A DNA stretch of 64,000 bases. Origin: Gordonia terrae. GTDB lineage: Bacteria > Actinomycetota > Actinomycetes > Mycobacteriales > Mycobacteriaceae. This document shows, one piece after another, positions 1 to 64,000 of this stretch. A program made the translations under genes and the position numbers. The notes under the pieces are model-generated. The model searched no databases. It had not been told where the DNA came from and worked only from the letters and a program-made list of their open reading frames with translations. The stretch covers positions 5,518,001 to 5,582,000 of the forward strand of contig NZ_CP016594.1 in NCBI RefSeq assembly GCF_001698225.1. Direction: 5' to 3'. Each line of letters starts with the position of its first letter. Position 1 is the stretch's first letter.

Positions 1-912
1 GTGGACGCCAAGAAGGTCGGCTTCGACCTGTCCGACGCGATCTTCGCGAGCGAGAACAACACCATCAAGATCGCCGACGTCCCGCCGACCGGTGTCACCG
101 TCCAGCGCGGACACACCCTCGACGGTCTCGGCAAGTACTACCTCGAGACCATCACCGAGGCCGACGGTTCGGGTGTCGACATCGTCCAGGCCCTGAAGGA
201 CAACGAGGTCGACGTCCTCGTCAGCTACCTCCCGGTCGGCTCGGAGCAGGCCGACAAGTTCTACGCCCAGTGCTGCATCGACGCCGGCGTCGCCTTCGTC
301 AACGCACTCCCCGTGTTCATCGCCTCGGACCCCGAGTGGGCCCAGAAGTTCGCCGACGCCGGCGTCCCGATCGTCGGCGACGACATCAAGAGCCAGGTCG
401 GTGCCACCATCACCCACCGCGTGATGGCGAAGCTGTTCGAGGATCGCGGCGTCACCCTCGACCGCACCTACCAGCTCAACGTCGGCGGCAACATGGACTT
501 CAAGAACATGCTCGAGCGCGAGCGTCTGGAGTCCAAGAAGGTCTCGAAGACCCAGGCCGTCACCTCCAACCTGACCGGCTCGCTCGCCGGCAAGGTCGAG
601 GACAAGAACGTCCACATCGGCCCGTCGGACCACGTCGCGTGGCTCGACGACCGCAAGTGGGCCTACGTCCGCCTCGAAGGCCGCGCCTTCGGCGACGTGC
701 CGCTGAACCTCGAGTACAAGCTCGAGGTCTGGGACTCCCCCAACTCGGCCGGCATCATCATCGACGCCGTGCGCGCCGCCAAGATCGCCAAGGATCGCGG
801 CATCGGCGGACCGGTCATCCCGGCCTCGGCCTACCTGATGAAGTCCCCGCCGAAGCAGCTCGCCGACGACGTCGCGCGCGCCCAGCTCGAGGAGTTCATC
901 ATCGAGGCCTGA
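1..912 (+). CDS. ino1: Inositol-3-phosphate synthase (5' truncated by window edge)
   Basis: This enzyme converts glucose 6-phosphate to inositol 3-phosphate with NAD, supplying phosphatidylinositol and mycothiol synthesis. The 303 visible codons cover the middle and C-terminal part. Family motifs seen are the SQVGAT segment near visible residue 132 and the [11 protein letters not shown] block near residue 161, in the catalytic tetramerisation domain. Mycobacterial homologues are about 360-370 residues, so roughly 60 N-terminal residues, including the glycine-rich NAD-binding loop, lie upstream of the window. The GTG at base 1 is therefore an internal valine codon, not the start. The stop at 910-912 is followed about 20 bases later by a strong hairpin, so this is probably the last gene of its transcript. 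Confidence 0.95.
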
Positions 913-932
913 GCCTTGTAGAACGCAACCCG

Positions 933-965
933 GCGGCGCTTCCTGATCTGATCAGGGAGCGCCGC
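933..965 (+). terminator. Hairpin terminator after ino1
   Basis: The arms GCGGCGCTTCCTGATC and GATCAGGGAGCGCCGC pair over about 16 bp with a single mismatch and almost no loop. It starts 20 bases after the ino1 stop and is followed by a short T-rich stretch (TTCTGTTGT). This is consistent with an intrinsic terminator. Confidence 0.75.
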
Positions 966-1134
966 TTCTGTTGTCGCCGTCCCGCCACCCCACTCGACGG
1001 AAACCGCAGGTCATCCAACCAAATCAGTGACCGCGTCAAACCCTTCACATAGAGTGTTGTCGATTGCTCCGAGTGGCCCGGTATCGGGCACATCGGACAT
1101 CACGAGACCCCGTACCAACAGAAAGGCGCAAACC

Positions 1135-1710
1135 ATGGGCGTGAGCCTGAGCAAGGGCGGCAACGTTTCCCTCAGCAAGGAGGCTCCGGGCCTGACTGCG
1201 GTCTCCGTCGGCCTCGGCTGGGACATCCGGACCACCACCGGAACCGACTTCGACCTGGACGCCAGCGCCATCGCGCTCGGTACCGACAAGAAGGTCGTCT
1301 CCGATCAGCACTTCGTCTTCTTCAACAACCTGCGTTCGCCCGACGGCTCGATCGAGCACACCGGCGACAACCTGACCGGTGAGGGCGAAGGCGACGACGA
1401 GGTCATCAAGGTCGACCTCGCCGGCGTGCCGCCGAACATCGACTCCATCGTCTTCCCCGTCTCGATCTACGACGCCGACGCACGCTCGCAGTCCTTCGGT
1501 CAGGTGCGCAACGCGTTCATCCGCGTCGTGAACCAGGCCGGCGGTGCCGAGATCGCCCGCTACGACCTCAGCGAGGACGCCTCCACCGAGACCGCGATGG
1601 TCTTCGGTGAGCTGTACCGTCATGGGTCGGAGTGGAAGTTCCGCGCGGTCGGCCAGGGCTACGCCTCGGGTCTCGCGGGCATCGCCCGCGATTTCGGTGT
1701 GAACGTCTGA
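1135..1710 (+). CDS. TerD-family stress protein
   Basis: A 191-residue protein covered by one TerD domain, a calcium-binding beta-sandwich fold found in tellurite, phage and general-stress (Ter) systems. The typical N-terminus [10 protein letters not shown], the acidic metal-site segment around GTDFDLDAS (residues 38-46), the FFNN motif, and the [13 protein letters not shown] loop (residues 80-92) are all visible. ATG at 1135 is chosen because it matches the conserved family start and has AGAAAGG about 8 bases upstream; the reading frame stays open further upstream, but that part is not TerD-like. Whether it corresponds to TerD, TerE or TerZ cannot be told from sequence alone. It is followed by a terminator-like hairpin and then a TerC-like membrane gene with the same ribosome-site sequence. 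Confidence 0.95.
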
Positions 1711-1748
1711 GTCCTCTCGGACTCCGGCTGTCCGCCTGACATGCCCGT

Positions 1749-1785
1749 GGATGCCGCACTCGCCCTACTGGCGGGTGCGGCATCC
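1749..1785 (+). terminator. Hairpin between terD-like and DUF475 genes
   Basis: Perfect 16-bp arms GGATGCCGCACTCGCC (1749-1764) and GGCGGGTGCGGCATCC (1770-1785), apart from one internal mismatch, enclose a 5-base loop. A weaker outer pairing (ACATGC/GCATGT) extends it. There is no T-run. It probably ends or attenuates transcription between the two Ter-type genes. Confidence 0.65.
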
Positions 1786-1854
1786 GCATGTCACACTCCT
1801 CTCCGACGATGCGGTCGGCTGGACCACACACACCCTTAGAAAGGCCACAATCCG

Positions 1855-3012
1855 GTGGTAGTAAGAATTTTCGGCCTCTCGGTCGTCGTGACGATCGTGT
1901 CGCTGATCATCGCGTTCCTCTATGGCGGTGTCGAAGCGCTGATCCTGACCGCCATCCTCGGCGTCTTCGAGATCTCGCTCTCCTTCGACAACGCGGTCAT
2001 CAACGCCACGATCCTCCGTCGGATGAGCGAGTTCTGGCAGAAGATCTTCCTCACCATCGGCATCCTGATCGCCGTCTTCGGCATGCGCCTGGTGTTCCCG
2101 CTGGTCATCGTGTGGCTCGCCTCGGGCCTCAATCCCGTCGATGCACTCGACCTCGCACTGAACCCGCCGCCCAACGACGCGGCGTACTTCGCCAACGGCG
2201 ATCCCAGCTACGAGACGATCATCACCGACGCCCACCCGCAGATCGCGGCGTTCGGCGGCATGTTCCTGCTGATGCTGTTCCTGGGCTTCGTCTTCGAGCA
2301 GAAGGAACTGACCTGGCTGACCTGGATCGAGCGTCCGCTCGAGAAGATCGGCAAGCTGGAGATGCTCGAGGTCGTCATCGCGCTCATCCTGCTGATTCTC
2401 ACGGCCACCTACATCGCGCCGGCCGACGAGCGGTCGACGGTCATGATCGCCGGTGCGCTCGGCATGCTCACCTACATCCTGGTCAACGGCCTCGGCGAGT
2501 ACTTCAACGTCGAAACCGAGGACGACGACGACGAGGCGGCCGAGCCCGGCACCGATGCCGCCGAGAAGGCGGCGGGCGAGAGGTCCAACGGCAAGTCGGG
2601 ACCGTCGGACCTGGCCAAGGCCACCGGCAAGGCGGGCTTCTTCCTGTTCCTCTACCTCGAGGTGCTCGACGCGTCGTTCTCGTTCGACGGCGTCATCGGC
2701 GCGTTCGCCATCACCGCGGACCCGATCATCATCGCCCTCGGCCTCGGCCTCATCGGTGCGATGTTCGTCCGTTCGCTCACCGTCTACCTGGTGCGCAAGG
2801 GCACGCTGTCGGAGTACGTGTACCTCGAGCACGGTGCGCACTGGGCGATCGGCGCGCTGGCGTTCATCCTGCTGTACTCGATCGGGACACACGTGCCGGA
2901 GATCATCACCGGCCTGATCGGCGTCGCGCTGATCATCGCCGCGCTGATCTCCAGCATCATCCGCCGCAACCGCCTCGCGGCGAGGGGCGAAGTGGAGAAG
3001 GTCGAGGTCTGA
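1855..3012 (+). CDS. TerC-like DUF475 integral membrane protein
   Basis: A 385-residue polytopic membrane protein of the DUF475/TerC type. The hallmark segment LGVFEISLSFDNAVINA (about residues 35-51) carries the acidic and asparagine residues typical of TerC transmembrane helices, and a second half-motif, LEVLDASFSFDGVIGAFA, occurs near residue 270, giving the internal duplication of the family. An acidic linker (ETEDDDDEAAEPGTD, about residues 221-235) separates the halves. Start is GTG at 1855 with AGAAAGG about 10 bases upstream, the same leader sequence used by the TerD gene. TerC relatives are linked to metal homeostasis and partner TerD-type proteins; a role as membrane anchor or metal exporter is inferred from that. 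Confidence 0.9.
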   Translation: MVVRIFGLSVVVTIVSLIIAFLYGGVEALILTAILGVFEISLSFDNAVINATILRRMSEFWQKIFLTIGILIAVFGMRLVFPLVIVWLASGLNPVDALDLALNPPPNDAAYFANGDPSYETIITDAHPQIAAFGGMFLLMLFLGFVFEQKELTWLTWIERPLEKIGKLEMLEVVIALILLILTATYIAPADERSTVMIAGALGMLTYILVNGLGEYFNVETEDDDDEAAEPGTDAAEKAAGERSNGKSGPSDLAKATGKAGFFLFLYLEVLDASFSFDGVIGAFAITADPIIIALGLGLIGAMFVRSLTVYLVRKGTLSEYVYLEHGAHWAIGALAFILLYSIGTHVPEIITGLIGVALIIAALISSIIRRNRLAARGEVEKVEV

Positions 3013-3060
3013 CCCTTCGCTCGCTGAGCTGAGGTGCGAGCGAGCGCTCCCCCTGCTCTC

Positions 3061-3196
3061 TGAGGTGCGCGAGCGAAACGCCTCCCCTGCTCCCTGAGGT
3101 GCGCGAGCGAAACGCCTCCCCTGCTCCCTGAGGTGCGCGAGCGAAACGCCTCCCCTGCTCCCTGAGGTGCGCGAGCGAAACGCCTCCCCTGCTCCC
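3061..3196. repeat. Tandem array of four 34-bp units
   Basis: Four near-identical copies with exact 34-base period start at 3061, 3095, 3129 and 3163. Each reads TGAGGTGCGCGAGCGAAACG followed by CCTCCCCTGCTCCC. A fifth copy beginning at 3197 diverges into the palindrome next to it. The unit is the left arm of that palindrome, so the array looks like a local amplification of a repeat end. It fills the gap between the convergent DUF475 and AIM24 genes (3013-3349), which holds no gene. Confidence 0.9.
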
Positions 3197-3293
3197 TGAG
3201 GTGCGAGCGAAGCGAGCCTCGAAGGGCTCGGTGACCTGAGTCGCCAAACCCTTCGAGGCTCGTCGCTATCGCTCCTCACACCTCAGGGAGCAG
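3189..3293. repeat. Long intergenic palindrome (copy 1)
   Basis: Outer arms CTGCTCCCTGAGGTG (3189-3203) and its imperfect complement ending at 3293 surround perfect 14-bp inner arms CGAGCCTCGAAGGG (3213-3226) and CCCTTCGAGGCTCG (3249-3262). It lies between convergent genes and could act as a bidirectional terminator. A second, divergent copy with the same outer end lies at 20832-20947. Confidence 0.85.
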
Positions 3294-3349
3294 AGGGTGT
3301 GTCCCCCGAGTAGACACGCTGCGGCGCAGTCTTTTTCGACGGACCGGAC

Positions 3350-4114
3350 TCAGCCCTGTTGCTGACCGAGTTGCTGGCTGATCTGCTGGTTGATCTGCTG
3401 CAGACCAGGGACCGACATTCCGGGTAGGTGGCCCTGGATGGTACGCACGATGGACGAGTCGTCGCGCACCTTCTCGCTGGACTGGACCAGAACGGTTCCG
3501 GCGCCGGTGAAATCGAACTGACGCTCCTCGCCTGAGTTCAACCCCATCCGCCGGCCCGCGGCGGCGATGAACCCGTTGACCCACGCCTCGTCGTAGTGGT
3601 GACTCGGAGACGGGCAATCCGACCACCCGACAAGGGCTTCCGGGTCGACGCGCACTGGCGGTTCGACGAACATGACCGGACCGTTCGACGACGCGAGGAA
3701 CTTGCCGGTACCGATGAGCGTCAGAAAACCCGGCACGATGGACTGGTTCAGCGACAGGTTCGGCTGGAACGCAAGCAGATTGGCTGCTCGGATGGTGAGG
3801 TTGCCGTCTTCGAGGTCGTAGGCGTTGATGTCGTAACCGCGATCACCGATGATCAGCTTGCCGTGGCCCTCGGCGACGACATAGTCACCGAGGTACAGCG
3901 GGGCGGAGAACTGCTGGGCCACCATCTGCAGCATGTTGCCCTGCAGCCCCTGCGTGAGCGCGGTGAACTGCATCTGACCGTAGTAGGCGATCATCGCGCC
4001 CTTGGACATGAACCAGGGCTGGTTGAGGTCGATGCAGAACGAGTAGTTGTTGTCCGGAACATTGTCGTCCGATGGCAGATTCATCGGACTCCACACTGTG
4101 TTGAGTTGGCTCAC
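3350..4114 (-). CDS. AIM24-family protein, third of tandem set
   Basis: A 254-residue protein of the AIM24/TIGR00266 beta-helix family, whose molecular role is unknown; bacterial members often accompany TerD and other stress proteins. Start is GTG at 4114 because GGAGGAG sits 5 bases upstream and the GTGA overlap with the preceding AIM24 stop is typical of translational coupling. The body shows the usual repeating short strands, including IAYYGQMQFTA, YVVAEGHGKLIIGDRG and a late SGEERQFDFTGAGTVLVQSSE segment equivalent to the C-termini of its two paralogues. Its C-terminus is unusual: a glutamine-rich tail (QQINQQISQQLGQQQG). Last gene of a three-gene minus-strand operon, facing the repeat-filled gap after DUF475. 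Confidence 0.88.
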   Translation of the reverse strand: MSQLNTVWSPMNLPSDDNVPDNNYSFCIDLNQPWFMSKGAMIAYYGQMQFTALTQGLQGNMLQMVAQQFSAPLYLGDYVVAEGHGKLIIGDRGYDINAYDLEDGNLTIRAANLLAFQPNLSLNQSIVPGFLTLIGTGKFLASSNGPVMFVEPPVRVDPEALVGWSDCPSPSHHYDEAWVNGFIAAAGRRMGLNSGEERQFDFTGAGTVLVQSSEKVRDDSSIVRTIQGHLPGMSVPGLQQINQQISQQLGQQQG

Positions 4115-4830
4115 AGCTTCTCCTCCGATGCCTGCACGTACACGATGCCCTGTCCGGAGCACTCCAATTGCATTGCCTCACCGCCGGTTCGGCCGACATT
4201 CCGCCAGCTCATCGACGATCGCAGGGTGGTGTTGACCTGCCCCGCCGATCCGACGAAGGCCTGAGGATCGACGCTCACCGGCGGCTTCTGCGGCGACACC
4301 TCGAGCTCGAAGACCCCGCCGTGCCCGAGGAGGACCGCCGAGCCGGGACCCGACAGCTGCGTCGTGAACATGCCCTGGCCGGTCACTGCGCCGGCCGCCG
4401 CGTTCCGCAGCGCCCCGAACAGCCCGCCGCCACCGCCACCGCCGCCGCCGCCCTGTGACGCGACCGAGACGACCGACGCCTGCAGGTTGGCCCCGTAGGC
4501 GAGCAGGCGTGATGCTTCGACGCGCATCATCCCGCCGACTGCGCCGAGATCCACGACGTGGACCTCGATCCCGAGGAAGCCGTAGTGCACCTCACCGTGC
4601 CCCTGGGCGATCATCGTGGACTCGTGCTCGCCGGCGAGCATCCGACCGGCCATGCCGCCCATCCCGCCCAGTCCCGGCATCCCGCCGCCCATGCCGCCGG
4701 CACCCGCGATCTGGTGGGGCTGGAAGTGCACATCGCCCTTGTAGAAGAGCATCGCCCCACGTCGAGCGATGACCGGACCGGTCCGACCGATGTCGACGGA
4801 GACGACCTTGCTGTTGACCTTGGTGAACAT
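4111..4830 (-). CDS. AIM24-family protein, second of tandem set (Gly-rich insert)
   Basis: A 239-residue AIM24/TIGR00266-family protein. ATG at 4830 is chosen over upstream in-frame codons because MFTKVNSKVV begins the conserved fold and GAGGTAG lies about 8 bases before it; it also leaves a short 16-base gap to the upstream paralogue. Two low-complexity insertions interrupt the fold: a Gly/Met-rich loop (GAGGMGGGMPGLGGMGGMAG, about residues 43-62) and a run of ten glycines encoded around 4427-4456. The family end motif GGEAMQLECSGQGIVYVQAS is intact. The Gly tracts suggest a flexible surface or oligomer-contact loop. It overlaps the next AIM24 gene by 4 bases. Function unknown. Confidence 0.88.
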   Translation of the reverse strand: MFTKVNSKVVSVDIGRTGPVIARRGAMLFYKGDVHFQPHQIAGAGGMGGGMPGLGGMGGMAGRMLAGEHESTMIAQGHGEVHYGFLGIEVHVVDLGAVGGMMRVEASRLLAYGANLQASVVSVASQGGGGGGGGGGLFGALRNAAAGAVTGQGMFTTQLSGPGSAVLLGHGGVFELEVSPQKPPVSVDPQAFVGSAGQVNTTLRSSMSWRNVGRTGGEAMQLECSGQGIVYVQASEEKL

Positions 4831-4846
4831 TCTCGCTACCTCACCC

Positions 4847-5467
4847 TCACCGCTCGGCCGGCTGGATCGACACGACGCCGCTGCCATCCCAGCGCAGCGA
4901 GAACGCTTCCCCGCCACCCTGTCCCAGCGCCGACCGCCAGGACACGTCGGTGACGAAGGACTGACTCAGCTGCCCACGGGCGCAGACGAACGCGTCCGGA
5001 TCGACCACGAGGGGATACTGCGGTGACACCTCGAGATGGATGAGCGGGCCGCCGTTGGACAGCAGCGCGATCTGTCCGTGGCCACTCACCGTCGTGGTGA
5101 ACAGGCCCTGACCCGACGACGCGCCGCGCAGACCGGCGAACGTGACGTTGGTCTGCAGGTTGCCGTTGAGCACCATCAGCTGCTCGGACTCCACCTGCAG
5201 CGTCTCGTTGTTCAGCTCGATGACCGTCGTCTCCGCAGCGTTGTGCGCGAAGTAGACGATGCCGTTGCCCGACGCCTCCATGAGCGACAATGCCTCCCCG
5301 GTGGCACGCTGCTTGAGGCCCGCGAGCACACCGTCACCGCCGCCGAAGCCCGCCGATTTGAAGGTGACCTGTCCCTCGTAGGCGACCATCGACCCGCTGA
5401 TCGCGCGCACCGCAGAATTGTTCAGCCTGGCTTCCACCACGCGTTTGGACCGTTGTACCAACTGCAT
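4847..5467 (-). CDS. AIM24-family protein, first of tandem set
   Basis: A 206-residue AIM24/TIGR00266-family protein and the shortest of the three paralogues. ATG at 5467 (MQLVQRSK) is preceded by GAGAGG about 8 bases upstream; the longer open frame to 5812 runs through the divergent promoter region and overlaps the plus-strand coiled-coil gene, so it is rejected. Motifs shared with the paralogues are MVAYEGQVTFKSAG, GQGLFTTTVSGHGQIALLS and GGGEAFSLRWDGSGVVSIQP. The gene opens the minus-strand operon that is divergent from the PRTase operon, so the two arms of the Ter module probably share the 5468-5633 control region. Confidence 0.88.
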   Translation of the reverse strand: MQLVQRSKRVVEARLNNSAVRAISGSMVAYEGQVTFKSAGFGGGDGVLAGLKQRATGEALSLMEASGNGIVYFAHNAAETTVIELNNETLQVESEQLMVLNGNLQTNVTFAGLRGASSGQGLFTTTVSGHGQIALLSNGGPLIHLEVSPQYPLVVDPDAFVCARGQLSQSFVTDVSWRSALGQGGGEAFSLRWDGSGVVSIQPAER

Positions 5468-5633
5468 TCGACGTGCCTCTCTCGCGCCGCGGGGAGGTCG
5501 CCGATCGACCGTCCCTCGTTCGTCTCCCGACGCCATCCCCGCACCACGGCACCCGCAGGCGACCGGCATCCCAGCCCGCCGTGCGCCGGGGAATCCGGCC
5601 TCATACGGAGATGAAAATAGCCGATAGCATCGT

Positions 5634-6827
5634 GTGGTGCCCGGAAACTTCGTACGTCGATGGTTCGGGAACGATTCACGCACGAATTCCGCACCACCTG
5701 CATCATCGGAACAAATGACAGCGGCGTTCCTGGAGTCCGAATCCGTCCTGGCCGAGATCGATCCGGCCGTCGGTGTGACCGCCACCCTGGACCCGCGATC
5801 GCGGCTTCGCACTGTGTGGTCGGAACTCCGTGAGCAGCACGCCCAGGCGACGTCGGACTATCTCAGCCTGGTGTCGCCGCCCACCGGCACACGTGTCGCC
5901 CCGCAGGATCTCGAGCGCTCGACGCAGGCGTTGCGGGCGATCACCGCGTCGATGCGCGACTTCGCCCAGACCAACGCCGGCACCCTCGAACGGGCGCGGG
6001 CCACTATGCGCGCCGCCGACGTCCAGGACCACGAAGCCCGGGTGGCGGCCAACCGGGCGATGACCGCCCTGGAGGGCGCGACCCCGGCGGTGGCGCGGCT
6101 GCAGTCGGTGTCGGAAGCCACCGATGAACTCGCGCGGGCGCTCGCGGGTTTCGACCAGGGCACGTGCCTGCGCGAACGGCAGTCCGCCGCGGCGGCCTTA
6201 CTCGGCGCGGCGCGGCGCCTCGAACAACTGCTGGCCGAAGCGCCCGCGTTCGCCGAGCGGGCACAGCAGGTCATCCGTTCGGTGGAAACCCGCCGCAGCG
6301 CGGTGTCGACCCGCAGCGCGCAGGTCCCCGACACGCTGTCGGCCCTGCGTCGGGAGTTCAGTGCCGACTGTTCGCTCGATCTCCAGCGCAACGGCACGGT
6401 CGTCGACGAGCGACTCGTGCATGCCGACGCCGAGCTGGCGGCCGCACGCTCGATGGTCGCCGACGCCCCCGACCAGGCCATCGGTCGCGCCGATGCGGCC
6501 CGCGACGACCTGGCGGTGGCCGAGAAGGCCGTCGACGCGGTGCTCGACCGGCTGCGCCTGCTGCGGGAGGTCCGGGCCGACCCCAAGGGCGCCGAGCAGC
6601 GGGTGCGCTTCCGTCTGCGTGACGCCCAGCTCTTCGCCGTGAACCACACTCTGGTTGACGAATGGGGTTCGGTCCTCGATGCTCAGGCCGACCGGATCGA
6701 GCGCGCCGAGGGGGAGCTCGACCGCATCCACCCCGACTACTGGAGCTATCTGACCCAGCTGCGTGCGGTGGACGACCGGATCACCGAGATCGTTTCGCGG
6801 ATGAGAGGACAGGTGGCCGCAGGATGA
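5634..6827 (+). CDS. Helical coiled-coil protein of Ter-type operon
   Basis: A 397-residue soluble protein, almost wholly alpha-helical by composition (long Ala/Arg/Glu/Leu stretches without glycine or proline breaks from about residue 40 to 390), probably forming extended coiled coils. I do not recognise a catalytic motif, signal peptide or membrane segment. The chosen start is GTG 5634; GTG 5637 is equally possible. No ribosome site is close, but a -10-like TAGCAT lies 4 bases upstream, suggesting a leaderless message. It overlaps the CitE-like gene by the ATGA at 6824-6827, so it is the first gene of a strictly coupled five-gene operon. A scaffolding role linking the AIM24/TerD proteins to the biosynthetic enzymes is only a guess. 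Confidence 0.8.
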   Translation: MVPGNFVRRWFGNDSRTNSAPPASSEQMTAAFLESESVLAEIDPAVGVTATLDPRSRLRTVWSELREQHAQATSDYLSLVSPPTGTRVAPQDLERSTQALRAITASMRDFAQTNAGTLERARATMRAADVQDHEARVAANRAMTALEGATPAVARLQSVSEATDELARALAGFDQGTCLRERQSAAAALLGAARRLEQLLAEAPAFAERAQQVIRSVETRRSAVSTRSAQVPDTLSALRREFSADCSLDLQRNGTVVDERLVHADAELAAARSMVADAPDQAIGRADAARDDLAVAEKAVDAVLDRLRLLREVRADPKGAEQRVRFRLRDAQLFAVNHTLVDEWGSVLDAQADRIERAEGELDRIHPDYWSYLTQLRAVDDRITEIVSRMRGQVAAG

Positions 6828-8041
6828 CCACCACTGCACGACACGACGCCACCGGTCTCGAGCCCGGGACGATCCGGCACTTCGACCACCTGGAGCCGTC
6901 GGTCGCCGAGCACCTGTTCTACCGGCAGCCCGAGCCGATCGAGCCGACCTGGCCCGCCCAGCGTCTCGCGGTCGCCCTCGGTGCCACCCTGTATGTCCCG
7001 GCGACCCGCCCCGATCTCGCCGACGTCATCCGCCGACGACGCGCCGAGGGGGTCATCTCGATGGTCATCGACCTCGAGGACGCGGTCGCCGACGACGAGG
7101 AGGCCGAGGCGATCGACCATGCCGTGGCCGCATTGCGCAGCATCGCCGAGAACCCGGGCCGGCCGATGCTGCTGTTCGTCCGGCCGCGGTCGGCCGATCG
7201 GATCGTGCCCATCGCCGAGGCCCTGAGCACCCCGTCGGTGCTCACCGGGTTCGTCATCCCGAAGTTCGCCTCGGACACCGCGGCCGCGGCCCTCGATGCG
7301 GTGACCCGGGCGAGCGAGATCCTCGGCAGGCACCTCTGGGTGATGCCGGTCCTCGAGTCGGCGTCGGTCGTGCACCGCGAGACCCGCGACGACGAACTGA
7401 CCGCCCTGGCGTCGCTGCTCGGCGAACACCGGGACCACGTGCTGGCGGTTCGCATCGGGGCCACCGACATCTGTGGCTACTTCGGCATCCGCCGGGATCG
7501 GGACCTGACCATCTACGACGTCCGGGTGGCTGCCGACGTGATCGCCGGCATCGTCAATCATCTCGGCCGCAGCGACGAAAGCGGCTTCGTCGTGACCGGC
7601 CCGGTCTGGGAGTACTTCGCGGATCACGAACGCATGTTCCAGCCTCTGTTGCGGCACACGCCCTTTCGCGAGAACGACGCCGTCTACTTCCGGCAGCAAC
7701 TGGTCAGCCGCGACATGGACGGCCTCCTGCGTGAGATCACCCTGGACCGCGCCAACGGGCTGCACGGCAAGACGGTCATCCATCCGGCGCACGTCGCGGC
7801 GGTGCACGCACTGTCGGCGGTGACCCATGAGGAGTATCACGATGCACTCGACATCCTGGCCGGGGAGTCCGGCGGGGTACGGGCCTCGTCGTACCGCAAC
7901 AAGATGAACGAGCTGAAGCCGCACCGCAACTGGGCGCTGCGTATCGTCGACCGCGCTGCCGCCTTCGGGGTGACCCGGCAGGGAGTCTCCTTCGTCGACC
8001 TGCTCACCGCGCTCGCCTCGCCCGGATCGGCGGCCTCATGA
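6824..8041 (+). CDS. CitE-like C-C bond lyase (HpcH/HpaI TIM barrel) of Ter module
   Basis: A 405-residue TIM-barrel lyase related to citrate lyase beta subunit and HpcH/HpaI aldolases; Ter-associated members form the C-C_Bond_Lyase family. Visible signatures are the early strand GATLYVPATRPDL, the metal-site region VIDLEDAVADDE (about residues 80-91), the arginine strand MLLFVRPRS, and the ADIC-like GATDICGYFGIRRD (about residues 213-226), followed by GKTVIHPAHVAAVH. It is longer than stand-alone CitE (about 290) because of a C-terminal extension. The substrate is unknown; family predictions place it in making or cleaving a nucleoside-like metabolite. Start and stop overlap both neighbours by 4 bases (ATGA), implying equimolar translation. 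Confidence 0.87.
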   Translation: MTTTARHDATGLEPGTIRHFDHLEPSVAEHLFYRQPEPIEPTWPAQRLAVALGATLYVPATRPDLADVIRRRRAEGVISMVIDLEDAVADDEEAEAIDHAVAALRSIAENPGRPMLLFVRPRSADRIVPIAEALSTPSVLTGFVIPKFASDTAAAALDAVTRASEILGRHLWVMPVLESASVVHRETRDDELTALASLLGEHRDHVLAVRIGATDICGYFGIRRDRDLTIYDVRVAADVIAGIVNHLGRSDESGFVVTGPVWEYFADHERMFQPLLRHTPFRENDAVYFRQQLVSRDMDGLLREITLDRANGLHGKTVIHPAHVAAVHALSAVTHEEYHDALDILAGESGGVRASSYRNKMNELKPHRNWALRIVDRAAAFGVTRQGVSFVDLLTALASPGSAAS

Positions 8042-9336
8042 GCGACCCCGGCGCCGTCGGTGTCGACTGGGTGACCGCGCGTTTCGGTGTCGAGATCGTC
8101 GCCGCCGACGACGCTCCCCGCGTACACACCGTGCACGATCTCGTCTCACTCGGGTTGCGCCACAATCGACGCCGTGCGCATCTGCTGGTCTCGACCGTCC
8201 TGGGCAAACACATCCCGACATCGCCGGCGATCGTCCGCCGCGCCGCCGATGACCTCGGCGCGGCGATCATCGCCGAGATCGGGGCGGATGCGGCGCGCGA
8301 TGCGGTCGTCTTCGGTTTCGCCGAGACCGCGACGGGTCTCGGACACTGTGTGGCCGAGCGAATCTCCGCGTCACGCTATCTGCATTCGACGCGGCGCCGA
8401 CGACGCGGCGTGACGGTGTCGGGCACCTTCGAGGAAGGGCACTCGCATGCGACGACGCACCTGCTGCAGCCCAGCGATCCCACGTTCCTCGACGCGACGA
8501 CGCCGCAGGAGGTGCTGGTCCTGGTCGACGACGAGGTCTCGACCGGAAAGACCGCACTCGGCGCCATCGAGGCCATCGTCGCCGACCGGCCCCGCACACG
8601 ATTCGTCGTGGCGTCCCTGGTGGACATGCGAACCGCAGCCCAGAAGTCCGAATGCGAGTCCTTTGCAGCGGAATCGGGTGCCGAGATCGCCTATGTGTCA
8701 CTCGCCCACGGATCTGTCTCGCTTCCGCCAACCCTCCTCGAGGACGTGTGGAAGCTCGAGTCCGACGATCTCAATCCGGTGGCACCCCGCCGCGGCGACC
8801 TGGTCGCGGTCTCACTCGACTGGCCCCGGACGGTTCCCGACGGAGGCCGGCACGGAATCCTCCGCGCCGACTCGACGCACTTCCACCGAGCCGCGGCCGA
8901 TTCCGCGGACACCGTGGCGGCACACCTCGATCCGCGGCGTCCGGTCGTCGTGATCGGGCATGAGGAGCTCATGTACGCGCCGCTGTGCATCGCCGAGGCG
9001 CTGGAGCGTCGCGGTTTCGCCACCGCGTATCAGACCACGACGAGATCACCGGCCCACGTGCACGACGTCCCGGGGTACCCGCTCCGCCGCGGATTCCGGT
9101 TCATCGCACCAGAATCCGACCCGGCCACCCCTCGGTTCGTCTACAACGTGTCCTCCGTCGAACACCCAGACCCCCAGGTCGTACTCGTGATCGACACACC
9201 GGCCGACACCGACGAGTTGCGTGCACCCGGCGGACTCGTGGACGTGCTCACCGCCGCCGGACATCCGGTCGTCCTGGCCGTTCTGCCCGAGACCCCCCAG
9301 CGTTCGCTGACCCAAGCGCGGGAGGCGGTGCGCTGA
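8038..9336 (+). CDS. Phosphoribosyltransferase with C-terminal TRSP domain
   Basis: A 432-residue two-domain protein. The N-terminal half is a phosphoribosyltransferase fold with the PRPP-binding loop LVLVDDEVSTGKT near residues 160-172, where the paired acidic residues and STGKT contact ribose-phosphate. The C-terminal half (from about residue 265) matches the TRSP-type domain that accompanies this PRTase in Ter operons; its strands RPVVVIGHEELMYAPLCIAEALE and a late TPADTDELR segment are visible. The expected reaction is transfer of phosphoribose to an unknown base-like acceptor. Start ATG 8038 overlaps the CitE-like stop, and its own stop shares one base with the next start (TGATG). Confidence 0.87.
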   Translation: MSDPGAVGVDWVTARFGVEIVAADDAPRVHTVHDLVSLGLRHNRRRAHLLVSTVLGKHIPTSPAIVRRAADDLGAAIIAEIGADAARDAVVFGFAETATGLGHCVAERISASRYLHSTRRRRRGVTVSGTFEEGHSHATTHLLQPSDPTFLDATTPQEVLVLVDDEVSTGKTALGAIEAIVADRPRTRFVVASLVDMRTAAQKSECESFAAESGAEIAYVSLAHGSVSLPPTLLEDVWKLESDDLNPVAPRRGDLVAVSLDWPRTVPDGGRHGILRADSTHFHRAAADSADTVAAHLDPRRPVVVIGHEELMYAPLCIAEALERRGFATAYQTTTRSPAHVHDVPGYPLRRGFRFIAPESDPATPRFVYNVSSVEHPDPQVVLVIDTPADTDELRAPGGLVDVLTAAGHPVVLAVLPETPQRSLTQAREAVR

Positions 9337-10460
9337 TGGACATCGCCGCCGCCACGCCGCCACTGTGCGGACCGGAGTTCGGTTCGTACGGGGCCGACGA
9401 GGTCACCTGGCTGCTGAAGGACTTGTCCGATGTGGCGCTGGAAGGTGAACTGCGCGAACGGGAACGCCGTATCCAATCCGGGCAGGCGCATTACGCCGAA
9501 TCCCTGCCGATCGAGTATCAGCCGGGGCACGAGTACCAGGAGTTGTTCCACGCGACCCTGCGATCCTCGGCTCAGCGCCTCGCCGAGGCGGTCGGCGTCG
9601 TGGCCGAACTCATCCTGGCCGAGCGTCACTCCGCTCCGACGCTGGTATCGCTCGCCCGAGCGGGGACCCCGATCGGCATCCTGATCCGACGATGGATGCT
9701 CGCCGTCCACGGCGTCGAACCCCGGCACTACACGATCTCGATCGTCCGCGGCCGCGGGATCGACACCGTAGCACTCGATCACATCGTGGCACGTCACCCG
9801 GCCGAGTCGGTCGTCTTCGTCGACGGCTGGACCGGCAAGGGCGCCATCCAGCGCGAACTCACCGCCGCCGTCGACCAGTACGCGCGGTCCGGCCGGCCGC
9901 GATTGCACGACGAACTCGCGGTCCTGGCCGATCCCGGTTCCTGCACGACCCTGTACGGGACCAGAGACGACTTCCTCATCGCGTCCGCCTGCCTGAATTC
10001 CACTGTGTCCGGCCTGGTCTCGCGCACCGTCCTGAATGCCGACCACATCGGTCCCGGCGAATTCCACGGCGCCAAGTTCTATCGTCATCTCACCGACTTC
10101 GATGTCTCGGGAGTGTTCCTCGACACCGTCAGTGCGGAGTTCGACGCGGTGGCCGACCGGGTGCAGGCGACGATCGCATCGATGACGCCCGAGTCGCGCC
10201 GGCCCGACTGGTCCGGCTGGCGGTCCGTCGAGCGAATCCAGGCCGAGTACGGTTTGTCGTCGATCAACCTGGTCAAGCCCGGTGTCGGCGAGACGACGCG
10301 AGTCCTGTTGCGCCGCGTGCCATGGCGGATCCTGGTACGTGCCGACGACCTGCCCGAGCACCGTCACATCCGGCTCCTCGCCGCCGAACGGGGTGTGCCC
10401 GTGGAAGTCTCGCCGGATCTCGCATACTCGTGTGTCGGGCTCATCAAGGAGGACTCGTGA
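9336..10460 (+). CDS. StiP-type PRTase with PELOTA domain
   Basis: A 374-residue protein of the family named StiP (annotated in databases as a cysteine protease, but structurally predicted as a phosphoribosyltransferase). The PRPP-loop motif VVFVDGWTGKGAIQ is at about residues 160-173, preceded by a conserved LARAGTPIGILIRRW helix near residue 106. From about residue 315 a PELOTA/L7Ae-like RNA-binding domain follows (LVRADDLPEHRHIRLLAAER and VPVEVSPDLAYSCVGLI). It is the second PRTase in the operon. I call it PRTase rather than protease because the PRPP loop is intact. GTGA overlap links it to the HAD gene. Confidence 0.85.
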   Translation: MDIAAATPPLCGPEFGSYGADEVTWLLKDLSDVALEGELRERERRIQSGQAHYAESLPIEYQPGHEYQELFHATLRSSAQRLAEAVGVVAELILAERHSAPTLVSLARAGTPIGILIRRWMLAVHGVEPRHYTISIVRGRGIDTVALDHIVARHPAESVVFVDGWTGKGAIQRELTAAVDQYARSGRPRLHDELAVLADPGSCTTLYGTRDDFLIASACLNSTVSGLVSRTVLNADHIGPGEFHGAKFYRHLTDFDVSGVFLDTVSAEFDAVADRVQATIASMTPESRRPDWSGWRSVERIQAEYGLSSINLVKPGVGETTRVLLRRVPWRILVRADDLPEHRHIRLLAAERGVPVEVSPDLAYSCVGLIKEDS

Positions 10461-11311
10461 ACGCCCTGGTCGCCACGGATCTCGACCGGACCATGATCTA
10501 CTCCCGCTCTGCGATGGGCGAGGAGCAGTTCGCGACCCTGGAGACGGTGTGCGTCGAGATCTACCGTGATGCGCCGCTGTCGTACATGACCCAGACCGCC
10601 GTCGAGCTGATGACCCGGCTGGCACACGAGGCCGTCGTCGTACCGACGACCACCCGCACCCCGGCGCAGTACGCGCGAATCGCCCTGCCGGGCAGACCGT
10701 TCCGCCACGCCGTGGTCAGCAACGGTGGTCGGATCCTCGTCGACGGCGACGACGATCCCCGGTGGCGTGCGCACATCGACCGAGAGGTGACCCGTGCGGG
10801 CGCCACCCTCGAGCAGGTCCGGGACGAGCTCCGCACACGCATCGACGACTCCTGGGTCACGGCGTTGCGTACGGCCGACGATCTCTTCTGCTACCTCGTC
10901 GTCGACCCGTCTGCCCAGCCACCGGAGTTCCTCGAGCGATGGCAGGCGTGGTGTGACGCGCGGGGCTGGACAGCATCCCAGCAGGGCCGGAAGATCTATT
11001 CGACCCCGCAGCCGGTGACCAAGTCGGCGGCGATCGCCGAGGTCCGGCGCAGGCTCATCGAGGACGGGACGCTCAACGACTCGGCGATCCTCTGCGCGGC
11101 CGGCGACGGCTGGCTCGACACCGATCTGTTGCTCGCCGCCGATCACGCCATCCGCCCCCGGCACGGCGAACTGGAGTCGCTCGGGTGGTCGGCGCCGGGG
11201 CTCACGATCACGGCCGAGACCGGGGCCCTCGCCGGTGTCGAGATCCTGCGGTGGTTCGGCGAGCGGAGCGGCCTGGACGAGAGCCGGGACGCCCGAGTCC
11301 ACGCACGCTGA
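10457..11311 (+). CDS. HAD-superfamily phosphatase of Ter biosynthetic operon
   Basis: A 284-residue haloacid-dehalogenase-type hydrolase. The nucleophile motif DLDRTM (D8, D10) begins the protein, motif II is the TTTRTPAQY region near residue 60, and motif IV is AAGDGWLDTDLLL near residue 215, so the core is complete; the middle is a sucrose-phosphatase-like cap. It probably dephosphorylates the phosphoribosyl product made by the two upstream PRTases. Start is GTG 10457, overlapping the previous stop by 4 bases; AAGGAG lies 6 bases upstream. It ends one base before the convergent regulator gene at 11312. An ATP-grasp ligase often found in such clusters is absent here. Confidence 0.87.
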   Translation: MNALVATDLDRTMIYSRSAMGEEQFATLETVCVEIYRDAPLSYMTQTAVELMTRLAHEAVVVPTTTRTPAQYARIALPGRPFRHAVVSNGGRILVDGDDDPRWRAHIDREVTRAGATLEQVRDELRTRIDDSWVTALRTADDLFCYLVVDPSAQPPEFLERWQAWCDARGWTASQQGRKIYSTPQPVTKSAAIAEVRRRLIEDGTLNDSAILCAAGDGWLDTDLLLAADHAIRPRHGELESLGWSAPGLTITAETGALAGVEILRWFGERSGLDESRDARVHAR

Positions 11312-12103
11312 TCACGCGGGCGTTGGCCCGAGGACATCGGAATGCCCGTGGCGTCGGCACCAGCTGATCAGGTACCGGGCGTGCAGGCCACACCACCGGT
11401 AGACGGCGGCCTGTGTCATCGGCAACGATGCCTCGTGCTCACCGCGCTCGACGATGATCGGTCCGAGGTAGTGACTCGTCACCTTGTTGGCGGTGTTCGG
11501 CGACACGGTCGCCACCCGGGCGAGTGACGAGTTGTCCGACGCGCTGCCCGAGGCGATCGCCCCGGCGAGTCGACCTGCGGTGTGGCCGCGCCGCCCGGTG
11601 AACAACTCGTAGAGCGGTGGGCGTGGCCCGTCGGGCGTCTTGTCCGGCAACCCCTGACCGTGAGCCACCGATCGCACGACGCCGACCAGCGTGGCGAATC
11701 CGTCGGACCTGGCGATGATGCCCACCACCTCGTCCCGCAGTCGCGCCTCGTCGAGATGATCCTGTTCCATGCCGAGGCCCTGGGTCACCAGGACGACCGG
11801 GGCGTGCCGATCGTGCTCGTCGAGGACGTCGATGACGTCGAGCCCGTCGAAGGTCCACTCCACATCGGGCCGATTCCAGACCAGATCCGCGACCACGACA
11901 TCGAATCGCACGTTGCCGGCGACGCAGTGGACGAACTCGTCCCGACCCGCGGCAACGGTGACCGTGGCCTGATCGAGCGACTTGGCCAGCGGCACGGCGA
12001 TCACGTGCCCCAGCGGCGAAGCGACCAGGACCCGCAAATGGTTCGGCACAGCATGATCATGCTCGAACCGACGGTGGTGTGCGCGATTACGCATGATTTT
12101 CAC
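11312..12103 (-). CDS. Receiver-like HTH regulator, divergent pair A
   Basis: A 263-residue protein with an N-terminal alpha/beta domain resembling a response-regulator receiver (strands LRVLVASPLG, FDVVVADLV and APVVLVTQGLG) and a C-terminal helix-turn-helix (SLARVATVSPNTANKVTSHYL, about residues 200-220) followed by a Trp/Arg-rich tail. The acidic pocket expected after the first strand is missing, so phosphorylation may not be the signal. The start is uncertain: GTG 12103, ATG 12094 and GTG 12049 are all possible, and none has a strong ribosome site. It is convergent with the HAD gene (1 base apart) and divergent from regulator B, suggesting both control the Ter module or each other. Confidence 0.7.
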   Translation of the reverse strand: MKIMRNRAHHRRFEHDHAVPNHLRVLVASPLGHVIAVPLAKSLDQATVTVAAGRDEFVHCVAGNVRFDVVVADLVWNRPDVEWTFDGLDVIDVLDEHDRHAPVVLVTQGLGMEQDHLDEARLRDEVVGIIARSDGFATLVGVVRSVAHGQGLPDKTPDGPRPPLYELFTGRRGHTAGRLAGAIASGSASDNSSLARVATVSPNTANKVTSHYLGPIIVERGEHEASLPMTQAAVYRWCGLHARYLISWCRRHGHSDVLGPTPA

Positions 12104-12316
12104 CGAGTGCGTATGTATTTACCCGGGTGCGCCCACATCCGGTCCGAGATAGCGGTGACAAATCGTCTCAACTTCGTAGGCTGGAGAAGTCGGCGTTCGG
12201 GAAAATGCACATTCTCGGCGTCCGATCGCGAGCCAGGTCGATCACCCGAAGGAACCCGCCGACGTCCACATCGGACTCGCGCGGTTCGAAACGAAGTCGA
12301 CGAGGAGAGCCGGCCT

Positions 12317-12988
12317 GTGTCCGTACCCCTGAACGACGTCCGCCGATCGGCCCCGTCAACCGACAGCATGCCCATCGGGCGGGGGTCGCAGACGCCTCGC
12401 CCCGAACTCGCCGTGACCTCGGGTCCGGCACCGCGCGTCACGGCCGTCGTCGCCGAGGGCGACATCTTCGACGCCGCCCTGGTCGCGCTCATCGAGAGTG
12501 CCGGATACGAGGCGACCGTCGTCGAGCCCGCTCAGCTCGCCGCGCTGCGGAACCCGGCAGCGATCCTGGTCCGGTCCGCCGCGATGCTCGGGTTCGTCCG
12601 CCGCGTGCCGGCGTTGCGTTCGATCCGGGTCATCTTCGTCGGCAGCGGGGTCGCGGGGTTCGAGCACATCCGGATCTCCCCCCGCGCCGCGAGCGCCGAG
12701 GAGGCGCTCCAGCGGGCGTTGGCAACGGTCGCGGGACCCCCGGCGCCGCAGTCCCCGCCCGAGTTCGCGAACCGGGTACGACTCACCGACCGAGAGCTGG
12801 AGATCCTGCAGACCTATACGCTCGGGGCCACGCTGCGTCAGACGTCGCGCGTCCACGAGATCGCGGAAAGCACCGTGCGCGAACACTATCGGCGAGTTGC
12901 ACGACGTTACGAGGAAGCCGGGCGGCCGATCGGGAACAAGGCCCAACTGCTCGTCGAATTGATGAACGACGGGTGGGTGCGACCCTGA
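12317..12988 (+). CDS. LuxR-type HTH regulator with degenerate receiver, pair B
   Basis: A 223-residue regulator. GTG 12317 is chosen because GAGGAGAG lies 7 bases upstream. Residues about 35-130 form a receiver-like domain (VTAVVAEGDIFDAALVALIE, ATVVEP, RVIFVGSG) without the phosphoacceptor aspartate; the position after the third strand reads LVRSAAM. The C-terminus is a LuxR/NarL HTH: LTDRELEILQTYTLGAT then AESTVREHYRRVARRYEEAG. The rest resembles atypical, phosphorylation-independent regulators. It is transcribed away from regulator A across a 213-base gap. The position next to the PRTase operon suggests it regulates the Ter cluster, but no operator was identified. Confidence 0.8.
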   Translation: MSVPLNDVRRSAPSTDSMPIGRGSQTPRPELAVTSGPAPRVTAVVAEGDIFDAALVALIESAGYEATVVEPAQLAALRNPAAILVRSAAMLGFVRRVPALRSIRVIFVGSGVAGFEHIRISPRAASAEEALQRALATVAGPPAPQSPPEFANRVRLTDRELEILQTYTLGATLRQTSRVHEIAESTVREHYRRVARRYEEAGRPIGNKAQLLVELMNDGWVRP

Positions 12989-13059
12989 GCTCTCCACGCC
13001 CGGACATGAATCCATGATGTCTTTCGCCTCACGACACGACGCCCCATCTGCGAGAGACT

Positions 13060-13524
13060 GTGGAGGTGACCACGACCTCTGACATCTCCGGCAAGGGCAA
13101 TCACCGGCTCGCCAACCGACGGACGGTTGCCGCCTGGGCGCTCGCGGTCGTCGAGGCCGTTGTCGCATTCGCGGCCGTCGCCGGCGGGGTGGCTCTGATC
13201 GGCGACCAGTGGGCGATGTCGCGGGAGTGGCTGCACAACACGCCGTTCACCACGTGGACCGGTCCCGGGATCGCGCTGATCGCCGTGATCGCGATCCCGC
13301 ACCTCGTCGCGGTCGCGGCGATCGCCGTGCCCTCCGCACCCGCTCGTCTGGGCGTCCTCGGCGGCCTGCTCGCCGGCGGATCGCTGATCGCGTGGATCGT
13401 CCTCCAGCTCGCACTGCTTCAGGTGTTCTTCTTCCTACAGCCGGTGATGTTCGTGGTCGGAATGGTCGAGGTGGGACTGGCCTTGTGGTGGCGCCGCGGC
13501 GTCGAGACCTCCGCGGCGCGGTGA
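13060..13524 (+). CDS. Small four-helix membrane protein, unknown function
   Basis: A 154-residue protein with four predicted transmembrane helices at about residues 24-48, 70-92, 98-122 and 124-146, short loops and a basic C-terminal end (WWRRGVE). No family motif is recognised. The start may be GTG 13060 or GTG 13066; GAGAG precedes both closely. It stands between the LuxR-type gene and a convergent DUF6480 gene and shows no obvious operon partner. Confidence 0.65.
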   Translation: MEVTTTSDISGKGNHRLANRRTVAAWALAVVEAVVAFAAVAGGVALIGDQWAMSREWLHNTPFTTWTGPGIALIAVIAIPHLVAVAAIAVPSAPARLGVLGGLLAGGSLIAWIVLQLALLQVFFFLQPVMFVVGMVEVGLALWWRRGVETSAAR

Positions 13525-13542
13525 GGGACGCGGGGTTCGCGC

Positions 13543-13794
13543 CTAGAACAGTCCGACCGCACGCCCGATCAGGCCGAGCGCGACCAGCAGGAAGATGACC
13601 GCGGCGATGGCGATGACGATCACACCACCGGCCCGCCTGCGCTGAGGCGGCTCGTGCTCCTCGCCGCCGACGGCGGATTCGGCGGGCGGGGTGTCACCGG
13701 GCGCGACACCGCCTCCGGGCTCGAGGCCCGGCGTACTCGCCGGGTCGGGGTTCTGCGGATTGAACGGTTTCCGAGCGGGGTCGTTGTCTGCCAT
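13543..13794 (-). CDS. DUF6480-type proline-rich single-pass membrane protein
   Basis: An 83-residue protein with a hydrophilic N-terminal half rich in Pro, Gly and Asn (NPQNPDPASTPGLEPGGG, typical of DUF6480 proteins), a basic PQRRRAGG junction and one C-terminal transmembrane helix (IVIAIAAVIFLLVALGLIG). ATG 13794 is chosen since MADNDPARKPFNP matches the family start; an upstream ATG at 13827 adds residues unlike the family. Likely a tail-anchored inner-membrane protein of unknown role. It is convergent with the preceding gene, 18 bases apart. Confidence 0.75.
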   Translation of the reverse strand: MADNDPARKPFNPQNPDPASTPGLEPGGGVAPGDTPPAESAVGGEEHEPPQRRRAGGVIVIAIAAVIFLLVALGLIGRAVGLF

Positions 13795-13876
13795 GAGGCC
13801 GGTGTACCCGGATCGGCGGAAACTCACTCGTCGGGGTCCCCGCGACGTCGCCGGCTGGTCATGGGATCGACCAGAA

Positions 13877-15049
13877 TCACCCGTGCACGCCGTCGTCGAC
13901 GCTCAGTGGGGGCCGCAGGACCAGGACGGTCACGATCCCGACGAGGAAGACCGCGGTCAGTGCGAACGGAACCGGGATCACGGGATCCAGCAGTACGAGC
14001 AGCGCACCCACCGGGACCACGGTGTTCACCAGTCGATCAGCATTGGCACGCAGCGCGATCCACCAGATCCCGATGATGAAGACCGCGATCGGGATCGTCA
14101 CGGTGAACGACGCCTGGGTCTCGGTGAGCTCACTGTGGTGCGTCAAGACGTCGATCTCGACTTCGATCCCGGCCGAGAACGCACCCGCCGCGGCGAAGAC
14201 GAAGTAGTGCACGTATCCGTATCGGAGTGAATCGACGAGCATCCCGCCGATGGCCCGGTGGTGCGGGGGCCAGAAGTAGATCCACCACAGCGCGGCGGTC
14301 GCGATGAACGTGAGGATCGCGATCGAGATGAGGGGCGCGAGTTCCTGCTCACTGTGCAGCGCCTCGATGATCGCATTCGACGAGGCCAGCAGACTCTCGC
14401 CGAGCAGGATGAGCGTGAACAGGCCGTACCTCTCGGTGATGTGGTGCGGGTGCCACGGTGTGTTCCCCTGCCGTTCGGCGATCACGGGCACCGCGAGCTC
14501 GGCACCGACGAGCACCACGAACCCGACCGTCGCCGCGGCACCCGACGGGACGAGCAGCCAGAGCAGCCAGAGAACCTGGACGAGCGCGATCCCGGCAGCG
14601 TAGATCTGGGTCGTCCGGCGACGGTCACCGGCCGAGCCGGAAGCGCGCAGCCACTGGGCGACCATCGCGACGCGCATGATCACGTAACCGACGACCACCA
14701 GCCCGAACTCGTGGTCGACGAAGGCGGGCTCGATCCCCGCGGCCAACACCAGCACGCCCGCCATCTGCACGAAGGTCAGGACCCGATAGAGCCAGTCGTC
14801 GGTGCCGAACGACGTCGCGAACCAGGTGAAGTTCATCCACGCCCACCAGATGGCGAAGAACACGAAGGCGTACGACACCACACCGTCGACGATGTGGTCC
14901 TCGGTCAGTGCGTGATGCAGCTGGACCGCCGCGATACTCACCGCCACCACGAAGACCAGATCGAAGAACAGCTCGAGCGTGCTCGCGGCCCGACCCGGTT
15001 CGGCCGGGTCCCGCGGGCGCATGGTGCTCAGGTGAAATCGCGTGGACAT
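13877..15049 (-). CDS. Low-temperature-requirement A (LtrA) family membrane protein
   Basis: A 390-residue polytopic protein of the LtrA family. The diagnostic N-terminal segment TLELFFDLVFVVAVS (about residues 24-38) and the central HHITERYGLFTLILLGES motif (about residues 213-230) are intact, with roughly ten hydrophobic helices. ATG 15049 is preferred, with GGGGGTT about 9 bases upstream; a GTG at 15073 is in frame. The molecular function is unknown; the name comes from a Listeria cold-sensitive mutant. It is divergent from fadD36. Confidence 0.88.
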   Translation of the reverse strand: MSTRFHLSTMRPRDPAEPGRAASTLELFFDLVFVVAVSIAAVQLHHALTEDHIVDGVVSYAFVFFAIWWAWMNFTWFATSFGTDDWLYRVLTFVQMAGVLVLAAGIEPAFVDHEFGLVVVGYVIMRVAMVAQWLRASGSAGDRRRTTQIYAAGIALVQVLWLLWLLVPSGAAATVGFVVLVGAELAVPVIAERQGNTPWHPHHITERYGLFTLILLGESLLASSNAIIEALHSEQELAPLISIAILTFIATAALWWIYFWPPHHRAIGGMLVDSLRYGYVHYFVFAAAGAFSAGIEVEIDVLTHHSELTETQASFTVTIPIAVFIIGIWWIALRANADRLVNTVVPVGALLVLLDPVIPVPFALTAVFLVGIVTVLVLRPPLSVDDGVHG

Positions 15050-15222
15050 CGTTGCCAACCCCCGATCGGTCACTGCGTGTGGACGAGATCATGCCACCGG
15101 AGCCTCAGCGGACGCGGGTGCGGCGCCGTGGGGCGATGGCTCGGCCGTCGGCGCACGCCGCGTGACCTCGACGATCAGCGCAGGTGACGGGGAGATTCGC
15201 CCCGCCGTGGCACAGTGAAGAC

Positions 15223-16614
15223 GTGCTGCTGCCCACCCTGACCCCCACCGCGCCGGACGACCCTGCCGTGATCCGCGTCGGCGACGACAAGCTGTCGCGC
15301 GAAGACCTGGTCGGGGCGGCGACCGCGGTGGCCGAACGGATCGCCGGCGCGCGCACCGTCGCAGTCCTGGCCACGCCGACCGTGGAAACCGTGCTCGCGG
15401 TGGTCGGCGCCCTGATCGCCGGAGTCCCGGTCGTCCCCGTTCCGCCCGACTCGGGTCCGCGCGAGTTCGAGCACATCCTCGCCGATTCCGGCGCGCAGGC
15501 CTGGCTCGGGCAGGCCCCGGCCGAGCCGACCCTGCCGGTCATCCCGGTCCGGCGGTACGCGAAATCGTGGCACCGACACCCCGAACCGCACGCCGACTCG
15601 ACGGCGCTGATCCTCTACACGTCCGGAACGACCGGCCTCCCCAAGGGCGTGCCGATCACCCGCCAGAGCATCGCCGAGGGACTCGATGCACTCGCCGACG
15701 CCTGGCTGTGGACAGCCGACGACACTCTGGCGCATGGCCTTCCGCTGTTCCACGTCCACGGACTGATCCTGGGGGTCCTCGGCCCGCTGCGGCGCGGTGG
15801 GCGACTGATCCACACCGTCGCGCCGACGGCCGACGCATACGCCGCCGCTGCTGGTGCAGGCGCGAGCATGTACTTCGGGGTGCCGACGGTCTGGAACCGC
15901 GTCGCCGCCGAACCTGCTGCCGCGCAGTTACTCTCGTCGGCAAGGGTGCTCGTGTCGGGAAGCGCCCCGCTACCCGTTCCGGTCTTCGACCGCATACACG
16001 AACTCACCGGGCACCAGATCGTCGAGCGCTACGGCATGACCGAGACGCTGATCACCGTCAGTACCCGCGTCGACGGGGAACGACGCCCCGGGTGGGTGGG
16101 AGTGCCTCTCGCCCATGTGGAAACCCGACTCCTGGACAACGGCGAGCCACTACCGCACGACGGCGAGAGCGTCGGCGATCTCCACGTCCGTGGGCCGATG
16201 TTGGCGTCGGGGTATCTCAATCGCCCGGATGCCACCGCCGAATCGTGGCTTCCCGACGGTTTTTTCGCGACCGGGGACGTCGCCGTCATCGGCGCGGACG
16301 GAATGCACCGGATCGTCGGCCGACGTGCGACCGACCTCATCAAGTCCGGCGGGTTCCGCATCGGAGCCGGTGAGATCGAGACCGTGCTGCTCGCCCACCC
16401 TGCGGTCCGCGAGGTGGCCGTGATCGGCGTACCCGACGACTACCTGGGACAGCGCATCGTCGCCTATGTCGTCGGCGACGAGGTCGCCGACACCGAACTC
16501 ATCGAGTTCGTCGCCGGCGAGTTGTCGAATCACAAACGGCCGCGCGAGATCCGGTTCGTCGAGTCCCTTCCGCGCAATGCGATGGGCAAGGTGCAGAAAA
16601 AGCTGCTGGACTGA
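15223..16614 (+). CDS. fadD36: FadD36-type acyl-CoA (malonyl-CoA-like) synthetase
   Basis: A 463-residue adenylate-forming ligase that activates a short or dicarboxylic acid with ATP and CoA. The P-loop motif LILYTSGTTGLPKG (about residues 129-142), the adenine-site GMTETL (about 271-276), the TGDVAV hinge region and the C-terminal catalytic lysine motif in GKVQKKLL are present. GTG 15223 is chosen because VLLPTLTPTA aligns with the start of M. tuberculosis FadD36 (recalled from memory); an earlier GTG at 15184 adds 13 unrelated residues. No ribosome site precedes it, so it may be leaderless. Just 12 bases after its stop the inverted-repeat nuclease cassette begins. Confidence 0.85.
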   Translation: MLLPTLTPTAPDDPAVIRVGDDKLSREDLVGAATAVAERIAGARTVAVLATPTVETVLAVVGALIAGVPVVPVPPDSGPREFEHILADSGAQAWLGQAPAEPTLPVIPVRRYAKSWHRHPEPHADSTALILYTSGTTGLPKGVPITRQSIAEGLDALADAWLWTADDTLAHGLPLFHVHGLILGVLGPLRRGGRLIHTVAPTADAYAAAAGAGASMYFGVPTVWNRVAAEPAAAQLLSSARVLVSGSAPLPVPVFDRIHELTGHQIVERYGMTETLITVSTRVDGERRPGWVGVPLAHVETRLLDNGEPLPHDGESVGDLHVRGPMLASGYLNRPDATAESWLPDGFFATGDVAVIGADGMHRIVGRRATDLIKSGGFRIGAGEIETVLLAHPAVREVAVIGVPDDYLGQRIVAYVVGDEVADTELIEFVAGELSNHKRPREIRFVESLPRNAMGKVQKKLLD

Positions 16615-16626
16615 GCCACTCGTCTT

Positions 16627-16686
16627 TGAAAACCGCCCGGTGGGCCCGACCCGGCAACGCGCTGCGGGGTCTCCGTTTTCCAGGGG
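16627..16686. repeat. Left 60-bp inverted repeat of nuclease cassette
   Basis: The outer end reads TGAAAACCGCCCGGTGGG (16627-16644) and is a perfect 18-bp inverted match to the right repeat's outer end (17672-17689). Across the full 60 bases the two copies match at 42 positions by eye without gaps. The left element has its own closing arm at 16685-16695 (GGTGGTTTTCA). It starts 12 bases after the fadD36 stop. Confidence 0.85.
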
Positions 16687-16768
16687 TGGTTTTCAGATCG
16701 CGATGCAGTTGTCCACAGGCGCCGCCGGCCCCGATCGCTGACCGGCGACATGATCGACACTGTCTCGC

Positions 16769-17623
16769 ATGGACTTCGACGAGCTCATCGAGCGGTTCGG
16801 CGGCGTGGTCGCCACCCACCAGCTCCTCGCCGCGGGTGAGACCACCGCGTCGATCCGAGATGCCCACCGTTCCGGCAGGCTCACGTCCATCCGGCATGGG
16901 TGGTACCGCACTCCCACCGCCGATCCGGAAGTGGTCGGCGCCGTCGCGGATGACGGCGTCGTCTCCTGTGCGAGTGCGCTGCGGCGCCATGGCCTCTGGA
17001 TACCCGAACATCCCGCAGCGCTCCACTCTCGTGTGACACGCCATCAGCGTCGACGGTCCCACGACCGATGCCGCCGATACGGCCGGCCCACCCCTGCCCG
17101 CGGCGCCGTCGACGATGTGGCGACAGCACTGCAGTACGCCGCCCGGTGTTTCGACGTCGAGGGTTTCGTCATTCTCTGCGACTCCGCGCTCAACAGCGGC
17201 AAGATCACACCCGAACGCCTCCGTGCCGAATTCGACGACGCGCCGATGTTCATCCGGCGCGCGATCGGCAAGACCAATCGCCTCGCGGCGTCGGGAACCG
17301 AGACCGCGGCCCGACTACGGCTCGAGAGTGCCGGACTGCGGGTCGCTGTCCAGCATCGGGTACCCGGGGTCGGTTGGGTCGACCTGGTGGTCGGACAGCG
17401 CCTCGCGCTCGAGTTGGACAGCGTCGAACACCACACCGGTGTCGAGAAGTACGAAGAGGATCGTGCCCGAGACCGCAAGTTGATCGCGCACGGTTACTTT
17501 CCGTTGCGACTCACCTACGCGCAGGTGTTCAGGGACTGGGCCTCCACCTACGCCGACATCGCTCGAATCATCGCGGGCGGTTATCACCGCAGCCGATCAC
17601 CGGCCTGGCGGACGACCCACTGA
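16769..17623 (+). CDS. AbiEi-like N-domain plus DUF559 (Vsr-like) nuclease
   Basis: A 284-residue protein. The N-terminal part resembles the winged-helix domain of type IV AbiEi antitoxins (GGVVATHQLLAAGETTASIR, then LTSIRHGWYRTP). The C-terminal part is a DUF559/Vsr-like restriction-endonuclease fold: the first acidic residue in TETAARLRLESAG, the VDLVVGQRLALELDS core with D/ExK-type spacing, then EEDRARDRKLIAHGYFPLRLTYAQVF. The ATG at 16769 follows a -10-like GACACT by 7 bases, suggesting a leaderless message. No AbiEii nucleotidyltransferase toxin gene is adjacent, so it is not a standard toxin-antitoxin pair. It is the only gene between the two inverted repeats and probably a solitary nuclease or selfish gene. 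Function inferred. Confidence 0.82.
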   Translation: MDFDELIERFGGVVATHQLLAAGETTASIRDAHRSGRLTSIRHGWYRTPTADPEVVGAVADDGVVSCASALRRHGLWIPEHPAALHSRVTRHQRRRSHDRCRRYGRPTPARGAVDDVATALQYAARCFDVEGFVILCDSALNSGKITPERLRAEFDDAPMFIRRAIGKTNRLAASGTETAARLRLESAGLRVAVQHRVPGVGWVDLVVGQRLALELDSVEHHTGVEKYEEDRARDRKLIAHGYFPLRLTYAQVFRDWASTYADIARIIAGGYHRSRSPAWRTTH

Positions 17624-17629
17624 ACTCCG

Positions 17630-17689
17630 CCCGTCAGAAACGGACAGTCTGCGATGTGTCGCCGAGTGCCTCCCACCGGGCGGTTTTCA
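17630..17689. repeat. Right 60-bp inverted repeat of nuclease cassette
   Basis: It begins 6 bases after the nuclease stop codon and ends 12 bases before the stop of the convergent hydrolase gene. Its outer 18 bases, CCCACCGGGCGGTTTTCA, are the exact reverse complement of the left repeat's end. The inner parts (here CAGAAACGGACAGTCTGCG, left GGAAAACGGAGACCCCGC on the opposite strand) are related but diverged. Confidence 0.85.
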
Positions 17690-17701
17690 GAGGCCCCGAC
17701 G

Positions 17702-18889
17702 TCACTGAGCCCACGACCGTTCGGCCAGCCACTCCGTGATGGTCGCGACCGCCTCCTTCAGGTGCGGGATCTGTTCGCGCCCCGAGTAGTAGTGCGTCGC
17801 ACCGCCTACGGTGTGCAGCGTCTTGTCGGGATGACCCACCGCGTCGAACAGGCGGCGGGTGTGACTGGGCGTGCACGCATTGTCGGCGGAGTTGCCGATG
17901 ACCAGTGTCGGGATCGCGAGGTCGGCCGCGCAGCGCGGGCCGTCGCCGTAGGCGTCATCGAAACTCCACTGCGACAACCAACTTCGCAGGGTGGTGAACC
18001 GGGCGAGGCCGACGGGACCCATGTTCACGATCCGCGGATCGCCCAGGTAGCAACCGAGCTCGCGGTCGTTGGGGTCGACGGTGAGATCCAGCCACCGCGG
18101 ATCGGCCATCGTTCCGTGGACGATGAACCCGCGCTCCATCAGCGGTTCGCCGTGATCGCGGAGGTCGGCGAGTTGTTCCTTGACCCAGGCGGTGATCCGG
18201 CGGTTGCGTGCGATCTGCGCAGCGCGGTACCGGTCGAGGAACTCCGCCGAATACGGCGGTTGATTCGGATTCGACGGATCGTACAGATCCAGCTCCGGGT
18301 CGCGGTGGTGCGGATCCGACTCGTCGAGAATCGACGGGTCCATCCACTCGGTCAGGGTTCCGTGTCGCGACACGTGCGCGGCGAGCAACATCATGCCGTC
18401 CGCTGCGGGCAGGTCGAGGGCGGTCAGGTCGGGCGGCTCGCCGGCGGGAGTCGCGGTGACCGTCGCGTGCTGGGCCTGCTGCTGGTAGTAGAGCGAAAGA
18501 GCGCCGCCGCCGCTCCAACCGGCGAGGATCACCTTCTCGTAGCCCAGCCGTTCGCGCGCATCCCGTACACAGGCACCGAGATCCTGTACGACCTTCTCCA
18601 TGATCAACGCACTGTCGACGCCGCGATACCGGCTGTTGCAGTAGATGACGTGATGGCCGGCGCGGGCGAGCGCATTGGTCATCGGCAGGTAGGCCCCGCC
18701 CCCGATCGGATGCATGAAGACGATGACGTTCTTCGACGGCACCCCCTTGGGCCGGAGCAGGTAACTCTCGAGGACCACGCTCTCGGTGACCCCGCCGTAG
18801 GTGTCCTGGTATGCCGAGAGGTCATCGAAGACAACGAGATAGGGGATGCGGTCGTATTCATGCCGGGTCGGGCCGGAGGGGGTGCTCAT
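17702..18889 (-). CDS. Alpha/beta hydrolase paired with HGD-like cupin
   Basis: A 395-residue alpha/beta hydrolase. The nucleophile elbow GWSGGG places Ser126, the oxyanion strand is VFMHPIGGGAYLP (about residues 58-70), and a late ATHYYSG supplies the likely catalytic His, with a D in GNSADNAC. Length and fold fit cleavage of a C-C or ester bond in an aromatic or polyketide-like substrate. ATG 18889 overlaps the upstream cupin stop by ATGA, so the two are translationally coupled. The much longer open frame to 19345 overlaps the cupin gene and is rejected. Substrate unknown; ring-fission product hydrolase is plausible from context. Confidence 0.82.
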   Translation of the reverse strand: MSTPSGPTRHEYDRIPYLVVFDDLSAYQDTYGGVTESVVLESYLLRPKGVPSKNVIVFMHPIGGGAYLPMTNALARAGHHVIYCNSRYRGVDSALIMEKVVQDLGACVRDARERLGYEKVILAGWSGGGALSLYYQQQAQHATVTATPAGEPPDLTALDLPAADGMMLLAAHVSRHGTLTEWMDPSILDESDPHHRDPELDLYDPSNPNQPPYSAEFLDRYRAAQIARNRRITAWVKEQLADLRDHGEPLMERGFIVHGTMADPRWLDLTVDPNDRELGCYLGDPRIVNMGPVGLARFTTLRSWLSQWSFDDAYGDGPRCAADLAIPTLVIGNSADNACTPSHTRRLFDAVGHPDKTLHTVGGATHYYSGREQIPHLKEAVATITEWLAERSWAQ

Positions 18890-20004
18890 ACGCGTGTCCC
18901 GTCCTCGGTCTCCGCGGCGTCGGGCAGGCTCGAGGCGAGCATTGCCGGTGCGGCGATGAGTCGACGACGCGTGTCGATCGAGATCACCTGCCATTCCACC
19001 CGATCGAATTCGTCGAACTTGCGACGGGATCGTTCCCGCGCCCGCTCGGGGATGCCGTGGTGCATACCCTGGGGTGCGTGGGAGATCAGCCCCGGCGGCA
19101 TGCCGACGCCGAACATGCTGCCGCCGTGGAAGAATGCGATCTCGTCGAAGTCGGTGTTGCGGTGGTACCAGGGCAGTCGTTCGGCGCCCTTGCGCGCCTC
19201 GGCCGGGCGCGGCAGGAAGTTCATCACGTACACCCCGGTCGCCTGCATGAACAGATGGACCGTCGGCGGTAGGTGCACGGTCTCGGAGGTGATGACGTCG
19301 TAGTCCTCGATGTTGAAGGCAAACGGGAAATTGTCTCCGCGCCAACCCTCTACGTCGAGCGGATGGAAGGGGTAGAACAGCGAGGTCTGCCCCTCACGCT
19401 GGCGGAAGCGGACCTCGTACTCGTCTCGACCGTCACCGTCGAAAGCCTCGGCTTCGGGAACGACGACTAGCGACGAATCAAAGGGAAAGAACCTGCCGAG
19501 GACGCCGGGCTCGGGGACCCGGAACTCGTCGACCGCCTCGATGATGAGCAGCAGCGACGGGCCATCGGGTATCTGGCGGTAGGTGCATCCCTTCGGGATG
19601 TACACGTAATCACCGGGGCGGTAGGGCAGTCGGCCGAACTCGGTCTCGAAGTAGCCGGCGCCCTCGTGGACGAAGACGAGTTCGTCGCCGTCGACGGGCC
19701 GAAACCAAAAGGGAGCGGCTTCGTTTCGACGACTCAACGAGATTCGGCAGTCCTCGTTGTGGAACATCAGGAGCGGTTCGCCGGCGGGGTCGGACTGATC
19801 GGTGGGTGTGAGGTCGGTGACGATCCGGTCGACGCCGGTGTGGGTGCCCACCGCGCGGAACTGCGTCGGGTCGTTGCGGCGGTACAGGTGCGCCGTGCGG
19901 CCGGTGAATCCATACCGACCGAGCTCATCGTCTTTCAGGTCGTCGACATCTCGGTGCACCTGCCGAGGCGTGCGCCCCTTGCGGTGCTGGATGAACGATT
20001 CCAT
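18886..20004 (-). CDS. Homogentisate 1,2-dioxygenase-like cupin
   Basis: A 372-residue two-cupin protein resembling homogentisate dioxygenase. Seen features are the N-terminal cupin (ELVFVHEGAGYFETEFGRLPYRPGDYVYIPKG, in two strands) and the C-terminal metal region WYHRNTDFDEIAFFHGG followed by HAPQGMHHGIPE. In classical enzymes the iron ligands are His-x5-Glu then His; here the Glu is one position later and Asp occupies the usual place, so the metal site may differ. It is shorter than classical enzymes (about 440). Coupled to a hydrolase and divergent from a TetR gene, it probably opens an aromatic ring, though not necessarily homogentisate. ATG 20004 has CAGGAG about 6 bases upstream. Confidence 0.78.
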   Translation of the reverse strand: MESFIQHRKGRTPRQVHRDVDDLKDDELGRYGFTGRTAHLYRRNDPTQFRAVGTHTGVDRIVTDLTPTDQSDPAGEPLLMFHNEDCRISLSRRNEAAPFWFRPVDGDELVFVHEGAGYFETEFGRLPYRPGDYVYIPKGCTYRQIPDGPSLLLIIEAVDEFRVPEPGVLGRFFPFDSSLVVVPEAEAFDGDGRDEYEVRFRQREGQTSLFYPFHPLDVEGWRGDNFPFAFNIEDYDVITSETVHLPPTVHLFMQATGVYVMNFLPRPAEARKGAERLPWYHRNTDFDEIAFFHGGSMFGVGMPPGLISHAPQGMHHGIPERARERSRRKFDEFDRVEWQVISIDTRRRLIAAPAMLASSLPDAAETEDGTRV

Positions 20005-20145
20005 GCCGAACTCCTGTCTCTACGATTTTCTGATGCTAGATTCAGTTTCAGGGGATGACAAGGGTCACACTCGTTCGATATCCACGTGCCGCGACCGTCG
20101 GACCACGTGGTTCGATGAGGAACCGGTGCGTGGAAGGAGCTCACG

Positions 20146-20781
20146 GTGCCGCCGACCAACAAGGGACGTCAGACCGAGGCCGCGTTTCTCGACGCGGCGC
20201 GTCGGACGTTCGCCGAAAAGGGCTACCTGAACACCAAGATCGCCGACATCTCCGCGGCCGCGGGACGTTCGACGGGTTCGTTCTACAACTATTACGACAG
20301 CAAAGACCGGTTGCTCGAAGCCCTCCTCGACCAGTTCTCCGAGGAAGTGGTCGAGCAATCGCTCGCGACCAGACACACCGACCCGGAGGCGAGCGTCCGC
20401 GCGGCCGTGACCGCGTACTGGACGACCTACAAGAAGTACCTACCCGAGATCATCGGGCTGTTCCAGATGTCGATGCTCGACGACGACTTCCGCGCCCGAT
20501 GGCACGCCAACCGGGTGTCCGGCGTCAAACAGGTGCTGTCCGGACTGCGCGGCGCCGAACGCGCGGGCTACGCGGTCGGTCTCCCGCTCGAGCCGCTCGC
20601 GTCCGCCCTCGTCGCGACCCTCGAATCCACCTGCTGGACCTGGCTCGCGGTCCGCGGGGACGAGGCCGGACCCGTCCCCGACGACGACACCGCCATCGAC
20701 ATCCTCACAGCCATCTGGTACCGGACCGTGTTCGGGGCCGGCCCCGCAACCTCTGCTCCACTGGCCCGCCCTGCTCCCTGA
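20146..20781 (+). CDS. TetR-family regulator, divergent from HGD-like operon
   Basis: A 211-residue TetR-type repressor. The HTH is ADISAAAGRSTGSFYNYYDSKDRLLEALL (about residues 32-60 in two helices), typical of the family, followed by an all-helical ligand domain. Start GTG 20146 has AAGGAG about 6 bases upstream. The 141-base gap to the cupin gene contains TGATGCTAGATTCAG-like sequence that may hold the operator, but no clean palindrome was found. It probably represses the cupin-hydrolase operon until the aromatic substrate or its CoA form is present. Confidence 0.88.
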   Translation: MPPTNKGRQTEAAFLDAARRTFAEKGYLNTKIADISAAAGRSTGSFYNYYDSKDRLLEALLDQFSEEVVEQSLATRHTDPEASVRAAVTAYWTTYKKYLPEIIGLFQMSMLDDDFRARWHANRVSGVKQVLSGLRGAERAGYAVGLPLEPLASALVATLESTCWTWLAVRGDEAGPVPDDDTAIDILTAIWYRTVFGAGPATSAPLARPAP

Positions 20782-20831
20782 TCCGAAGGAGCACAAAACC
20801 GCTGGTCCCCAATCCGAGAGAACCACACCCA

Positions 20832-20947
20832 CTGCTCCCTGAGGTGCGAGGAGCGATGGCGACGAGCCACGATGGGCCTGGTGAGGCACCTGGCGGGTTC
20901 TAGCGAGGCCAATCGTGGCTCGCTTTCGCTCGCACCTCAGGGAGCAG
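20832..20947. repeat. Long intergenic palindrome (copy 2)
   Basis: Perfect 19-bp outer arms CTGCTCCCTGAGGTGCGAG (20832-20850) and CTCGCACCTCAGGGAGCAG (20929-20947) enclose perfect 11-bp inner arms CGAGCCACGAT (20863-20873) and ATCGTGGCTCG (20912-20922). The outer arm is shared with copy 1 at 3189-3293, while the middle differs. It separates a TetR gene and a GNAT gene, both on the plus strand. Confidence 0.88.
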
Positions 20948-20988
20948 GGAGTGGGCCTCGCTTGCCGTACCGGGCCGAGCGAGCGACG

Positions 20989-21573
20989 ATGGAACGCATG
21001 CCCATCGAGGTCCGTCCCGCGGTGAACGTCGACGACATCGCCACGATGGTCGGTCCGAAGAAGCCGACGTCGAACGTCTGCTGGTGCCTGAGCTACCGCA
21101 TTCCCAGCGCCCAGAATCAGCAGCTGGTCCGCGAGCAGCGTGGCGAGTTCGTCAAAGAGTTGTGCGACAACGGTGTTCCGCTGGGTGTACTCGCCTACGA
21201 CGACGCGGGCGAGGTCGTCGGTTGGGCGGCCGTATCGCCGCGCGCGGACACGACCTTCGCTCGGAACCGGAAGATCCCACACGTGGACGACCTCCCGGTG
21301 TGGTCGGTCTGGTGCATCCGCGTCCGCCCCGGCCATCGCAAACAGGGAATCTCGCACGCGCTGCTCGCCGGGGCCGTCGACTACGCGCGGTCGAACGGTG
21401 CGCCGGCCATCGAGGGATACCCCGTCGACAACAAGGGCGCCAAAGTCGATCTGACGATGGCGTACGTCGGGACCCGCGGCCTGTTCGAGAAGGCCGGCTT
21501 CGTGCGGGCCGCCGACACCTCGTCGGTCCTCGCCGGGTTCCCGCGCGTGCTCATGCGGCTGTCGCTGGCCTGA
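20989..21573 (+). CDS. GNAT-family N-acetyltransferase
   Basis: A 194-residue acetyltransferase. The acetyl-CoA pyrophosphate loop is in VRPGHRKQGISHALL (about residues 107-121), preceded by the beta4 strand VWCIRV and followed by GYPVDNKGAK and GLFEKAGFV, which is the usual end of the fold. The substrate is unknown. ATG 20989 and ATG 20998 are both possible; neither has a clear ribosome site. An in-frame extension reaches 20872 through the palindromic repeat and is rejected. Convergent with the DUF429 gene. Confidence 0.85.
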   Translation: MERMPIEVRPAVNVDDIATMVGPKKPTSNVCWCLSYRIPSAQNQQLVREQRGEFVKELCDNGVPLGVLAYDDAGEVVGWAAVSPRADTTFARNRKIPHVDDLPVWSVWCIRVRPGHRKQGISHALLAGAVDYARSNGAPAIEGYPVDNKGAKVDLTMAYVGTRGLFEKAGFVRAADTSSVLAGFPRVLMRLSLA

Positions 21574-21586
21574 TCGAGGCCACCAC

Positions 21587-22315
21587 TCAGATCAGTTCTG
21601 TCAGTTCGGCGGTGGGAACGTGGATCCAACCCTCCCGCGCGGCGACCGGCCGGTCGGCGGCGGCGGGTCGCGTGGTCCGGCCGAGTTCTGCGGCGCGCGC
21701 GATCAGCGCGGTGATCACGGCGTCGAACGCGTCGTCGTCGCGGGCCATCCGCTCGGCGTGCTCGCCGAGTTCGAGCCACGGTGCCGCCGCCTGCAGGGCG
21801 AGCACCAGGTCGGCGAGAACCGGTGCGTTGGCGGCGCGTTTGTATCCCCGTGAGGTCAGTCCCCAGCGCTTGAGTGCCCCGGCGGGATACGCCTCGACCG
21901 CCCACCCGTCGACGCGGTCGTCGACACCCAGGTCCGCGAGCAGGCCGGCGCATCGGAACGCGACATGCGCGATCTGGTCGGCCGACACACTGAGCGGGCG
22001 ACCCGCGCCGTCATCGATGATCCGAAGATCGGTGCGACGCAACGCAAGTGGACGACGACGAGCGATGTCGTCGAGCCCCCTCCCCGGCGACAACCGGTTA
22101 CCGTGATGCGCGACGACGAAGTCGACGAACTCATCGGGCCAGCCGAAGGGCGAGTCGATCCCGATCCGGGTCGCCCCGTCCGTGCGGCGCCGGATCGCGG
22201 CGTCGTCCGCGCCCACGACGAGTTCGGTCAGCACCGCCCGGCCGGAAGACCAATCCACGCATGCGACAGCAGTTTTCGCCGGTGACGCGGACAGGTCGAC
22301 GCCGACCGTCCGCAT
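21587..22315 (-). CDS. DUF429-domain protein
   Basis: A 242-residue DUF429 protein, a RNase H-like predicted nuclease family. The opening strand RTVGVDLSASP carries the first acidic residue, IGIDSPFGWP the second, and MARDDDAFDAVITALIAR near residue 197 holds the C-terminal acidic cluster (DD..DA) typical of the fold. ATG 22315 is preferred; a GTG further upstream is possible. It lies 26 bases after the TrpB2-like gene and is probably cotranscribed with it, without an obvious functional link. Confidence 0.85.
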   Translation of the reverse strand: MRTVGVDLSASPAKTAVACVDWSSGRAVLTELVVGADDAAIRRRTDGATRIGIDSPFGWPDEFVDFVVAHHGNRLSPGRGLDDIARRRPLALRRTDLRIIDDGAGRPLSVSADQIAHVAFRCAGLLADLGVDDRVDGWAVEAYPAGALKRWGLTSRGYKRAANAPVLADLVLALQAAAPWLELGEHAERMARDDDAFDAVITALIARAAELGRTTRPAAADRPVAAREGWIHVPTAELTELI

Positions 22316-22341
22316 CACCGGGATCACTGCGCCGGGTCGAC

Positions 22342-23649
22342 TCAGAAGTTGCCCTCGAGGAACTCGGCGTAGGCGGGCAGATCCAGTTGTCCATGACCCG
22401 ACAACCCGATCACGACGACCTCTTCCTTGTCGCTGTCGGTGACGTGCGCGGCGCAGGCCGCGATCGCGTGCGTCGACTCCGGGGCCGGGACGATGCCCTG
22501 GGTCCGTGCGAACTGCACACCCGCGGTGAACGCGTCGTGCTGGGAGATGGCGACGCCCTGCACCAGTCCGAGCTCCACCGTGTGACTCAGAGCCGGGGCC
22601 ATGCCGTGGTAGCGGAGACCACCGGCGTGGATCGGATCGGGCACGAAATCCATTCCGAGCGTGTGCATCTTGAGCAAGGGTGTCAACCCGGCCACATCGC
22701 CGTGGTCGTAGCGGTACTCCCCCTGCGTGATCGACGGACATGCGGCGGGCTCGGCGGCGACGACCCGCGGATTCGAGCGCCCGTGCAGCTTCTCCCGCAG
22801 GAACGGAAACGACAGCCCGGCGAGATTCGAACCGCCCCCGGCGCAACCGAACACGACGTCGGCGCCGTCGGGCTCCACAGAGTTCAGCTGGTCGACGGCT
22901 TCCTGCCCGATCACACTCTGGTGCAGCACCACATGGTTGAGCACGCTGCCCAGCGCGTACCGGGTGTCGGGATTCGCGGCGGCGACCTCGACGGCCTCAC
23001 TGACGGCCATGCCGAGGCTCCCGGTCGTGTTCGGATCCTTGGCGAGCATCGCGCGCCCCGACTCGGTCAGCTCCGAGGGACTCGGGTGGATGGTGCCACC
23101 GTAGGTGCGGATCAGAAACCCCCGGTAGGGCTTCGAGCTGTAGGAGGCGCGGACCTGCCACACCTCGACATCGATGCCGAACTGCGCACCCGCGAACGCC
23201 AGAGCGCTGCCCCACTGACCGGCCCCGGTTTCCGTGGTCAGTTTGGTCACGCCGTCGAGACTGTTGTAATACGCCTGTGCGACAGCCGAATTGGTTTTGT
23301 GGCTGCCGACCGGGCTCACGCCCTCGTACTTCACGTAGATCCGCGCCTTGGTGTTCAGCGCCTCTTCGAAACGGCGCGCGCGGATCAACGGCGACGGCCG
23401 CCACATGCGGTAGATCTCGCGCACCGGCTCGGGGATCTCGATGTAGGCCTCGGTGGAGACCTCCTGCGCGATGAGTCCGCTCGGGAACAGCGCGGCGAGA
23501 TCGTCGGGACCGACCGGCTCCTTGGTGCCCGGATGCAGGTGCGGCGGGATCGGGGTGTCGAGCTCCGCCGCGAGGTTGTACCAATGCGTTGGGACGCCCA
23601 CCGTGATCAGATCCGGATTCTCGGCACCGGTTCGAACATGCGTTGTCAT
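22342..23649 (-). CDS. TrpB2-type tryptophan synthase beta-like PLP enzyme
   Basis: A 435-residue PLP enzyme of the TrpB2 family (TIGR01415 type). The PLP lysine is in GVSPVGSHKTNSAVAQ (about residues 110-125), the phosphate-binding Gly cluster is GCAGGGSNLAG (about 268-278), and the catalytic TETGAGQWG motif follows the lysine. It is longer than classical TrpB (about 400) by N-terminal additions, characteristic of TrpB2. No trpA or other trp gene is nearby, so it may act alone to make tryptophan from indole and serine or serve as a serine deaminase-like enzyme. Confidence 0.9.
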   Translation of the reverse strand: MTTHVRTGAENPDLITVGVPTHWYNLAAELDTPIPPHLHPGTKEPVGPDDLAALFPSGLIAQEVSTEAYIEIPEPVREIYRMWRPSPLIRARRFEEALNTKARIYVKYEGVSPVGSHKTNSAVAQAYYNSLDGVTKLTTETGAGQWGSALAFAGAQFGIDVEVWQVRASYSSKPYRGFLIRTYGGTIHPSPSELTESGRAMLAKDPNTTGSLGMAVSEAVEVAAANPDTRYALGSVLNHVVLHQSVIGQEAVDQLNSVEPDGADVVFGCAGGGSNLAGLSFPFLREKLHGRSNPRVVAAEPAACPSITQGEYRYDHGDVAGLTPLLKMHTLGMDFVPDPIHAGGLRYHGMAPALSHTVELGLVQGVAISQHDAFTAGVQFARTQGIVPAPESTHAIAACAAHVTDSDKEEVVVIGLSGHGQLDLPAYAEFLEGNF

Positions 23650-23709
23650 GGGTCACCACTCTAATCCTCGCGCCCACGCCGGTGACCGGTGCCGAACGAT
23701 CCCCACGCC

Positions 23710-24375
23710 TCACGCCTCGGGACGCCGATACTCCTGCCGCGGCCTGCCCGTGGTGCCGTACTGCAGCGACATCGTCAGGCGCCCGGCGGCGACGAGGTTC
23801 GCCAGGTGCCGGCGCGCGGTCGGTGCCGCGATGCCGATCTCGCGGGACACGTCGTCGGCGAACAACGACGTACCGGCGTCGAACAACGCCAGGATGCGTT
23901 GTTCGGTCGACGAGCCACTCTCCGCACGGTCCGCGGCGCGGGTGCCGAAGCGCAGTGCCGACAGCGCGGAGTCGACGGCGTGCTGGTCGACGTTCGCCCC
24001 CGCCAGCACCCGCCGGTACTGGGCGTAACCGGCGAGGCGGCGCGCGAGGTCGGCGTCGTCGAAGGGTTTGATCAAGTAGGCGAGCGCACCGGCACGCATC
24101 GCGGTGCGCACCGCTGACGCGTCGGTCTCGGCGCCGACGATGAAGCAGTCGCAGTCGAGCTCGGCGACCAGGTCGATGCCCGAACCGTCGGGCAGATAGA
24201 CATCGAGGAGCGCGAGATCGATGTCGGGGTGCTCGGCCACCGCCTGCCGGGCGGCACCGATGCTCCCCGCACGCGCCCGGACGGTGAACCCCCGAACCGC
24301 GTCGACGATCATCGAATGCAGTGCGGCGACCCGGAAGTCGTCGTCGACGATCAGGACGCCGAGGTCATCGGTCAT
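23710..24375 (-). CDS. CitB/DcuR-type response regulator
   Basis: A 221-residue response regulator. The receiver domain has DDD at 11-13, phosphoacceptor Asp58 in LALLDVYLPDG and the conserved Lys in AYLIKPF near 107. The C-terminal part carries an HTH (SREIGIAAPTARRHLANLVAAGRL), as in CitB/DcuR/MalR regulators of dicarboxylate uptake. It is coupled to the kinase by an ATGA overlap at 24372-24375. With the CitMHS transporter upstream it should regulate uptake of citrate or a similar di- or tricarboxylate. Confidence 0.92.
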   Translation of the reverse strand: MTDDLGVLIVDDDFRVAALHSMIVDAVRGFTVRARAGSIGAARQAVAEHPDIDLALLDVYLPDGSGIDLVAELDCDCFIVGAETDASAVRTAMRAGALAYLIKPFDDADLARRLAGYAQYRRVLAGANVDQHAVDSALSALRFGTRAADRAESGSSTEQRILALFDAGTSLFADDVSREIGIAAPTARRHLANLVAAGRLTMSLQYGTTGRPRQEYRRPEA

Positions 24376-26102
24376 GAGAGGCCTCCCGGCGTGTCGGTGT
24401 CGTTCGATCCAGCGGTGGCGCCGAACTCGTCGAGGCCTTCGAATGCCTCGGAACCGTCCGTCGGCGCGAGGACGCCCGGCAGTCGAGCGACGAACACGGC
24501 CCCGCGCGGTCCGTCGCCCTCGTGAGCCGCCCCGCCCGCATCGGCGACCCACACGTCACCACCGATCCGACGCGCGATCTGGCGGGCCAGGGCGAGGCCC
24601 ATCCCGCGGCCGCCGGGGACGAGCGCGCCCGACTTGGTCGTGGCGCCCTCGGCGAAGACGTCGTCCGGCTCGTCGAAGGAGATGCCCGGCCCGGAGTCCC
24701 CGACGGTGACCAGGATGGTGTCGCCGTCGGCGATCACCTCGACCTCGACCTCGCCCGTAGCGGGGCCGGGCCCGACTGCATCGACCGAACCGGCAGCCTC
24801 GATGGCGTTGTCGACGAGGTTGCCGAGCACGGTGGTGACGACGACGGGCTCGGTGAGGAAACCCTGCAGCCAGGTCTGGTCACCCAACCGCAGGGTGACC
24901 CGGCGTTCGCGTGCCTGGGCCGCCTTGGCGTCGAGGAAGGCGTGCAGATGTGGTTCGCGCACGTTGTCGAGCCCGGCGAGCAAGGGCCCTCCCGGCCCGG
25001 TCCCGGTGACCTCGTCCAGGTAGGCGAGCGCCTCGTCGGCGTGCCCGTGCCGGAGGAGGCCCGCGAGTACGTGCATCCGGTTGGCCGTCTCGTGGCGCTG
25101 CGCACGCAGGGCGGTGCTCATCGATCGGATCGAGTCCACCTCGCGGCTGAGCGCCTCGACGTCGGTGCGGTCGATCACCGACAGCACCATGCCGAGGTCG
25201 CGTCCGTCGGCGCGCACCCGATGTGAGCTCACCAGGACGACCCGCTCGCCGACACTCGCGGCGAGTGGCTCGTCGGTCGGCGTGGCGAGGACTGCGGCCA
25301 CCCGCGGAGTGAGGCCGAGTTCGGCGGCCGGGGTGCCGACAGGCGCATCGATGTCGAGCAGTCCGCGTGCTCTGTCGTTGACGACCCGGACGATGCCGTC
25401 CGCATCGACGGCGAGCACGCCGTCGGCCATCGAATGGAGCACCGCACCCTGCTCCCGGACGAGTTCGGCCAGTTCGTCGGACTCCAATCCAAGGGTGAGC
25501 CGACGCCAGCGCCGGGCCAGCAGTGCCGAACCCACTGCGCCGATGCCGAGTGCCGTGAGTGCGAGGAGCGAGGTCGCGATGATGTCGCTCCGGGTCTCGG
25601 AGCCGAGCCGTTCGGTGGAGACCCCGACGCTGATGAACCCGACGACGGTGCCGTCTGCACTCAGCACCGGGACCTTCGCGCGGACCGACTCACCGAGGGT
25701 GCCCCGGTCGGTGTTGACCTCGTCCGATCCGGACAGCACCTTCGACGGGTCGGTGGAGACCGTCTTGGCCAGCTCCGACGCCTCCGGATGAGCGAGACGA
25801 ATGCCGCGATCGTTGCCGATGACGACGAACAGGGCCCCGGTTCGGGCCCGCACCGCCGCGGCCTGCCGCTGGAGGGGTCCGTCGAGCAGGTCGGCCGCAT
25901 CCACCTGGGTGCCGGGATGGGCGGCCACCTCGCTGCGGACCTCGGCGTCGGCGGCGACCGACTGGGCGATCGCCAGCGCGCGCTGGGCATACTCGTCGCG
26001 CACCCGGTCGTCGGCTCCGGCGATGAGCAGACCGAACCCGACCACGAGGCTGACCGCTATCACCGCCAGCTGCAGGAGCAGCACCTGCGTCCGCAAACGC
26101 AT
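24372..26102 (-). CDS. CitA/DcuS-type sensor histidine kinase
   Basis: A 576-residue membrane sensor kinase. One transmembrane helix at about residues 8-28 and another at about 175-195 bracket an extracytoplasmic PAS-like (PDC) domain that should bind carboxylates, with conserved IGNDRGIRLAHPEASELA. A cytoplasmic PAS (AVLHSMADGVLAVDADGIVRVVND) precedes the H-box QRHETANRMHVLAGLL (His337) and the ATP-binding domain (N-box LVDNAIEAA, G-boxes GDSGPGIS and GRGMGLALAR). The start is ATG 26102. Partner of the overlapping response regulator. A charged, acidic tail of about 40 residues follows the ATPase domain. Confidence 0.93.
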   Translation of the reverse strand: MRLRTQVLLLQLAVIAVSLVVGFGLLIAGADDRVRDEYAQRALAIAQSVAADAEVRSEVAAHPGTQVDAADLLDGPLQRQAAAVRARTGALFVVIGNDRGIRLAHPEASELAKTVSTDPSKVLSGSDEVNTDRGTLGESVRAKVPVLSADGTVVGFISVGVSTERLGSETRSDIIATSLLALTALGIGAVGSALLARRWRRLTLGLESDELAELVREQGAVLHSMADGVLAVDADGIVRVVNDRARGLLDIDAPVGTPAAELGLTPRVAAVLATPTDEPLAASVGERVVLVSSHRVRADGRDLGMVLSVIDRTDVEALSREVDSIRSMSTALRAQRHETANRMHVLAGLLRHGHADEALAYLDEVTGTGPGGPLLAGLDNVREPHLHAFLDAKAAQARERRVTLRLGDQTWLQGFLTEPVVVTTVLGNLVDNAIEAAGSVDAVGPGPATGEVEVEVIADGDTILVTVGDSGPGISFDEPDDVFAEGATTKSGALVPGGRGMGLALARQIARRIGGDVWVADAGGAAHEGDGPRGAVFVARLPGVLAPTDGSEAFEGLDEFGATAGSNDTDTPGGLS

Positions 26103-26215
26103 GACGTCAGCCTAGTGCTGTGTCGTCGGGCATGGCGGGCGCGCCGACACGGCGACCCGTCGGGGACGGATCGCCGTGTGCGGGTGGAGGTGGACCCTCG
26201 TCACCGGAAGCCGGG

Positions 26216-27688
26216 TCAGAACGGGACGGCCCCGACCAGGACTCCGACAGCCAGCATCACGAGGGAGACGACCGTGGCCCGCCACAAGACCTTCTTGTGA
26301 TGGTCGGCGAGGGTGACCCCGGCCAGCGCGACCAGCAACAGGATCGCCGGGACGAGGGGGCTCTGCATGTGCACGGTCTGACCGGTGATCGACGCGCGGG
26401 CCATCTCCGTGGGGTCGATGCCGTAGCGGGTCGCGGTCTCGGACAGCACCGGCAGCACTCCGTAGTAGAAGGCGTCGTTGCTCATCAGGAAGGTGAGCGG
26501 GATCGACAGCACGCCGATCACGATGGCCATGTGGGGGCCCATCCAGTCGGGAATGCCGTCGGCGAGCCAGTGTGCGATGGCATCGACCATTCCGGTGCCG
26601 TTGAAGACGCCGGTGAGCACGGCGGCGGCGAGGACCATGGCGACGACCGACACGATGCTCGAGCTGTGCCGGGTGATGGCCTCCTGCTGCTGCTTGATGT
26701 GCGGGAAGTTGATGGCCAGGGCGATGCCGGCGAAGACCATGAACAGTACGGGGATGGCCACGATGTCGGCGCCGAGGATGGCCAGCAGGGCGACGGTGAG
26801 GCCGGCGTTCACCCAGAAGAGCTTGGGACGCAGGGTTTCCCGGTTGGGGTCGAGGACGCCCGAGAAGGATGCGTCGCGGTCGTCGTCATCCGGGTTCGCG
26901 ACGGGGCGGCGGAGGTCGTGGTCACCGGTGGGGGCGTCGTCGTGACCGGCCGAGCCGGTGCCCGCCGAACCCGAACCGCGTGCCCGACGACCTCTGAGCG
27001 GCAACCCGGTTCCGCCACCGGCGGCGACCAGCACCTCTTCCTTCGGGGCGAGCAGCGAGTCCCTGATCTCCAGCTTGCCGATGCGGCGACGTTCGAGGAC
27101 ACCGAGGTGGTACGCGAAGAGCAGCACGACGACAAGGGCAGCCGCCAGCGCAGGGATCATCGGGACGAACACATCGTTGGTGTCGATGTTCAGCGCGCTC
27201 GCGGCGCGGGCGGTGGGACCGCCCCACGGCAGGATGTTCATCGTGCCGTTCGTGAGTCCGGCGACGACGGTGAGGACGACGGGGCTGACACCGAGCTTCA
27301 GATAGAGCGGCAGCAGTGCGGCCGTCGTGATGATGAAGGTCGTCGAACCGTCACCGTCGAGGGATACGACGCCGGCGAGCACCGCGGTGCCGACCACCAG
27401 CCGTGCCGGGTCGTCGTGCACCGCGCGGACGACCGCCCGAACCACCGGGTCGAAGAGCCCGACGTCGATCATGATGCCGAAGAAGATGATCGCGAAGAAC
27501 AGCATCGCCGCCGTTGGGGCGAGGTCCTTGATGCCGTCGGTGATCATGTCGCTGATGTCGAGACCGGCACCGGCGAACAGGCCGAATGCGACGGGGACGA
27601 GGATCAGCGCCACGACGGGCGTCGCCCGCTTGGTAATGATCAGCACCATGAAGGTGGCGACCATCCCGAGGCCGAGTGCTACCAACAT
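26216..27688 (-). CDS. CitMHS-family citrate/metal symporter
   Basis: A 490-residue transporter of the CitM citrate-metal:proton symporter family, with about 12 hydrophobic helices. The family-typical start MLVALGLGMVATFMVLIITKR lies at 27688; an upstream GTG at 27739 adds 17 unrelated residues. Conserved motifs are LDGDGSTTFIITTAALLPLY (about residues 112-131) and FLMSNDAFYYGVLPVLSE (about 402-419). A long charged cytoplasmic insert (about residues 225-280, rich in Gly, Arg, Asp) sits mid-protein and is longer than I would expect. It is the likely target of the CitA/CitB-like pair directly downstream on the same strand. Confidence 0.92.
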   Translation of the reverse strand: MLVALGLGMVATFMVLIITKRATPVVALILVPVAFGLFAGAGLDISDMITDGIKDLAPTAAMLFFAIIFFGIMIDVGLFDPVVRAVVRAVHDDPARLVVGTAVLAGVVSLDGDGSTTFIITTAALLPLYLKLGVSPVVLTVVAGLTNGTMNILPWGGPTARAASALNIDTNDVFVPMIPALAAALVVVLLFAYHLGVLERRRIGKLEIRDSLLAPKEEVLVAAGGGTGLPLRGRRARGSGSAGTGSAGHDDAPTGDHDLRRPVANPDDDDRDASFSGVLDPNRETLRPKLFWVNAGLTVALLAILGADIVAIPVLFMVFAGIALAINFPHIKQQQEAITRHSSSIVSVVAMVLAAAVLTGVFNGTGMVDAIAHWLADGIPDWMGPHMAIVIGVLSIPLTFLMSNDAFYYGVLPVLSETATRYGIDPTEMARASITGQTVHMQSPLVPAILLLVALAGVTLADHHKKVLWRATVVSLVMLAVGVLVGAVPF

Positions 27689-27879
27689 TGTCTTGCTCGT
27701 TTCTGAAGCGGATGTGAGGACGACCACATCGGTGGTCACAACAGAAGTGTTGGCGTAGCGGCCATCACAGTCACGCTTGAGCGCATAAGAATCGTTGTGC
27801 GCTTTTCGCGCGCCCCCGATCCGTGACTGCGATGCGTGGTCACCATGCGGACATGGCGCGCTCTGTTGCCACGAAATCC

Positions 27880-29088
27880 TCAGTCGGGCAGCATCGGCGC
27901 GTCGTCACCGTGGTTGCGACCGATCAGGACCGCGCGGGTGACCGAATCGCGCCCGAACCGGTCGCGCAGGAGATCCATCGTCGCGTCGAGTTCCTCGGCA
28001 TGATCGGTGGCGAAGGGCAGGGCCAGCTGGATGTTGTCGTGGTCGTCAAGGTTGGTCAGCGACAGCCCGACCAGGGTGCAGCCGCGCTCGCGGATGATCG
28101 GCATGGCGTCGGCGAGGAGTCCGCGCGCCGAGGCCATGACGATGTCGGTGCGGTCGGTCGGCTCCAGCAGCGTCCGGGATCGGGTGGCACGGGTGAAATC
28201 GTCGAAGCGCAATCGCAGAATGACTGTCCGACAGACCCGTTCGGCCGATCGGAGGCGTTTGCCCAGACGCTCGACGATCGCGGTGACCGTCGCCTCGAGG
28301 TCGGCCTCGGATTTCGGGCGCCGGCCGAGCGCACGTTGCGACCCGATCGAGCTGCGACGCTTGCCGGTTTCCACCCGGCGCGGGTCCTGGGCGAGCGACA
28401 GGGCGAAGAGATGCCGTCCGGCCCCTGAACCGACGATGCCGCGCAACGACCGCTCCCCCAGCTCGGCCAGCTGACCCACCGTCTCGACTCCGGCGTCGTG
28501 CAGCTTGGCCTCGGTCACCGGACCGACTCCCCAGAGCCTGCGGACCGGAAGCGGATGGAGGAAGTCGAGCTCGGTTCCCGGTTCGACGATCAACAGGCCG
28601 TCGGGTTTGCCCACCGCACTGGCGACCTTGGCGAGGAACTTGCTGCGTGCGCCGCCGACCGTGATGGGCAGTCCGACCTCGTCCCGGACGCGGCTTCGGA
28701 TCGTCGTCGCAACGTCGCGTGGCGTACCGCTGATGCGACCCAGCCCGCCGACGTCGAGGAACGCCTCGTCGACCGAGATCCCCTCCACCACCGGTGTCGT
28801 GTCGTGGAAGATGTCGAAGACCTCACGGCTGGCCTCCATGTAGGCCTCGAATCGTGGGGCGACCACGACCGCATCGGGGCAGAGCGCACGCGCCTCGTGG
28901 CCGGGCATCGGCGACCGCACACCCCGGGCCTTGGCCTCATAGCTCGCGGCGAGGACCACACCGCCGCCGACGAGAACGGGCCGACCACGGAGCGAAGGGT
29001 CGTCCCGCTGCTCGACCGACGCATAGAAGGAGTCGAGATCGGCGTGCAGGATCGACGCGTCACGCCGCTCCCGCCGCTCGATGTGCAT
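27880..29088 (-). CDS. dinB: DNA polymerase IV (Y family)
   Basis: A 402-residue translesion polymerase. Catalytic motifs are HADLDSFYASVE (first metal aspartate), SYEAKARGVRSPMP (fingers) and ISVDEAFLDV (second acidic pair); the thumb has LWGVGPVTEAKL and the little-finger domain continues to the end. ATG 29088 (MHIERRE) is chosen because an actinobacterial LexA box begins at this position; an ATG at 29097 lies inside the box. The open frame extends far upstream through another gene and is rejected. The C-terminal beta-clamp-binding sequence is perhaps the NIQLALPF segment (about residues 357-364). Confidence 0.93.
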   Translation of the reverse strand: MHIERRERRDASILHADLDSFYASVEQRDDPSLRGRPVLVGGGVVLAASYEAKARGVRSPMPGHEARALCPDAVVVAPRFEAYMEASREVFDIFHDTTPVVEGISVDEAFLDVGGLGRISGTPRDVATTIRSRVRDEVGLPITVGGARSKFLAKVASAVGKPDGLLIVEPGTELDFLHPLPVRRLWGVGPVTEAKLHDAGVETVGQLAELGERSLRGIVGSGAGRHLFALSLAQDPRRVETGKRRSSIGSQRALGRRPKSEADLEATVTAIVERLGKRLRSAERVCRTVILRLRFDDFTRATRSRTLLEPTDRTDIVMASARGLLADAMPIIRERGCTLVGLSLTNLDDHDNIQLALPFATDHAEELDATMDLLRDRFGRDSVTRAVLIGRNHGDDAPMLPD

Positions 29089-29103
29089 AGAACACATGTT
29101 CGC
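29088..29103 (-). promoter_or_regulatory. LexA (SOS) box at dinB start
   Basis: TAGAACACATGTTCGC matches the actinobacterial SOS box TCGAACNNNNGTTCGA type in 14 of 16 positions, with the core GAACACATGTTC being a near-perfect palindrome. It overlaps the start of dinB, placing the polymerase under LexA control. Confidence 0.8.
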
Positions 29104-29154
29104 ATGGCGGTCGGACACGCACCAGCGTGGTGACTCACAGACCCGCCACCTGGG

Positions 29155-29181
29155 GCTCACATCCGAGCGGGCTGCGTCGTC
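29155..29181 (+). promoter_or_regulatory. Candidate ECF41 promoter for NmrA-like gene
   Basis: TCACA at 29157-29161, exactly 16 bases, then CGTC at 29178-29181. This matches the ECF41 consensus TGTCACA-N16-CGTC except at the first -35 bases. The segment CACATCC-N10-CGTCGTCAGA is shared with the site at 31053-31079 on the other side of the sigma gene. Confidence 0.7.
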
Positions 29182-29226
29182 AGAGACGCAGAGCATCGGA
29201 CGATGCCGTGAGAGGAGTAGTGAGAC

Positions 29227-29964
29227 GTGAGGATCTTCATCGCCGGAGGCCGTGGCCGCGTGGGCGGACCGTTGGCAGAGGTGCTGCAGCAGAGGGGCGT
29301 CGACGTCGTCCTCGGTGGCCGCGACGACGGGGTCGATGCCGTCACCGGTCACGGACTGGCCGAAGCGCTCGTCGGGGTCGACACGATCGTCAACGTGCTC
29401 AACACGAACCAGTTCGACGCCGAGGCGGCCATCGACTTCTTCGAGACGACGACACACAACCTGACCGCGGCGGGCGAGAGCGCGGGAGTCGGACGCCACG
29501 TCGTGTTGTCGATCGTCGGTGTCGGTGCGGGGGACGCTTCGGCGAACGGCTACTACGCGGGCAAGGTCGCGCAAGAACGAGCCCTGCGGGAGGGATCCAT
29601 CCGCTCGACGATCGTTCGGGCGACGCAGTTCCACGGTTACATCCCGGTTCTCGCCGAGCAGTTCGTCCACGACGGCAAGGTCGTGGGGTCGCCGTCGCTC
29701 ATACAACCGGTGGAGCTCTCCGAGGTGGTGGCACTCCTCGCCGAGGTCGCGACGAGTCCGGAAGTCGACGACGTCGTCGAGATCGCGGGACCGGACCGCT
29801 TCCACCTCGACGACCTGCTGCGCGCCACGCTCGCGGCGAACGGTGACCCACGCGAGGTCATCACCGCGGACGACGACGGCGCACCCGATGCTCTGGTCCC
29901 GCGCGGTCCGCATCGCACGGGGACCGTTCGCTACCCCGTCCCGGGCATCCCGACGGTCGACTGA
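29227..29964 (+). CDS. NmrA-like NAD(P)-binding reductase
   Basis: A 245-residue Rossmann protein of the atypical SDR/NmrA type. The dinucleotide loop is IAGGRGRVGGPLAE (residues 5-18), and VLSIVGVGAGD plus YYAGKVAQE near residues 97-120 correspond to the central strand and YxxxK catalytic region. Start GTG 29227 has GAGGAG about 9 bases upstream. Oxidoreductases and epimerases of this kind are common neighbours of ECF41 sigma genes, and the promoter-like pair at 29155-29181 fits that. It is convergent with the ECF41 gene, with a hairpin between. Confidence 0.85.
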   Translation: MRIFIAGGRGRVGGPLAEVLQQRGVDVVLGGRDDGVDAVTGHGLAEALVGVDTIVNVLNTNQFDAEAAIDFFETTTHNLTAAGESAGVGRHVVLSIVGVGAGDASANGYYAGKVAQERALREGSIRSTIVRATQFHGYIPVLAEQFVHDGKVVGSPSLIQPVELSEVVALLAEVATSPEVDDVVEIAGPDRFHLDDLLRATLAANGDPREVITADDDGAPDALVPRGPHRTGTVRYPVPGIPTVD

Positions 29965-29980
29965 CCGCGAATGACGTTCC

Positions 29981-30013
29981 CGAGCCCGTCGCGGACAGTC
30001 CACGACGGGCTCG
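29981..30013. terminator. Bidirectional hairpin between NmrA-like and sigma genes
   Basis: Perfect 11-bp arms CGAGCCCGTCG (29981-29991) and CGACGGGCTCG (30003-30013) with an 11-base loop, between two convergent genes. Probably terminates both. Confidence 0.75.
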
Positions 30014-30046
30014 GCGAACGGTCCGCGCAACCGGTGGGTGGGCCGC

Positions 30047-30964
30047 TCATACGGCTTCGTGCATCCAACTGGTGAGTTTGTCCGGGTTGACGACGAACCA
30101 GACGTCGGCGATCCGGTCGGCGACGACACGGAAGTTCACCACTCCATACAGCATGTCCTCGGAGAACAATCGGTATGCGAGACCGTCGGGGGTCGCCACC
30201 GGATCGAACCGCAGGTCCGGTTGTTTGACGAGGACCCCGAGGATGAAGCGCGCGACGTTCTGTGGCCCGAGCACGGGACGACGCGCGGCGTTGACGACAC
30301 CACCACCATCGGTCCGCAACTCGACGTCGGGTGCGAGCACCTCCAGCAGTTCGATGAGGTTCCCACCGCGGCTGGCCGCCAGGAACTTCTGCACAGCCGC
30401 GTCGTGGGCGGACCTCGGCACGGCCACCGACCGCTGGGCGCGAACGTGCCGTCGCGCGGTCGATGCCAACTGACGGGTCGCGGCGGACGACCGCCCCACA
30501 ATGGCAGCGACCTCGTCGAAAGGCATCGCGAAGACGTCGTGCAGCACGAAGGCCACTCGCTCCGCGGGTGTCATCGCCTCGAGCACCACGAGCAGGGCCG
30601 TGCTCACCGATTCGTCGAGGGTGACCCTCTCGGCGGGGTCCGTCAGTGGGGCGGTCCCGGCGAAGAGGTCTGCCGGGACGGGTTCCGGCAGCCACTCTCC
30701 GACGTAGCGTTCACGCCGGACTCGCGCGGAGCCGAGCAGGTCGAGGGCGACCCGGCTGCCGACTCGGGTCAACCAGGCCGCCGGATTCTCGATCTGTGCC
30801 CGCTCGTCCTCGGACATCCGATACCACCGCAGGTAGGTCTCCTGCACCACGTCCTCGGCGTCGGCGAGCGTGCCCGTCATCCGATACGCCATCGCCTGCA
30901 ACCGTCGACGTTCGTCCTGCACATCGCCCAGATGTGCCGGTACCGCGTCGATCCCGTCGCTCAT
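30047..30964 (-). CDS. sigJ: ECF41-type sigma factor with SnoaL-like C-domain
   Basis: A 305-residue sigma factor of the ECF41 (SigJ) group. Regions sigma2 (MAYRMTGTLADAEDVVQETYLRW) and sigma4 (LHDVFAMPFDEVAAIVGRSSAATRQLASTAR) are followed by a SnoaL-like domain of about 110 residues. Group signatures WLPEP (about residues 90-94), DGGG near residue 222 and NPDKL close to the end are present. ATG 30964 (MSDGIDAVP) is preferred to a longer frame. The C-domain replaces a separate anti-sigma factor and gates activity. Two candidate promoters for this sigma type flank it. Confidence 0.9.
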   Translation of the reverse strand: MSDGIDAVPAHLGDVQDERRRLQAMAYRMTGTLADAEDVVQETYLRWYRMSEDERAQIENPAAWLTRVGSRVALDLLGSARVRRERYVGEWLPEPVPADLFAGTAPLTDPAERVTLDESVSTALLVVLEAMTPAERVAFVLHDVFAMPFDEVAAIVGRSSAATRQLASTARRHVRAQRSVAVPRSAHDAAVQKFLAASRGGNLIELLEVLAPDVELRTDGGGVVNAARRPVLGPQNVARFILGVLVKQPDLRFDPVATPDGLAYRLFSEDMLYGVVNFRVVADRIADVWFVVNPDKLTSWMHEAV

Positions 30965-31052
30965 GACCGGATCATGCCACCTCGGCGGCCGGCTGCCTCT
31001 GCCACGACGCGCCGGCCAGGCCGGTGAGGTGGGGCTACTCACAACCGCGAGG

Positions 31053-31079
31053 CATCACATCCACATGCCCCACGTCGTC
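31053..31079 (+). promoter_or_regulatory. Candidate ECF41 promoter for FAD-dependent gene
   Basis: TCACA at 31055-31059, then 16 bases, then CGTC at 31076-31079. It shares CACATCC-N10-CGTCGTCAGA with the 29155-29181 site. The FAD-enzyme start lies 33 bases downstream of CGTC with a strong ribosome site between. Confidence 0.7.
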
Positions 31080-31112
31080 AGAAGTGTTGAGAACGATTCG
31101 AGGAGGGTCAGG

Positions 31113-32840
31113 ATGAAGGCCAGGGAACATCAGTTGTCGACGTCGGTGCTCGTCATCGGTACCGGGGGTTCAGGTCTGCGGGCGGCGATCGAACTCGCGG
31201 AGAACGGCGTCGATGTGATCGCCGTCGGCAAGCGACCGCGGATGGACGCCCACACGTCCCTGGCGGCGGGCGGTATCAATGCTGCACTGGCAACGATGGA
31301 CTCGGCCGACACCTGGCAGCAACACGCGGCCGACACCATCAAGGAGAGCTACTACCTGGCCGACCCGCAGACGGTGGAGATCGTCACGCGTGGCGCCGAA
31401 CGCGGCATCCGGGACCTCGAGCACTACGGCATGGGGTTCGCCCGCGAGGACGACGGCCGGATCTCGCAACGGTTCTTCGGTGCACACACATACCGCCGGA
31501 CCGCGTTCGCCGGCGACTACACCGGTCTGGAGATCCAGCGAGCGCTCGTCGGCCGCGCACGGCAACTCGACCTGCATATCCTGGACACGGTCTACATCAC
31601 CCGAATCCTGGTCCGCGACAATGTCGTGTTCGGCGCCTACGGCTTCGACCTCGAGGACGGGACCCGCTACCTGATCCACGCCGACGCCGTGATCCTCGCA
31701 GCCGGTGGGCACACCAGGATCTGGCGGCGGACCTCGTCGCGGCGCGACGAGAACACCGGCGACGCCTTCCGGCTCGCGGTGGACGCAGGCGCGCGGATCC
31801 GTGATGCGGAACTGGTGCAGTTCCATCCGTCGGGTCTCCTCGAACCGGAGAATGCCGCGGGCACACTGGTTTCCGAAGCCGCTCGCGGTGAGGGCGGCAT
31901 CCTGACAAACGCTGCGGGCGAGCGGTTCATGGCGCGGTACGACCCGGAACGAATGGAGCTCTCCACCCGAGATCGGGTCGCGTTGGCTGCCTACACCGAG
32001 ATCCGTGAGGGCCGGGGAACACCGAACGATGGTGTGTGGCTGGATGTCTCACACCTGCCCCGGGAGACGATCATGACGCGCCTGCCCCGTGTCTATCAGG
32101 CGCTGCTGGAACTACAGATGCTCGACATCACCGAATCGCCGATCGAGATAGCGCCGACCGCCCACTACTCGATGGGCGGGGTGTGGGTACGCCCGGAGGA
32201 CCACGGTACCGGGGTGGCCGGTCTCTACGCCCTCGGCGAGGCCGCCAGTGGTCTGCACGGAGCCAATCGGCTCGGCGGCAACTCGCTCATCGAACTCCTG
32301 GTCTACGGGCGCCTCGTCGGTCGTGCGGCAGCCGCATACTCGGCCGGGCTCGACGCGCAGCGGCGCTCACCGGAAGCGGTTGCCGAAGCCCGGTCCGAGA
32401 TCGACTCGCTACTCGCCGCCGACGGGCACGAGAACGTGCGGGCACTGCAGCGGGCGATCCGCACGACCATGACAGACCACGCCGGCGTCGTACGAGACGA
32501 GACGGGGCTGCGAAAGGGACTGGCCGAACTGGACGAGATCGAGACCCGGATGGGCAACGTCGGTGTGCATCCCGACATCGCAGGCTTCGCGGATCTCGCC
32601 CACGCCTTCGACCTGAAGTCCGCGGCACTCGCCGCGCGCGCCACGGTGGAGAGCGCGATCGAACGCCGTGAAACGCGCGGCTGTCACAACCGCAGCGACT
32701 ACCCGGACCTCGATCCGAGCCTCCAGGTGAACCTGGTCTGGTCGCCCAATGGGATCGTGCGCGAAGCCATCGCACCGGTTCCCCCAGAGATTGCCGACCT
32801 GATCGGCGAGGTGTCCACCGTCGGCAAACTGGTCGAGTAG
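31113..32840 (+). CDS. FAD-dependent fumarate-reductase/aspartate-oxidase-like enzyme
   Basis: A 575-residue flavoprotein of the SdhA/FrdA/NadB family. Motifs are the dinucleotide loop VIGTGGSGLRAAIE (about residues 14-27), HTSLAAGGINAAL (FAD contact), the catalytic region LVQFHPSGL and SEAARGEGGILTN, and the late TAHYSMGGVWV followed by GLYALGEAASG. ATG 31113 has GAGGAGGG about 6 bases upstream. No iron-sulphur or membrane subunit gene follows, so it may be a soluble fumarate reductase-like or amino-acid oxidase. The start is 34 bases after the candidate ECF41 site, and TGTTGAGAACGATT (31085-31098) between them matches a motif before the 35434 gene. It is divergent from the sigma gene. Confidence 0.87.
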   Translation: MKAREHQLSTSVLVIGTGGSGLRAAIELAENGVDVIAVGKRPRMDAHTSLAAGGINAALATMDSADTWQQHAADTIKESYYLADPQTVEIVTRGAERGIRDLEHYGMGFAREDDGRISQRFFGAHTYRRTAFAGDYTGLEIQRALVGRARQLDLHILDTVYITRILVRDNVVFGAYGFDLEDGTRYLIHADAVILAAGGHTRIWRRTSSRRDENTGDAFRLAVDAGARIRDAELVQFHPSGLLEPENAAGTLVSEAARGEGGILTNAAGERFMARYDPERMELSTRDRVALAAYTEIREGRGTPNDGVWLDVSHLPRETIMTRLPRVYQALLELQMLDITESPIEIAPTAHYSMGGVWVRPEDHGTGVAGLYALGEAASGLHGANRLGGNSLIELLVYGRLVGRAAAAYSAGLDAQRRSPEAVAEARSEIDSLLAADGHENVRALQRAIRTTMTDHAGVVRDETGLRKGLAELDEIETRMGNVGVHPDIAGFADLAHAFDLKSAALAARATVESAIERRETRGCHNRSDYPDLDPSLQVNLVWSPNGIVREAIAPVPPEIADLIGEVSTVGKLVE

Positions 32841-32863
32841 CGCACCCACGGAGGAACCGGGAA

Positions 32864-32890
32864 TCCCTGCCGGCTCACAACCGGCAGGGA
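32864..32890. terminator. Bidirectional hairpin terminator
   Basis: Perfect 10-bp arms TCCCTGCCGG (32864-32873) and CCGGCAGGGA (32881-32890) around a 7-base loop lie between the FAD-enzyme stop (32840) and the convergent TetR stop (32898). No T-run is seen. Confidence 0.75.
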
Positions 32891-32897
32891 ACGACCC

Positions 32898-33512
32898 TCA
32901 TCCGGTCAGGTCCCCCTCGATGTAGCGCTGGAGATTCGGCGCGATTGCCGCGACCGCCTCATCAGGGGTCATCGACGCCATCGGTTCGACGGCCCAGATG
33001 TACCGCATCATCGCGAAACCCATGATCTGCGTGGCGATCATGCCACTGCGGAGGCGACGCTCCTCGTCGTCGGCGCCCAGGCCCGACACACCCATCAGGC
33101 TTCGTTCGACGATCATCCGGAGCTTGGCCCGGGTGGACTCCTCGTGCGCGGCCGTCTGCAGCACCGCCCGAAGCACCGGTCCGATCTCCTCGTCGGCCCA
33201 GCTGTCCATCATGTAGCGCAGCAGCGTCGCCCCGAGTTCGTCGCGCGGCGCCTCCCACGTCCGGGCGACCCCCTCGAGCCACACCGCGGGCGGGTTTGTG
33301 CACGCGTCGAGCAGTCCTTCCTTGGACCCGAAGTAGTGGTAAACCAGCGCGTGATCGACGTCCGCGTCCCGCGCGACTCCACGGATCGTCGTCCCGGACC
33401 AACCGGTCGTCGCGAACGCGTTGCGGGCCGCCGCCAGGATCCGGCCCGAGAGCACCCCGCGCTCGTCCCGCGGCCCGGGTGTCGCCCGGCTTCTCGACTC
33501 CGCCTTAGCCAT
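32898..33512 (-). CDS. TetR-family regulator of CocE hydrolase
   Basis: A 204-residue TetR-type repressor. The HTH is TIRGVARDADVDHALVYHYFGSKEGLLDA (about residues 43-71), and an helical ligand domain with MMRYIWAVEP follows. ATG 33512 is preferred over ATG 33524: the second would lie inside a palindromic operator (33517-33533). It is divergent from the CocE/NonD hydrolase with two operator copies between, so it likely represses both itself and that gene. Confidence 0.88.
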   Translation of the reverse strand: MAKAESRSRATPGPRDERGVLSGRILAAARNAFATTGWSGTTIRGVARDADVDHALVYHYFGSKEGLLDACTNPPAVWLEGVARTWEAPRDELGATLLRYMMDSWADEEIGPVLRAVLQTAAHEESTRAKLRMIVERSLMGVSGLGADDEERRLRSGMIATQIMGFAMMRYIWAVEPMASMTPDEAVAAIAPNLQRYIEGDLTG

Positions 33513-33516
33513 GAGT

Positions 33517-33572
33517 CTCACCATAGCGTGAAATTTCTCTTGCCCCTCGTCAGAGTTTCACCGTATGGTGAG
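33517..33572. promoter_or_regulatory. Twin TetR operators
   Basis: Two related palindromes: CTCACCATAGCGTGAAA (33517-33533) and, in opposite orientation, TTTCACCGTATGGTGAG (33556-33572). The second has perfect TCACC/GGTGA arms, the first one mismatch. They sit against the divergent start regions of the TetR and hydrolase genes, 39 bases centre to centre. Confidence 0.8.
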
Positions 33573-33607
33573 ACAATCTTCCGCAACGACCACCTCCGAG
33601 GTATCCC

Positions 33608-35365
33608 ATGGCAGAGACAGCGCGGGACAGCGCCGGTACACCGTTCGCCGGGGCAGCCCCGCGGCCGGCCGACGCCGCGGCACCCGACCGACCGTGGCGC
33701 CGCCCGGGCGCCGGGCGCTACGCACTCACGCGGCTGCGTGGAATCGCCCGGCCGCCGGTCGAGGTCGTCGAGCCCGATGCACAGTCCCTGGTGGTCGAGC
33801 GGGATGTCGAGGTCGGCACACGAGACGGAACAGTGCTGCGGGCCAACGTCCACCGCCCCGTCGGCGATGGGCCGTTTCCGGTCGTCCTCTGCGCGCACCC
33901 GTACGGCAAGGACAATCTCCCGACGAGGAAGCGGTTCGGCAAGGGTTACACGTTGCCGTTCCAGTACCGCGCCCTCCGGCAGACCGCGCCGGTGCGCTTC
34001 TCTGCGCTGACCAGTTGGGAGTCACCGGATCCCGCGTTCTGGACCGCGCAGGGATATGCGGTGGTGAACGCGGACCTGCGTGGCTGCGGTCATTCCGACG
34101 GCGTCGGCCGCCCCTTCGCCGACCAGGAGGGCGAGGACGTCCACGACCTCATCGAATGGGCCGGCATCCAGCCGTGGAGCACCGGCCGGGTGGCGATGAT
34201 GGGGGTCTCGTATCTCGCGATCACCCAGTGGAAGGCGGCGGCGACCCGGCCCCCTCATCTGGTCGCCATCGTCCCCTGGGAGGGTTTCTCTGATGCGTAC
34301 CGGGATCTGTTGCGTCCCGGTGGAATTCGTGAGACGGGCTTCGTCAAGATGTGGAGCCGGGGCGTGAAGAGCAACCGCCTGGCCTACGACATCGGCGCCG
34401 AGTTCGCCGAACATCCCACCCGCGACGATTACTGGCGTTCTCTCGTACCCGACCTGGCCGCCATCGAGGTACCGGCACTGATCTGCGGAAGCTTCTCCGA
34501 CAACAATCTCCACAGCCGCGGATCGATGCGCGCCTTCGAGAACATCAGCTCCACCGAACGACACCTGTACACCCACCGCAGCGGCAAATGGGCCACTTTC
34601 TACTCCGACGAGGCGCAGCGATCCCAGATCGACTTCCTGGCACGACATCTACGCGCAGATGACACGGCGCCTGCGTTGCCGACCGTCAGGCTCGAGGTCC
34701 GTGACAGCCGGGACTCGGTGGTCGAGGTCCGCGACGAGTCCCAGTGGCCACCTGCCTCGACGCAGTGGACATCGCTGCACCTCGGCCACTCCGGACTCAC
34801 ACCCGATGCGCCCGAGGCCGGCTCGATCTTCTTCGATCCGGCGAAGACCGGAGTGCGATTCGGAATCACGTTCGATGCCGACACCGAGATCTGCGGATCG
34901 GCAACTCTAAGCCTGTTCGTCTCCGTCGACGACGCGGACGATGTCGACCTGTACGTCGGCATCGAGAAGTGGCGCGGCGCAGAGTACGTCCCGTTCGAGG
35001 GTTCGTACGGGTTCGGCCGCGACCGAGTGACCACCGGCTGGATGCGAGCCTCCATGCGGGACCTCGACCCCGGGCTGTCGACACCCACCGCGCCTGTCCC
35101 CACCTACGAGCGGAGGCGCCCACTCGCCGCCGGTGAGGTCGTGCCGGTCGACATTCCGTTCGGCCCGTCCGCCACCCTGTTCCGCCGAGGCGAGCAACTG
35201 CGACTCGTTGTCGCGGGACGGTGGTTGTGGCCGCGAAATCCGCTGACCGGGAACGCACCCGCAGCGTACGAACGCGGATCGCGCGGACGGACCACGGTCC
35301 ATTGGGGTGGCGATACGCCATCACGACTGCTGGTGCCGGTGACGGCGGTCCGGCCCGCGCACTGA
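33608..35365 (+). CDS. CocE/NonD-type hydrolase
   Basis: A 585-residue hydrolase of the CocE/NonD (X-Pro dipeptidyl-peptidase-like) family. The nucleophile motif GVSYLA gives Ser201; the preceding GCGHSDG and the ICGSFSDNNLHSRG segment (catalytic Asp region, about residues 296-309) and HLYTHRSGKW (His, about 319-328) complete the triad. From about residue 360 a jelly-roll C-terminal domain follows. ATG 33608 has GAGG about 8 bases upstream. The expected action is hydrolysis of an ester or amide; substrate unknown. Controlled by the divergent TetR. Confidence 0.88.
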   Translation: MAETARDSAGTPFAGAAPRPADAAAPDRPWRRPGAGRYALTRLRGIARPPVEVVEPDAQSLVVERDVEVGTRDGTVLRANVHRPVGDGPFPVVLCAHPYGKDNLPTRKRFGKGYTLPFQYRALRQTAPVRFSALTSWESPDPAFWTAQGYAVVNADLRGCGHSDGVGRPFADQEGEDVHDLIEWAGIQPWSTGRVAMMGVSYLAITQWKAAATRPPHLVAIVPWEGFSDAYRDLLRPGGIRETGFVKMWSRGVKSNRLAYDIGAEFAEHPTRDDYWRSLVPDLAAIEVPALICGSFSDNNLHSRGSMRAFENISSTERHLYTHRSGKWATFYSDEAQRSQIDFLARHLRADDTAPALPTVRLEVRDSRDSVVEVRDESQWPPASTQWTSLHLGHSGLTPDAPEAGSIFFDPAKTGVRFGITFDADTEICGSATLSLFVSVDDADDVDLYVGIEKWRGAEYVPFEGSYGFGRDRVTTGWMRASMRDLDPGLSTPTAPVPTYERRRPLAAGEVVPVDIPFGPSATLFRRGEQLRLVVAGRWLWPRNPLTGNAPAAYERGSRGRTTVHWGGDTPSRLLVPVTAVRPAH

Positions 35366-35433
35366 CACGACATGCGGCGTGAGACGTCGACCACTTTATC
35401 GGAAATCGTTCTCAACACGGCTACGCTGACAAC

Positions 35434-36276
35434 ATGGCCCGACCCAGCATCGCCGAGACCTTCAACTCGGCCAGTTCCGACTTCGATCTGGTGACGCCAC
35501 TTGTCTGGGGCCCGGCCGGCGAGACGTTGGTCGCGCGGGGGCGGACCGCCCTGGGCGACCGGGTACTCGACGTCTGTTCCGGCACCGGAGCGAGCGCACT
35601 GGCCGCGGCGCGCGTGGTCGGCCCCGACGGACACGTCACAGCAGTCGATTTCGCCGCGGACCTGGTCGACCGCGGGCGGATCAGCGCCTTTGCGGCGGGA
35701 CTGCGCAACATCGATTTCCGGGTCGAGGATGTGACGACCCTCGCCGGTCGAGGTGATGACATCGGTGGGTACGACGTTCTCACCTGCGGTTTCGGGGTCT
35801 TCTTCCTCCCGGACATGGACGCGGCCGTGCGCGACCTCCTGACGCTCCTGCGCCCGGGTGGGCGGATCGCGGTCGCGGTCTGGCACGACGACGCCCTCTA
35901 CGACTTCACCGGGGCCTACTTCGACGAGGTTGCGCGGGTGACCAAGACGCCTCCGCCGCCCGGACCGCGCGCACCGTCGGATGGTCCGCCGCACCCGATC
36001 ACGCGCATCGACACCGAGGAGAAGATCACGGCGTGGTTGGAATCCATTGGTGCCGTGGAGGCTTCAGCATCCGTTCTGGAGTTGCGCATTCCGCGCACCG
36101 ACGAGTTCTCGTGGTCGATGGTCCTGGGCAGCGGGTTGAGGGGTGCGCTGACAGGTATGGACGCCGACGCCATCGCCGACGTCCGGGCCGGCTTCCTGCA
36201 GCGTTTGGTCGACGAGGGCATCACCGAAGTCGACTGCGACACGCTGATCGGGGTCGGCCGGCGCCCCGAGAACTGA
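35434..36276 (+). CDS. Class I SAM-dependent methyltransferase
   Basis: A 280-residue methyltransferase. Motif I is RVLDVCSGTGASALAAAR (about residues 37-54), and YDVLTCGFGVFFLPDMDAAV and LLRPGGRIAVAVW are motifs II and III. It resembles UbiE/COQ5-like ones but has an own C-terminal part. ATG 35434 is preceded by TACGCT, a -10-like sequence 6 bases upstream, so the message may be leaderless. Substrate unknown. It is next to, but probably not cotranscribed with, the CocE gene, because its own promoter with the shared GTGTTGAGAACGATT motif lies between. Confidence 0.83.
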   Translation: MARPSIAETFNSASSDFDLVTPLVWGPAGETLVARGRTALGDRVLDVCSGTGASALAAARVVGPDGHVTAVDFAADLVDRGRISAFAAGLRNIDFRVEDVTTLAGRGDDIGGYDVLTCGFGVFFLPDMDAAVRDLLTLLRPGGRIAVAVWHDDALYDFTGAYFDEVARVTKTPPPPGPRAPSDGPPHPITRIDTEEKITAWLESIGAVEASASVLELRIPRTDEFSWSMVLGSGLRGALTGMDADAIADVRAGFLQRLVDEGITEVDCDTLIGVGRRPEN

Positions 36277-36398
36277 TCTCGACGCGCACCGTTCCTGCCG
36301 CCTGCCCCCCGCTTCCGAGCAGCGTCGGAGTCGGCTCAACCAGTAGAAAGCGACTCGGCGCAACCAGCGGGGTAGGGCCGGCTCAACTGCAGATCGTG

Positions 36399-36803
36399 TC
36401 ACTCCGTCATGGCCGCGAGGTCCATGTAGGAGACCTCCCATGCGTGACCGTCGAGGTCGCGGAAGCTCCGCCCGTAGATCCACCCGTGGTCCTGCACCTC
36501 CTGCCACGGACTGCCACCGGTCGCCAGCGCCTTGTCCACCAGAGTGTCGACGGCTTCCCGCGACTCAGCCGAGATCGCCATCAGGACTTCGCGTTCGGTC
36601 GCAGTGTCGCTGATCCCACCGGTGATGAAGCCCTGGAACTTGTCCGGGGTCATGATCATCATGAATGACGATTCGTTGACGACCAGGCACAGCGTGGTGT
36701 CATCACAGAAATCGTTGTTGAACGCGAACCCGAGACCGGTCCAGAACTCCCGCGTGGCCGGGATGTCGGTGGCGGTGGTGTTGACGAACAGCATGCGGGA
36801 CAT
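36399..36803 (-). CDS. VOC-family (glyoxalase/bleomycin-resistance-like) protein
   Basis: A 134-residue protein with two betaalphabetabetabeta modules: MLFVNTTATDIPATREFW starts the first and the second ends in YGRSFRDLDGHAWEV (a canonical DPDGH-like end with Asp-Leu-Asp-Gly). Metal ligands cannot be assigned with confidence. Convergent with the methyltransferase gene; the 122-base gap has three imperfect copies of GGCTCAACCAG-like sequence. No operon partner. Confidence 0.85.
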   Translation of the reverse strand: MSRMLFVNTTATDIPATREFWTGLGFAFNNDFCDDTTLCLVVNESSFMMIMTPDKFQGFITGGISDTATEREVLMAISAESREAVDTLVDKALATGGSPWQEVQDHGWIYGRSFRDLDGHAWEVSYMDLAAMTE

Positions 36804-36960
36804 CGGATCTCCGTTTTCGTTGGGGCCGCGCCCCGAGGTGGGACGGTCAGAACGGTAGACAGGTGCAGCGTCGAGAACTCATCGGCGACTCGACGATGGT
36901 GCGGATACGGTTTCGTCACGGGGCAGGACAAGCCTGGGGCCCTCGACGGGTCGCCGCGGA

Positions 36961-38301
36961 TCAGGGAAAGCGGATGAGGCCGGGGACATCCGACGGCGCG
37001 GTCCACCCGTCCCGCGCGAAGTCGGCCCAGATCTGGCGCAGCCGGCTGCCGTCCGCCGCGGCCCGTTCGGCGTCGTGGCCGGCCAGGATCGGGGCGCCGG
37101 TCCAGATCTCCGGGGTCCCGAACAGCAGCGGGATGTCCACCGTGTGCCCTGAGCGCAGTGGGTGATCGGCTGCGCCCCAGTCGATGACGTACTGGGCGGC
37201 CTTTCCACCGGCCCGTCGGTGACGCCGCGCGAAGCGATCGGCGGCCGACGTGTAGATGGCGCGGGTGAGTTGCTGGACGAGGCACTCGTACAACCGGGTG
37301 CCGACCACGGGGATCGCAGGCAGCGACGACACCCCACCGATCGCGGCGGTGAAGAACGCGGCCTCGCGGCTGTTCCACCCGATGAGGAGCTCGACGTCGC
37401 GGGCGCGCTGCTCCCACACCGCGTCCACCTCGCCCTCGGGCGGCAACGGATGGTGGCCGTACTGCGGACCGAAGGACATGAACGCGGGAAGGCCGTGCTG
37501 CAGAACCGCTTTGAGACCCATCATCGATTCCTGGACGGCCAGGACCTCGTCGACGGTCGCCGACTCCGACACCTGGTGCGACGCGGCGAACATGTCCGCA
37601 TGCAGCCGCTCGCGCCGGCGGGTGATGCCGAGTGGCGCACTCTGCACGATGGCGCGGTGGAACAGACCCGACACACCGTCGGCCGCCATCAGCTGTGCGA
37701 TCGCGTCTCCGCCCGCCGACTCGCCGAAGACGGTGACGGCGTCGGGATCGCCGCCGAACGATGCGATGTTGCGCTGAACCCAGCGCAGGGCCTCGATCAT
37801 GTCGAGCAGGCCGAGATTCGCCGGGCGACTGACACCGTCCCCGAGGAATCCGAACAACCCCAGGCGGTAGGTCACCGATACGACGATGACCCGCTGCTCG
37901 GCCACCAGCGCCGCCGGATCGTGGCACGGCGCGTCCGCGGCGCCGATGATGTACGACCCACCGTGGATCCAGACCATCACCGGAAGCACCTCGTCGGGGC
38001 GACGGTCGGCGGGCGCGGTGACCGAGACATATTGCGCATGCTCGTCGCCGACCATCTCGCCGAGTGCGGCGTCGCCGAAGGTGCTGTGGACGATTCCCTC
38101 ACCGTCGCGCTGGGGACAGGCCGGCGACCACGACGTCGCGTCGATCGGCTCGTCCGCGGGCGGCTGCGCCGACGGCGCTTCGAAGCGCGCCGCGTGCGCG
38201 TAGCGGATACCGGTGGCGCGCAGGACGTCTCCGTCCACACGAGCGATGATCGTCCCCGCGGGACACTCGACGGTCGGGCTGGTCAGCGGTAGGTCAGGCA
38301 C
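36961..38301 (-). CDS. Type-B carboxylesterase/lipase
   Basis: A 446-residue carboxylesterase. The oxyanion hole WIHGGSY (residues 111-117) and GESAGG with Ser195 are intact. GTG 38301 is chosen since GAGGAG lies 8 bases upstream; it overlaps the end of ctpC by 8 bases, so it is the third gene of the pacL1-ctpC transcript. Ester hydrolysis with unknown substrate. The link to metal efflux is only positional. Confidence 0.88.
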   Translation of the reverse strand: MPDLPLTSPTVECPAGTIIARVDGDVLRATGIRYAHAARFEAPSAQPPADEPIDATSWSPACPQRDGEGIVHSTFGDAALGEMVGDEHAQYVSVTAPADRRPDEVLPVMVWIHGGSYIIGAADAPCHDPAALVAEQRVIVVSVTYRLGLFGFLGDGVSRPANLGLLDMIEALRWVQRNIASFGGDPDAVTVFGESAGGDAIAQLMAADGVSGLFHRAIVQSAPLGITRRRERLHADMFAASHQVSESATVDEVLAVQESMMGLKAVLQHGLPAFMSFGPQYGHHPLPPEGEVDAVWEQRARDVELLIGWNSREAAFFTAAIGGVSSLPAIPVVGTRLYECLVQQLTRAIYTSAADRFARRHRRAGGKAAQYVIDWGAADHPLRSGHTVDIPLLFGTPEIWTGAPILAGHDAERAAADGSRLRQIWADFARDGWTAPSDVPGLIRFP

Positions 38302-40519
38302 GGTGGGACTCCTCGGTGCGGCGTGGGGTCGCCTCGACCTGGTAGCGGATGAGTCGAGAACTGTTGAGCACCACCGCAACCGACGACGCGTTGTGCAACA
38401 CTGCGGCCAGTACCGGGGACAGTGCGCCGCCGGCACCGACCACCAGCCCCAGCGCGTTGACGGCGATCGACATCCCGTAGTTCTGGCGGATCACCTCCAC
38501 CGTGTGCGTGCCCAGATCGCGGATGTCGAGCAACTTGCGCAGATCGTCACCGGCCAGTGCGACATCCGCGGTCTCGACCGCGACGTCCGTACCCGCCAGG
38601 CCCATGGCGATGCCGATGTCCGCAGCGGCCAGTGCGGGTGCGTCGTTGACGCCGTCACCCACCACGGCGACCACGTGACCGAGCGCCTGCAGTTCACGCA
38701 CGACCGCGAGTTTGTCGTCGGGCGTGACCTCGGCGGCCCACCGCTCGATGCCGAGCTCTGCCGCGATGGTCGCGGCGGTGACCGGGTGATCGCCGGTGAG
38801 CATGGCGATCTCGGTGACTCCATCGGCGCGCAGCGCGTCGAGGACCTCGCGCGCCTCGGGACGCAGCTCGTCGGACAGGCTCACCAACCCGACCAGGGTG
38901 CCGTCGACGGCGAGCAGGAGCGGGGTCTCGCTCGCATGCCGCAGTCGATCCACCCAGTCGATGGCGGCATCGGAGATGGCGACGCCGTGCCGGTCGAGAA
39001 GCGACGGGTTGCCGAGCAGGAGCACGCGCCCGTCGTCAGCGCGGGTGCGCATGCCGAGTCCGACGATGACCTCGCACTCGGCGTGCGTCGGGATCTCGAT
39101 CCGACGCTCCTCCGTGGAGCGGATGACCGCTTCGGCGAGCGGATGACGCGAATGGATCTCGGAGCTGGCGGCATACGCGAGGATCTGTTCGGGCTGCCAG
39201 GCGTCGTAGAAGGACACCACGTTCGTCACGACCGGACGGCCGACGGTCAGCGTGCCCGTCTTGTCGAAGACGACCGCCGAGATCCGCCCCGAGATCTCCA
39301 GGTGCGATCCGCCCTTGATCAGGATGCCGCGGCGGGCACCGTTCCCGATGGCCCCGCTGATGGCGGTCGGGGTGGACAGTCCCACGGCACACGGGCACGC
39401 GATGAGCAGCATCGTCATCGCTCGACGGAGATCGCGCGTCGCCAGCAGGGTCAGCGCCGACAACGCGAACGACGCGGGTACGAAGCGTCGGGAGAAGTTC
39501 TCCCCGACCGTCTGGATGGGAGCGCGGTCGCGCTGTGCTTCCTCGACCCGGCTGATGATGCGACCGATCGACGTGTCGTCCCCGACGGCGTCGGCCTCGA
39601 TCACGACGCGGCCGGTGAGCACCACCGAGCCCGCCTGTACGCGATCACCGACGTGCTTGGTCACCGGAAGGTTCTCGCCGGTGAGCGCCGATTGGTCGAC
39701 GACCGCCTCGCCGTCGACGACCACGCCGTCGACCGCGACGGCGACCTGCTCGTGCACGATCACCGCATCGCCGACGTGAAGGGCGTCGATCGCCACCTGC
39801 ACCTCGGTGCCGTCGGCGAGGCGCACCCACGCGGTGTCCTGGGTGCCGCGAAGCAGGTCGGTGATGGCGCGGCGGGTGCGGCGCAAGGTGAGGTCCTGGA
39901 GGAATTCGCCGATGTTGAGCAGCCACAGCACTGTGAGCGCGACCACGTTCTCACGAAGCAGCAGGCTCGCGATCGTGGCCGCCGAGACCAGCGCATCGGT
40001 ACCGGCCCGGCCCCCGCGCAGCGACCGAAGCGCGCCCCGGAGGAACGGGTAACCAGAGAAGATCGTGACACCGGTGGCGACGGTGCGAGATGCCGGACCG
40101 AGCAGCGGCGGACGCCGGAACCCGTAGCGACGAAAACCGAGCAGGACCAGTGCCCCGGCGCCGATGCCCATGCGCAACAGGTCGGCGTTGGTGACGTCAG
40201 CCGAATGCGGTGCGCGATCGGGGACATTGGCGAAGTCTGCGTGCGTGGCCGCCGCGATCGCGTGTTCGATGGCTTCCCGGTCGGTGTCGGCTCGGAACCA
40301 CACGACGACCGAGGCCGTCCGCGGGTAGGCGTGCACGGCCCGTACGCCCGCCACCCGGGCGACGCTCTCCTCGACGGCCACGGCACGCCGGTCCGCAGCG
40401 GCCCGATCGGGAATCCGCAGCCACGGGACCGTCATGCGGACCCGTCCCGCCGCCGACGACCGGACGACGATGTCGATCGGTGGCAACTCCGGCGAGTACG
40501 TCGGCGCAGACGTGCTCAC
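38294..40519 (-). CDS. ctpC: CtpC-type P1B metal-transporting ATPase
   Basis: A 741-residue heavy-metal P-type ATPase. Membrane motif CPC at 375-377 (LLIACPCAVGLSTP), phosphorylation motif DKTGT with Asp419, TGDHPVTAA and hinge GDGVNDAPAL are present. The last helix has HNASSVAVVLNSSRLIR, typical of CtpC-like zinc/manganese pumps. The N-terminal region lacks the usual CxxC metal domain, and a PacL-type chaperone is encoded immediately upstream (3 bases apart), as in M. tuberculosis. GTG 40519 is the start. Expected role: Zn2+ efflux at the plasma membrane. Confidence 0.92.
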   Translation of the reverse strand: MSTSAPTYSPELPPIDIVVRSSAAGRVRMTVPWLRIPDRAAADRRAVAVEESVARVAGVRAVHAYPRTASVVVWFRADTDREAIEHAIAAATHADFANVPDRAPHSADVTNADLLRMGIGAGALVLLGFRRYGFRRPPLLGPASRTVATGVTIFSGYPFLRGALRSLRGGRAGTDALVSAATIASLLLRENVVALTVLWLLNIGEFLQDLTLRRTRRAITDLLRGTQDTAWVRLADGTEVQVAIDALHVGDAVIVHEQVAVAVDGVVVDGEAVVDQSALTGENLPVTKHVGDRVQAGSVVLTGRVVIEADAVGDDTSIGRIISRVEEAQRDRAPIQTVGENFSRRFVPASFALSALTLLATRDLRRAMTMLLIACPCAVGLSTPTAISGAIGNGARRGILIKGGSHLEISGRISAVVFDKTGTLTVGRPVVTNVVSFYDAWQPEQILAYAASSEIHSRHPLAEAVIRSTEERRIEIPTHAECEVIVGLGMRTRADDGRVLLLGNPSLLDRHGVAISDAAIDWVDRLRHASETPLLLAVDGTLVGLVSLSDELRPEAREVLDALRADGVTEIAMLTGDHPVTAATIAAELGIERWAAEVTPDDKLAVVRELQALGHVVAVVGDGVNDAPALAAADIGIAMGLAGTDVAVETADVALAGDDLRKLLDIRDLGTHTVEVIRQNYGMSIAVNALGLVVGAGGALSPVLAAVLHNASSVAVVLNSSRLIRYQVEATPRRTEESHRA

Positions 40520-40522
40520 GAC

Positions 40523-40810
40523 TCAGTGATCGTGATCGTGGTCGTGCGCGACCGCGGTTCCCGGCGGGGTCGACTCCTCGCCCAGGCGTTCCTTCGCCTC
40601 GGCGACGATGTCGGCGGTGTTGAGCCGCATCGACTCGGCGACCTCTTCGGCCTTGCGGGTTCCGCGGATACCCCACGTGGTGGCGACGACTGCGCCTTCA
40701 CGCAGCGGAGCGCGCCGGGCGACGCTGCGGACGGCGTCGTAGGCGACGGCGCCGACGAAACCCGTCGCGACCGTCGCGCCGGCCTTGGCGAGCAATGCAT
40801 GAAGGGCCAT
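40523..40810 (-). CDS. pacL1: PacL1-type DUF1490 metal-binding membrane chaperone
   Basis: A 95-residue DUF1490 protein. An N-terminal hydrophobic helix (LAKAGATVATGFVGAVAYDAV), a soluble Ala/Glu-rich helix and a C-terminal metal tail (HDHDHDH, residues 89-95) match PacL1 of M. tuberculosis, which binds zinc and assembles with CtpC into membrane efflux platforms. ATG 40810 has a GAGGA about 8 bases upstream. It is first in the operon with ctpC. Confidence 0.9.
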   Translation of the reverse strand: MALHALLAKAGATVATGFVGAVAYDAVRSVARRAPLREGAVVATTWGIRGTRKAEEVAESMRLNTADIVAEAKERLGEESTPPGTAVAHDHDHDH

Positions 40811-41157
40811 GAGGAGTCCTCGCTATCCGATGTGCAGCGCACGTGGTTACCGGACACCACGCTACATGCGTGCACCGACGCTCGTCTGCATGAAGGAAAT
40901 GGTTGCAAGACATGCACATTCACTTATCGATACGTGAGCTAAGCCCGGTTCGAGAGCCGGCCGCCAATTCGATGTGCACGCCCGACTGCCGCGTGCGCCC
41001 GTTGCTGCCGATGCCGCCATCGGCCGCGCAGTTGATTCTCGCACCTGCCGTGACCATCTCAGTGAGTATCGGAACGGAGCAAAAGACTCCGCAACCATCC
41101 GTCCGTTCCGGTGCGGACTCCGACCGCGTTCGAACGATCACCACTACTCTTGCCCTC
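40811..41157. other. Divergent control region of pacL1-ctpC and ilvD
   Basis: These 347 bases hold no credible gene. The weak features seen are the inverted repeat TGCATG (40887-40892) and CATGCA (40911-40916), a nearby TATCGATA palindrome, and TACTCT 8 bases before the ilvD start, a likely -10 for a leaderless ilvD message. A metal-responsive operator for pacL1 could be here, but none is clear. Confidence 0.5.
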
Positions 41158-42873
41158 ATGACCAAGCGAACCGAACCGGACGCCGAGATCGACATCAAGC
41201 CCCGTAGTCGCGACGTCACGGACGGCTTGGAGAAGACCGCTGCCCGCGGCATGCTCCGCGCGGTGGGGATGGGCGACGACGACTGGGTGAAACCGCAGAT
41301 CGGGGTCGGGTCGTCGTGGAACGAGATCACGCCGTGCAATCTGTCGCTCGACCGGCTGGCCAAGGCTGTGAAGGACGGGGTGCACGAAGGTGGCGGATAC
41401 CCGCTCGAATTCGGCACCATCTCGGTCTCCGACGGCATCTCGATGGGGCACGAAGGGATGCATTTCTCGCTGGTCTCCCGCGAGGTGATCGCCGACAGCG
41501 TGGAAACCGTGATGAGCGCCGAGCGTCTCGACGGCTCGGTCCTGCTGGCCGGATGCGACAAGTCCCTGCCGGGCATGCTCATGGCCGCGGCCCGCCTCGA
41601 TCTCGCGTCGGTGTTCCTCTACGCCGGGTCGACCCTGCCCGGTTACGCGACGTTGTCGGACGGGAAAGAGCGTCAGGTCACGATCATCGACGCGTTCGAG
41701 GCCGTGGGCGCGTGCTCGCGCGGACTGATGAGCCGCGAGGACGTGGACACCATCGAACGCGCCATCTGTCCGGGTGAGGGCGCGTGCGGCGGCATGTACA
41801 CCGCCAACACGATGGCCAGCGCCGCCGAGGCGCTCGGGATGTCCATCCCCGGCAGCGCCGCTCCCCCGGCACCCGACAAGCGCCGCGACCAGTTCGCGCG
41901 TCAGAGCGGGATCGCCGTCGTCGAGATGCTGCGTCGCGGTATCACCGCGCGCGACATCATGACCCGCGAGGCCTTCGAGAACGCCATCGCCGTCGTGATG
42001 GCGTTCGGCGGATCGACCAACGCGGTGCTGCACCTTCTCGCCATCGCGAGCGAGGCCGAGGTCGAACTGTCGCTCGACGACTTCATCAGCGTGGGCAGCC
42101 GCGTTCCGCACCTCGCCGACGTCAAGCCCTTCGGTCGGCACGTGATGACCGATGTCGACCGCATCGGCGGTGTGCCGGTGGTGATGAAGGCGCTCCTCGA
42201 CGCGGGGCTGCTGCACGGCGACTGCCTGACGGTGACCGGTTCGACGGTCGCGGAGAACCTCGCTCACATTGCGCCGCCGGATCCGGACGGCCAGGTCCTA
42301 CGGGCCACGAAGTCCCCCATCCATCCCACCGGGGGCATCACCATCCTCAAGGGATCGCTGGCCCCCGAAGGTGCGGTGGTGAAGTCGGCCGGCTTCGACT
42401 CGGACGTATTCGAGGGGACGGCACGGGTTTTCGATCGGGAGCGGGCCGCGATGGACGCGCTCGAGGACGGCACGATCACCGCGGGGGACGTCGTCGTCAT
42501 CCGGTACGAAGGCCCCAAGGGCGGACCGGGGATGCGTGAGATGCTCGCCATCACCGGCGCCATCAAGGGTGCGGGCCTCGGCAAGGACGTGCTGCTGATG
42601 ACAGACGGCCGGTTCTCGGGCGGCACCACCGGCCTGTGTGTCGGTCACGTCGCGCCGGAGGCCGTCGACGGCGGCCCGATCGCGCTGGTCCGCGACGGTG
42701 ACCGGATCCGACTCGACGTCGGTCGCGGTCTTCTCGACCTCCTCGTCGACGACGATGAATTGGCTTCACGCGCAAAGGGTTTTACACCCTTGCCACCGCG
42801 CTACACGCGTGGGGTGCTGGCGAAGTACTCGAAGCTCGTCACCTCGGCATCGCAGGGAGCGGTCTGCCGCTGA
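41158..42873 (+). CDS. ilvD: Dihydroxy-acid dehydratase
   Basis: A 571-residue iron-sulphur dehydratase catalysing the third step of branched-chain amino-acid synthesis (dihydroxyisovalerate to ketoisovalerate). Cluster cysteines are seen at Cys60 (WNEITPCN), Cys133 (AGCDKSLPG, with Lys135) and Cys210 ([14 protein letters not shown]); [19 protein letters not shown] is close to the C-terminus. ATG 41158 follows TACTCT by 8 bases without a ribosome site, so it is probably leaderless. Stand-alone, not in an ilv operon. Confidence 0.95.
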
Positions 42874-43047
42874 CCGCGTCGTCGATCGCTGTCGGCTCGC
42901 CGGTCCGAACCCGGGTAACCCTCGGACAGGTCTGAGCCGGCACCGCGTGTTTGTGTGGTGGCCTCATGGGTATGGCTCGACGTACACCAGTTGCTCCAGA
43001 AGTGCGGCCTCTGTTGATTCGCGTCCACACGAGCTCGAGGAGTACCC

Positions 43048-43992
43048 GTGTACCTACACACTCAGCAACTGATCAACGAGATCGCCGTCGACGAGCCCGA
43101 TCCGGCCGCCGCGAACGCCTTGCAGGAGGGGCTGGGCGGGCAGTTCGGCGAGATGCGCACGATGATGCAGTACCTGTTCCAGTCCATGAACTTCCGCGGC
43201 GATCCGGCTTCCAAGCCGTACCGGGATCTGCTTCAAGGCGTCGGGACCGAGGAGATCAGCCACGTCGAACTGATCGGCACCACCATCTCCCGCCTGCTCG
43301 ACGGGTCACCGGAGTACAGCGGCAAGAAGACCGACCCGGTCGACAAGCCGGGCGCCAAGGGAGCCACTCCCCTCAAGATCGCCTTGGACACCAGCAACAT
43401 CCACCATTACCTCGTCGGTGCACAGGGCGCGCTGCCGGTGGACGCCGCCGGAAATCCGTGGTCGGGGTCGTACGTGTACAACAGCGGGAACCTCGTTCTC
43501 GACCTGCTCTACAACCTGATGCTCGAATCCACCGGCCGACTGCAGAAATGTCGGATCTACGAGATGACCGACAACAAGACAGCCCGTTCCACGATCGCCT
43601 ATCTGATCGTCCGTGATCAGGCGCATGAGAACGCCTTCGCGAAGGCGTTGGAGAGCCTCGGGGTCAACTGGGGCTCGATCCTGCCGATCCCGAAGACCAA
43701 CGCCGAACGGTTCCCCGAGGTCAAGAAGCTGGTCGACCAGGGATTGCAGAGTGTGCAGTTCACTTTCAGTGCCGACGATCAGAGCGACGCGGCGAAGCTG
43801 TACCGGGGCGCCTCCCCCAGCGGCGACGGGACCGAACTGAGCACCGCGATCATGCCCGAGGGATTCCCCATGACCATCGCGCCGGAACGACGCGAAGAGT
43901 TCGCACCCGGACTGGACAAAGATCTTCTGGCGCTGATCCAAGCGACCGCTGAGGTCGAGATCGCGGCCGCCGACGACCCCGGCAAGATGTAG
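43048..43992 (+). CDS. Manganese catalase
   Basis: A 314-residue non-haem catalase that dismutates hydrogen peroxide. The dimanganese ligands are Glu35 (GQFGEMRTMM), Glu69 and His72 (TEEISHVE), a Glu in YNLMLESTGRLQK and His in RDQAHENAF, matching the family pattern. GTG 43048 has GAGGAG 6 bases upstream. A 17-bp hairpin follows closely after the stop. Cytosolic oxidative-stress protection is the expected role. Confidence 0.95.
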   Translation: MYLHTQQLINEIAVDEPDPAAANALQEGLGGQFGEMRTMMQYLFQSMNFRGDPASKPYRDLLQGVGTEEISHVELIGTTISRLLDGSPEYSGKKTDPVDKPGAKGATPLKIALDTSNIHHYLVGAQGALPVDAAGNPWSGSYVYNSGNLVLDLLYNLMLESTGRLQKCRIYEMTDNKTARSTIAYLIVRDQAHENAFAKALESLGVNWGSILPIPKTNAERFPEVKKLVDQGLQSVQFTFSADDQSDAAKLYRGASPSGDGTELSTAIMPEGFPMTIAPERREEFAPGLDKDLLALIQATAEVEIAAADDPGKM

Positions 43993-44001
43993 CCATGTCA
44001 G

Positions 44002-44038
44002 GTTGCGATTTGTCCCGGTTTCCGGGACAAATCGCAAC
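44002..44038 (+). terminator. Perfect 17-bp hairpin after Mn-catalase
   Basis: GTTGCGATTTGTCCCGG (44002-44018), loop TTT, CCGGGACAAATCGCAAC (44022-44038). A perfect 17-bp stem with a 3-base loop, 10 bases after the catalase stop and upstream of the LapA-like gene. It is probably a terminator. Confidence 0.8.
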
Positions 44039-44081
44039 GGGATCCCGGGCGAGTGCCGACGAATACTCCTACAGTCTCACC

Positions 44082-44348
44082 ATGGCCAAAGACCGAGGCG
44101 CCCCGAAGCCGGGTTCCGGCACCCGTTCCCCGCTGTCCAAGGTGTCGCTGCCGCAATGGATAGCGCTCGGGCTGACGATCCTGGCCGTGGTCTTCATCCT
44201 CCAGAACCGGACCACCGTGCGCATCGAGTTGTTCTGGGTGAGCGTCGAGTCCCCGCTGTGGTTCATCCTGGCCGTGGTCTTCGTCGTGGGCTGGATCGTG
44301 GGAGTGCTCGCCGCCCGCGGCCGCTACCGTCAGCGCCGAACGCACTGA
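44082..44348 (+). CDS. LapA-domain (DUF1049) membrane protein
   Basis: An 88-residue protein with two transmembrane helices (WIALGLTILAVVFILQN and WFILAVVFVVGWIVGVLA) joined by the short periplasmic RTTVRIELFWVSVES, which matches the DUF1049/LapA domain. ATG 44082 is preceded by TACAGT at 6 bases upstream, suggesting a leaderless message. Lipopolysaccharide-assembly annotations of this family do not apply in Gram-positives; role unknown. Confidence 0.85.
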   Translation: MAKDRGAPKPGSGTRSPLSKVSLPQWIALGLTILAVVFILQNRTTVRIELFWVSVESPLWFILAVVFVVGWIVGVLAARGRYRQRRTH

Positions 44349-44379
44349 GCACACTGAGGCGTCGTCGAGGTGCTCGTGT

Positions 44380-45630
44380 CTACGACGACCGGCCGGCCGG
44401 CAAGGCCTTTCGCGGGGTGAGGTGGCCGAGCAGCCAGTCGTAGATCGCGTCGCTGTTCAACAAGGTGAAATGGTGTGCGCCGCCGATGTGGAAGCCCTCC
44501 TGGAACTTCAGCCCACGACGGGCTCGCGTGTGCTGGCCGCGGCCGCTTGGCGCGAGTACCAGACCGTCACCGAGCAGGCGGCCCAACGGATTGTCGGGGT
44601 CGCGGGTGATCGTCGCCGTGACGAAGAGATGCCGAGCGCCGTCGAGCAGCGGGACGTCGGCCCCCGGCGGTTGCGACCACGCGTCCGGGTCGTGACCGAT
44701 CCAGTCGTCGTCGGTCAGGCTGCCGTGGAACAGGTCTCGCACGCCCGCGCTGCGCCGCCGCAGCAGTGACCCGATCGGACGCGTGACCGGCGTCCGGCGC
44801 AGGGCGTTGGTGGCCAGATGGACGCCACGGGCCAGGGGTGCGCCGAGATGCGGGGTGCCCAGGCACACCGTCTCCGACACCAGGCCCGTCCAGTAATCAC
44901 CGCGCTGATCGGCTGTGTGACAAGCACTTCGGACGACGAGCCCACCCATCGAGTGGCCGATGAGGGTCAACCGCGTCACCGGGGTCGGCCAGAGCAGCAC
45001 GAGGCCGTCGAGCAGATCGGCGAGCGTGCGGCCGTTCTCGCTGATATGACGCCCGGTGTTGTAGCGGACCTGGACCTCGGTGGCGCCGAGGTCGCCGGTC
45101 AGTCGCTCACCGTACGTCGGTTGGTCGCCGAGCGCCCATGCGAACTCGGATTCCATCAGTCCGTGCAGGAACACGACGACGTGCCCACCCGCATCGGGGA
45201 AACCGTCGCGCAGCGACTCTGCGTCGAGTGCCACCGGGCGACCGCCGACGCGGATCGACATGTCGGTGGTCAGAGGTGAGCCCGCGGTCTCCAGCTCGTC
45301 GCCGATGAGTCCGTTGAGGATGCCGAGCAGCACTGCACCGCGGTGGGTCTGCGACGGTGCGCGACCCTCAGACCACGGCGCGTATTCGGCCGCCGACCGA
45401 CCGGCGTCGAGCGCCGCGGCAATCGAGTTGTAGGCGCCCTCACTGATGGCGTCGTGCACCATGCGCGCCGAATCGACCGAGCTTCCCAACACCGGCCGGA
45501 GCATCCGGAAGACACCACCGGCGATGACACGGTGCATCGATCCGACTCCGCGCGCCGCAGCGCCGGCTTCGTAGAGCCCGAGGTCGGTGAGCGCCCGCAG
45601 CTCGGCCTCACGCGTGGTCGTGGCGGTCAT
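44380..45630 (-). CDS. Alpha/beta lipase/esterase (PGAP1-like)
   Basis: A 416-residue hydrolase. The oxyanion strand VVVFLHGLME (about 151-160) and the nucleophile GHSMGG (Ser227) are intact, and a late HHFTLLNSD gives the likely catalytic His. The first 130 residues are helical and unique. ATG 45630 is preceded by TACACT at 6 bases upstream, suggesting a leaderless start; the open frame upstream to 45744 lies in a hairpin region. The sequence resembles PGAP1-type or triacylglycerol lipases; substrate not known. Confidence 0.85.
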   Translation of the reverse strand: MTATTTREAELRALTDLGLYEAGAAARGVGSMHRVIAGGVFRMLRPVLGSSVDSARMVHDAISEGAYNSIAAALDAGRSAAEYAPWSEGRAPSQTHRGAVLLGILNGLIGDELETAGSPLTTDMSIRVGGRPVALDAESLRDGFPDAGGHVVVFLHGLMESEFAWALGDQPTYGERLTGDLGATEVQVRYNTGRHISENGRTLADLLDGLVLLWPTPVTRLTLIGHSMGGLVVRSACHTADQRGDYWTGLVSETVCLGTPHLGAPLARGVHLATNALRRTPVTRPIGSLLRRRSAGVRDLFHGSLTDDDWIGHDPDAWSQPPGADVPLLDGARHLFVTATITRDPDNPLGRLLGDGLVLAPSGRGQHTRARRGLKFQEGFHIGGAHHFTLLNSDAIYDWLLGHLTPRKALPAGRSS

Positions 45631-45708
45631 GCCCCGAGTGTACAGATGTGCACTGAATTCGTGGTGCGATCGCAAAGCGCACCCCTCCAGCCGGCGCTGC
45701 CCGATCGG

Positions 45709-45745
45709 GTTGCGGTTCGCCCGGCTATCGGGCCCACACCGCAAC
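45709..45745 (-). terminator. Hairpin after SAM methyltransferase gene
   Basis: GTTGCGG (45709-45715) and CCGCAAC (45739-45745) pair perfectly, with inner CCCG/CGGG. It is 8 bases beyond the stop of the minus-strand methyltransferase, and its GTTGCG outer end resembles the hairpin at 44002-44038. Probable terminator. Confidence 0.6.
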
Positions 45746-45752
45746 TCCGATC

Positions 45753-46397
45753 TCAGGCTGGACGGCGTCGGGCCCGGAACACCACGTCATGCGTGTGGTG
45801 ACCGCCTCCTGCCGCCCGCCCACGCTCCCGCGTCTCATCGGTCACGACCTCCCAGTCCTCTCCGAGCAGATCCGCGAAGTCGCCGGGCTGCACGTAGGCG
45901 TCGGGGTCGAAGCCGTGCGCCCGGACGCCCTCGGGGGCGTGCGCGACCACCAGCAGGGACCCGCCGGGTCCGACGGCCTCGACCATTCGGCGAGCGGCGT
46001 CGATGTTCTCCTTCGGGATCGGGAAGTAGTGCGCCGTCACGAGACCGACGTCGGCGGCGGGCACGTCATCGGCGATCACGTCGGCACGCAGCCAGGTGAT
46101 CGACGGTCGCGGGTCGATCTCGCGGGCCCGGTCGACCGCGACCTGTGAGATGTCGAGGGCAGTGACCTGCCATCCACGGTCGGCCAGCCATCGGGCGTCG
46201 GCACCCTCGCCCGACCCGACGTCGAGTGCGGTGCCCGGGTCGAGGTCGGACACCTCGGCGACGAGCGCGGGGTTGACGTCGGACGTCCAGAGCCGATCCG
46301 CGCCGCGGTAGCGCGCATCCCAACCCTCGGCAGATCCCGGATCGTGGGGCTTCGCGGGCTGGGTCACGGTGTCGGGGCTGCTGTCGTCGGTGGCCAT
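45753..46397 (-). CDS. Class I SAM-dependent methyltransferase
   Basis: A 214-residue methyltransferase. TALDVGSGEGADARWLADRG is motif I (about residues 51-70), LVTAHYFPIP the later part, and GGSLLVVAHAP the post-motif strand. It resembles tellurite-resistance TehB-like or thiopurine methyltransferases. ATG 46397 is chosen because MATDDSSPD is a plausible start; a GAGGGC is immediately before. Divergent from the LLM oxidoreductase. Substrate unknown. Confidence 0.85.
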   Translation of the reverse strand: MATDDSSPDTVTQPAKPHDPGSAEGWDARYRGADRLWTSDVNPALVAEVSDLDPGTALDVGSGEGADARWLADRGWQVTALDISQVAVDRAREIDPRPSITWLRADVIADDVPAADVGLVTAHYFPIPKENIDAARRMVEAVGPGGSLLVVAHAPEGVRAHGFDPDAYVQPGDFADLLGEDWEVVTDETRERGRAAGGGHHTHDVVFRARRRPA

Positions 46398-46536
46398 GCC
46401 CTCGACTGTGGCATGCGAGATCGCGGGTCGCCAGAACGGTTGCCGATGCGGCAAGAATCGACCCGGGGTCCGGGTCGACCCGGGTCTCCCGTCACGTCCG
46501 TCGACGAACCTGCCGACAGCGGGCAGACTGGTCGAC

Positions 46537-47328
46537 ATGGCCTTCCCCATTCGCATCGGTGTCCAACTCCAGCCCCAGCACGCACCCGAGTACTCGCTGA
46601 TCCGTGACGCGGTCCGCCGCGCCGAGGACACGGGTGTCGACGTCGCGTTCAACTGGGATCACTTCTATCCGCTGTACGGCGCCCCGGAGGGCGAACACTT
46701 CGAGTGTTGGACGATGCTCGGCGCGTGGGCAGAGCAGACCTCCCGCGTGGAGATCGGCGCGCTCGTGACCTGCAACTCCTACCGCAATCCGGAGTTGCTC
46801 GCCGACATGGCCCGCACGGTCGACCACATCAGTGGCGGCCGCCTGATCCTGGGCGTCGGAGCCGGCTGGTTCGAGAAGGACTACGACGAGTACGGATACG
46901 ACTTCGGCACCGTCGGGTCCCGTCTTAACGATTTCGGCGCGGCGCTGCCGAGGATCAAATCGCGTCTGGCCAAGCTCAATCCGGCTCCCACCCGCGACAT
47001 CCCGATCCTGATCGGCGGCAGCGGCGAGAAGAAGACCCTGCGCTACATCGCCGAGCACGGCGACGTCTGGCACGGTTTCAACGACGTCGAGCAGTACCGG
47101 CACAAGGCCAAGGTGCTGGCCGACCACTGCGCCGCCGTGGGGCGCAACCCCGAGACCATCGAACGGTCCTCGGGTGTCCAGTTCGACGGGGACACCGACG
47201 CACTCCTGCGCGACGCGGACGCGCTCGCCGACGAGGGCGTCACCTTGCTGACCGTCGGCGTCACCGGCCCCGACTACGACCTCACCGCACTCGAGGCGCT
47301 CTGCCGCTGGCGCGACTCGCGGAACTGA
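46537..47328 (+). CDS. LLM-class F420-dependent oxidoreductase
   Basis: A 263-residue luciferase-like TIM barrel. Seen are RIGVQLQPQH at the start, FNWDHFYPLYG, IGALVTCNSYRNPELLADMARTVDHISGGRLILGVGAGWFEKDY in segments, and PILIGGSGEKKTLRYIAEHGDVWH. Such features fit F420-dependent members. ATG 46537 follows CAGACT at 7 bases, so leaderless expression is plausible. It reduces or oxidises an unknown substrate. Confidence 0.88.
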   Translation: MAFPIRIGVQLQPQHAPEYSLIRDAVRRAEDTGVDVAFNWDHFYPLYGAPEGEHFECWTMLGAWAEQTSRVEIGALVTCNSYRNPELLADMARTVDHISGGRLILGVGAGWFEKDYDEYGYDFGTVGSRLNDFGAALPRIKSRLAKLNPAPTRDIPILIGGSGEKKTLRYIAEHGDVWHGFNDVEQYRHKAKVLADHCAAVGRNPETIERSSGVQFDGDTDALLRDADALADEGVTLLTVGVTGPDYDLTALEALCRWRDSRN

Positions 47329-47385
47329 CCCGCGTAGCGTGCGGCGTCGACGACACCGCACGTCCGCACGGCTAGGTTTGTGATC

Positions 47386-49428
47386 ATGCATCGAGTGCCG
47401 GCACTTCGGGAACTGCTGACACGCGTGGCCTCGGCGGCCGCGCTGGTGGGATTGCTGGGCTTGATCGTGGCCCTGGCATCACCCGGCGCGGCGTCGGCCG
47501 AACCGCCGACCCGGCTGCCCACCTACGTCGTCGACTCCGCCGACGCGATCACACCGGAACAGCGCACCGAGCTCGAGGCTGCGATCGACGCGCTCTACAA
47601 CGACCACGCGGTCCAGATGTGGATCGTGTATGTCCGCGACTTCGACGGCCTCACCAGCGAACAGTGGGCCGATCAGACCGCCGTCGCCAGTGAGTTGGGT
47701 GATCACGACGCCCTGCTCGCCGTCGCGACCGAGGACCGGGCGTACCGGTTGTTCGCCCCCGACAGCGTCGGCGGCCTGGATCAGTCCACGCTCGAAGAGG
47801 TGGCCAACGACGACGTCGTCCCGCAGCTGCGCGACGGCAACTGGGCGGGTGCCGGGCTCGCGGCGGTCAACGGGCTGTCCGGAGCGCTCGAGCCGAGCCA
47901 CACCGGCGTGATCGCGGCCGGGGTCGTCGGCGGGGTGATCGTGCTCGGCGGCAGCGGCGCCTACCTCTACTCACGACGACGGAGGCAACGTCGGATCTCC
48001 GAAGGCGTCGAGACCCTGCGTGAGCAGGAACTGACCGTGGACCAGTTGGCCGCCCAGCCCGTCGAGGTGCTCGACCCGTGGTCACGCGAAGTGCTCACCG
48101 ACCTGGACAACGCGATCCGGACCAGCAAGGAAGAGCTACAGCTTGCGGTGGGCGAGTTCGGGGAGGTCGAGACCGCGCCGTTCACGGACACCGTACGACG
48201 GGCCGAGGAGGCTCTGGCCCGGGCGTTCGCATTGCGGCAACGGCTCGACGACAACGTCCCCGAGACCGACGACGAGCGCCGCTCGATCCTGGTGCAGATC
48301 ATCACCACGAGCACCGAGATCGACGGCGTGCTCGACGATCAGGTCGAGAACTTCGACGCGATGCGCAATCTGCTCATCAACGCGGACACGAGGTTCGATT
48401 CGATCACCCAGCAGTTGATCGGCCTCCGCGCCCGGCTGGAATCGGCGTCCCAGCAGCTCACCGACCTCATCGGCAAGCACGGCGAAGCCACACTGACCTC
48501 CGTTCTCGACAATGTCGATCTCGCCCGGTCCCAGATCGACTTCGCCGAGGCCACCGCGGACCAGGGCCGCGCCGCGATCGCCGCGCCGGTGGGTCAGCAG
48601 GGCCCGGCGGTTGCCGCGATCCGATCGGCGGAGGGTTCGATCGAGCAGGCGACCGTGCTCCTCGACGCCATCGACCACGCGGATGCCAACATCGCCGCCG
48701 CCCGCTCCCGGATGCCTGCGCTCATCGCCGAGGTCGAGGAGGAGCTCGCCGAGGCGGACGCCCTGGCGGAGGCCGGTGGACCGTCACTGGTGAGCGCGAT
48801 CGAGACCGCGCGCACGGCGGTTGCCGGCGCGCGCGGCAACTTCGACGCCGACCCCCTGGGCACCTTCACCGCGCTGGTCGACGCCGACGCCGACCTCGAC
48901 GACGCGCTCGCGGCCGCTCGCGATGCCGCTGCCGAACGCATCCGCCGCGCGCAGGTCCTCACGGCCGCACTCGAGTCGGCCGGCGCGAAGGTGACCGCGG
49001 CCGCGGATTTCATCGGCACCCGCCGCGGGGCCATCCAGTCCACCGCTCGCACCCGGTTCGCCGAAGCGCAACGCCTCCTCCAGTCCGCCACGGACCTTGC
49101 TGCCACCGATCCACCCGCGGCGACGGAGACGGCGCGTCGTGCCGGTTCGCTCGCCGATCAGGCCTTGATGGCCGCCCAGGGTGACGTGGTCAGCTGGCAA
49201 CAGTCGCAGCAGCGGCACCCGACCGGCACGTCCACCGCCGGCGCGGTCCTCGGCGGCATCCTCGTCGACAGTTTCCTGCGCGGCACGATCGGCGGTCGCG
49301 GAGGGGGATTCGGAGGGGGATTCGGCGGCGGCTTCGGGGGAGGCGGCTTCGGCAGCGGTGGCCGCAGTCCGGGATCGTTCGGCGGCTCCGGGTCCTCGGG
49401 CCGGATCGGCACCGGCGGTCGCTTCTAG
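47386..49428 (+). CDS. TPM-domain membrane protein with long coiled-coil stalk
   Basis: A 680-residue protein. A signal peptide (about residues 1-38 ending ASA) precedes a TPM domain (TPM_phosphatase; TYVVDSADAITPEQR to about residue 150), then one transmembrane helix (GVIAAGVVGGVIVLGGSGAYLYSRRRR, about 166-192), a cytoplasmic helical/coiled-coil stretch of nearly 400 residues, and a Gly/Phe-rich C-terminal tail (GGGFGGGF repeats). ATG 47386 (MHRVPA) is preferred; GTG 47380 is also possible. It resembles uncharacterised actinobacterial TPM proteins; an envelope-associated role is inferred. Confidence 0.83.
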   Translation: MHRVPALRELLTRVASAAALVGLLGLIVALASPGAASAEPPTRLPTYVVDSADAITPEQRTELEAAIDALYNDHAVQMWIVYVRDFDGLTSEQWADQTAVASELGDHDALLAVATEDRAYRLFAPDSVGGLDQSTLEEVANDDVVPQLRDGNWAGAGLAAVNGLSGALEPSHTGVIAAGVVGGVIVLGGSGAYLYSRRRRQRRISEGVETLREQELTVDQLAAQPVEVLDPWSREVLTDLDNAIRTSKEELQLAVGEFGEVETAPFTDTVRRAEEALARAFALRQRLDDNVPETDDERRSILVQIITTSTEIDGVLDDQVENFDAMRNLLINADTRFDSITQQLIGLRARLESASQQLTDLIGKHGEATLTSVLDNVDLARSQIDFAEATADQGRAAIAAPVGQQGPAVAAIRSAEGSIEQATVLLDAIDHADANIAAARSRMPALIAEVEEELAEADALAEAGGPSLVSAIETARTAVAGARGNFDADPLGTFTALVDADADLDDALAAARDAAAERIRRAQVLTAALESAGAKVTAAADFIGTRRGAIQSTARTRFAEAQRLLQSATDLAATDPPAATETARRAGSLADQALMAAQGDVVSWQQSQQRHPTGTSTAGAVLGGILVDSFLRGTIGGRGGGFGGGFGGGFGGGGFGSGGRSPGSFGGSGSSGRIGTGGRF

Positions 49429-49440
49429 AGTCGAACGCGA

Positions 49441-49456
49441 TGTTCCACGTGGAACC
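49441..49456. promoter_or_regulatory. parS-like centromere site
   Basis: TGTTCCACGTGGAACC contains the perfect 14-bp palindrome GTTCCACGTGGAAC, two substitutions from the bacterial ParB-binding consensus GTTTCACGTGAAAC and the same as variants reported in some genomes. It is intergenic (between the TPM gene and phoX), where most parS sites are found. Confidence 0.65.
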
Positions 49457-49574
49457 ATCAGGGGTGTTGGGTTGCCGTTCACAATCGGGTAGCCATCGGT
49501 TCGCTTCGCCCTCCTAACGTGCTTCTCGTCGTGCGCCGGCCCCATGGCGCGACCATGCTTTCAGAGGAGCCCGT

Positions 49575-51665
49575 GTGCGTATTCCGTTGCAGCTGTTCAT
49601 GTCCACCGGTGAGGATGCCGGGCGCTCGTCTCGCGCCTACGTGACCTGCCGCTACAAGTGCGGCGACGCCTGCCGGCACGATCCGGGCAACTCGAGCGAT
49701 AACACCTACTTCCGGGACGTCGTCCGGACAGCGGTGTCGCGTCGCAGCGTCCTGAAGACCTCGGCCGGCGCCGCCGTGGCCGTCGGCGCAACGTCCCTCC
49801 TCGCGGCGTGCGGGGACTCCGGTTCGTCCGACCCGGCGTCGTCGAGCGGCACCCCGTCCGGAGATGCACTACCCGGCATGAAGTTCGATGCCGTGGCGCC
49901 GAACACCGAGGACGCCGTGGTGATCCCGGACGGATATCGTCAGGAGGTCGTCATCAGGTGGGGCGACCCGGTTCTGCCCGGCGCACCCGAGTTCGACTTC
50001 GCCAACCAGACCCCGGAGGCGCAGGCCGGGCAGTTCGGGTTCAACAACGACTTCGCGGGGCTCATCCCGGTGGACGGGGTCGCCGACCATCACTACCTGG
50101 TCGCCAACCTCGAGTATCCGACCGAACCGTTCATGTTCACCGGGTACATCGACGGCGAACCCACCGAGCAGCAGGCCAGGATCGCGATGGCGTCGGTCGG
50201 CATCGCGATCGTCGAGGTCACCTCGCAATCCGGGAGTGGTGCACTCAAACCCGTTGTGGGTCCGCGTAACCGGCGGCTCACCGCGTCCAGCCCGTTCCGC
50301 CTGACGGGTCCTGCCGCGGGCAGCGAGTTCGTCAAGACCGCAGCCGACCCGGCCGGGACGACCGTCCTGGGGACCTTCGCGAACTGCTCCGGCGGACTGA
50401 CCCCGTGGGGCACCATGCTCTCCGGCGAGGAGAATTTCAACAACTACTTCGCCAACCCGAGCACGATCACCGAACCCAAGGCGGCGGAGCGACTCGAACG
50501 CTACTCCTTCGAGGACGACGGGGACGAGCACCACTGGGGACGGTTCGACAAGCGCTTCGACCTGGCTGTCGAGCCGAACGAGGGCAATCGCTTCGGCTAC
50601 ATCGTCGAGGTCGACCCGCATGATCCGAATGCCGTTCCGGTCAAGCACAGTTCGATGGGCCGGTTCAAGCACGAGTCGGCGAACATCTACGTGGTCGGCA
50701 GCGGCCCGGACAAGGGCACCGTCGTCGCGTACAGCGGTGACGACGAGCGGTTCGAGTACATCTACAAGTTCGTGTCGAGCCGGAAGATGAAGTCCGGACT
50801 GTCGAAGACGGCACGCGAGCACAACATGGGGATCCTCGACGAGGGCACGCTCTACGTCGCCACGTTCACCGGGGATTCCTCCGAAACCGTGGACGGTTCC
50901 GGAAACCTGCCGGCCTCAGGGAAATTCGGTGGCAAGGGTTCGTGGAAGCCGTTGCTGACGGTCAACGCCGACGGCTCGGCGCGCTCCTACATCGCCGGGA
51001 TGACGCCCGCCGAGGTGGCGGTGTTCACCAGGCAGGCCGCGGACACGGTCGGTGCGACCAAGATGGACCGCCCGGAGGACATCGAGCCGAATCCCAAGAC
51101 CGGCAAGGTGTACTGCGCACTGACCAACAACGATGACCGCGGCACCGACGGGAAAGCTGTTGCCGACGCCGCGAACCCGCGCAACGAGAACAAGAACGGC
51201 CAGGTTCTCGAGATGACCGACGACCACACCGGCACCGAGTTCACCTGGGAACTCTTGCTGGTCTGTGGCGACCCCGCTGCCGCCGACACCTACTACGGCG
51301 GGTTCGACAAGACCAAGGTCAGTCCGATCTCCTGCCCGGACAACGTCGCCTTCGACCCGCATGGAAACCTGTGGATCTCGACCGACGGCAACGCGCTCGA
51401 GAGCAATGACGGGCTGTTCGCAGTTGCGCTCGACGGTGATCGGCGCGGCGAGACCAAGCAGTTCCTGACCGTGCCCAAGGGCGGCGAGACCTGCGGTCCG
51501 ATCATCGACAGCAATCGGATCCTGATCGCCGTTCAGCACCCGGGCGAGCTCGACGACCACTCCGCCGACAACCCGGCGTCGCACTGGCCCGATGGCGGTG
51601 ACTCCCAGCCGCGACCCGCCGTCGTCGCCGTGTGGCGGGACGGTGGCGCCGAGATCGGCGTCTGA
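49575..51665 (+). CDS. PhoX-family alkaline phosphatase
   Basis: A 696-residue PhoX-type calcium/iron phosphatase that should release phosphate from organic esters outside the cell. A Tat signal motif SRRSVLKTS with arginines 56-57 is followed by a hydrophobic stretch and LLAAC (Cys79), a lipobox-like end; a 55-residue N-terminal extension before the twin-arginine is unusual. PhoX motifs such as GGLTPWGTMLSGEENFNNYF, GRFKHESA and KMDRPEDIEPNPKTG are intact. GTG 49575 with GAGGAG 5 bases upstream is the start; a later start before SRRSVLK is possible. Followed by a strong terminator. Confidence 0.9.
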   Translation: MRIPLQLFMSTGEDAGRSSRAYVTCRYKCGDACRHDPGNSSDNTYFRDVVRTAVSRRSVLKTSAGAAVAVGATSLLAACGDSGSSDPASSSGTPSGDALPGMKFDAVAPNTEDAVVIPDGYRQEVVIRWGDPVLPGAPEFDFANQTPEAQAGQFGFNNDFAGLIPVDGVADHHYLVANLEYPTEPFMFTGYIDGEPTEQQARIAMASVGIAIVEVTSQSGSGALKPVVGPRNRRLTASSPFRLTGPAAGSEFVKTAADPAGTTVLGTFANCSGGLTPWGTMLSGEENFNNYFANPSTITEPKAAERLERYSFEDDGDEHHWGRFDKRFDLAVEPNEGNRFGYIVEVDPHDPNAVPVKHSSMGRFKHESANIYVVGSGPDKGTVVAYSGDDERFEYIYKFVSSRKMKSGLSKTAREHNMGILDEGTLYVATFTGDSSETVDGSGNLPASGKFGGKGSWKPLLTVNADGSARSYIAGMTPAEVAVFTRQAADTVGATKMDRPEDIEPNPKTGKVYCALTNNDDRGTDGKAVADAANPRNENKNGQVLEMTDDHTGTEFTWELLLVCGDPAAADTYYGGFDKTKVSPISCPDNVAFDPHGNLWISTDGNALESNDGLFAVALDGDRRGETKQFLTVPKGGETCGPIIDSNRILIAVQHPGELDDHSADNPASHWPDGGDSQPRPAVVAVWRDGGAEIGV

Positions 51666-51682
51666 TCACGGCTTCCCGATCG

Positions 51683-51725
51683 CGGCGCCCCTGAACTCTC
51701 CATCCGGGTGAGTTCGGGGGCGCCG
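51683..51725 (+). terminator. Terminator hairpin after phoX
   Basis: CGGCGCCCCTGAACTC (51683-51698) and GAGTTCGGGGGCGCCG (51710-51725) pair over 16 bp with one mismatch, around an 11-base loop, 17 bases after the phoX stop. Confidence 0.78.
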
Positions 51726-51793
51726 TCGTCTGCCGGGATCGCTCGACCGCTCACCTTCATCGACACGGCCCGACCCGACGCGCCGTGAGTTCG

Positions 51794-51829
51794 TGACAGT
51801 CGTCAAGTTTTTTCTTGACGACTGTCAAG
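51794..51829. promoter_or_regulatory. TetR-type operator upstream of SDR operon
   Basis: CTTGACGACTGTCAAG (51814-51829) is a palindrome with CTTGAC/GTCAAG arms, and the 14 bases TGACAGTCGTCAAG (51794-51807) repeat it inverted across a T6 spacer. Another copy (CTGGACGAGTGTCAAG) lies before the TetR gene at 55501, matching in 14 of 16 positions. Confidence 0.75.
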
Positions 51830-51930
51830 CTTTCGACTTAGTGTGGCGTGCAACACAGATCGCATCGACTGTGTCTCGCTTCTCCGCCGACGCCCACGGC
51901 TCGCGGCGGTTCTCACTGGAGGTGTCAACG

Positions 51931-52734
51931 ATGACGAGTTATGACCTGACCGGACGGACCGCACTGGTCACCGGCGGCGCGCAGGGTCTCGGGGCCGGAA
52001 TGGCCGAAGCACTTGCCGCTGCGGGTGCCTCCGTCGCGATCGGCGACGTGAACGTCGACGGCGGTCGGCAGACCGTCGAATCCCTACGCGCGCAGGGTGC
52101 GAAAGCCGAATTCGTCGCTCTCGACGTCACCGACGACTCGGCCTGGGAGGCGGCGGTGGCGTCGACCGTCGAGGCCCTGGGAGGTCTCGACATCGTCGTG
52201 AACAACGCCGGCATCGAGGTGACGAACCTCCTGGTCGACCTCGATGCCGGCGAGGCGTCGAAGATGCTGGACGTCAACGTGTTGGGCACGGCCCTCGGCA
52301 TCAAGCACGCGTTCCGCGCCATGCGTCCCGGCGGTCTCGCGGGCAAGGGCGGCGCAGTCGTGAACATCGCATCCGTCGCTGCGACAATCGCTTTCCCGGG
52401 GATCAGCGTCTACTCCGCGACGAAATCGGGGATCGATCGCCTCACCCGCGTCGCGGCCGCGGAGTCGGGCAAGCTGGGGTACGGCGTCCGCGTCAACTCG
52501 ATCTATCCCGCGCTCACCCCGACCGCGATGGGCAACAAGCTCGCCGTCGAGACCGCGGCCCTGGGACTGTTCGAGTCGCCGGAGGCGGCTGCACAGGCGG
52601 TCGCCGAGCTGACTCCCCTGGGCCGGCTCGGCCAGGTCGACGACATGGCCGACGCCGTGGTCTTCCTCGTCTCCGACGCCGCGAAGTTCATCACCGGCGC
52701 CGGCCTGCCGGTCGACGGCGGGATGGGGATGTAG
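51931..52734 (+). CDS. Short-chain dehydrogenase/reductase
   Basis: A 267-residue classical SDR. TGGAQGLGAG (residues 14-23) binds NAD(P), NNAG is in VVNNAGIEV, and the catalytic Ser and YSATK motif occur in NIASVAATIAFPGISVYSATKSG. ATG 51931 has GGAGG 9 bases upstream. First gene of a three-gene operon controlled by the shared operator upstream; oxidises or reduces an unknown alcohol/ketone, perhaps a CoA-bound intermediate. Confidence 0.9.
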   Translation: MTSYDLTGRTALVTGGAQGLGAGMAEALAAAGASVAIGDVNVDGGRQTVESLRAQGAKAEFVALDVTDDSAWEAAVASTVEALGGLDIVVNNAGIEVTNLLVDLDAGEASKMLDVNVLGTALGIKHAFRAMRPGGLAGKGGAVVNIASVAATIAFPGISVYSATKSGIDRLTRVAAAESGKLGYGVRVNSIYPALTPTAMGNKLAVETAALGLFESPEAAAQAVAELTPLGRLGQVDDMADAVVFLVSDAAKFITGAGLPVDGGMGM

Positions 52735-52816
52735 CAAGCTCATCGAACCCCGCACGTCACAACGCTTTCCACGAACATCCGAACCAAAACCGTTTCCAGA
52801 CACGAGGAGTCCCACC

Positions 52817-53944
52817 ATGCCCACTGACAAGCGCGTCGTCGTCTACGGAGCGTCCGGTTACACCGGTCGGCTGATCTGCGAATATCTGCGCGAGTACAAC
52901 ATCCCGTTCCTGGCGGCGGGTCGCGACCACGCCCGGCTGACGAGCGCGGTCGAGGCGGTGCCCGGCATCGACACCGTCGCCTACGACATCGTCGAGGTCG
53001 AGCACACGGTCGAGGCACTCACCGAGGCGTTCCGCGGCGCCGACGTCGTACTGAACACGGTCGGACCGTTCGCCCGCTACGGTCACGAGGTCGTCCAGGC
53101 CTGTCTGGAGATCGGGGCCCATTACACCGACACCAACGGTGAGCAGAACTGGATGATCGACGCCGAGGCCCGGTACGGTGCCGAATTCGCCTCGCGCGAA
53201 CTGGTGTTGACCCCCGGCCTGGCACAGATGTACTCGATCGGCGAGATCGCGGCGAACATCTGCCTGGAGAACCCGGGACTGGACACCCTCGACATCCAGG
53301 TGTTCTGGAAGGGCCACCCGACGGTCGCGTCGACCAACACGATCCTCACGAATGCCGCGTTCGCGAAGGCGTACTACCTTGAGGAGAACGAGTACGTCGA
53401 GTGGCCCGCGGACGAAGGTCTGTACACCGTGAGCGTGCCCGGCCAGCACGATCTCGGGCTCGCGCTGCCCTGGGGCGGAACGTCACACCCGGTGTGGTTC
53501 AAGAACGATCCGCGCGTGGCCACCGCCAAGGCGCTCGGTGGCGTGTTCAATCGTCCACTGATGCAGGGCGTTCCGGTCCTCGTTGCGGCTGCGCTCGAAC
53601 AGATGGAGGGCAAGTCCGAGGAGGAGAAGTATCGCATCATCGACGAGCAGTCGGCCGCCATCCGCAGCGAGATGCCGCCGCGGGAGAATCCGCGCCTGAA
53701 CACCTCGCTCGACTCGGTGTACGCGTCGGGGCCTCTGGGTCGGGCGCACTGTGTGATCCACGGCAACTCCAACTACAAGCAGACTGCGCTCCTCAACGCG
53801 CATGCCGCCAACGAACTGCTGCAGGCACGTCCCCGCCGCGTCGGCTTCGTGTCCAGCTGCCAGGCCTTCGGGCACCGCGAATTGCTCGGTACACTGCGGT
53901 CTTTCGGTCTGGTGCTGGACCCGATCGTCTCCGTTCACCGCTGA
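52817..53944 (+). CDS. Saccharopine-dehydrogenase-like (DUF5938-type) protein
   Basis: A 375-residue protein with an N-terminal Rossmann domain: VVVYGASGYTGRLICEYLR (residues 7-25) and the NTVGPFARYG strand (about 77-86) as in saccharopine dehydrogenase-like trans-acting enoyl reductases. The C-terminal half is unique. ATG 52817 with GAGGAG about 8 bases upstream is the start. 82 bases after the SDR and 7 bases before the acyl-CoA ligase, so in the same operon. NAD(P)-linked reduction of a CoA-type substrate is inferred. Confidence 0.82.
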   Translation: MPTDKRVVVYGASGYTGRLICEYLREYNIPFLAAGRDHARLTSAVEAVPGIDTVAYDIVEVEHTVEALTEAFRGADVVLNTVGPFARYGHEVVQACLEIGAHYTDTNGEQNWMIDAEARYGAEFASRELVLTPGLAQMYSIGEIAANICLENPGLDTLDIQVFWKGHPTVASTNTILTNAAFAKAYYLEENEYVEWPADEGLYTVSVPGQHDLGLALPWGGTSHPVWFKNDPRVATAKALGGVFNRPLMQGVPVLVAAALEQMEGKSEEEKYRIIDEQSAAIRSEMPPRENPRLNTSLDSVYASGPLGRAHCVIHGNSNYKQTALLNAHAANELLQARPRRVGFVSSCQAFGHRELLGTLRSFGLVLDPIVSVHR

Positions 53945-53951
53945 GGTCGAC

Positions 53952-55484
53952 GTGCGACTCTCGGAATACCTCGACAAGGGCGCCTCGATGGGACGTGATG
54001 CGCCCTGCCTCACCACCGGCGGCGTCACCGCGACCTACGGCGAGGTTCAGGACCATTCGTCCGCGATCGCGGGTGCGTTGCAGCACAACGGGATCGAGGC
54101 AGGTGATCGCGTGGCGGTCCTGTCGGCGAACGACCCGCTGGCCTTGACGTGCGTCTTCGGTATCTCGCGCGCCGGTGCGGTGTGGTGTCCGGTCAATCCC
54201 CGCAACGAGGCCGACGAGAACCGGCAGCTGTTCGATCTCTTCGGGTGTCGGCTGCTGTTCTTCCAGGTGAAGTTCGCCGGCCTGGTCGAGAAGATCAAAG
54301 ATCAGCTGCCGCAGCTGGACCGGCTGATCTGCCTGGACGGTGAGGTGGACTGGGCGACCTCGTTCGACGCCTGGCTCGACGCGCACCGGTCGGAGCCGGA
54401 CGAGCGCCGACGGCCCGACGGCGGCCTCTGCATGCTGGCCGGCACCGGCGGAACGACCGGCCGTCCGAAGGGGGTGCGCCTGACCGAGGACAACATGATG
54501 ACCTCGACCGCGCTGGCGCTGATGAGTTACCCCTTCGGCGACCGTCCGCGCTACCTGGCGCTGGCGCCGCTGACCCACTCGGCGGGGGTGCTGACGTTCC
54601 CCATCCTCAGCCTCGGCGGCGAGGTCGTGATCATGCCGGCGCCCGACATCGGCGAGTTCCTGGCGCTGATCGAGCGGCATCGGATCACGCATGCCTTCCT
54701 GCCACCGACAGTGATCTATGGGGTCTTGGACCACCCTGATCTCGACGATCGGGACCTGTCGTCGTTGCGGTGCCTCTGGTACGGCGCCGCGCCGATGTCA
54801 CCGACGCGACTCGAGGAAGCGCTGACCCGCATCGGTCCGGTGCTCGGCCAGTTGTTCGGTCAGACCGAGGCGCCGAACATGATCGCGACCCTGGCGCCGG
54901 CGGAGCACTTCCACGACGACGGCTCGATGGCGACCGAGCGGTTCAGCTCGGCCGGCCGGCCGACACCGCTGACCACGGTGGCGATCATGAGCGACGACGG
55001 AACGCTGCTGGGTCGCGGGGAACGAGGCGAGATCGTCGTCCGCGGTCCGCTGGTCATGGACGGTTACCACCAGAACCCCGCGGCCACCGCCGAGGTCAGT
55101 GCACACGGCTGGCATCACACCGGAGACATCGGCTACCTCGACGACTCCGGCTATCTCTTCGTCGTCGACCGGGCCAAGAACATGATCATCACGGGCGGCT
55201 TCAACGTCTACTCGGCCGAGGTCGAGCAGGCACTGCTGGCGCACCCGGCGGTGAAGGACTCGGCCGTCATCGGTCTGCCCGATCCCAAGTGGGGCGAACG
55301 GGTGACGGCCGCCGTCGAATTGCGCGCCGGGCAGCAGGTCGACGCCGCTGACCTGATCGTGTTCGTGAAGGAACGGATCGGCAGCGTCAAGGCCCCGAAG
55401 GAGATCGAGATCTGGACCGAGCTGCCGCGGTCGAAAGTCGGCAAGATTCTGAAGACGGAGGTTCGCGGCGCGTTCGGCCGGTGA
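53952..55484 (+). CDS. Class I adenylate-forming acyl-CoA synthetase
   Basis: A 510-residue acyl-CoA ligase. The P-loop motif is AGTGGTTGRPKG (about residues 162-173), the adenine motif GQTEAP (about 306-311), the TGDIGY hinge (about 395-400) and the KVGKILK lysine near the end. GTG 53952 has GAGG 6 bases upstream; the frame runs open upstream inside the preceding gene and is rejected. The acid it activates is unknown. Last gene of the operon before the TetR. Confidence 0.88.
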   Translation: MRLSEYLDKGASMGRDAPCLTTGGVTATYGEVQDHSSAIAGALQHNGIEAGDRVAVLSANDPLALTCVFGISRAGAVWCPVNPRNEADENRQLFDLFGCRLLFFQVKFAGLVEKIKDQLPQLDRLICLDGEVDWATSFDAWLDAHRSEPDERRRPDGGLCMLAGTGGTTGRPKGVRLTEDNMMTSTALALMSYPFGDRPRYLALAPLTHSAGVLTFPILSLGGEVVIMPAPDIGEFLALIERHRITHAFLPPTVIYGVLDHPDLDDRDLSSLRCLWYGAAPMSPTRLEEALTRIGPVLGQLFGQTEAPNMIATLAPAEHFHDDGSMATERFSSAGRPTPLTTVAIMSDDGTLLGRGERGEIVVRGPLVMDGYHQNPAATAEVSAHGWHHTGDIGYLDDSGYLFVVDRAKNMIITGGFNVYSAEVEQALLAHPAVKDSAVIGLPDPKWGERVTAAVELRAGQQVDAADLIVFVKERIGSVKAPKEIEIWTELPRSKVGKILKTEVRGAFGR

Positions 55485-55500
55485 CGCTCAGCCCGCCGGA

Positions 55501-55516
55501 CTGGACGAGTGTCAAG
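55501..55516. promoter_or_regulatory. TetR-type operator upstream of tetR
   Basis: CTGGACGAGTGTCAAG, matching the operator at 51814-51829 in 14 of 16 bases. It precedes TACACT (a likely -10 for the TetR gene) by about 15 bases, so binding would cover the -35 region and give autoregulation. Confidence 0.7.
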
Positions 55517-55579
55517 TCCGGCGGGGTGGGTACACTGAGGCCTCGTAACTCCAACGATTTCTCCAGCAAGGACGGCGAG

Positions 55580-56209
55580 ATGACGCAGGTCGTCGACCGG
55601 CAGGCCCGTATCGAGGCCCGCTCGCGCGACAAGTTCCAGGCGAAGCGTGACGAGCTCGCCATGGCAACTCTGACGACGCTTGCCGAACTGGGTTACGCAC
55701 GCACGAGCCTGCGGGAGATCGCCCAGAACTCCGAGTACTCGCACGGGGTGCTGCACTACTACTTCACCGACAAACTCGACCTCATCGCCCACGCGGTCCG
55801 GCAGTACGAAGCCGTCTGCGTGACCCGCTACGACGAGGCCGTCGCCAACGCCACCGATGCCGCGCACCTGCGCGACGAGTTCGCCGACACGTTCTTCGCC
55901 GGCATGCACTCCGAGGCCTCCATCCACCGACTCTGGTACGACCTGCGCAACCAGAGCATGTTCGACGACTCGTTCCGCTCCGACGTCATCGAGATCGAGA
56001 GCCGGCGCGAAGAGATGATCTGGCGCGTGGTCGAGCGGTACTGCGAGTTGTCGGGAACAACACCCGTGGTGACACCCGCAGTCGCGTACATCGCACTCGA
56101 CGGCATCTTCCAGCGCGGTCTGCTCAGCGAGATCGACGGCAGGCCGGAGGGCGTTGCAAACGCCCGACTCGACCTCATCGCCTTCTTCGACGTCGTGGGG
56201 CACCACTGA
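55580..56209 (+). CDS. TetR-family regulator of the SDR/acyl-CoA ligase operon
   Basis: A 209-residue TetR-type regulator. The HTH is SLREIAQNSEYSHGVLHYYFTDKLDLIAHAV (about residues 46-76, in two parts), and MEIESRREEMIWRVVERYCEL-type helices follow. ATG 55580 has AAGGA 7 bases upstream. It is downstream of the acyl-CoA ligase and is likely regulated via the operator at 55501 and controls the whole unit through both palindromes. Confidence 0.88.
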   Translation: MTQVVDRQARIEARSRDKFQAKRDELAMATLTTLAELGYARTSLREIAQNSEYSHGVLHYYFTDKLDLIAHAVRQYEAVCVTRYDEAVANATDAAHLRDEFADTFFAGMHSEASIHRLWYDLRNQSMFDDSFRSDVIEIESRREEMIWRVVERYCELSGTTPVVTPAVAYIALDGIFQRGLLSEIDGRPEGVANARLDLIAFFDVVGHH

Positions 56210-56261
56210 CCGTCTGACCACTCCGTTCGCACCTTCGTGCGCAGCATCACAACCCCCTGCC

Positions 56262-56288
56262 CTAATACTTCGAAGTCCTAAGTATTAG
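56262..56288. promoter_or_regulatory. MarR-type operator (nested palindromes)
   Basis: CTAATACTT (56262-56270) and AAGTATTAG (56280-56288) are perfect inverted repeats 9 bases apart. The palindrome ACTTCGAAGT (56267-56276) is nested in the left arm and spacer. Located just before the MarR start (56300), so it most likely binds this regulator. Confidence 0.75.
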
Positions 56289-56299
56289 ACTCTCTAAAC

Positions 56300-56746
56300 G
56301 TGTCCGCTTCCGAACCCGCGCAGCTCGCCCTGACCCTGCGGCCGACGATCACCAGGCTGTACCTGGCACTTCGCCGACGCGCACCGTCGGTCGAGCTGAC
56401 CGCCGCGCAGACCTCAGCCCTGAGTGTTCTCGCCGACCACGGGTCGATGCGCATGGGTGAATTCGCCGATCGCGAATCCATCCGCATGCCGACAGCGACG
56501 TCGGTGATCGACGGACTCACGAAACACGAGCTGGTCGACCGCAGCCCCGATCCCACCGACCGTCGCGCCGTCCTCGTCGGCCTCACCGATCACGGACACG
56601 CCTTGGTGAAGCAGATCCGCAAGGAGCGGGACGTCATCCTCACGGGTGCGCTCGCCGAGCTCACCGATGAGCAGCGCGACGCCATCGCCGCAGCGGGTCC
56701 CGCCCTGCAGGCGCTGCGCGACCGACTCGACAACCATTCCGCCTGA
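56300..56746 (+). CDS. MarR-family regulator
   Basis: A 148-residue winged-helix regulator. The recognition region is GEFADRESIRMPTATSVIDGLTKHELVDRSPDPTDRRAVLVGLTD in sections (about residues 53-96), with the conserved DxRxxxV wing (DRRAVLVGLT). GTG 56300 is the start, 12 bases after the operator; no ribosome site. The MFS pump follows after 16 bases, so MarR probably represses both. Confidence 0.9.
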   Translation: MSASEPAQLALTLRPTITRLYLALRRRAPSVELTAAQTSALSVLADHGSMRMGEFADRESIRMPTATSVIDGLTKHELVDRSPDPTDRRAVLVGLTDHGHALVKQIRKERDVILTGALAELTDEQRDAIAAAGPALQALRDRLDNHSA

Positions 56747-56762
56747 TCTGGCAAAGGACCCC

Positions 56763-58049
56763 ATGACCGTCACCGAACACACCCCGAGCGACACCGTCGC
56801 GACCGGGTCGTCCACTTCCGCAGCCGAGCCGTCGATGCTCGCCGCGCTCCGTGCTCAGCCACGCGCGGTGTGGATCACCGCGTTCGCCGCCGTCATCGCC
56901 TTCATGGGCATCGGCCTCGTCGACCCGATTCTGCACAGCATCGCCGAGGCCCTGAACGCCCCGCCGGAGAAGCTCACGCTCCTGTTCGGCGTCTATGTCG
57001 GTGTCCAGTGCGTCGCGATGCTGCTGACCGGTTGGGCCGCATACCGATTCGGGCCTCGACGAACGCTGACCGTCGGGCTTGGCCTCATCGTCGTCGCCGC
57101 CGGCATCTCGGCTTTCGCCGACAACATCGACCAGCTCATCGCCTACCGCGTGATCTGGGGTCTCGGCAATGCGTTGTTCCTCGCCACCGCATTGGCTTTC
57201 ATCGTCCAGTCCGCGGTCGGCAACCGTAACAGCGCCATCATGATGTATGAGGCCGCGCTGGGTATCGGCCTGGCGGTCGGCCCTCTGCTCGGCGCCACGC
57301 TGGGCGAATGGACCTGGCGCGCACCCTTTGCCGGCACCGCACTGCTGATGCTCGCCGGCGCGATCCTGTGCGCGTTCATGCTCCCCGCCGACGGCCCACG
57401 GTCCGAACGTGTGCCGGTGCGGATCGTCGACCCACTCAAGGTCCTGCGCAACCGCACCCTGTTCGTCACCTCCGTGGGTTCCGCGTTCTACACCGGCGCA
57501 CTCTTCACGGTGATCGCCTGGGCGCCCATCGCGATGGGTCTGCGTCCCATGTACGCGGGACTGGTGTTCTTCGGCTGGGGTCTGCTCACCGCGGTCGCCG
57601 GCGTCTTCGTGGCACCGCTCCTGGCCCGCCTCCTCGGTGAGAAGGCCGGTGTCATGGTCGCCATCTCGGCATACGGACTGGTCATGGTGCTGGCCGGGAT
57701 CGGTACCGCCACCGGACAGGTCTGGCTGATCGGCCTCGCGGTCATCCTCTCCGGCTTCCCGTCGGGCGTGCTCAACACGCTCTTCACCGACGTCGCGATG
57801 TCGGCGGTCGGCGGCGACACGCCGCGCTCGGTGTCGAGCGCCGGCTTCAGCTTCCTCCGTTGGATGGGCGCCGCGATCGCGGCGGTCCTCGTTGCCTACC
57901 TCGCGAAATGGACCGGCTCGGAAGCGACGCCCTGGTGGTTCGCCACCGGCTACTGCGTCGTCGCGCTCGGTGCCGTCTCCCTGGCGAAGGTCGCGCACGA
58001 CCACAAGGTCGCCGACGACGCGGCCCTCATCGGCGCCGAGGAGTTCTGA
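56763..58049 (+). CDS. MFS transporter (drug efflux type)
   Basis: A 428-residue major-facilitator transporter with 12 predicted helices. The loop 2-3 motif is AYRFGPRRTL (about residues 93-102), and GIGLAVGPLLGATLGEWTWRAPF (about 161-183) is the motif C region of antiporters. ATG 56763 has AAAGGA about 5 bases upstream. Cotranscribed with MarR; likely expels a toxic small molecule that is the inducer. Confidence 0.9.
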   Translation: MTVTEHTPSDTVATGSSTSAAEPSMLAALRAQPRAVWITAFAAVIAFMGIGLVDPILHSIAEALNAPPEKLTLLFGVYVGVQCVAMLLTGWAAYRFGPRRTLTVGLGLIVVAAGISAFADNIDQLIAYRVIWGLGNALFLATALAFIVQSAVGNRNSAIMMYEAALGIGLAVGPLLGATLGEWTWRAPFAGTALLMLAGAILCAFMLPADGPRSERVPVRIVDPLKVLRNRTLFVTSVGSAFYTGALFTVIAWAPIAMGLRPMYAGLVFFGWGLLTAVAGVFVAPLLARLLGEKAGVMVAISAYGLVMVLAGIGTATGQVWLIGLAVILSGFPSGVLNTLFTDVAMSAVGGDTPRSVSSAGFSFLRWMGAAIAAVLVAYLAKWTGSEATPWWFATGYCVVALGAVSLAKVAHDHKVADDAALIGAEEF

Positions 58050-58052
58050 GGC

Positions 58053-58766
58053 TCAGACGGTGGGGCGCGGCCGAAGCCGTCGATGCCCCTGGATGCACAC
58101 AGCCGCGGTGAGTACGGCGGCCAGCCCCATCGCCCAGGACATGTGCGCGTACCGCAGCAGGACAGCCCCGACGACCGCGCCGGCGAACAGGGCGAGAATG
58201 GCCGCCGACCGCCTGTTCCACCAGCCGCGCCACCCTCCGGTGAAGAGGTCCGCCGACAGTTGGGTGAGGGTCGACGTCACGACGACCGTGGTCATGTCCC
58301 TGATCGCGAGCTTGCGCGCCACACACGCCTGCACGCCCATGACCCCGGCAGTGGCACACGCCGCCAGGATCTCGAAGTGCGCGGAGTCCGCGAATCGGGG
58401 AATCGCGAACAGCGCGGCAAGGATCAACAGCACAGCGCTACCCACTGCCAGCAACGTCGTCGTGATCGACGTCCACGACGTGCCCTGGCGTCGTAACACG
58501 AACCCGGCGCCGGCTGCCGCAAGAGTGAACGCGACGAGCGCGGCGAACGGCCCGGCCACGGGGAGGTCATCTGCCCCGGCCGCACCCATTCCGAGGATCA
58601 CGACGTTGCCGGTCATGTTGCCGACGAAGACACGGTCGAGACCGAGAAAGCCCACAGCGTCGACGAGCCCGGTGACGAAGGTCAGGATGACCATGAGGGA
58701 CACCGCGTAGACGGGCCCTCGCCGACTCGACTGAGCGGGTTCCGCATCACGCACGCGGGAGGTCAT
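58053..58766 (-). CDS. DUF1275 (YoaK-like) membrane protein
   Basis: A 237-residue polytopic protein. LTFVTGLVDAVGFLGLDRVFVGNMTGNVVILG in segments near residue 30-60 is the DUF1275 signature. It has about six helices. ATG 58766 overlaps the stop of the upstream cupin gene by ATGA, so it is translationally coupled. Substrate unknown. Converges with the MFS gene, 3 bases apart. Confidence 0.88.
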   Translation of the reverse strand: MTSRVRDAEPAQSSRRGPVYAVSLMVILTFVTGLVDAVGFLGLDRVFVGNMTGNVVILGMGAAGADDLPVAGPFAALVAFTLAAAGAGFVLRRQGTSWTSITTTLLAVGSAVLLILAALFAIPRFADSAHFEILAACATAGVMGVQACVARKLAIRDMTTVVVTSTLTQLSADLFTGGWRGWWNRRSAAILALFAGAVVGAVLLRYAHMSWAMGLAAVLTAAVCIQGHRRLRPRPTV

Positions 58767-59152
58767 TTGGTGAAGGAACCGCAGTCGTTGTGCTCCCACG
58801 GGAGTTCGCGCTCACTCGGCGATTCGTCGAGCAGTTCGACGATGAAATGGGTGACTTTGCGGTTCTCCAGGTTTCGGATGCGGTGGGGCTGCAGAGGTCG
58901 TTCGCGCCCCACCGTCTTGTAGAGGACGAAGCCCGCCTCGGCAACCTGGCTGATCCCCCACTCGTCGTCCCCGAGATCCTGGCCCTGCGCGGTACCGGGC
59001 TCCGGCCATACGACGACGTGGTCATGGTGGTGCTGATGGAAGTCGAACATCCCGTGCGGTTCGAGGGTCATGGACCACACACGGACACGCTCGTTTTCGA
59101 AGAGAAGTGTGTCGCCGGGCGTCGGCGGGATGTCGCGATCTGGAGTGGACAC
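58763..59152 (-). CDS. Small cupin-domain protein
   Basis: A 129-residue cupin. The metal-binding motif is in DFHQHHHDHVVVW (about residues 37-49) and the second motif part is in HFIVELLDES near residue 102. GTG 59152 has AGGAGG 5 bases upstream. First of a two-gene unit with DUF1275, divergent from the DapA-like gene. Probably binds or oxidises a small molecule; unknown. Confidence 0.82.
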   Translation of the reverse strand: MSTPDRDIPPTPGDTLLFENERVRVWSMTLEPHGMFDFHQHHHDHVVVWPEPGTAQGQDLGDDEWGISQVAEAGFVLYKTVGRERPLQPHRIRNLENRKVTHFIVELLDESPSERELPWEHNDCGSFTK

Positions 59153-59164
59153 GAGTACCTCCTG

Positions 59165-59187
59165 AATTGGATGCTATTTTGGCATCC
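59165..59187. promoter_or_regulatory. Operator-like palindrome between cupin and DapA-like genes
   Basis: GGATGC (59169-59174) and GCATCC (59182-59187) are inverted repeats around a TATTTTG centre. The left half, AATTGGATGC (59165-59174), occurs inverted at 63199-63208 before the APC and monooxygenase genes. It is probably a binding site for the local TetR. Confidence 0.65.
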
Positions 59188-59219
59188 TAGCATTCGATTG
59201 GTAGGAAGTCTTGAATCCG

Positions 59220-60140
59220 ATGAACCACCCACGGGTCGCCGGCGACCCCAGAGATGTCACAGCCTGGGGCATGGTGCCGACTCCCTTCACCCGCACCGGC
59301 GAAGTCGACCACGCCTCGCTGCATCGCGTCGTGACACACCTGCGCAGGCGTGGCTGTGACGGCCTCATCGCGCTGGGCGCCATAGCGGAGCCGGGCACCC
59401 TCAGCCGAGGTGAGAAGATCGATGCCGTGCGGACCATCGCCGCTGCAGCAGAAGATGCTCCGGTCGCGGGTGCAGTTCTCGCACTTGAGCCCGATCAGTT
59501 CGAGTCCGACCTCGTCGCGGTGAGCGTAGAGACCCACAATGCCCTCTCCGCGATCATGATTCCGGTGAACACGCCCGACCCGAACTTCCTGAGCGCGGCG
59601 ATCCGACGCGCCGGCGACGTCTCTGGACTCCCGGTCATCTTGCAGGACCTGCCACGTTTCTCCGGGGTACACATCGACATCTCCGACCTCGCCGCGGCGG
59701 TGTCTGCAAGTTCGTGCTGCGTCGCCGTGAAATGCGAGGCGTCACCGACATACGAACGGATCCGGTTCTTGTCGGCGAACACCTCCTCCGCCGGCCTCAT
59801 CAGCGGGTTCGGCGGCCTCGGCCTCGTCGACGACGTGATCGCCGGTGCATCCTCGGTCGCGATAGGTTCCACTCCCACGGGGGAGGTAGTCGAGGCGATG
59901 GCATGCGCTCTCCGCGGCCGGTACGCCGAGGCGTCTGCGGTGATCGGATCGGTGGCTTCGCGCATCCACTTCGAGACGCAACCGGGTGCGAATGTCGCCA
60001 TCCGTAAACGACATTGGCAACGGGCCGGCGTCATCGAGACCTCGATGGTCCGCCAACCGACCCGCCGGTTCGGTCCTGAACTCGAGGAGCATTCGCTCGT
60101 TCACCACCCGGCGGTCTCGCCGTTCGGTCTCACGACCTGA
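59220..60140 (+). CDS. DapA-family (dihydrodipicolinate synthase-like) lyase/aldolase
   Basis: A 306-residue TIM-barrel aldolase. The Schiff-base lysine is Lys171 in VAVKCEASPT, and GMVPTPFTRTGEVD near the N-terminus is canonical. The Tyr of the usual YNxP motif is replaced (LQDLPRFSGV near residue 141), so it is not a housekeeping DapA. ATG 59220 is preferred to TTG 59211. Its 3' end overlaps the convergent TetR gene by 11 bases. It likely cleaves or forms a pyruvate-linked C-C bond in the catabolic island. Confidence 0.85.
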   Translation: MNHPRVAGDPRDVTAWGMVPTPFTRTGEVDHASLHRVVTHLRRRGCDGLIALGAIAEPGTLSRGEKIDAVRTIAAAAEDAPVAGAVLALEPDQFESDLVAVSVETHNALSAIMIPVNTPDPNFLSAAIRRAGDVSGLPVILQDLPRFSGVHIDISDLAAAVSASSCCVAVKCEASPTYERIRFLSANTSSAGLISGFGGLGLVDDVIAGASSVAIGSTPTGEVVEAMACALRGRYAEASAVIGSVASRIHFETQPGANVAIRKRHWQRAGVIETSMVRQPTRRFGPELEEHSLVHHPAVSPFGLTT

Positions 60141-60759
60141 CGTCGTCCAACAGGCGGGTGGTGACCTCGATCAACGAATGGGCGTACTCGTCCGGGCTCG
60201 GAAAGCCTTCGTAGGGAACGGTTCCAGGGGTCAGGTGGCCGAGCGAGATTACCCGCATGAGCAGGCTCTGCACGATCACCTCATAGGCAGTTGCGACAGC
60301 CCGCTCGTCGTGGACGCCCTGAGACTTCAAGCTGTCGACGAGAACCGACCGGATCTGCGCGTGGAAGGCGAAACCTCGCCTCCGCAGCCGCTCATCGTCG
60401 GCGGAGTGGACGAAGATGAACGCGTACAGGCGTTCCGCGCCGAACAGGGTGCGGCTCAACGTGCCGATGTAGGCGCGCAGAATCTCCTCCAGCGTCGGCC
60501 CCGCTTCCGCGAGACGTTGCTCGATCTCATCCGCGAGGTCCGAGAGCGCTTGGTCTTTGACCGCGTACAGCAACGAGTCCTTGTCCGGGTACCGGCCATA
60601 GACTCCCCCTACGGACACCGCCGCGCGGGAGGCCACCGCCGCCATCGTGAACTCCCGGATTCCGACGTCGGTGATCACCTCGATGGCGGCCTGCAGGATT
60701 CGTGCCGCGGATTGCCGACTACGGCTCTGTTGTGGCTCCAGCGTCGGACGAACGGTCAT
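60130..60759 (-). CDS. TetR-family regulator of the 58-64 kb island
   Basis: A 209-residue TetR-type regulator. The HTH is TMAAVASRAAVSVGGVYGRYPDKDSLLYAV (about residues 38-67). ATG 60759 lies 8 bases after the esterase stop, so it is cotranscribed with the esterase and permease. Binding to the AATTGGATGC motifs at 59165 and 63199 is inferred from location. Confidence 0.87.
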   Translation of the reverse strand: MTVRPTLEPQQSRSRQSAARILQAAIEVITDVGIREFTMAAVASRAAVSVGGVYGRYPDKDSLLYAVKDQALSDLADEIEQRLAEAGPTLEEILRAYIGTLSRTLFGAERLYAFIFVHSADDERLRRRGFAFHAQIRSVLVDSLKSQGVHDERAVATAYEVIVQSLLMRVISLGHLTPGTVPYEGFPSPDEYAHSLIEVTTRLLDDVRS

Positions 60760-60767
60760 CGAATCGC

Positions 60768-61655
60768 CTACTCCTTCCAGGACTGTCGCAGGAACGACAC
60801 CGCGTCCTCGGTCCTCATGTCGTCGGAGAACTCGGCCGCGCCGTGATCTGCGCCCTCGACGATACTGAGCGTGCTGCGGAAGCCGGCCTCCCGCAGTGCA
60901 GTATGCAGGTTGACCGACTGCGCGCGTCCGACGCGCGTGTCCGAGTCTCCATGGACCACGAGGTAATCGGGCCGAACACCCTCCGTGAAGTGAGCCGCGA
61001 CAGCGGGCACGACTGCGTCGCTCGTGGCGAACAGGGCGACGATGTCGGACAGGTCAGCAGCCGCCCGAGCTCCAGCCGGTGAGGCGTCGGCTCGCAGAGA
61101 CCGTGCGTCCGCCACCCCGTAATGCGCGATCACCGAACGGACGACGGCCGACTCGCGACCCTCACCGACTCGACGCCCCACAACCCTGTCCCCGGACACA
61201 GCGGCGATACCGGCGAGCAGCGCGCCTGCGGAGCTTCCCCACAGAGATACCCGCTGAGGGTCGAGATTCCACTCGTGGGCGTGCCGGCGCAGCCATCGCA
61301 CGGCTGCCCGCACATCTTCGACCGGTTCGGGGAAGCCGACTTCGCCCGCCAGTCGATACGACGCAGATGCGACGGCAATTCCTCTGCGCGGCAATGCGTT
61401 CCATGGTCCCATCTCGCGCACTCCGCCGACGAAGCTGCCGCCGTGGATGTAGACCACCACCGGCCACGGACCGCCGGTGGCCGGAAGATGGAGATCGAGT
61501 CGCAGGGGTCGCCAACCCGGTATCACCGCATAGATCAGGCCGCGGTGACTCATCGTCGCAGGTAGGACGGCCACCGGAGGCGGCGACAAGAGTTCGGGAG
61601 GCGTCACCGACTCGTAGTCGATCGAGGGTGCGACGTCGACGATGGTCCGGGGCAT
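60768..61655 (-). CDS. HSL-type alpha/beta hydrolase (esterase)
   Basis: A 295-residue esterase of the hormone-sensitive-lipase type. HGGSF (71-75) is the oxyanion motif, GSSAG with nucleophile Ser142, and DHGAAEF near the end carries the catalytic His. ATG 61655 has AGGAG 8 bases upstream. Between permease and TetR on the same strand, 11 and 8 bases apart, so in one operon. It probably hydrolyses an ester of the imported compound. Confidence 0.88.
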   Translation of the reverse strand: MPRTIVDVAPSIDYESVTPPELLSPPPVAVLPATMSHRGLIYAVIPGWRPLRLDLHLPATGGPWPVVVYIHGGSFVGGVREMGPWNALPRRGIAVASASYRLAGEVGFPEPVEDVRAAVRWLRRHAHEWNLDPQRVSLWGSSAGALLAGIAAVSGDRVVGRRVGEGRESAVVRSVIAHYGVADARSLRADASPAGARAAADLSDIVALFATSDAVVPAVAAHFTEGVRPDYLVVHGDSDTRVGRAQSVNLHTALREAGFRSTLSIVEGADHGAAEFSDDMRTEDAVSFLRQSWKE

Positions 61656-61666
61656 GGTCGTGGCTC

Positions 61667-63091
61667 CTAGTCGAGGACGGACAACTCGTTGCGATTGCCG
61701 ATGTGGTTCTGTCGCGCTGCGCCGTAGACCGCCGCGGCAATCGGGAGAAGTGGCATGAGCAGGACGATCAGCTTCGTACTACCGGTGACATCGGAGTAGT
61801 TGGCGATGATGACACCGAGGACCACCAGGAGGCACAGGCCCGACACGATGGGCGCGACGAGAACCGCCCAGACATTCGCCCGGGGGAGCTTCCCCAACCG
61901 GGCCGCCACCAGGATGCTCACGCAGCATCCGAGCATGAGGGCGGTCAACGAGATGCTGGTGACACCCGACACCATCGGAAAGAGGTTGACGATGGGATCG
62001 GCACCTGCGACGACGAAGGGTGCGAGGACCACCACCGAGATTCCCGTCTGCACCGCTCCGGCCACGGATGGCGTTCCCCATCGCGGGTGCACCGACGCCA
62101 ACACTGATGGCAGCAGGTCCGCGCGGCCGAGGGCGAAGTGATACCGGGCCGCCATGTTGTGGAACGCGACGCTGGCGGCGAAGAAGCTGACGGTGACCAG
62201 GACAGACAACAGATTCCCCGACCACGAGCCGAGATAGATGTCGGCGGTCGCGAAGACCAGCGCGCCCGGGTCCTCGGCGGCGACAGCCTTTACGTCGTCG
62301 AACGCAGCGACCAGCGACCAGGTTGCGACGACGAATACGCCCACGAGCAGTGCGATGGAGGCGTACGTCGCGATCTTGATGCTCTTACGCGCCGCCCTGG
62401 CCTCTTCGCCGTAGATCGCGGTCGCTTCGAATCCGACGAACGACAGGACGCAGAAGGCCAGCGTCAGCGCCACGTTCCCGTCCAGCATTGCCCCGGGTGA
62501 GAAGACGTCGAACGACCAACCCTCCGGACGCTGGACGGCGACCGCGACCGCGAGGACGAGCAGCATCACGAACTGCAGGATCGACACGACGGTGATGAGG
62601 TGTTTGGCTACTTCGACGCCGCGCCGGCCGAACCATGCGGTCAGGACGAGCACGACGGCTGCGTAGAGGTACCAGGGCGCATCGAAGCCGAACATCGACT
62701 CGATCGTCAGGCCGAGGAAGTACCCTGTCGCCGCGGCCATTCCGGCCGCCGCCATGTTGTAGGCGGTGGTGGCGACGAAGGCCGCGCCGGAGCCGACGAC
62801 ACGTCCGAGGCCGAATCCGATGAAGGCGTAGTACGCACCGGCATTCGTGACGTACCGCGCGAGGGTCACGAACGCCGAGGCGAACACGGTCAGGGCGAGA
62901 GCGACCACCACCAGAAGTCCCACGGTCCCGGCGCCGACGCCGAACCCGAGGCTCAGGGAGAGATTCGACGCCATCGCGGTGAGGGGCGCGGCGACGGCCA
63001 CCACCATGAACGTCAGGCCGAATGCGCCGATCGTGTTGCGCTTGAGATGTTCGGTATCCGGGACTGGTGGCCGGCTGGTCTGTGAGGACAT
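61667..63091 (-). CDS. APC-superfamily amino-acid/amine permease
   Basis: A 474-residue transporter of the APC superfamily with about 12 helices. The start TIGAFGLTFMVVAVAAPLTAMA and FVGFEATAIYGEEARAARKSI (about residues 221-241) are typical. ATG 63091 has AAGG 6 bases upstream. First gene of the permease-esterase-TetR operon, preceded by a shared operator-like motif. The amine or amino-acid substrate is unknown. Confidence 0.9.
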   Translation of the reverse strand: MSSQTSRPPVPDTEHLKRNTIGAFGLTFMVVAVAAPLTAMASNLSLSLGFGVGAGTVGLLVVVALALTVFASAFVTLARYVTNAGAYYAFIGFGLGRVVGSGAAFVATTAYNMAAAGMAAATGYFLGLTIESMFGFDAPWYLYAAVVLVLTAWFGRRGVEVAKHLITVVSILQFVMLLVLAVAVAVQRPEGWSFDVFSPGAMLDGNVALTLAFCVLSFVGFEATAIYGEEARAARKSIKIATYASIALLVGVFVVATWSLVAAFDDVKAVAAEDPGALVFATADIYLGSWSGNLLSVLVTVSFFAASVAFHNMAARYHFALGRADLLPSVLASVHPRWGTPSVAGAVQTGISVVVLAPFVVAGADPIVNLFPMVSGVTSISLTALMLGCCVSILVAARLGKLPRANVWAVLVAPIVSGLCLLVVLGVIIANYSDVTGSTKLIVLLMPLLPIAAAVYGAARQNHIGNRNELSVLD

Positions 63092-63198
63092 GGTGCCTTC
63101 GATTCCTGTGGGTTGGGGCCGGCCGCTCGAGTCTGCGAGCCAGGCCGTCTAACGGACTGCAGCGGTATACGCGAATCCGAATTCGTGTTAGAACTATT

Positions 63199-63208
63199 GC
63201 ATCCAATT
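63199..63208. promoter_or_regulatory. Operator half-site between permease and monooxygenase
   Basis: GCATCCAATT, the reverse complement of AATTGGATGC at 59165-59174. It sits in the 216-base divergent region of the permease operon and the flavin monooxygenase gene. Confidence 0.55.
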
Positions 63209-63307
63209 TGAATCACCGTCAATGGCGAAGGTGATTCGTAACACATCGGAAACACGCCACCGCACGGAGCGAGCTGGTGGTTCCGCACTCGGCAGGAGAC
63301 CCAAACG

Positions 63308-64000
63308 ATGCGAGTTCTGATTTCTGGCGGCTCGGTGGCCGGCCTGACCGCGGCGGCTCTGCTGAGCCGGGACGGCCACGAGGTCACCTTGCTGGAACGT
63401 GCGTCCGGACCGCGGCAGGGCGGTGTCGCCGTCGACGTTCGCGGACAGGCGCTCGATGTCGCCCGGAGCCTGGGTCTTCACGACCTGTTGCTCGACCATC
63501 GCGTCGGCTACGAGGACCGCTTCTCGTTCGTGGACCGTGCGGGTGTACCCCAGGCCCTCGTGACCCCCAACACCGATGTCTACGACAGCCCCGACGACAT
63601 CGAGATCTCGCGCGACCGGCTCGTGGACATCCTGTCCGATGCCGTACCCCGCGGGGTCACCACGTCGTACGGGTCCTGGATCGAGAAACTCGAGGACGAG
63701 GGTTCTCACGTCACCGTCGAAATCCGGGGCGCTGACACCCGGCGCGAGGAGTTCGATCTGGTGATCGGGGCGGACGGTCTGCACTCCGGGGTTCGACGTC
63801 TGGCCTTCGGGCCGGAGCACCGCTTCGTGCGCCACCTCGGCCTGTACGTCGGCGTCATCCGGAGCTGCTCGACAGACCTGGGCGTTCGAGACACGACGGT
63901 CTACAACGAGCCGGGGAGGATGGTGATGGTCCGCGGCGACGGTCGGGAACAGTCCGCCATCCTCGGATACAGATCCCCACTGATCGACTACGACTACCGC
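63308..64000 (+). CDS. FAD-dependent monooxygenase (3' truncated by window edge)
   Basis: The first 231 codons of an FAD hydroxylase of the PHBH/TetX type. The dinucleotide loop is ISGGSVAGLTAAALL (residues 5-19), and the second FAD/NADPH motif is VIGADGLHSGVRR (about 153-165). ATG 63308 has CAGGAG 9 bases upstream. The gene continues beyond the window. It probably hydroxylates the substrate of this island and is divergent from the permease. Confidence 0.9.
   Translation, partial: MRVLISGGSVAGLTAAALLSRDGHEVTLLERASGPRQGGVAVDVRGQALDVARSLGLHDLLLDHRVGYEDRFSFVDRAGVPQALVTPNTDVYDSPDDIEISRDRLVDILSDAVPRGVTTSYGSWIEKLEDEGSHVTVEIRGADTRREEFDLVIGADGLHSGVRRLAFGPEHRFVRHLGLYVGVIRSCSTDLGVRDTTVYNEPGRMVMVRGDGREQSAILGYRSPLIDYDYR

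What the first reader, a model, noticed from the sequence alone, without database searches (positions are those of the whole stretch)
16627..17689. One-gene AbiEi/DUF559 nuclease cassette bounded by 60-bp inverted repeats
A solitary AbiEi-like plus Vsr-like nuclease gene lies exactly between two 60-bp inverted repeats (18 bp perfect at the outer ends, 42 of 60 matches overall). It sits in the gap between two convergent genes, 12 bases from each stop codon. There is no transposase and no AbiEii toxin. The layout suggests a minimal mobile unit where the nuclease may cut at repeat-like sites, similar in logic to a homing endonuclease.
Basis: partly seen in the sequence, partly recalled or inferred. 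Interest (0 to 1): 0.75.

Follow-up and report, generated by a model that had tools for sequence, protein, structure and literature searches.

The report
Nuclease gene with dispersed DNA palindromes
A lone bacterial gene for a predicted DNA-binding, DNA-cutting enzyme sits between two copies of a roughly 70-letter DNA palindrome, more copies of which are scattered through the same genome, suggesting a so far undescribed partnership between a nuclease and a repeat family.

Summary
Each is a 69-bp palindromic element (16627-16695; 17621-17689) of a dispersed family with seven places in the window's own genome. In the genus, genomes with an ortholog of the gene hold more copies: at least 8 strand-matches in 8 of 11, against 2 of 43 without it (model-building genomes left out).

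The pattern is general. Of 108 scored loci from 51 genomes of the genus, 41 have strongly matching repeats on both sides of the gene, against 4 of 2999 placebo placements. The repeat differs between loci and goes with the protein even where neighbours differ. In another genus two species have palindrome-gene-palindrome where two close relatives have one palindrome.

The protein joins an AbiEi-like DNA-binding region to a Vsr/EDxHD-type nuclease domain. At this locus it is old: 11 of 13 genomes keep it, 4 in flipped orientation.

Best reading: a system that works like REP/REPIN-RAYT with an unrelated enzyme. That the nuclease acts on the palindromes is inferred, not shown; terminators, operators, homing or a transposase in trans remain rivals.

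The parts
16627..16695 (+). left 69-bp palindromic element (ends TGAAAACCGCCC / GGGTGGTTTTCA)
   Evidence: model R2, 69.8 bits (the model was built partly from this sequence)
16769..17623 (+). gene: AbiEi-like N-terminal region (profile matches to AbiEi chains over about 6-163) plus Vsr/EDxHD-type nuclease domain (about 176-267), 284 aa; unchanged in 14 of 14 aligned relatives: G176-T-E178, D205, E215, D217, D231-R232, R234
17621..17689 (-). right 69-bp palindromic element, inverted relative to the left one; overlaps the stop codon of the gene
   Evidence: model R2, 69.5 bits (the model was built partly from this sequence)
15226..16614 (+). left neighbour: acyl-CoA synthetase (fadD36 type); a longer reading starts at GTG 15184
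17702..18889 (-). right neighbour: alpha/beta hydrolase, convergent with the left neighbour

Best explanation
This is one locus of a system that works like REP/REPIN-RAYT: a mostly vertically kept nuclease gene lies between two copies of a short palindromic element, and copies of the same element are dispersed, mainly between genes, in the same genome. SHOWN: gene bracketed by palindromes; dispersed copies of nearly fixed length without a nuclease gene beside them; copy number tied to presence of the cognate gene; palindrome sequence going with the protein subfamily; sites that differ between species by the gene plus one palindrome. INFERRED: the AbiEi-type region binds the inverted end units of the palindrome (a known AbiEi binds inverted repeats of 11 bp, 23 with mismatches), the Vsr/EDxHD domain nicks or cuts the element, and repair from another copy spreads or re-copies palindromes and keeps their arms complementary. 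The gene is sometimes lost by recombination between its two palindromes, leaving one copy, or flipped by recombination between them.
For: Genus: of 163 matches 111 places were oriented and 108 scored (3 frameshifted or split dropped): flank score >=20 in 41 of 108 against 4 of 2999 placebo placements, >=16.5 in 49 of 108 against 33 of 2999; direct score above all of 591 mismatched pairs in 40 of 108, inverted score above their 99% quantile in 39. Other genera of the family: 10 of 21 loci at >=16.5; other families of the phylum: 7 of 13. Own genome: seven places. R2 association 8 of 11 against 2 of 43. 63 dispersed elements: none has a nuclease homolog within 1.2 kb. Scan of 84,980 species genomes for a 20-bp core: 15 stretches, 11 of them in the two Gordonia species that carry the cognate gene. 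Genus g10: end motif in 5 of 151 genomes, all g10, reversed-pattern control 0. Same g10 locus: two palindromes with the gene in G181 and G114, one palindrome in G130 and G145; G181 flanks 96.6/95.5% and 92.5/94.1% identical to those. Locus B: occupied in 3 species, one palindrome in G018. Window locus: one palindrome in G029, half unit in G022; flipped in 4 of 11. Arms: 43 double-change cells against 26.2 +/- 3.8, 0 of 500 shuffles. Non-syntenic pairs with similar repeats: 3 of 1200 sampled at <50% protein identity, 25 of 903 at 50-60%, 12 of 130 at 60-75%. Fold: 6y8q, 3r3p, 3hrl.
Against: No binding, cleavage or movement was observed. More than half of the 108 loci show no significant shared flank repeat (for L024 and L034 the downstream flank was misplaced, so the count is slightly low); no inverted score exceeds the largest mismatched pair (119.5). 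Seven of ten elements compared between G000, G015 and G039 have a counterpart at the same site in another of the three, so spread is slow or over. The one clean presence/absence site of a dispersed element (G181 against G130 and G145) shows no convincing target duplication; the empty sites keep CCTGAAAAC or GCTGAAAAC and the outgroup may hold a remnant, so loss is as possible as gain. G012 and G041 have many R2 matches without a >=60% ortholog; G022 has matches without the gene at this locus; G130 and G145 keep many palindromes without the gene at the compared locus. In one search the number of pair types is not raised (144 of 500 shuffles as high). The copy in G114 has an internal stop. Fold matches are weak (E 4e-3 to 3e-2; none <= 0.001) and the model moderate (pLDDT 71, 3 sequences). 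Species and syntenic loci are not independent samples.
Confidence: 0.62

Rival explanations
1. The palindromes are terminators or mRNA 3' stabilisers at gene ends; the nuclease gene merely sits in convergent gaps that carry them.
For: By a crude GC3 gene finder 46 of 55 dispersed elements are intergenic, of these 25 between convergent, 20 between tandem and 1 between divergent genes. They can form hairpins.
Against: No terminator-like site was found in window 16500-17800 (the scan asks for a T run). Ordinary terminators would not share sequence, nearly one length per family and a tie to the presence of one gene, nor bracket that gene with a different sequence at each locus.
Confidence: 0.13
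2. The palindromes are operators: the AbiEi-like protein is an autoregulator, its dispersed sites are a regulon, and the nuclease domain acts elsewhere (defence or repair).
For: AbiEi of Streptococcus agalactiae binds two inverted repeats (11 bp perfect, N27) and represses its own promoter (PMC3985639, passages); the left element lies upstream of the gene.
Against: Dispersed copies are rarely between divergent genes (1 of 46); a second copy lies downstream of the gene.
Confidence: 0.13
3. Homing-type element: the nuclease cuts single palindromes and the palindrome-gene-palindrome cassette is copied into the break, so that the gene itself spreads.
For: Occupied and unoccupied sites differ by gene plus one palindrome; similar palindromes at non-syntenic cassettes; nuclease domain near I-Bth0305I.
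Against: Between G181 and G114 the gene is 77.8% and the flanks 84.0-86.7% identical, and the window locus is mostly vertical, so the cases seen fit loss at least as well; no recent gain of the gene was found; the cassette's own palindromes would be cut too.
Confidence: 0.07
4. MITE-like palindromes moved by an unrelated transposase acting in trans (a RAYT or an IS), with the nuclease gene as a passenger.
For: Nearly fixed length and dispersed copies; a transposase gene (Pfam DUF772) abuts a palindrome in G035. Whether these genomes hold RAYTs was not tested.
Against: The palindrome sequence goes with this protein, and the protein sits between palindromes in several genera.
Confidence: 0.05

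Closest known systems
REP/REPIN-RAYT (TnpA-REP, REPtron)
   Same: Single gene flanked by palindromes; dispersed extragenic palindromes whose number follows the gene; vertical inheritance; pairing of protein and palindrome (PMC8049555 passages; PMC8266576 abstract and introduction).
   Different: No HUH/Y1 domain found in the protein; AbiEi-like plus Vsr/EDxHD nuclease instead. The GTAG tag was not assessed. Elements are 69-73 bp in the families measured (longer in some genomes) and about 7-22 per genome (half the strand-matches) in the better-populated genomes, not hundreds.
EDxHD homing endonucleases (I-Bth0305I, 3r3p)
   Same: Among the nearest solved structures of the nuclease domain. That this enzyme belongs to the EDxHD family is recalled, not taken from a call.
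   Different: Free-standing gene joined to an AbiEi-like region and associated with dispersed palindromes.
AbiE type IV toxin-antitoxin system (AbiEi)
   Same: AbiEi-like region over about residues 6-163; inverted repeats upstream of the gene.
   Different: No AbiEii partner beside the gene; nuclease domain added; palindromes also downstream and dispersed.
Vsr-like DUF559 proteins such as VsrA of Caulobacter (PMC12907096, one passage)
   Same: DUF559-type nuclease domain.
   Different: Neither palindromes nor an AbiEi-like region is mentioned in the passage read.

Membership tests
REPtron / RAYT | HUH (Y1) transposase encoded by the associated gene | tested here: not met
   Pfam: only MTES_1575, DUF559 and AbiEi_4 at E 0.01 in 14 relatives; at E 1 the window protein adds AbiEi_3_N only
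REPtron / RAYT | Dispersed extragenic palindromes cognate to the gene | tested here: met
REPtron / RAYT | Gene flanked by the palindromes | tested here: met
   41-49 of 108 loci by threshold; 10 of 21 in other genera
REPtron / RAYT | Protein processes the palindrome | not testable with these tools
   needs biochemistry
REPtron / RAYT | GTAG (or CGTC) tag at the foot of the palindrome | not tested
   not searched
Homing endonuclease | Homing-type (EDxHD/Vsr) catalytic domain | tested here: inconclusive
   Profile match to 3r3p E 0.0059, Foldseek prob 1.0 but E 0.011; acidic residues unchanged in 14 of 14; activity unknown
Homing endonuclease | Gene interrupts its own cleavage site; intact site in alleles without the gene | tested here: inconclusive
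   Unoccupied alleles carry one palindrome, but cleavage is unknown and loss is as likely
AbiE toxin-antitoxin | AbiEi with adjacent AbiEii toxin gene | tested here: not met
   Neighbours are acyl-CoA synthetase and hydrolase genes
Transposon with terminal inverted repeats | TIRs plus target-site duplication | tested here: not met
   Elements are whole palindromes, direct at many loci; the 12 bases on either side of the window unit are not duplicates

The most novel reading that the evidence does not exclude
A second, independently evolved class of bacterial palindrome-propagating systems: AbiEi-EDxHD nucleases, each with its own dispersed hairpin family, present in several actinobacterial families, in which a repurposed toxin-antitoxin regulator targets a homing-type nuclease to hairpins so that repair copies the hairpin, and occasionally the gene, to new sites.
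Probability: 0.45. Interest if true: 0.92.

Novelty: new variant of a known kind. Interest (0 to 1): 0.8.

Why it matters
TnpA-REP proteins are described as HUH enzymes (PMC8266576), and how REPs spread is called unresolved there. An unrelated nuclease with its own cognate palindromes would let one ask what the two systems share, would give actinobacteria a REP-like system that can be tested, and would suggest a role for proteins now seen only as AbiEi-like or DUF559/MTES_1575. The many protein-palindrome pairs with different sequences are a ready set for testing specificity.

Tried and rejected
Transposon with TIRs: rejected (whole palindromes, no duplication). L293 (G018) first looked like an empty site of the window locus; its palindrome lies upstream of fadD36 and it was dropped. 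Phage or plasmid carriage: 37 pattern stretches in viral contigs, none confirmed; 3 Tsukamurella plasmid records and 1 unannotated phage record at 29-39% identity. Rfam: no match up to E 1 in 15000-19500. Promoter and terminator scan: none found. Model R1 proved broad (matches in 40 of 59 genomes) and was not used for the association test. The mismatched-pair null has an inverted maximum of 119.5 whose source I did not trace; an independent placebo null was made. Palindrome score per flank against coding segments (up 38, down 46, both 22 of 127 above the 99% quantile) is not a fair control for intergenic DNA and is not relied on. L344 (G145) as a second insertion: the element is missing between the same genes in G130 and G114, but the gap differs by more than the element, so there is no clean footprint. 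Syntenic relations were judged by DNA similarity only, so some diverged synteny may be missed.

Papers: ten searches (two searches listed only 10 of 1956 and 12 of 170 papers) showed no paper joining DUF559 or AbiEi-like nucleases with dispersed palindromes; AbiEi with DUF559 gave 0 papers. Most subscription papers and, by the tool's own statement, bioRxiv preprints are not in that library. Seen: PMC8266576 abstract, section list and introduction; PMC8049555, PMC3710099, PMC12907096, PMC3733652 and PMC3985639 passages; PMC1525189 abstract and section list; all others search listings.

Full report
Observation. The two inverted repeats are present as described: 18 bp perfect at the outer ends, 42 of 60 overall, 12 bases from each convergent stop codon. 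The exact 17-mer occurs nowhere else in the 5.70-Mb genome. Each arm is a complete 69-bp imperfect palindrome whose two ends match one another (TGAAAACCGCCC...GGGTGGTTTTCA on the left). The right one starts at the stop codon of the gene.

The gene. The 284-aa protein has an AbiEi-like region (PADLOC AbiEi 1.3e-8) and a Vsr-type nuclease domain (MTES_1575 2.9e-6 and DUF559 7.9e-4, both under Pfam's cut-offs). Among 14 aligned relatives MTES_1575 matches 14, DUF559 10 and AbiEi_4 10. G176-T-E178, D205, E215, D217, D231-R232 and R234 are unchanged in all 14. The profile finds 3hrl (E 0.0028) and I-Bth0305I, 3r3p (E 0.0059), among solved structures, and weakly AbiEi 6y8q (E 0.15). A model from three sequences (pLDDT 71) matches 6y8q, 3r3p and 3hrl by Foldseek with probability 0.99-1.0 but E-values of only 4e-3 to 3e-2.

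Relatives. Homologs are in 56 of 59 genomes of the genus, 163 matches in all; in 41 of 151 genomes drawn from the family, 8 of 31 genera, own genus included; and in 6 of 296 drawn from the phylum at E 1e-30, four of them outside the family. I oriented 111 of the 163 genus places, mostly the better-scoring ones, dropped three broken copies and scored 108 from 51 genomes for similarity between the 300 bases before and after the gene. 41 of 108 reach 20, against 4 of 2999 placebo placements in native DNA of three of these genomes; 49 of 108 reach 16.5 against 33 of 2999 (recounted). In the direct sense 40 of 108 exceed every one of 591 mismatched pairs; in the inverted sense 39 exceed their 99% quantile and none their maximum. 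Orthologous loci of related species are counted separately. The same pattern holds at 16.5 for 10 of 21 loci of other genera and 7 of 13 of other families, without a placebo of their own. More than half of the genus loci show no such repeat. The repeats differ from locus to locus. Among pairs of loci without detectable shared neighbours, similar repeats are found in 3 of 1200 sampled pairs under 50% protein identity, 25 of 903 at 50-60% and 12 of 130 at 60-75%: the repeat goes with the protein, not only with the place.

Dispersed copies. A 20-bp core shared by four of these loci was searched in 84,980 species genomes: 15 stretches, 7 in Gordonia rhizosphera, 4 in G. tangerina, 4 single hits in unrelated bacteria. 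Both Gordonia species carry the gene between two copies; their other nine stretches hold about 70-bp palindromes without the gene (L176 has a second copy close by). The arms vary but tend to stay complementary: 43 double-change cells against 26.2 expected from shuffles, 0 of 500 as high, though pair types are not raised (144 of 500) and relatedness is not removed by that control. A model of the window's own element, 10 rows from five genomes (own genome included), gives 14 strand-matches, that is seven places, in the window genome, the two flanking ones among them. Genomes with an ortholog of at least 60% identity have more matches: without the five model genomes, at least 8 strand-matches in 8 of 11 against 2 of 43. 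G012 and G041 are the exceptions. In genus g10 the end motif of another family occurs in 5 of 151 genomes, all g10, with no hit for the reversed pattern; where both ends match the pattern the elements are 73 bp long. Of 63 dispersed elements checked, none has a nuclease homolog within 1.2 kb. By a crude gene finder 46 of 55 are intergenic: 25 between convergent, 20 between tandem, 1 between divergent genes.

Occupied and unoccupied sites. In g10, G181 and G114 carry palindrome-gene-palindrome (the G114 copy with an internal stop), while G130 and G145 carry one palindrome between the same flanks, 96.6/95.5% and 92.5/94.1% identical to G181 on the two sides. At locus B in Gordonia, G055, G025 and G034 are occupied and G018 has one palindrome of the same family; in G015 and G039 the right-hand gene is followed by a palindrome of the window's family. 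At the window locus, of 13 genomes with both neighbours, 11 have the gene (G015 and G035 with frameshifted or split copies; in G048 the hydrolase is 1.4 kb further away), G029 has one palindrome and G022 a half unit. The gene is flipped in G003, G026, G035 and G048; the trees need at least two changes of orientation, or one and a separate insertion in G048. G022 lies inside the occupied clade on the hydrolase tree, which suggests loss. These data show an exchange between palindrome-gene-palindrome and one-palindrome states; loss explains most cases as well as gain.

Movement of dispersed copies. Of ten elements compared among G000, G015 and G039, seven have a counterpart at the same site in another of the three, at one site in all three; the other three lie in rearranged stretches. 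So the population is old. One element, at G181:C11:75827, is absent from G130 and G145. The empty sites read CCTGAAAAC or GCTGAAAAC, like the end of the element; this could be target choice or the scar of a deletion, and the outgroup G114 may hold a remnant. No target duplication can be claimed.

Interpretation. The anatomy is that of a REPtron (PMC8266576 introduction; PMC8049555 passages): palindromes dispersed between genes, a kept gene between copies, and pairing of protein and palindrome. The enzyme is unrelated: no HUH domain was found. AbiEi of Streptococcus agalactiae binds inverted repeats of 11 bp (23 with mismatches) spaced by 27 bases (PMC3985639 passages), which suggests that the end units of the palindrome are what this protein binds. 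The nuclease domain would then act on the element. That step is inference. Terminator, operator, homing and trans-mobilised readings are listed as rivals; the presence of RAYTs in these genomes was not tested.

Novelty. Ten literature searches showed nothing joining these proteins to palindromes; the library leaves out most subscription papers, so the claim is limited to it.

Noticed in passing
L063:1-1392 and L038 (G035): A transposase gene (Pfam DUF772) ends next to the centre of a palindrome beside the split nuclease gene; insertion sequences that target REP palindromes are reported in PMC1525189 (abstract).
   Followed up: partly
L035 (G015), L038 (G035), L034 (G018), L037 (G051): Several copies of the nuclease gene are broken by frameshifts, splits or stops while R2 palindromes are still found in those genomes.
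   Followed up: no
window 17575-17586: A one-mismatch copy of the end unit (TGATAACCGCCC on the minus strand) lies inside the 3' end of the gene; possibly chance.
   Followed up: no
L029 (G005), L160 (G026): In some genomes end units are repeated in tandem (about 13-14 bp each), making longer elements.
   Followed up: partly
L296, L300 against L175, L182, L291: The 3' side of the same gene carries palindromes of two different families in different species, as if such sites are reoccupied.
   Followed up: partly
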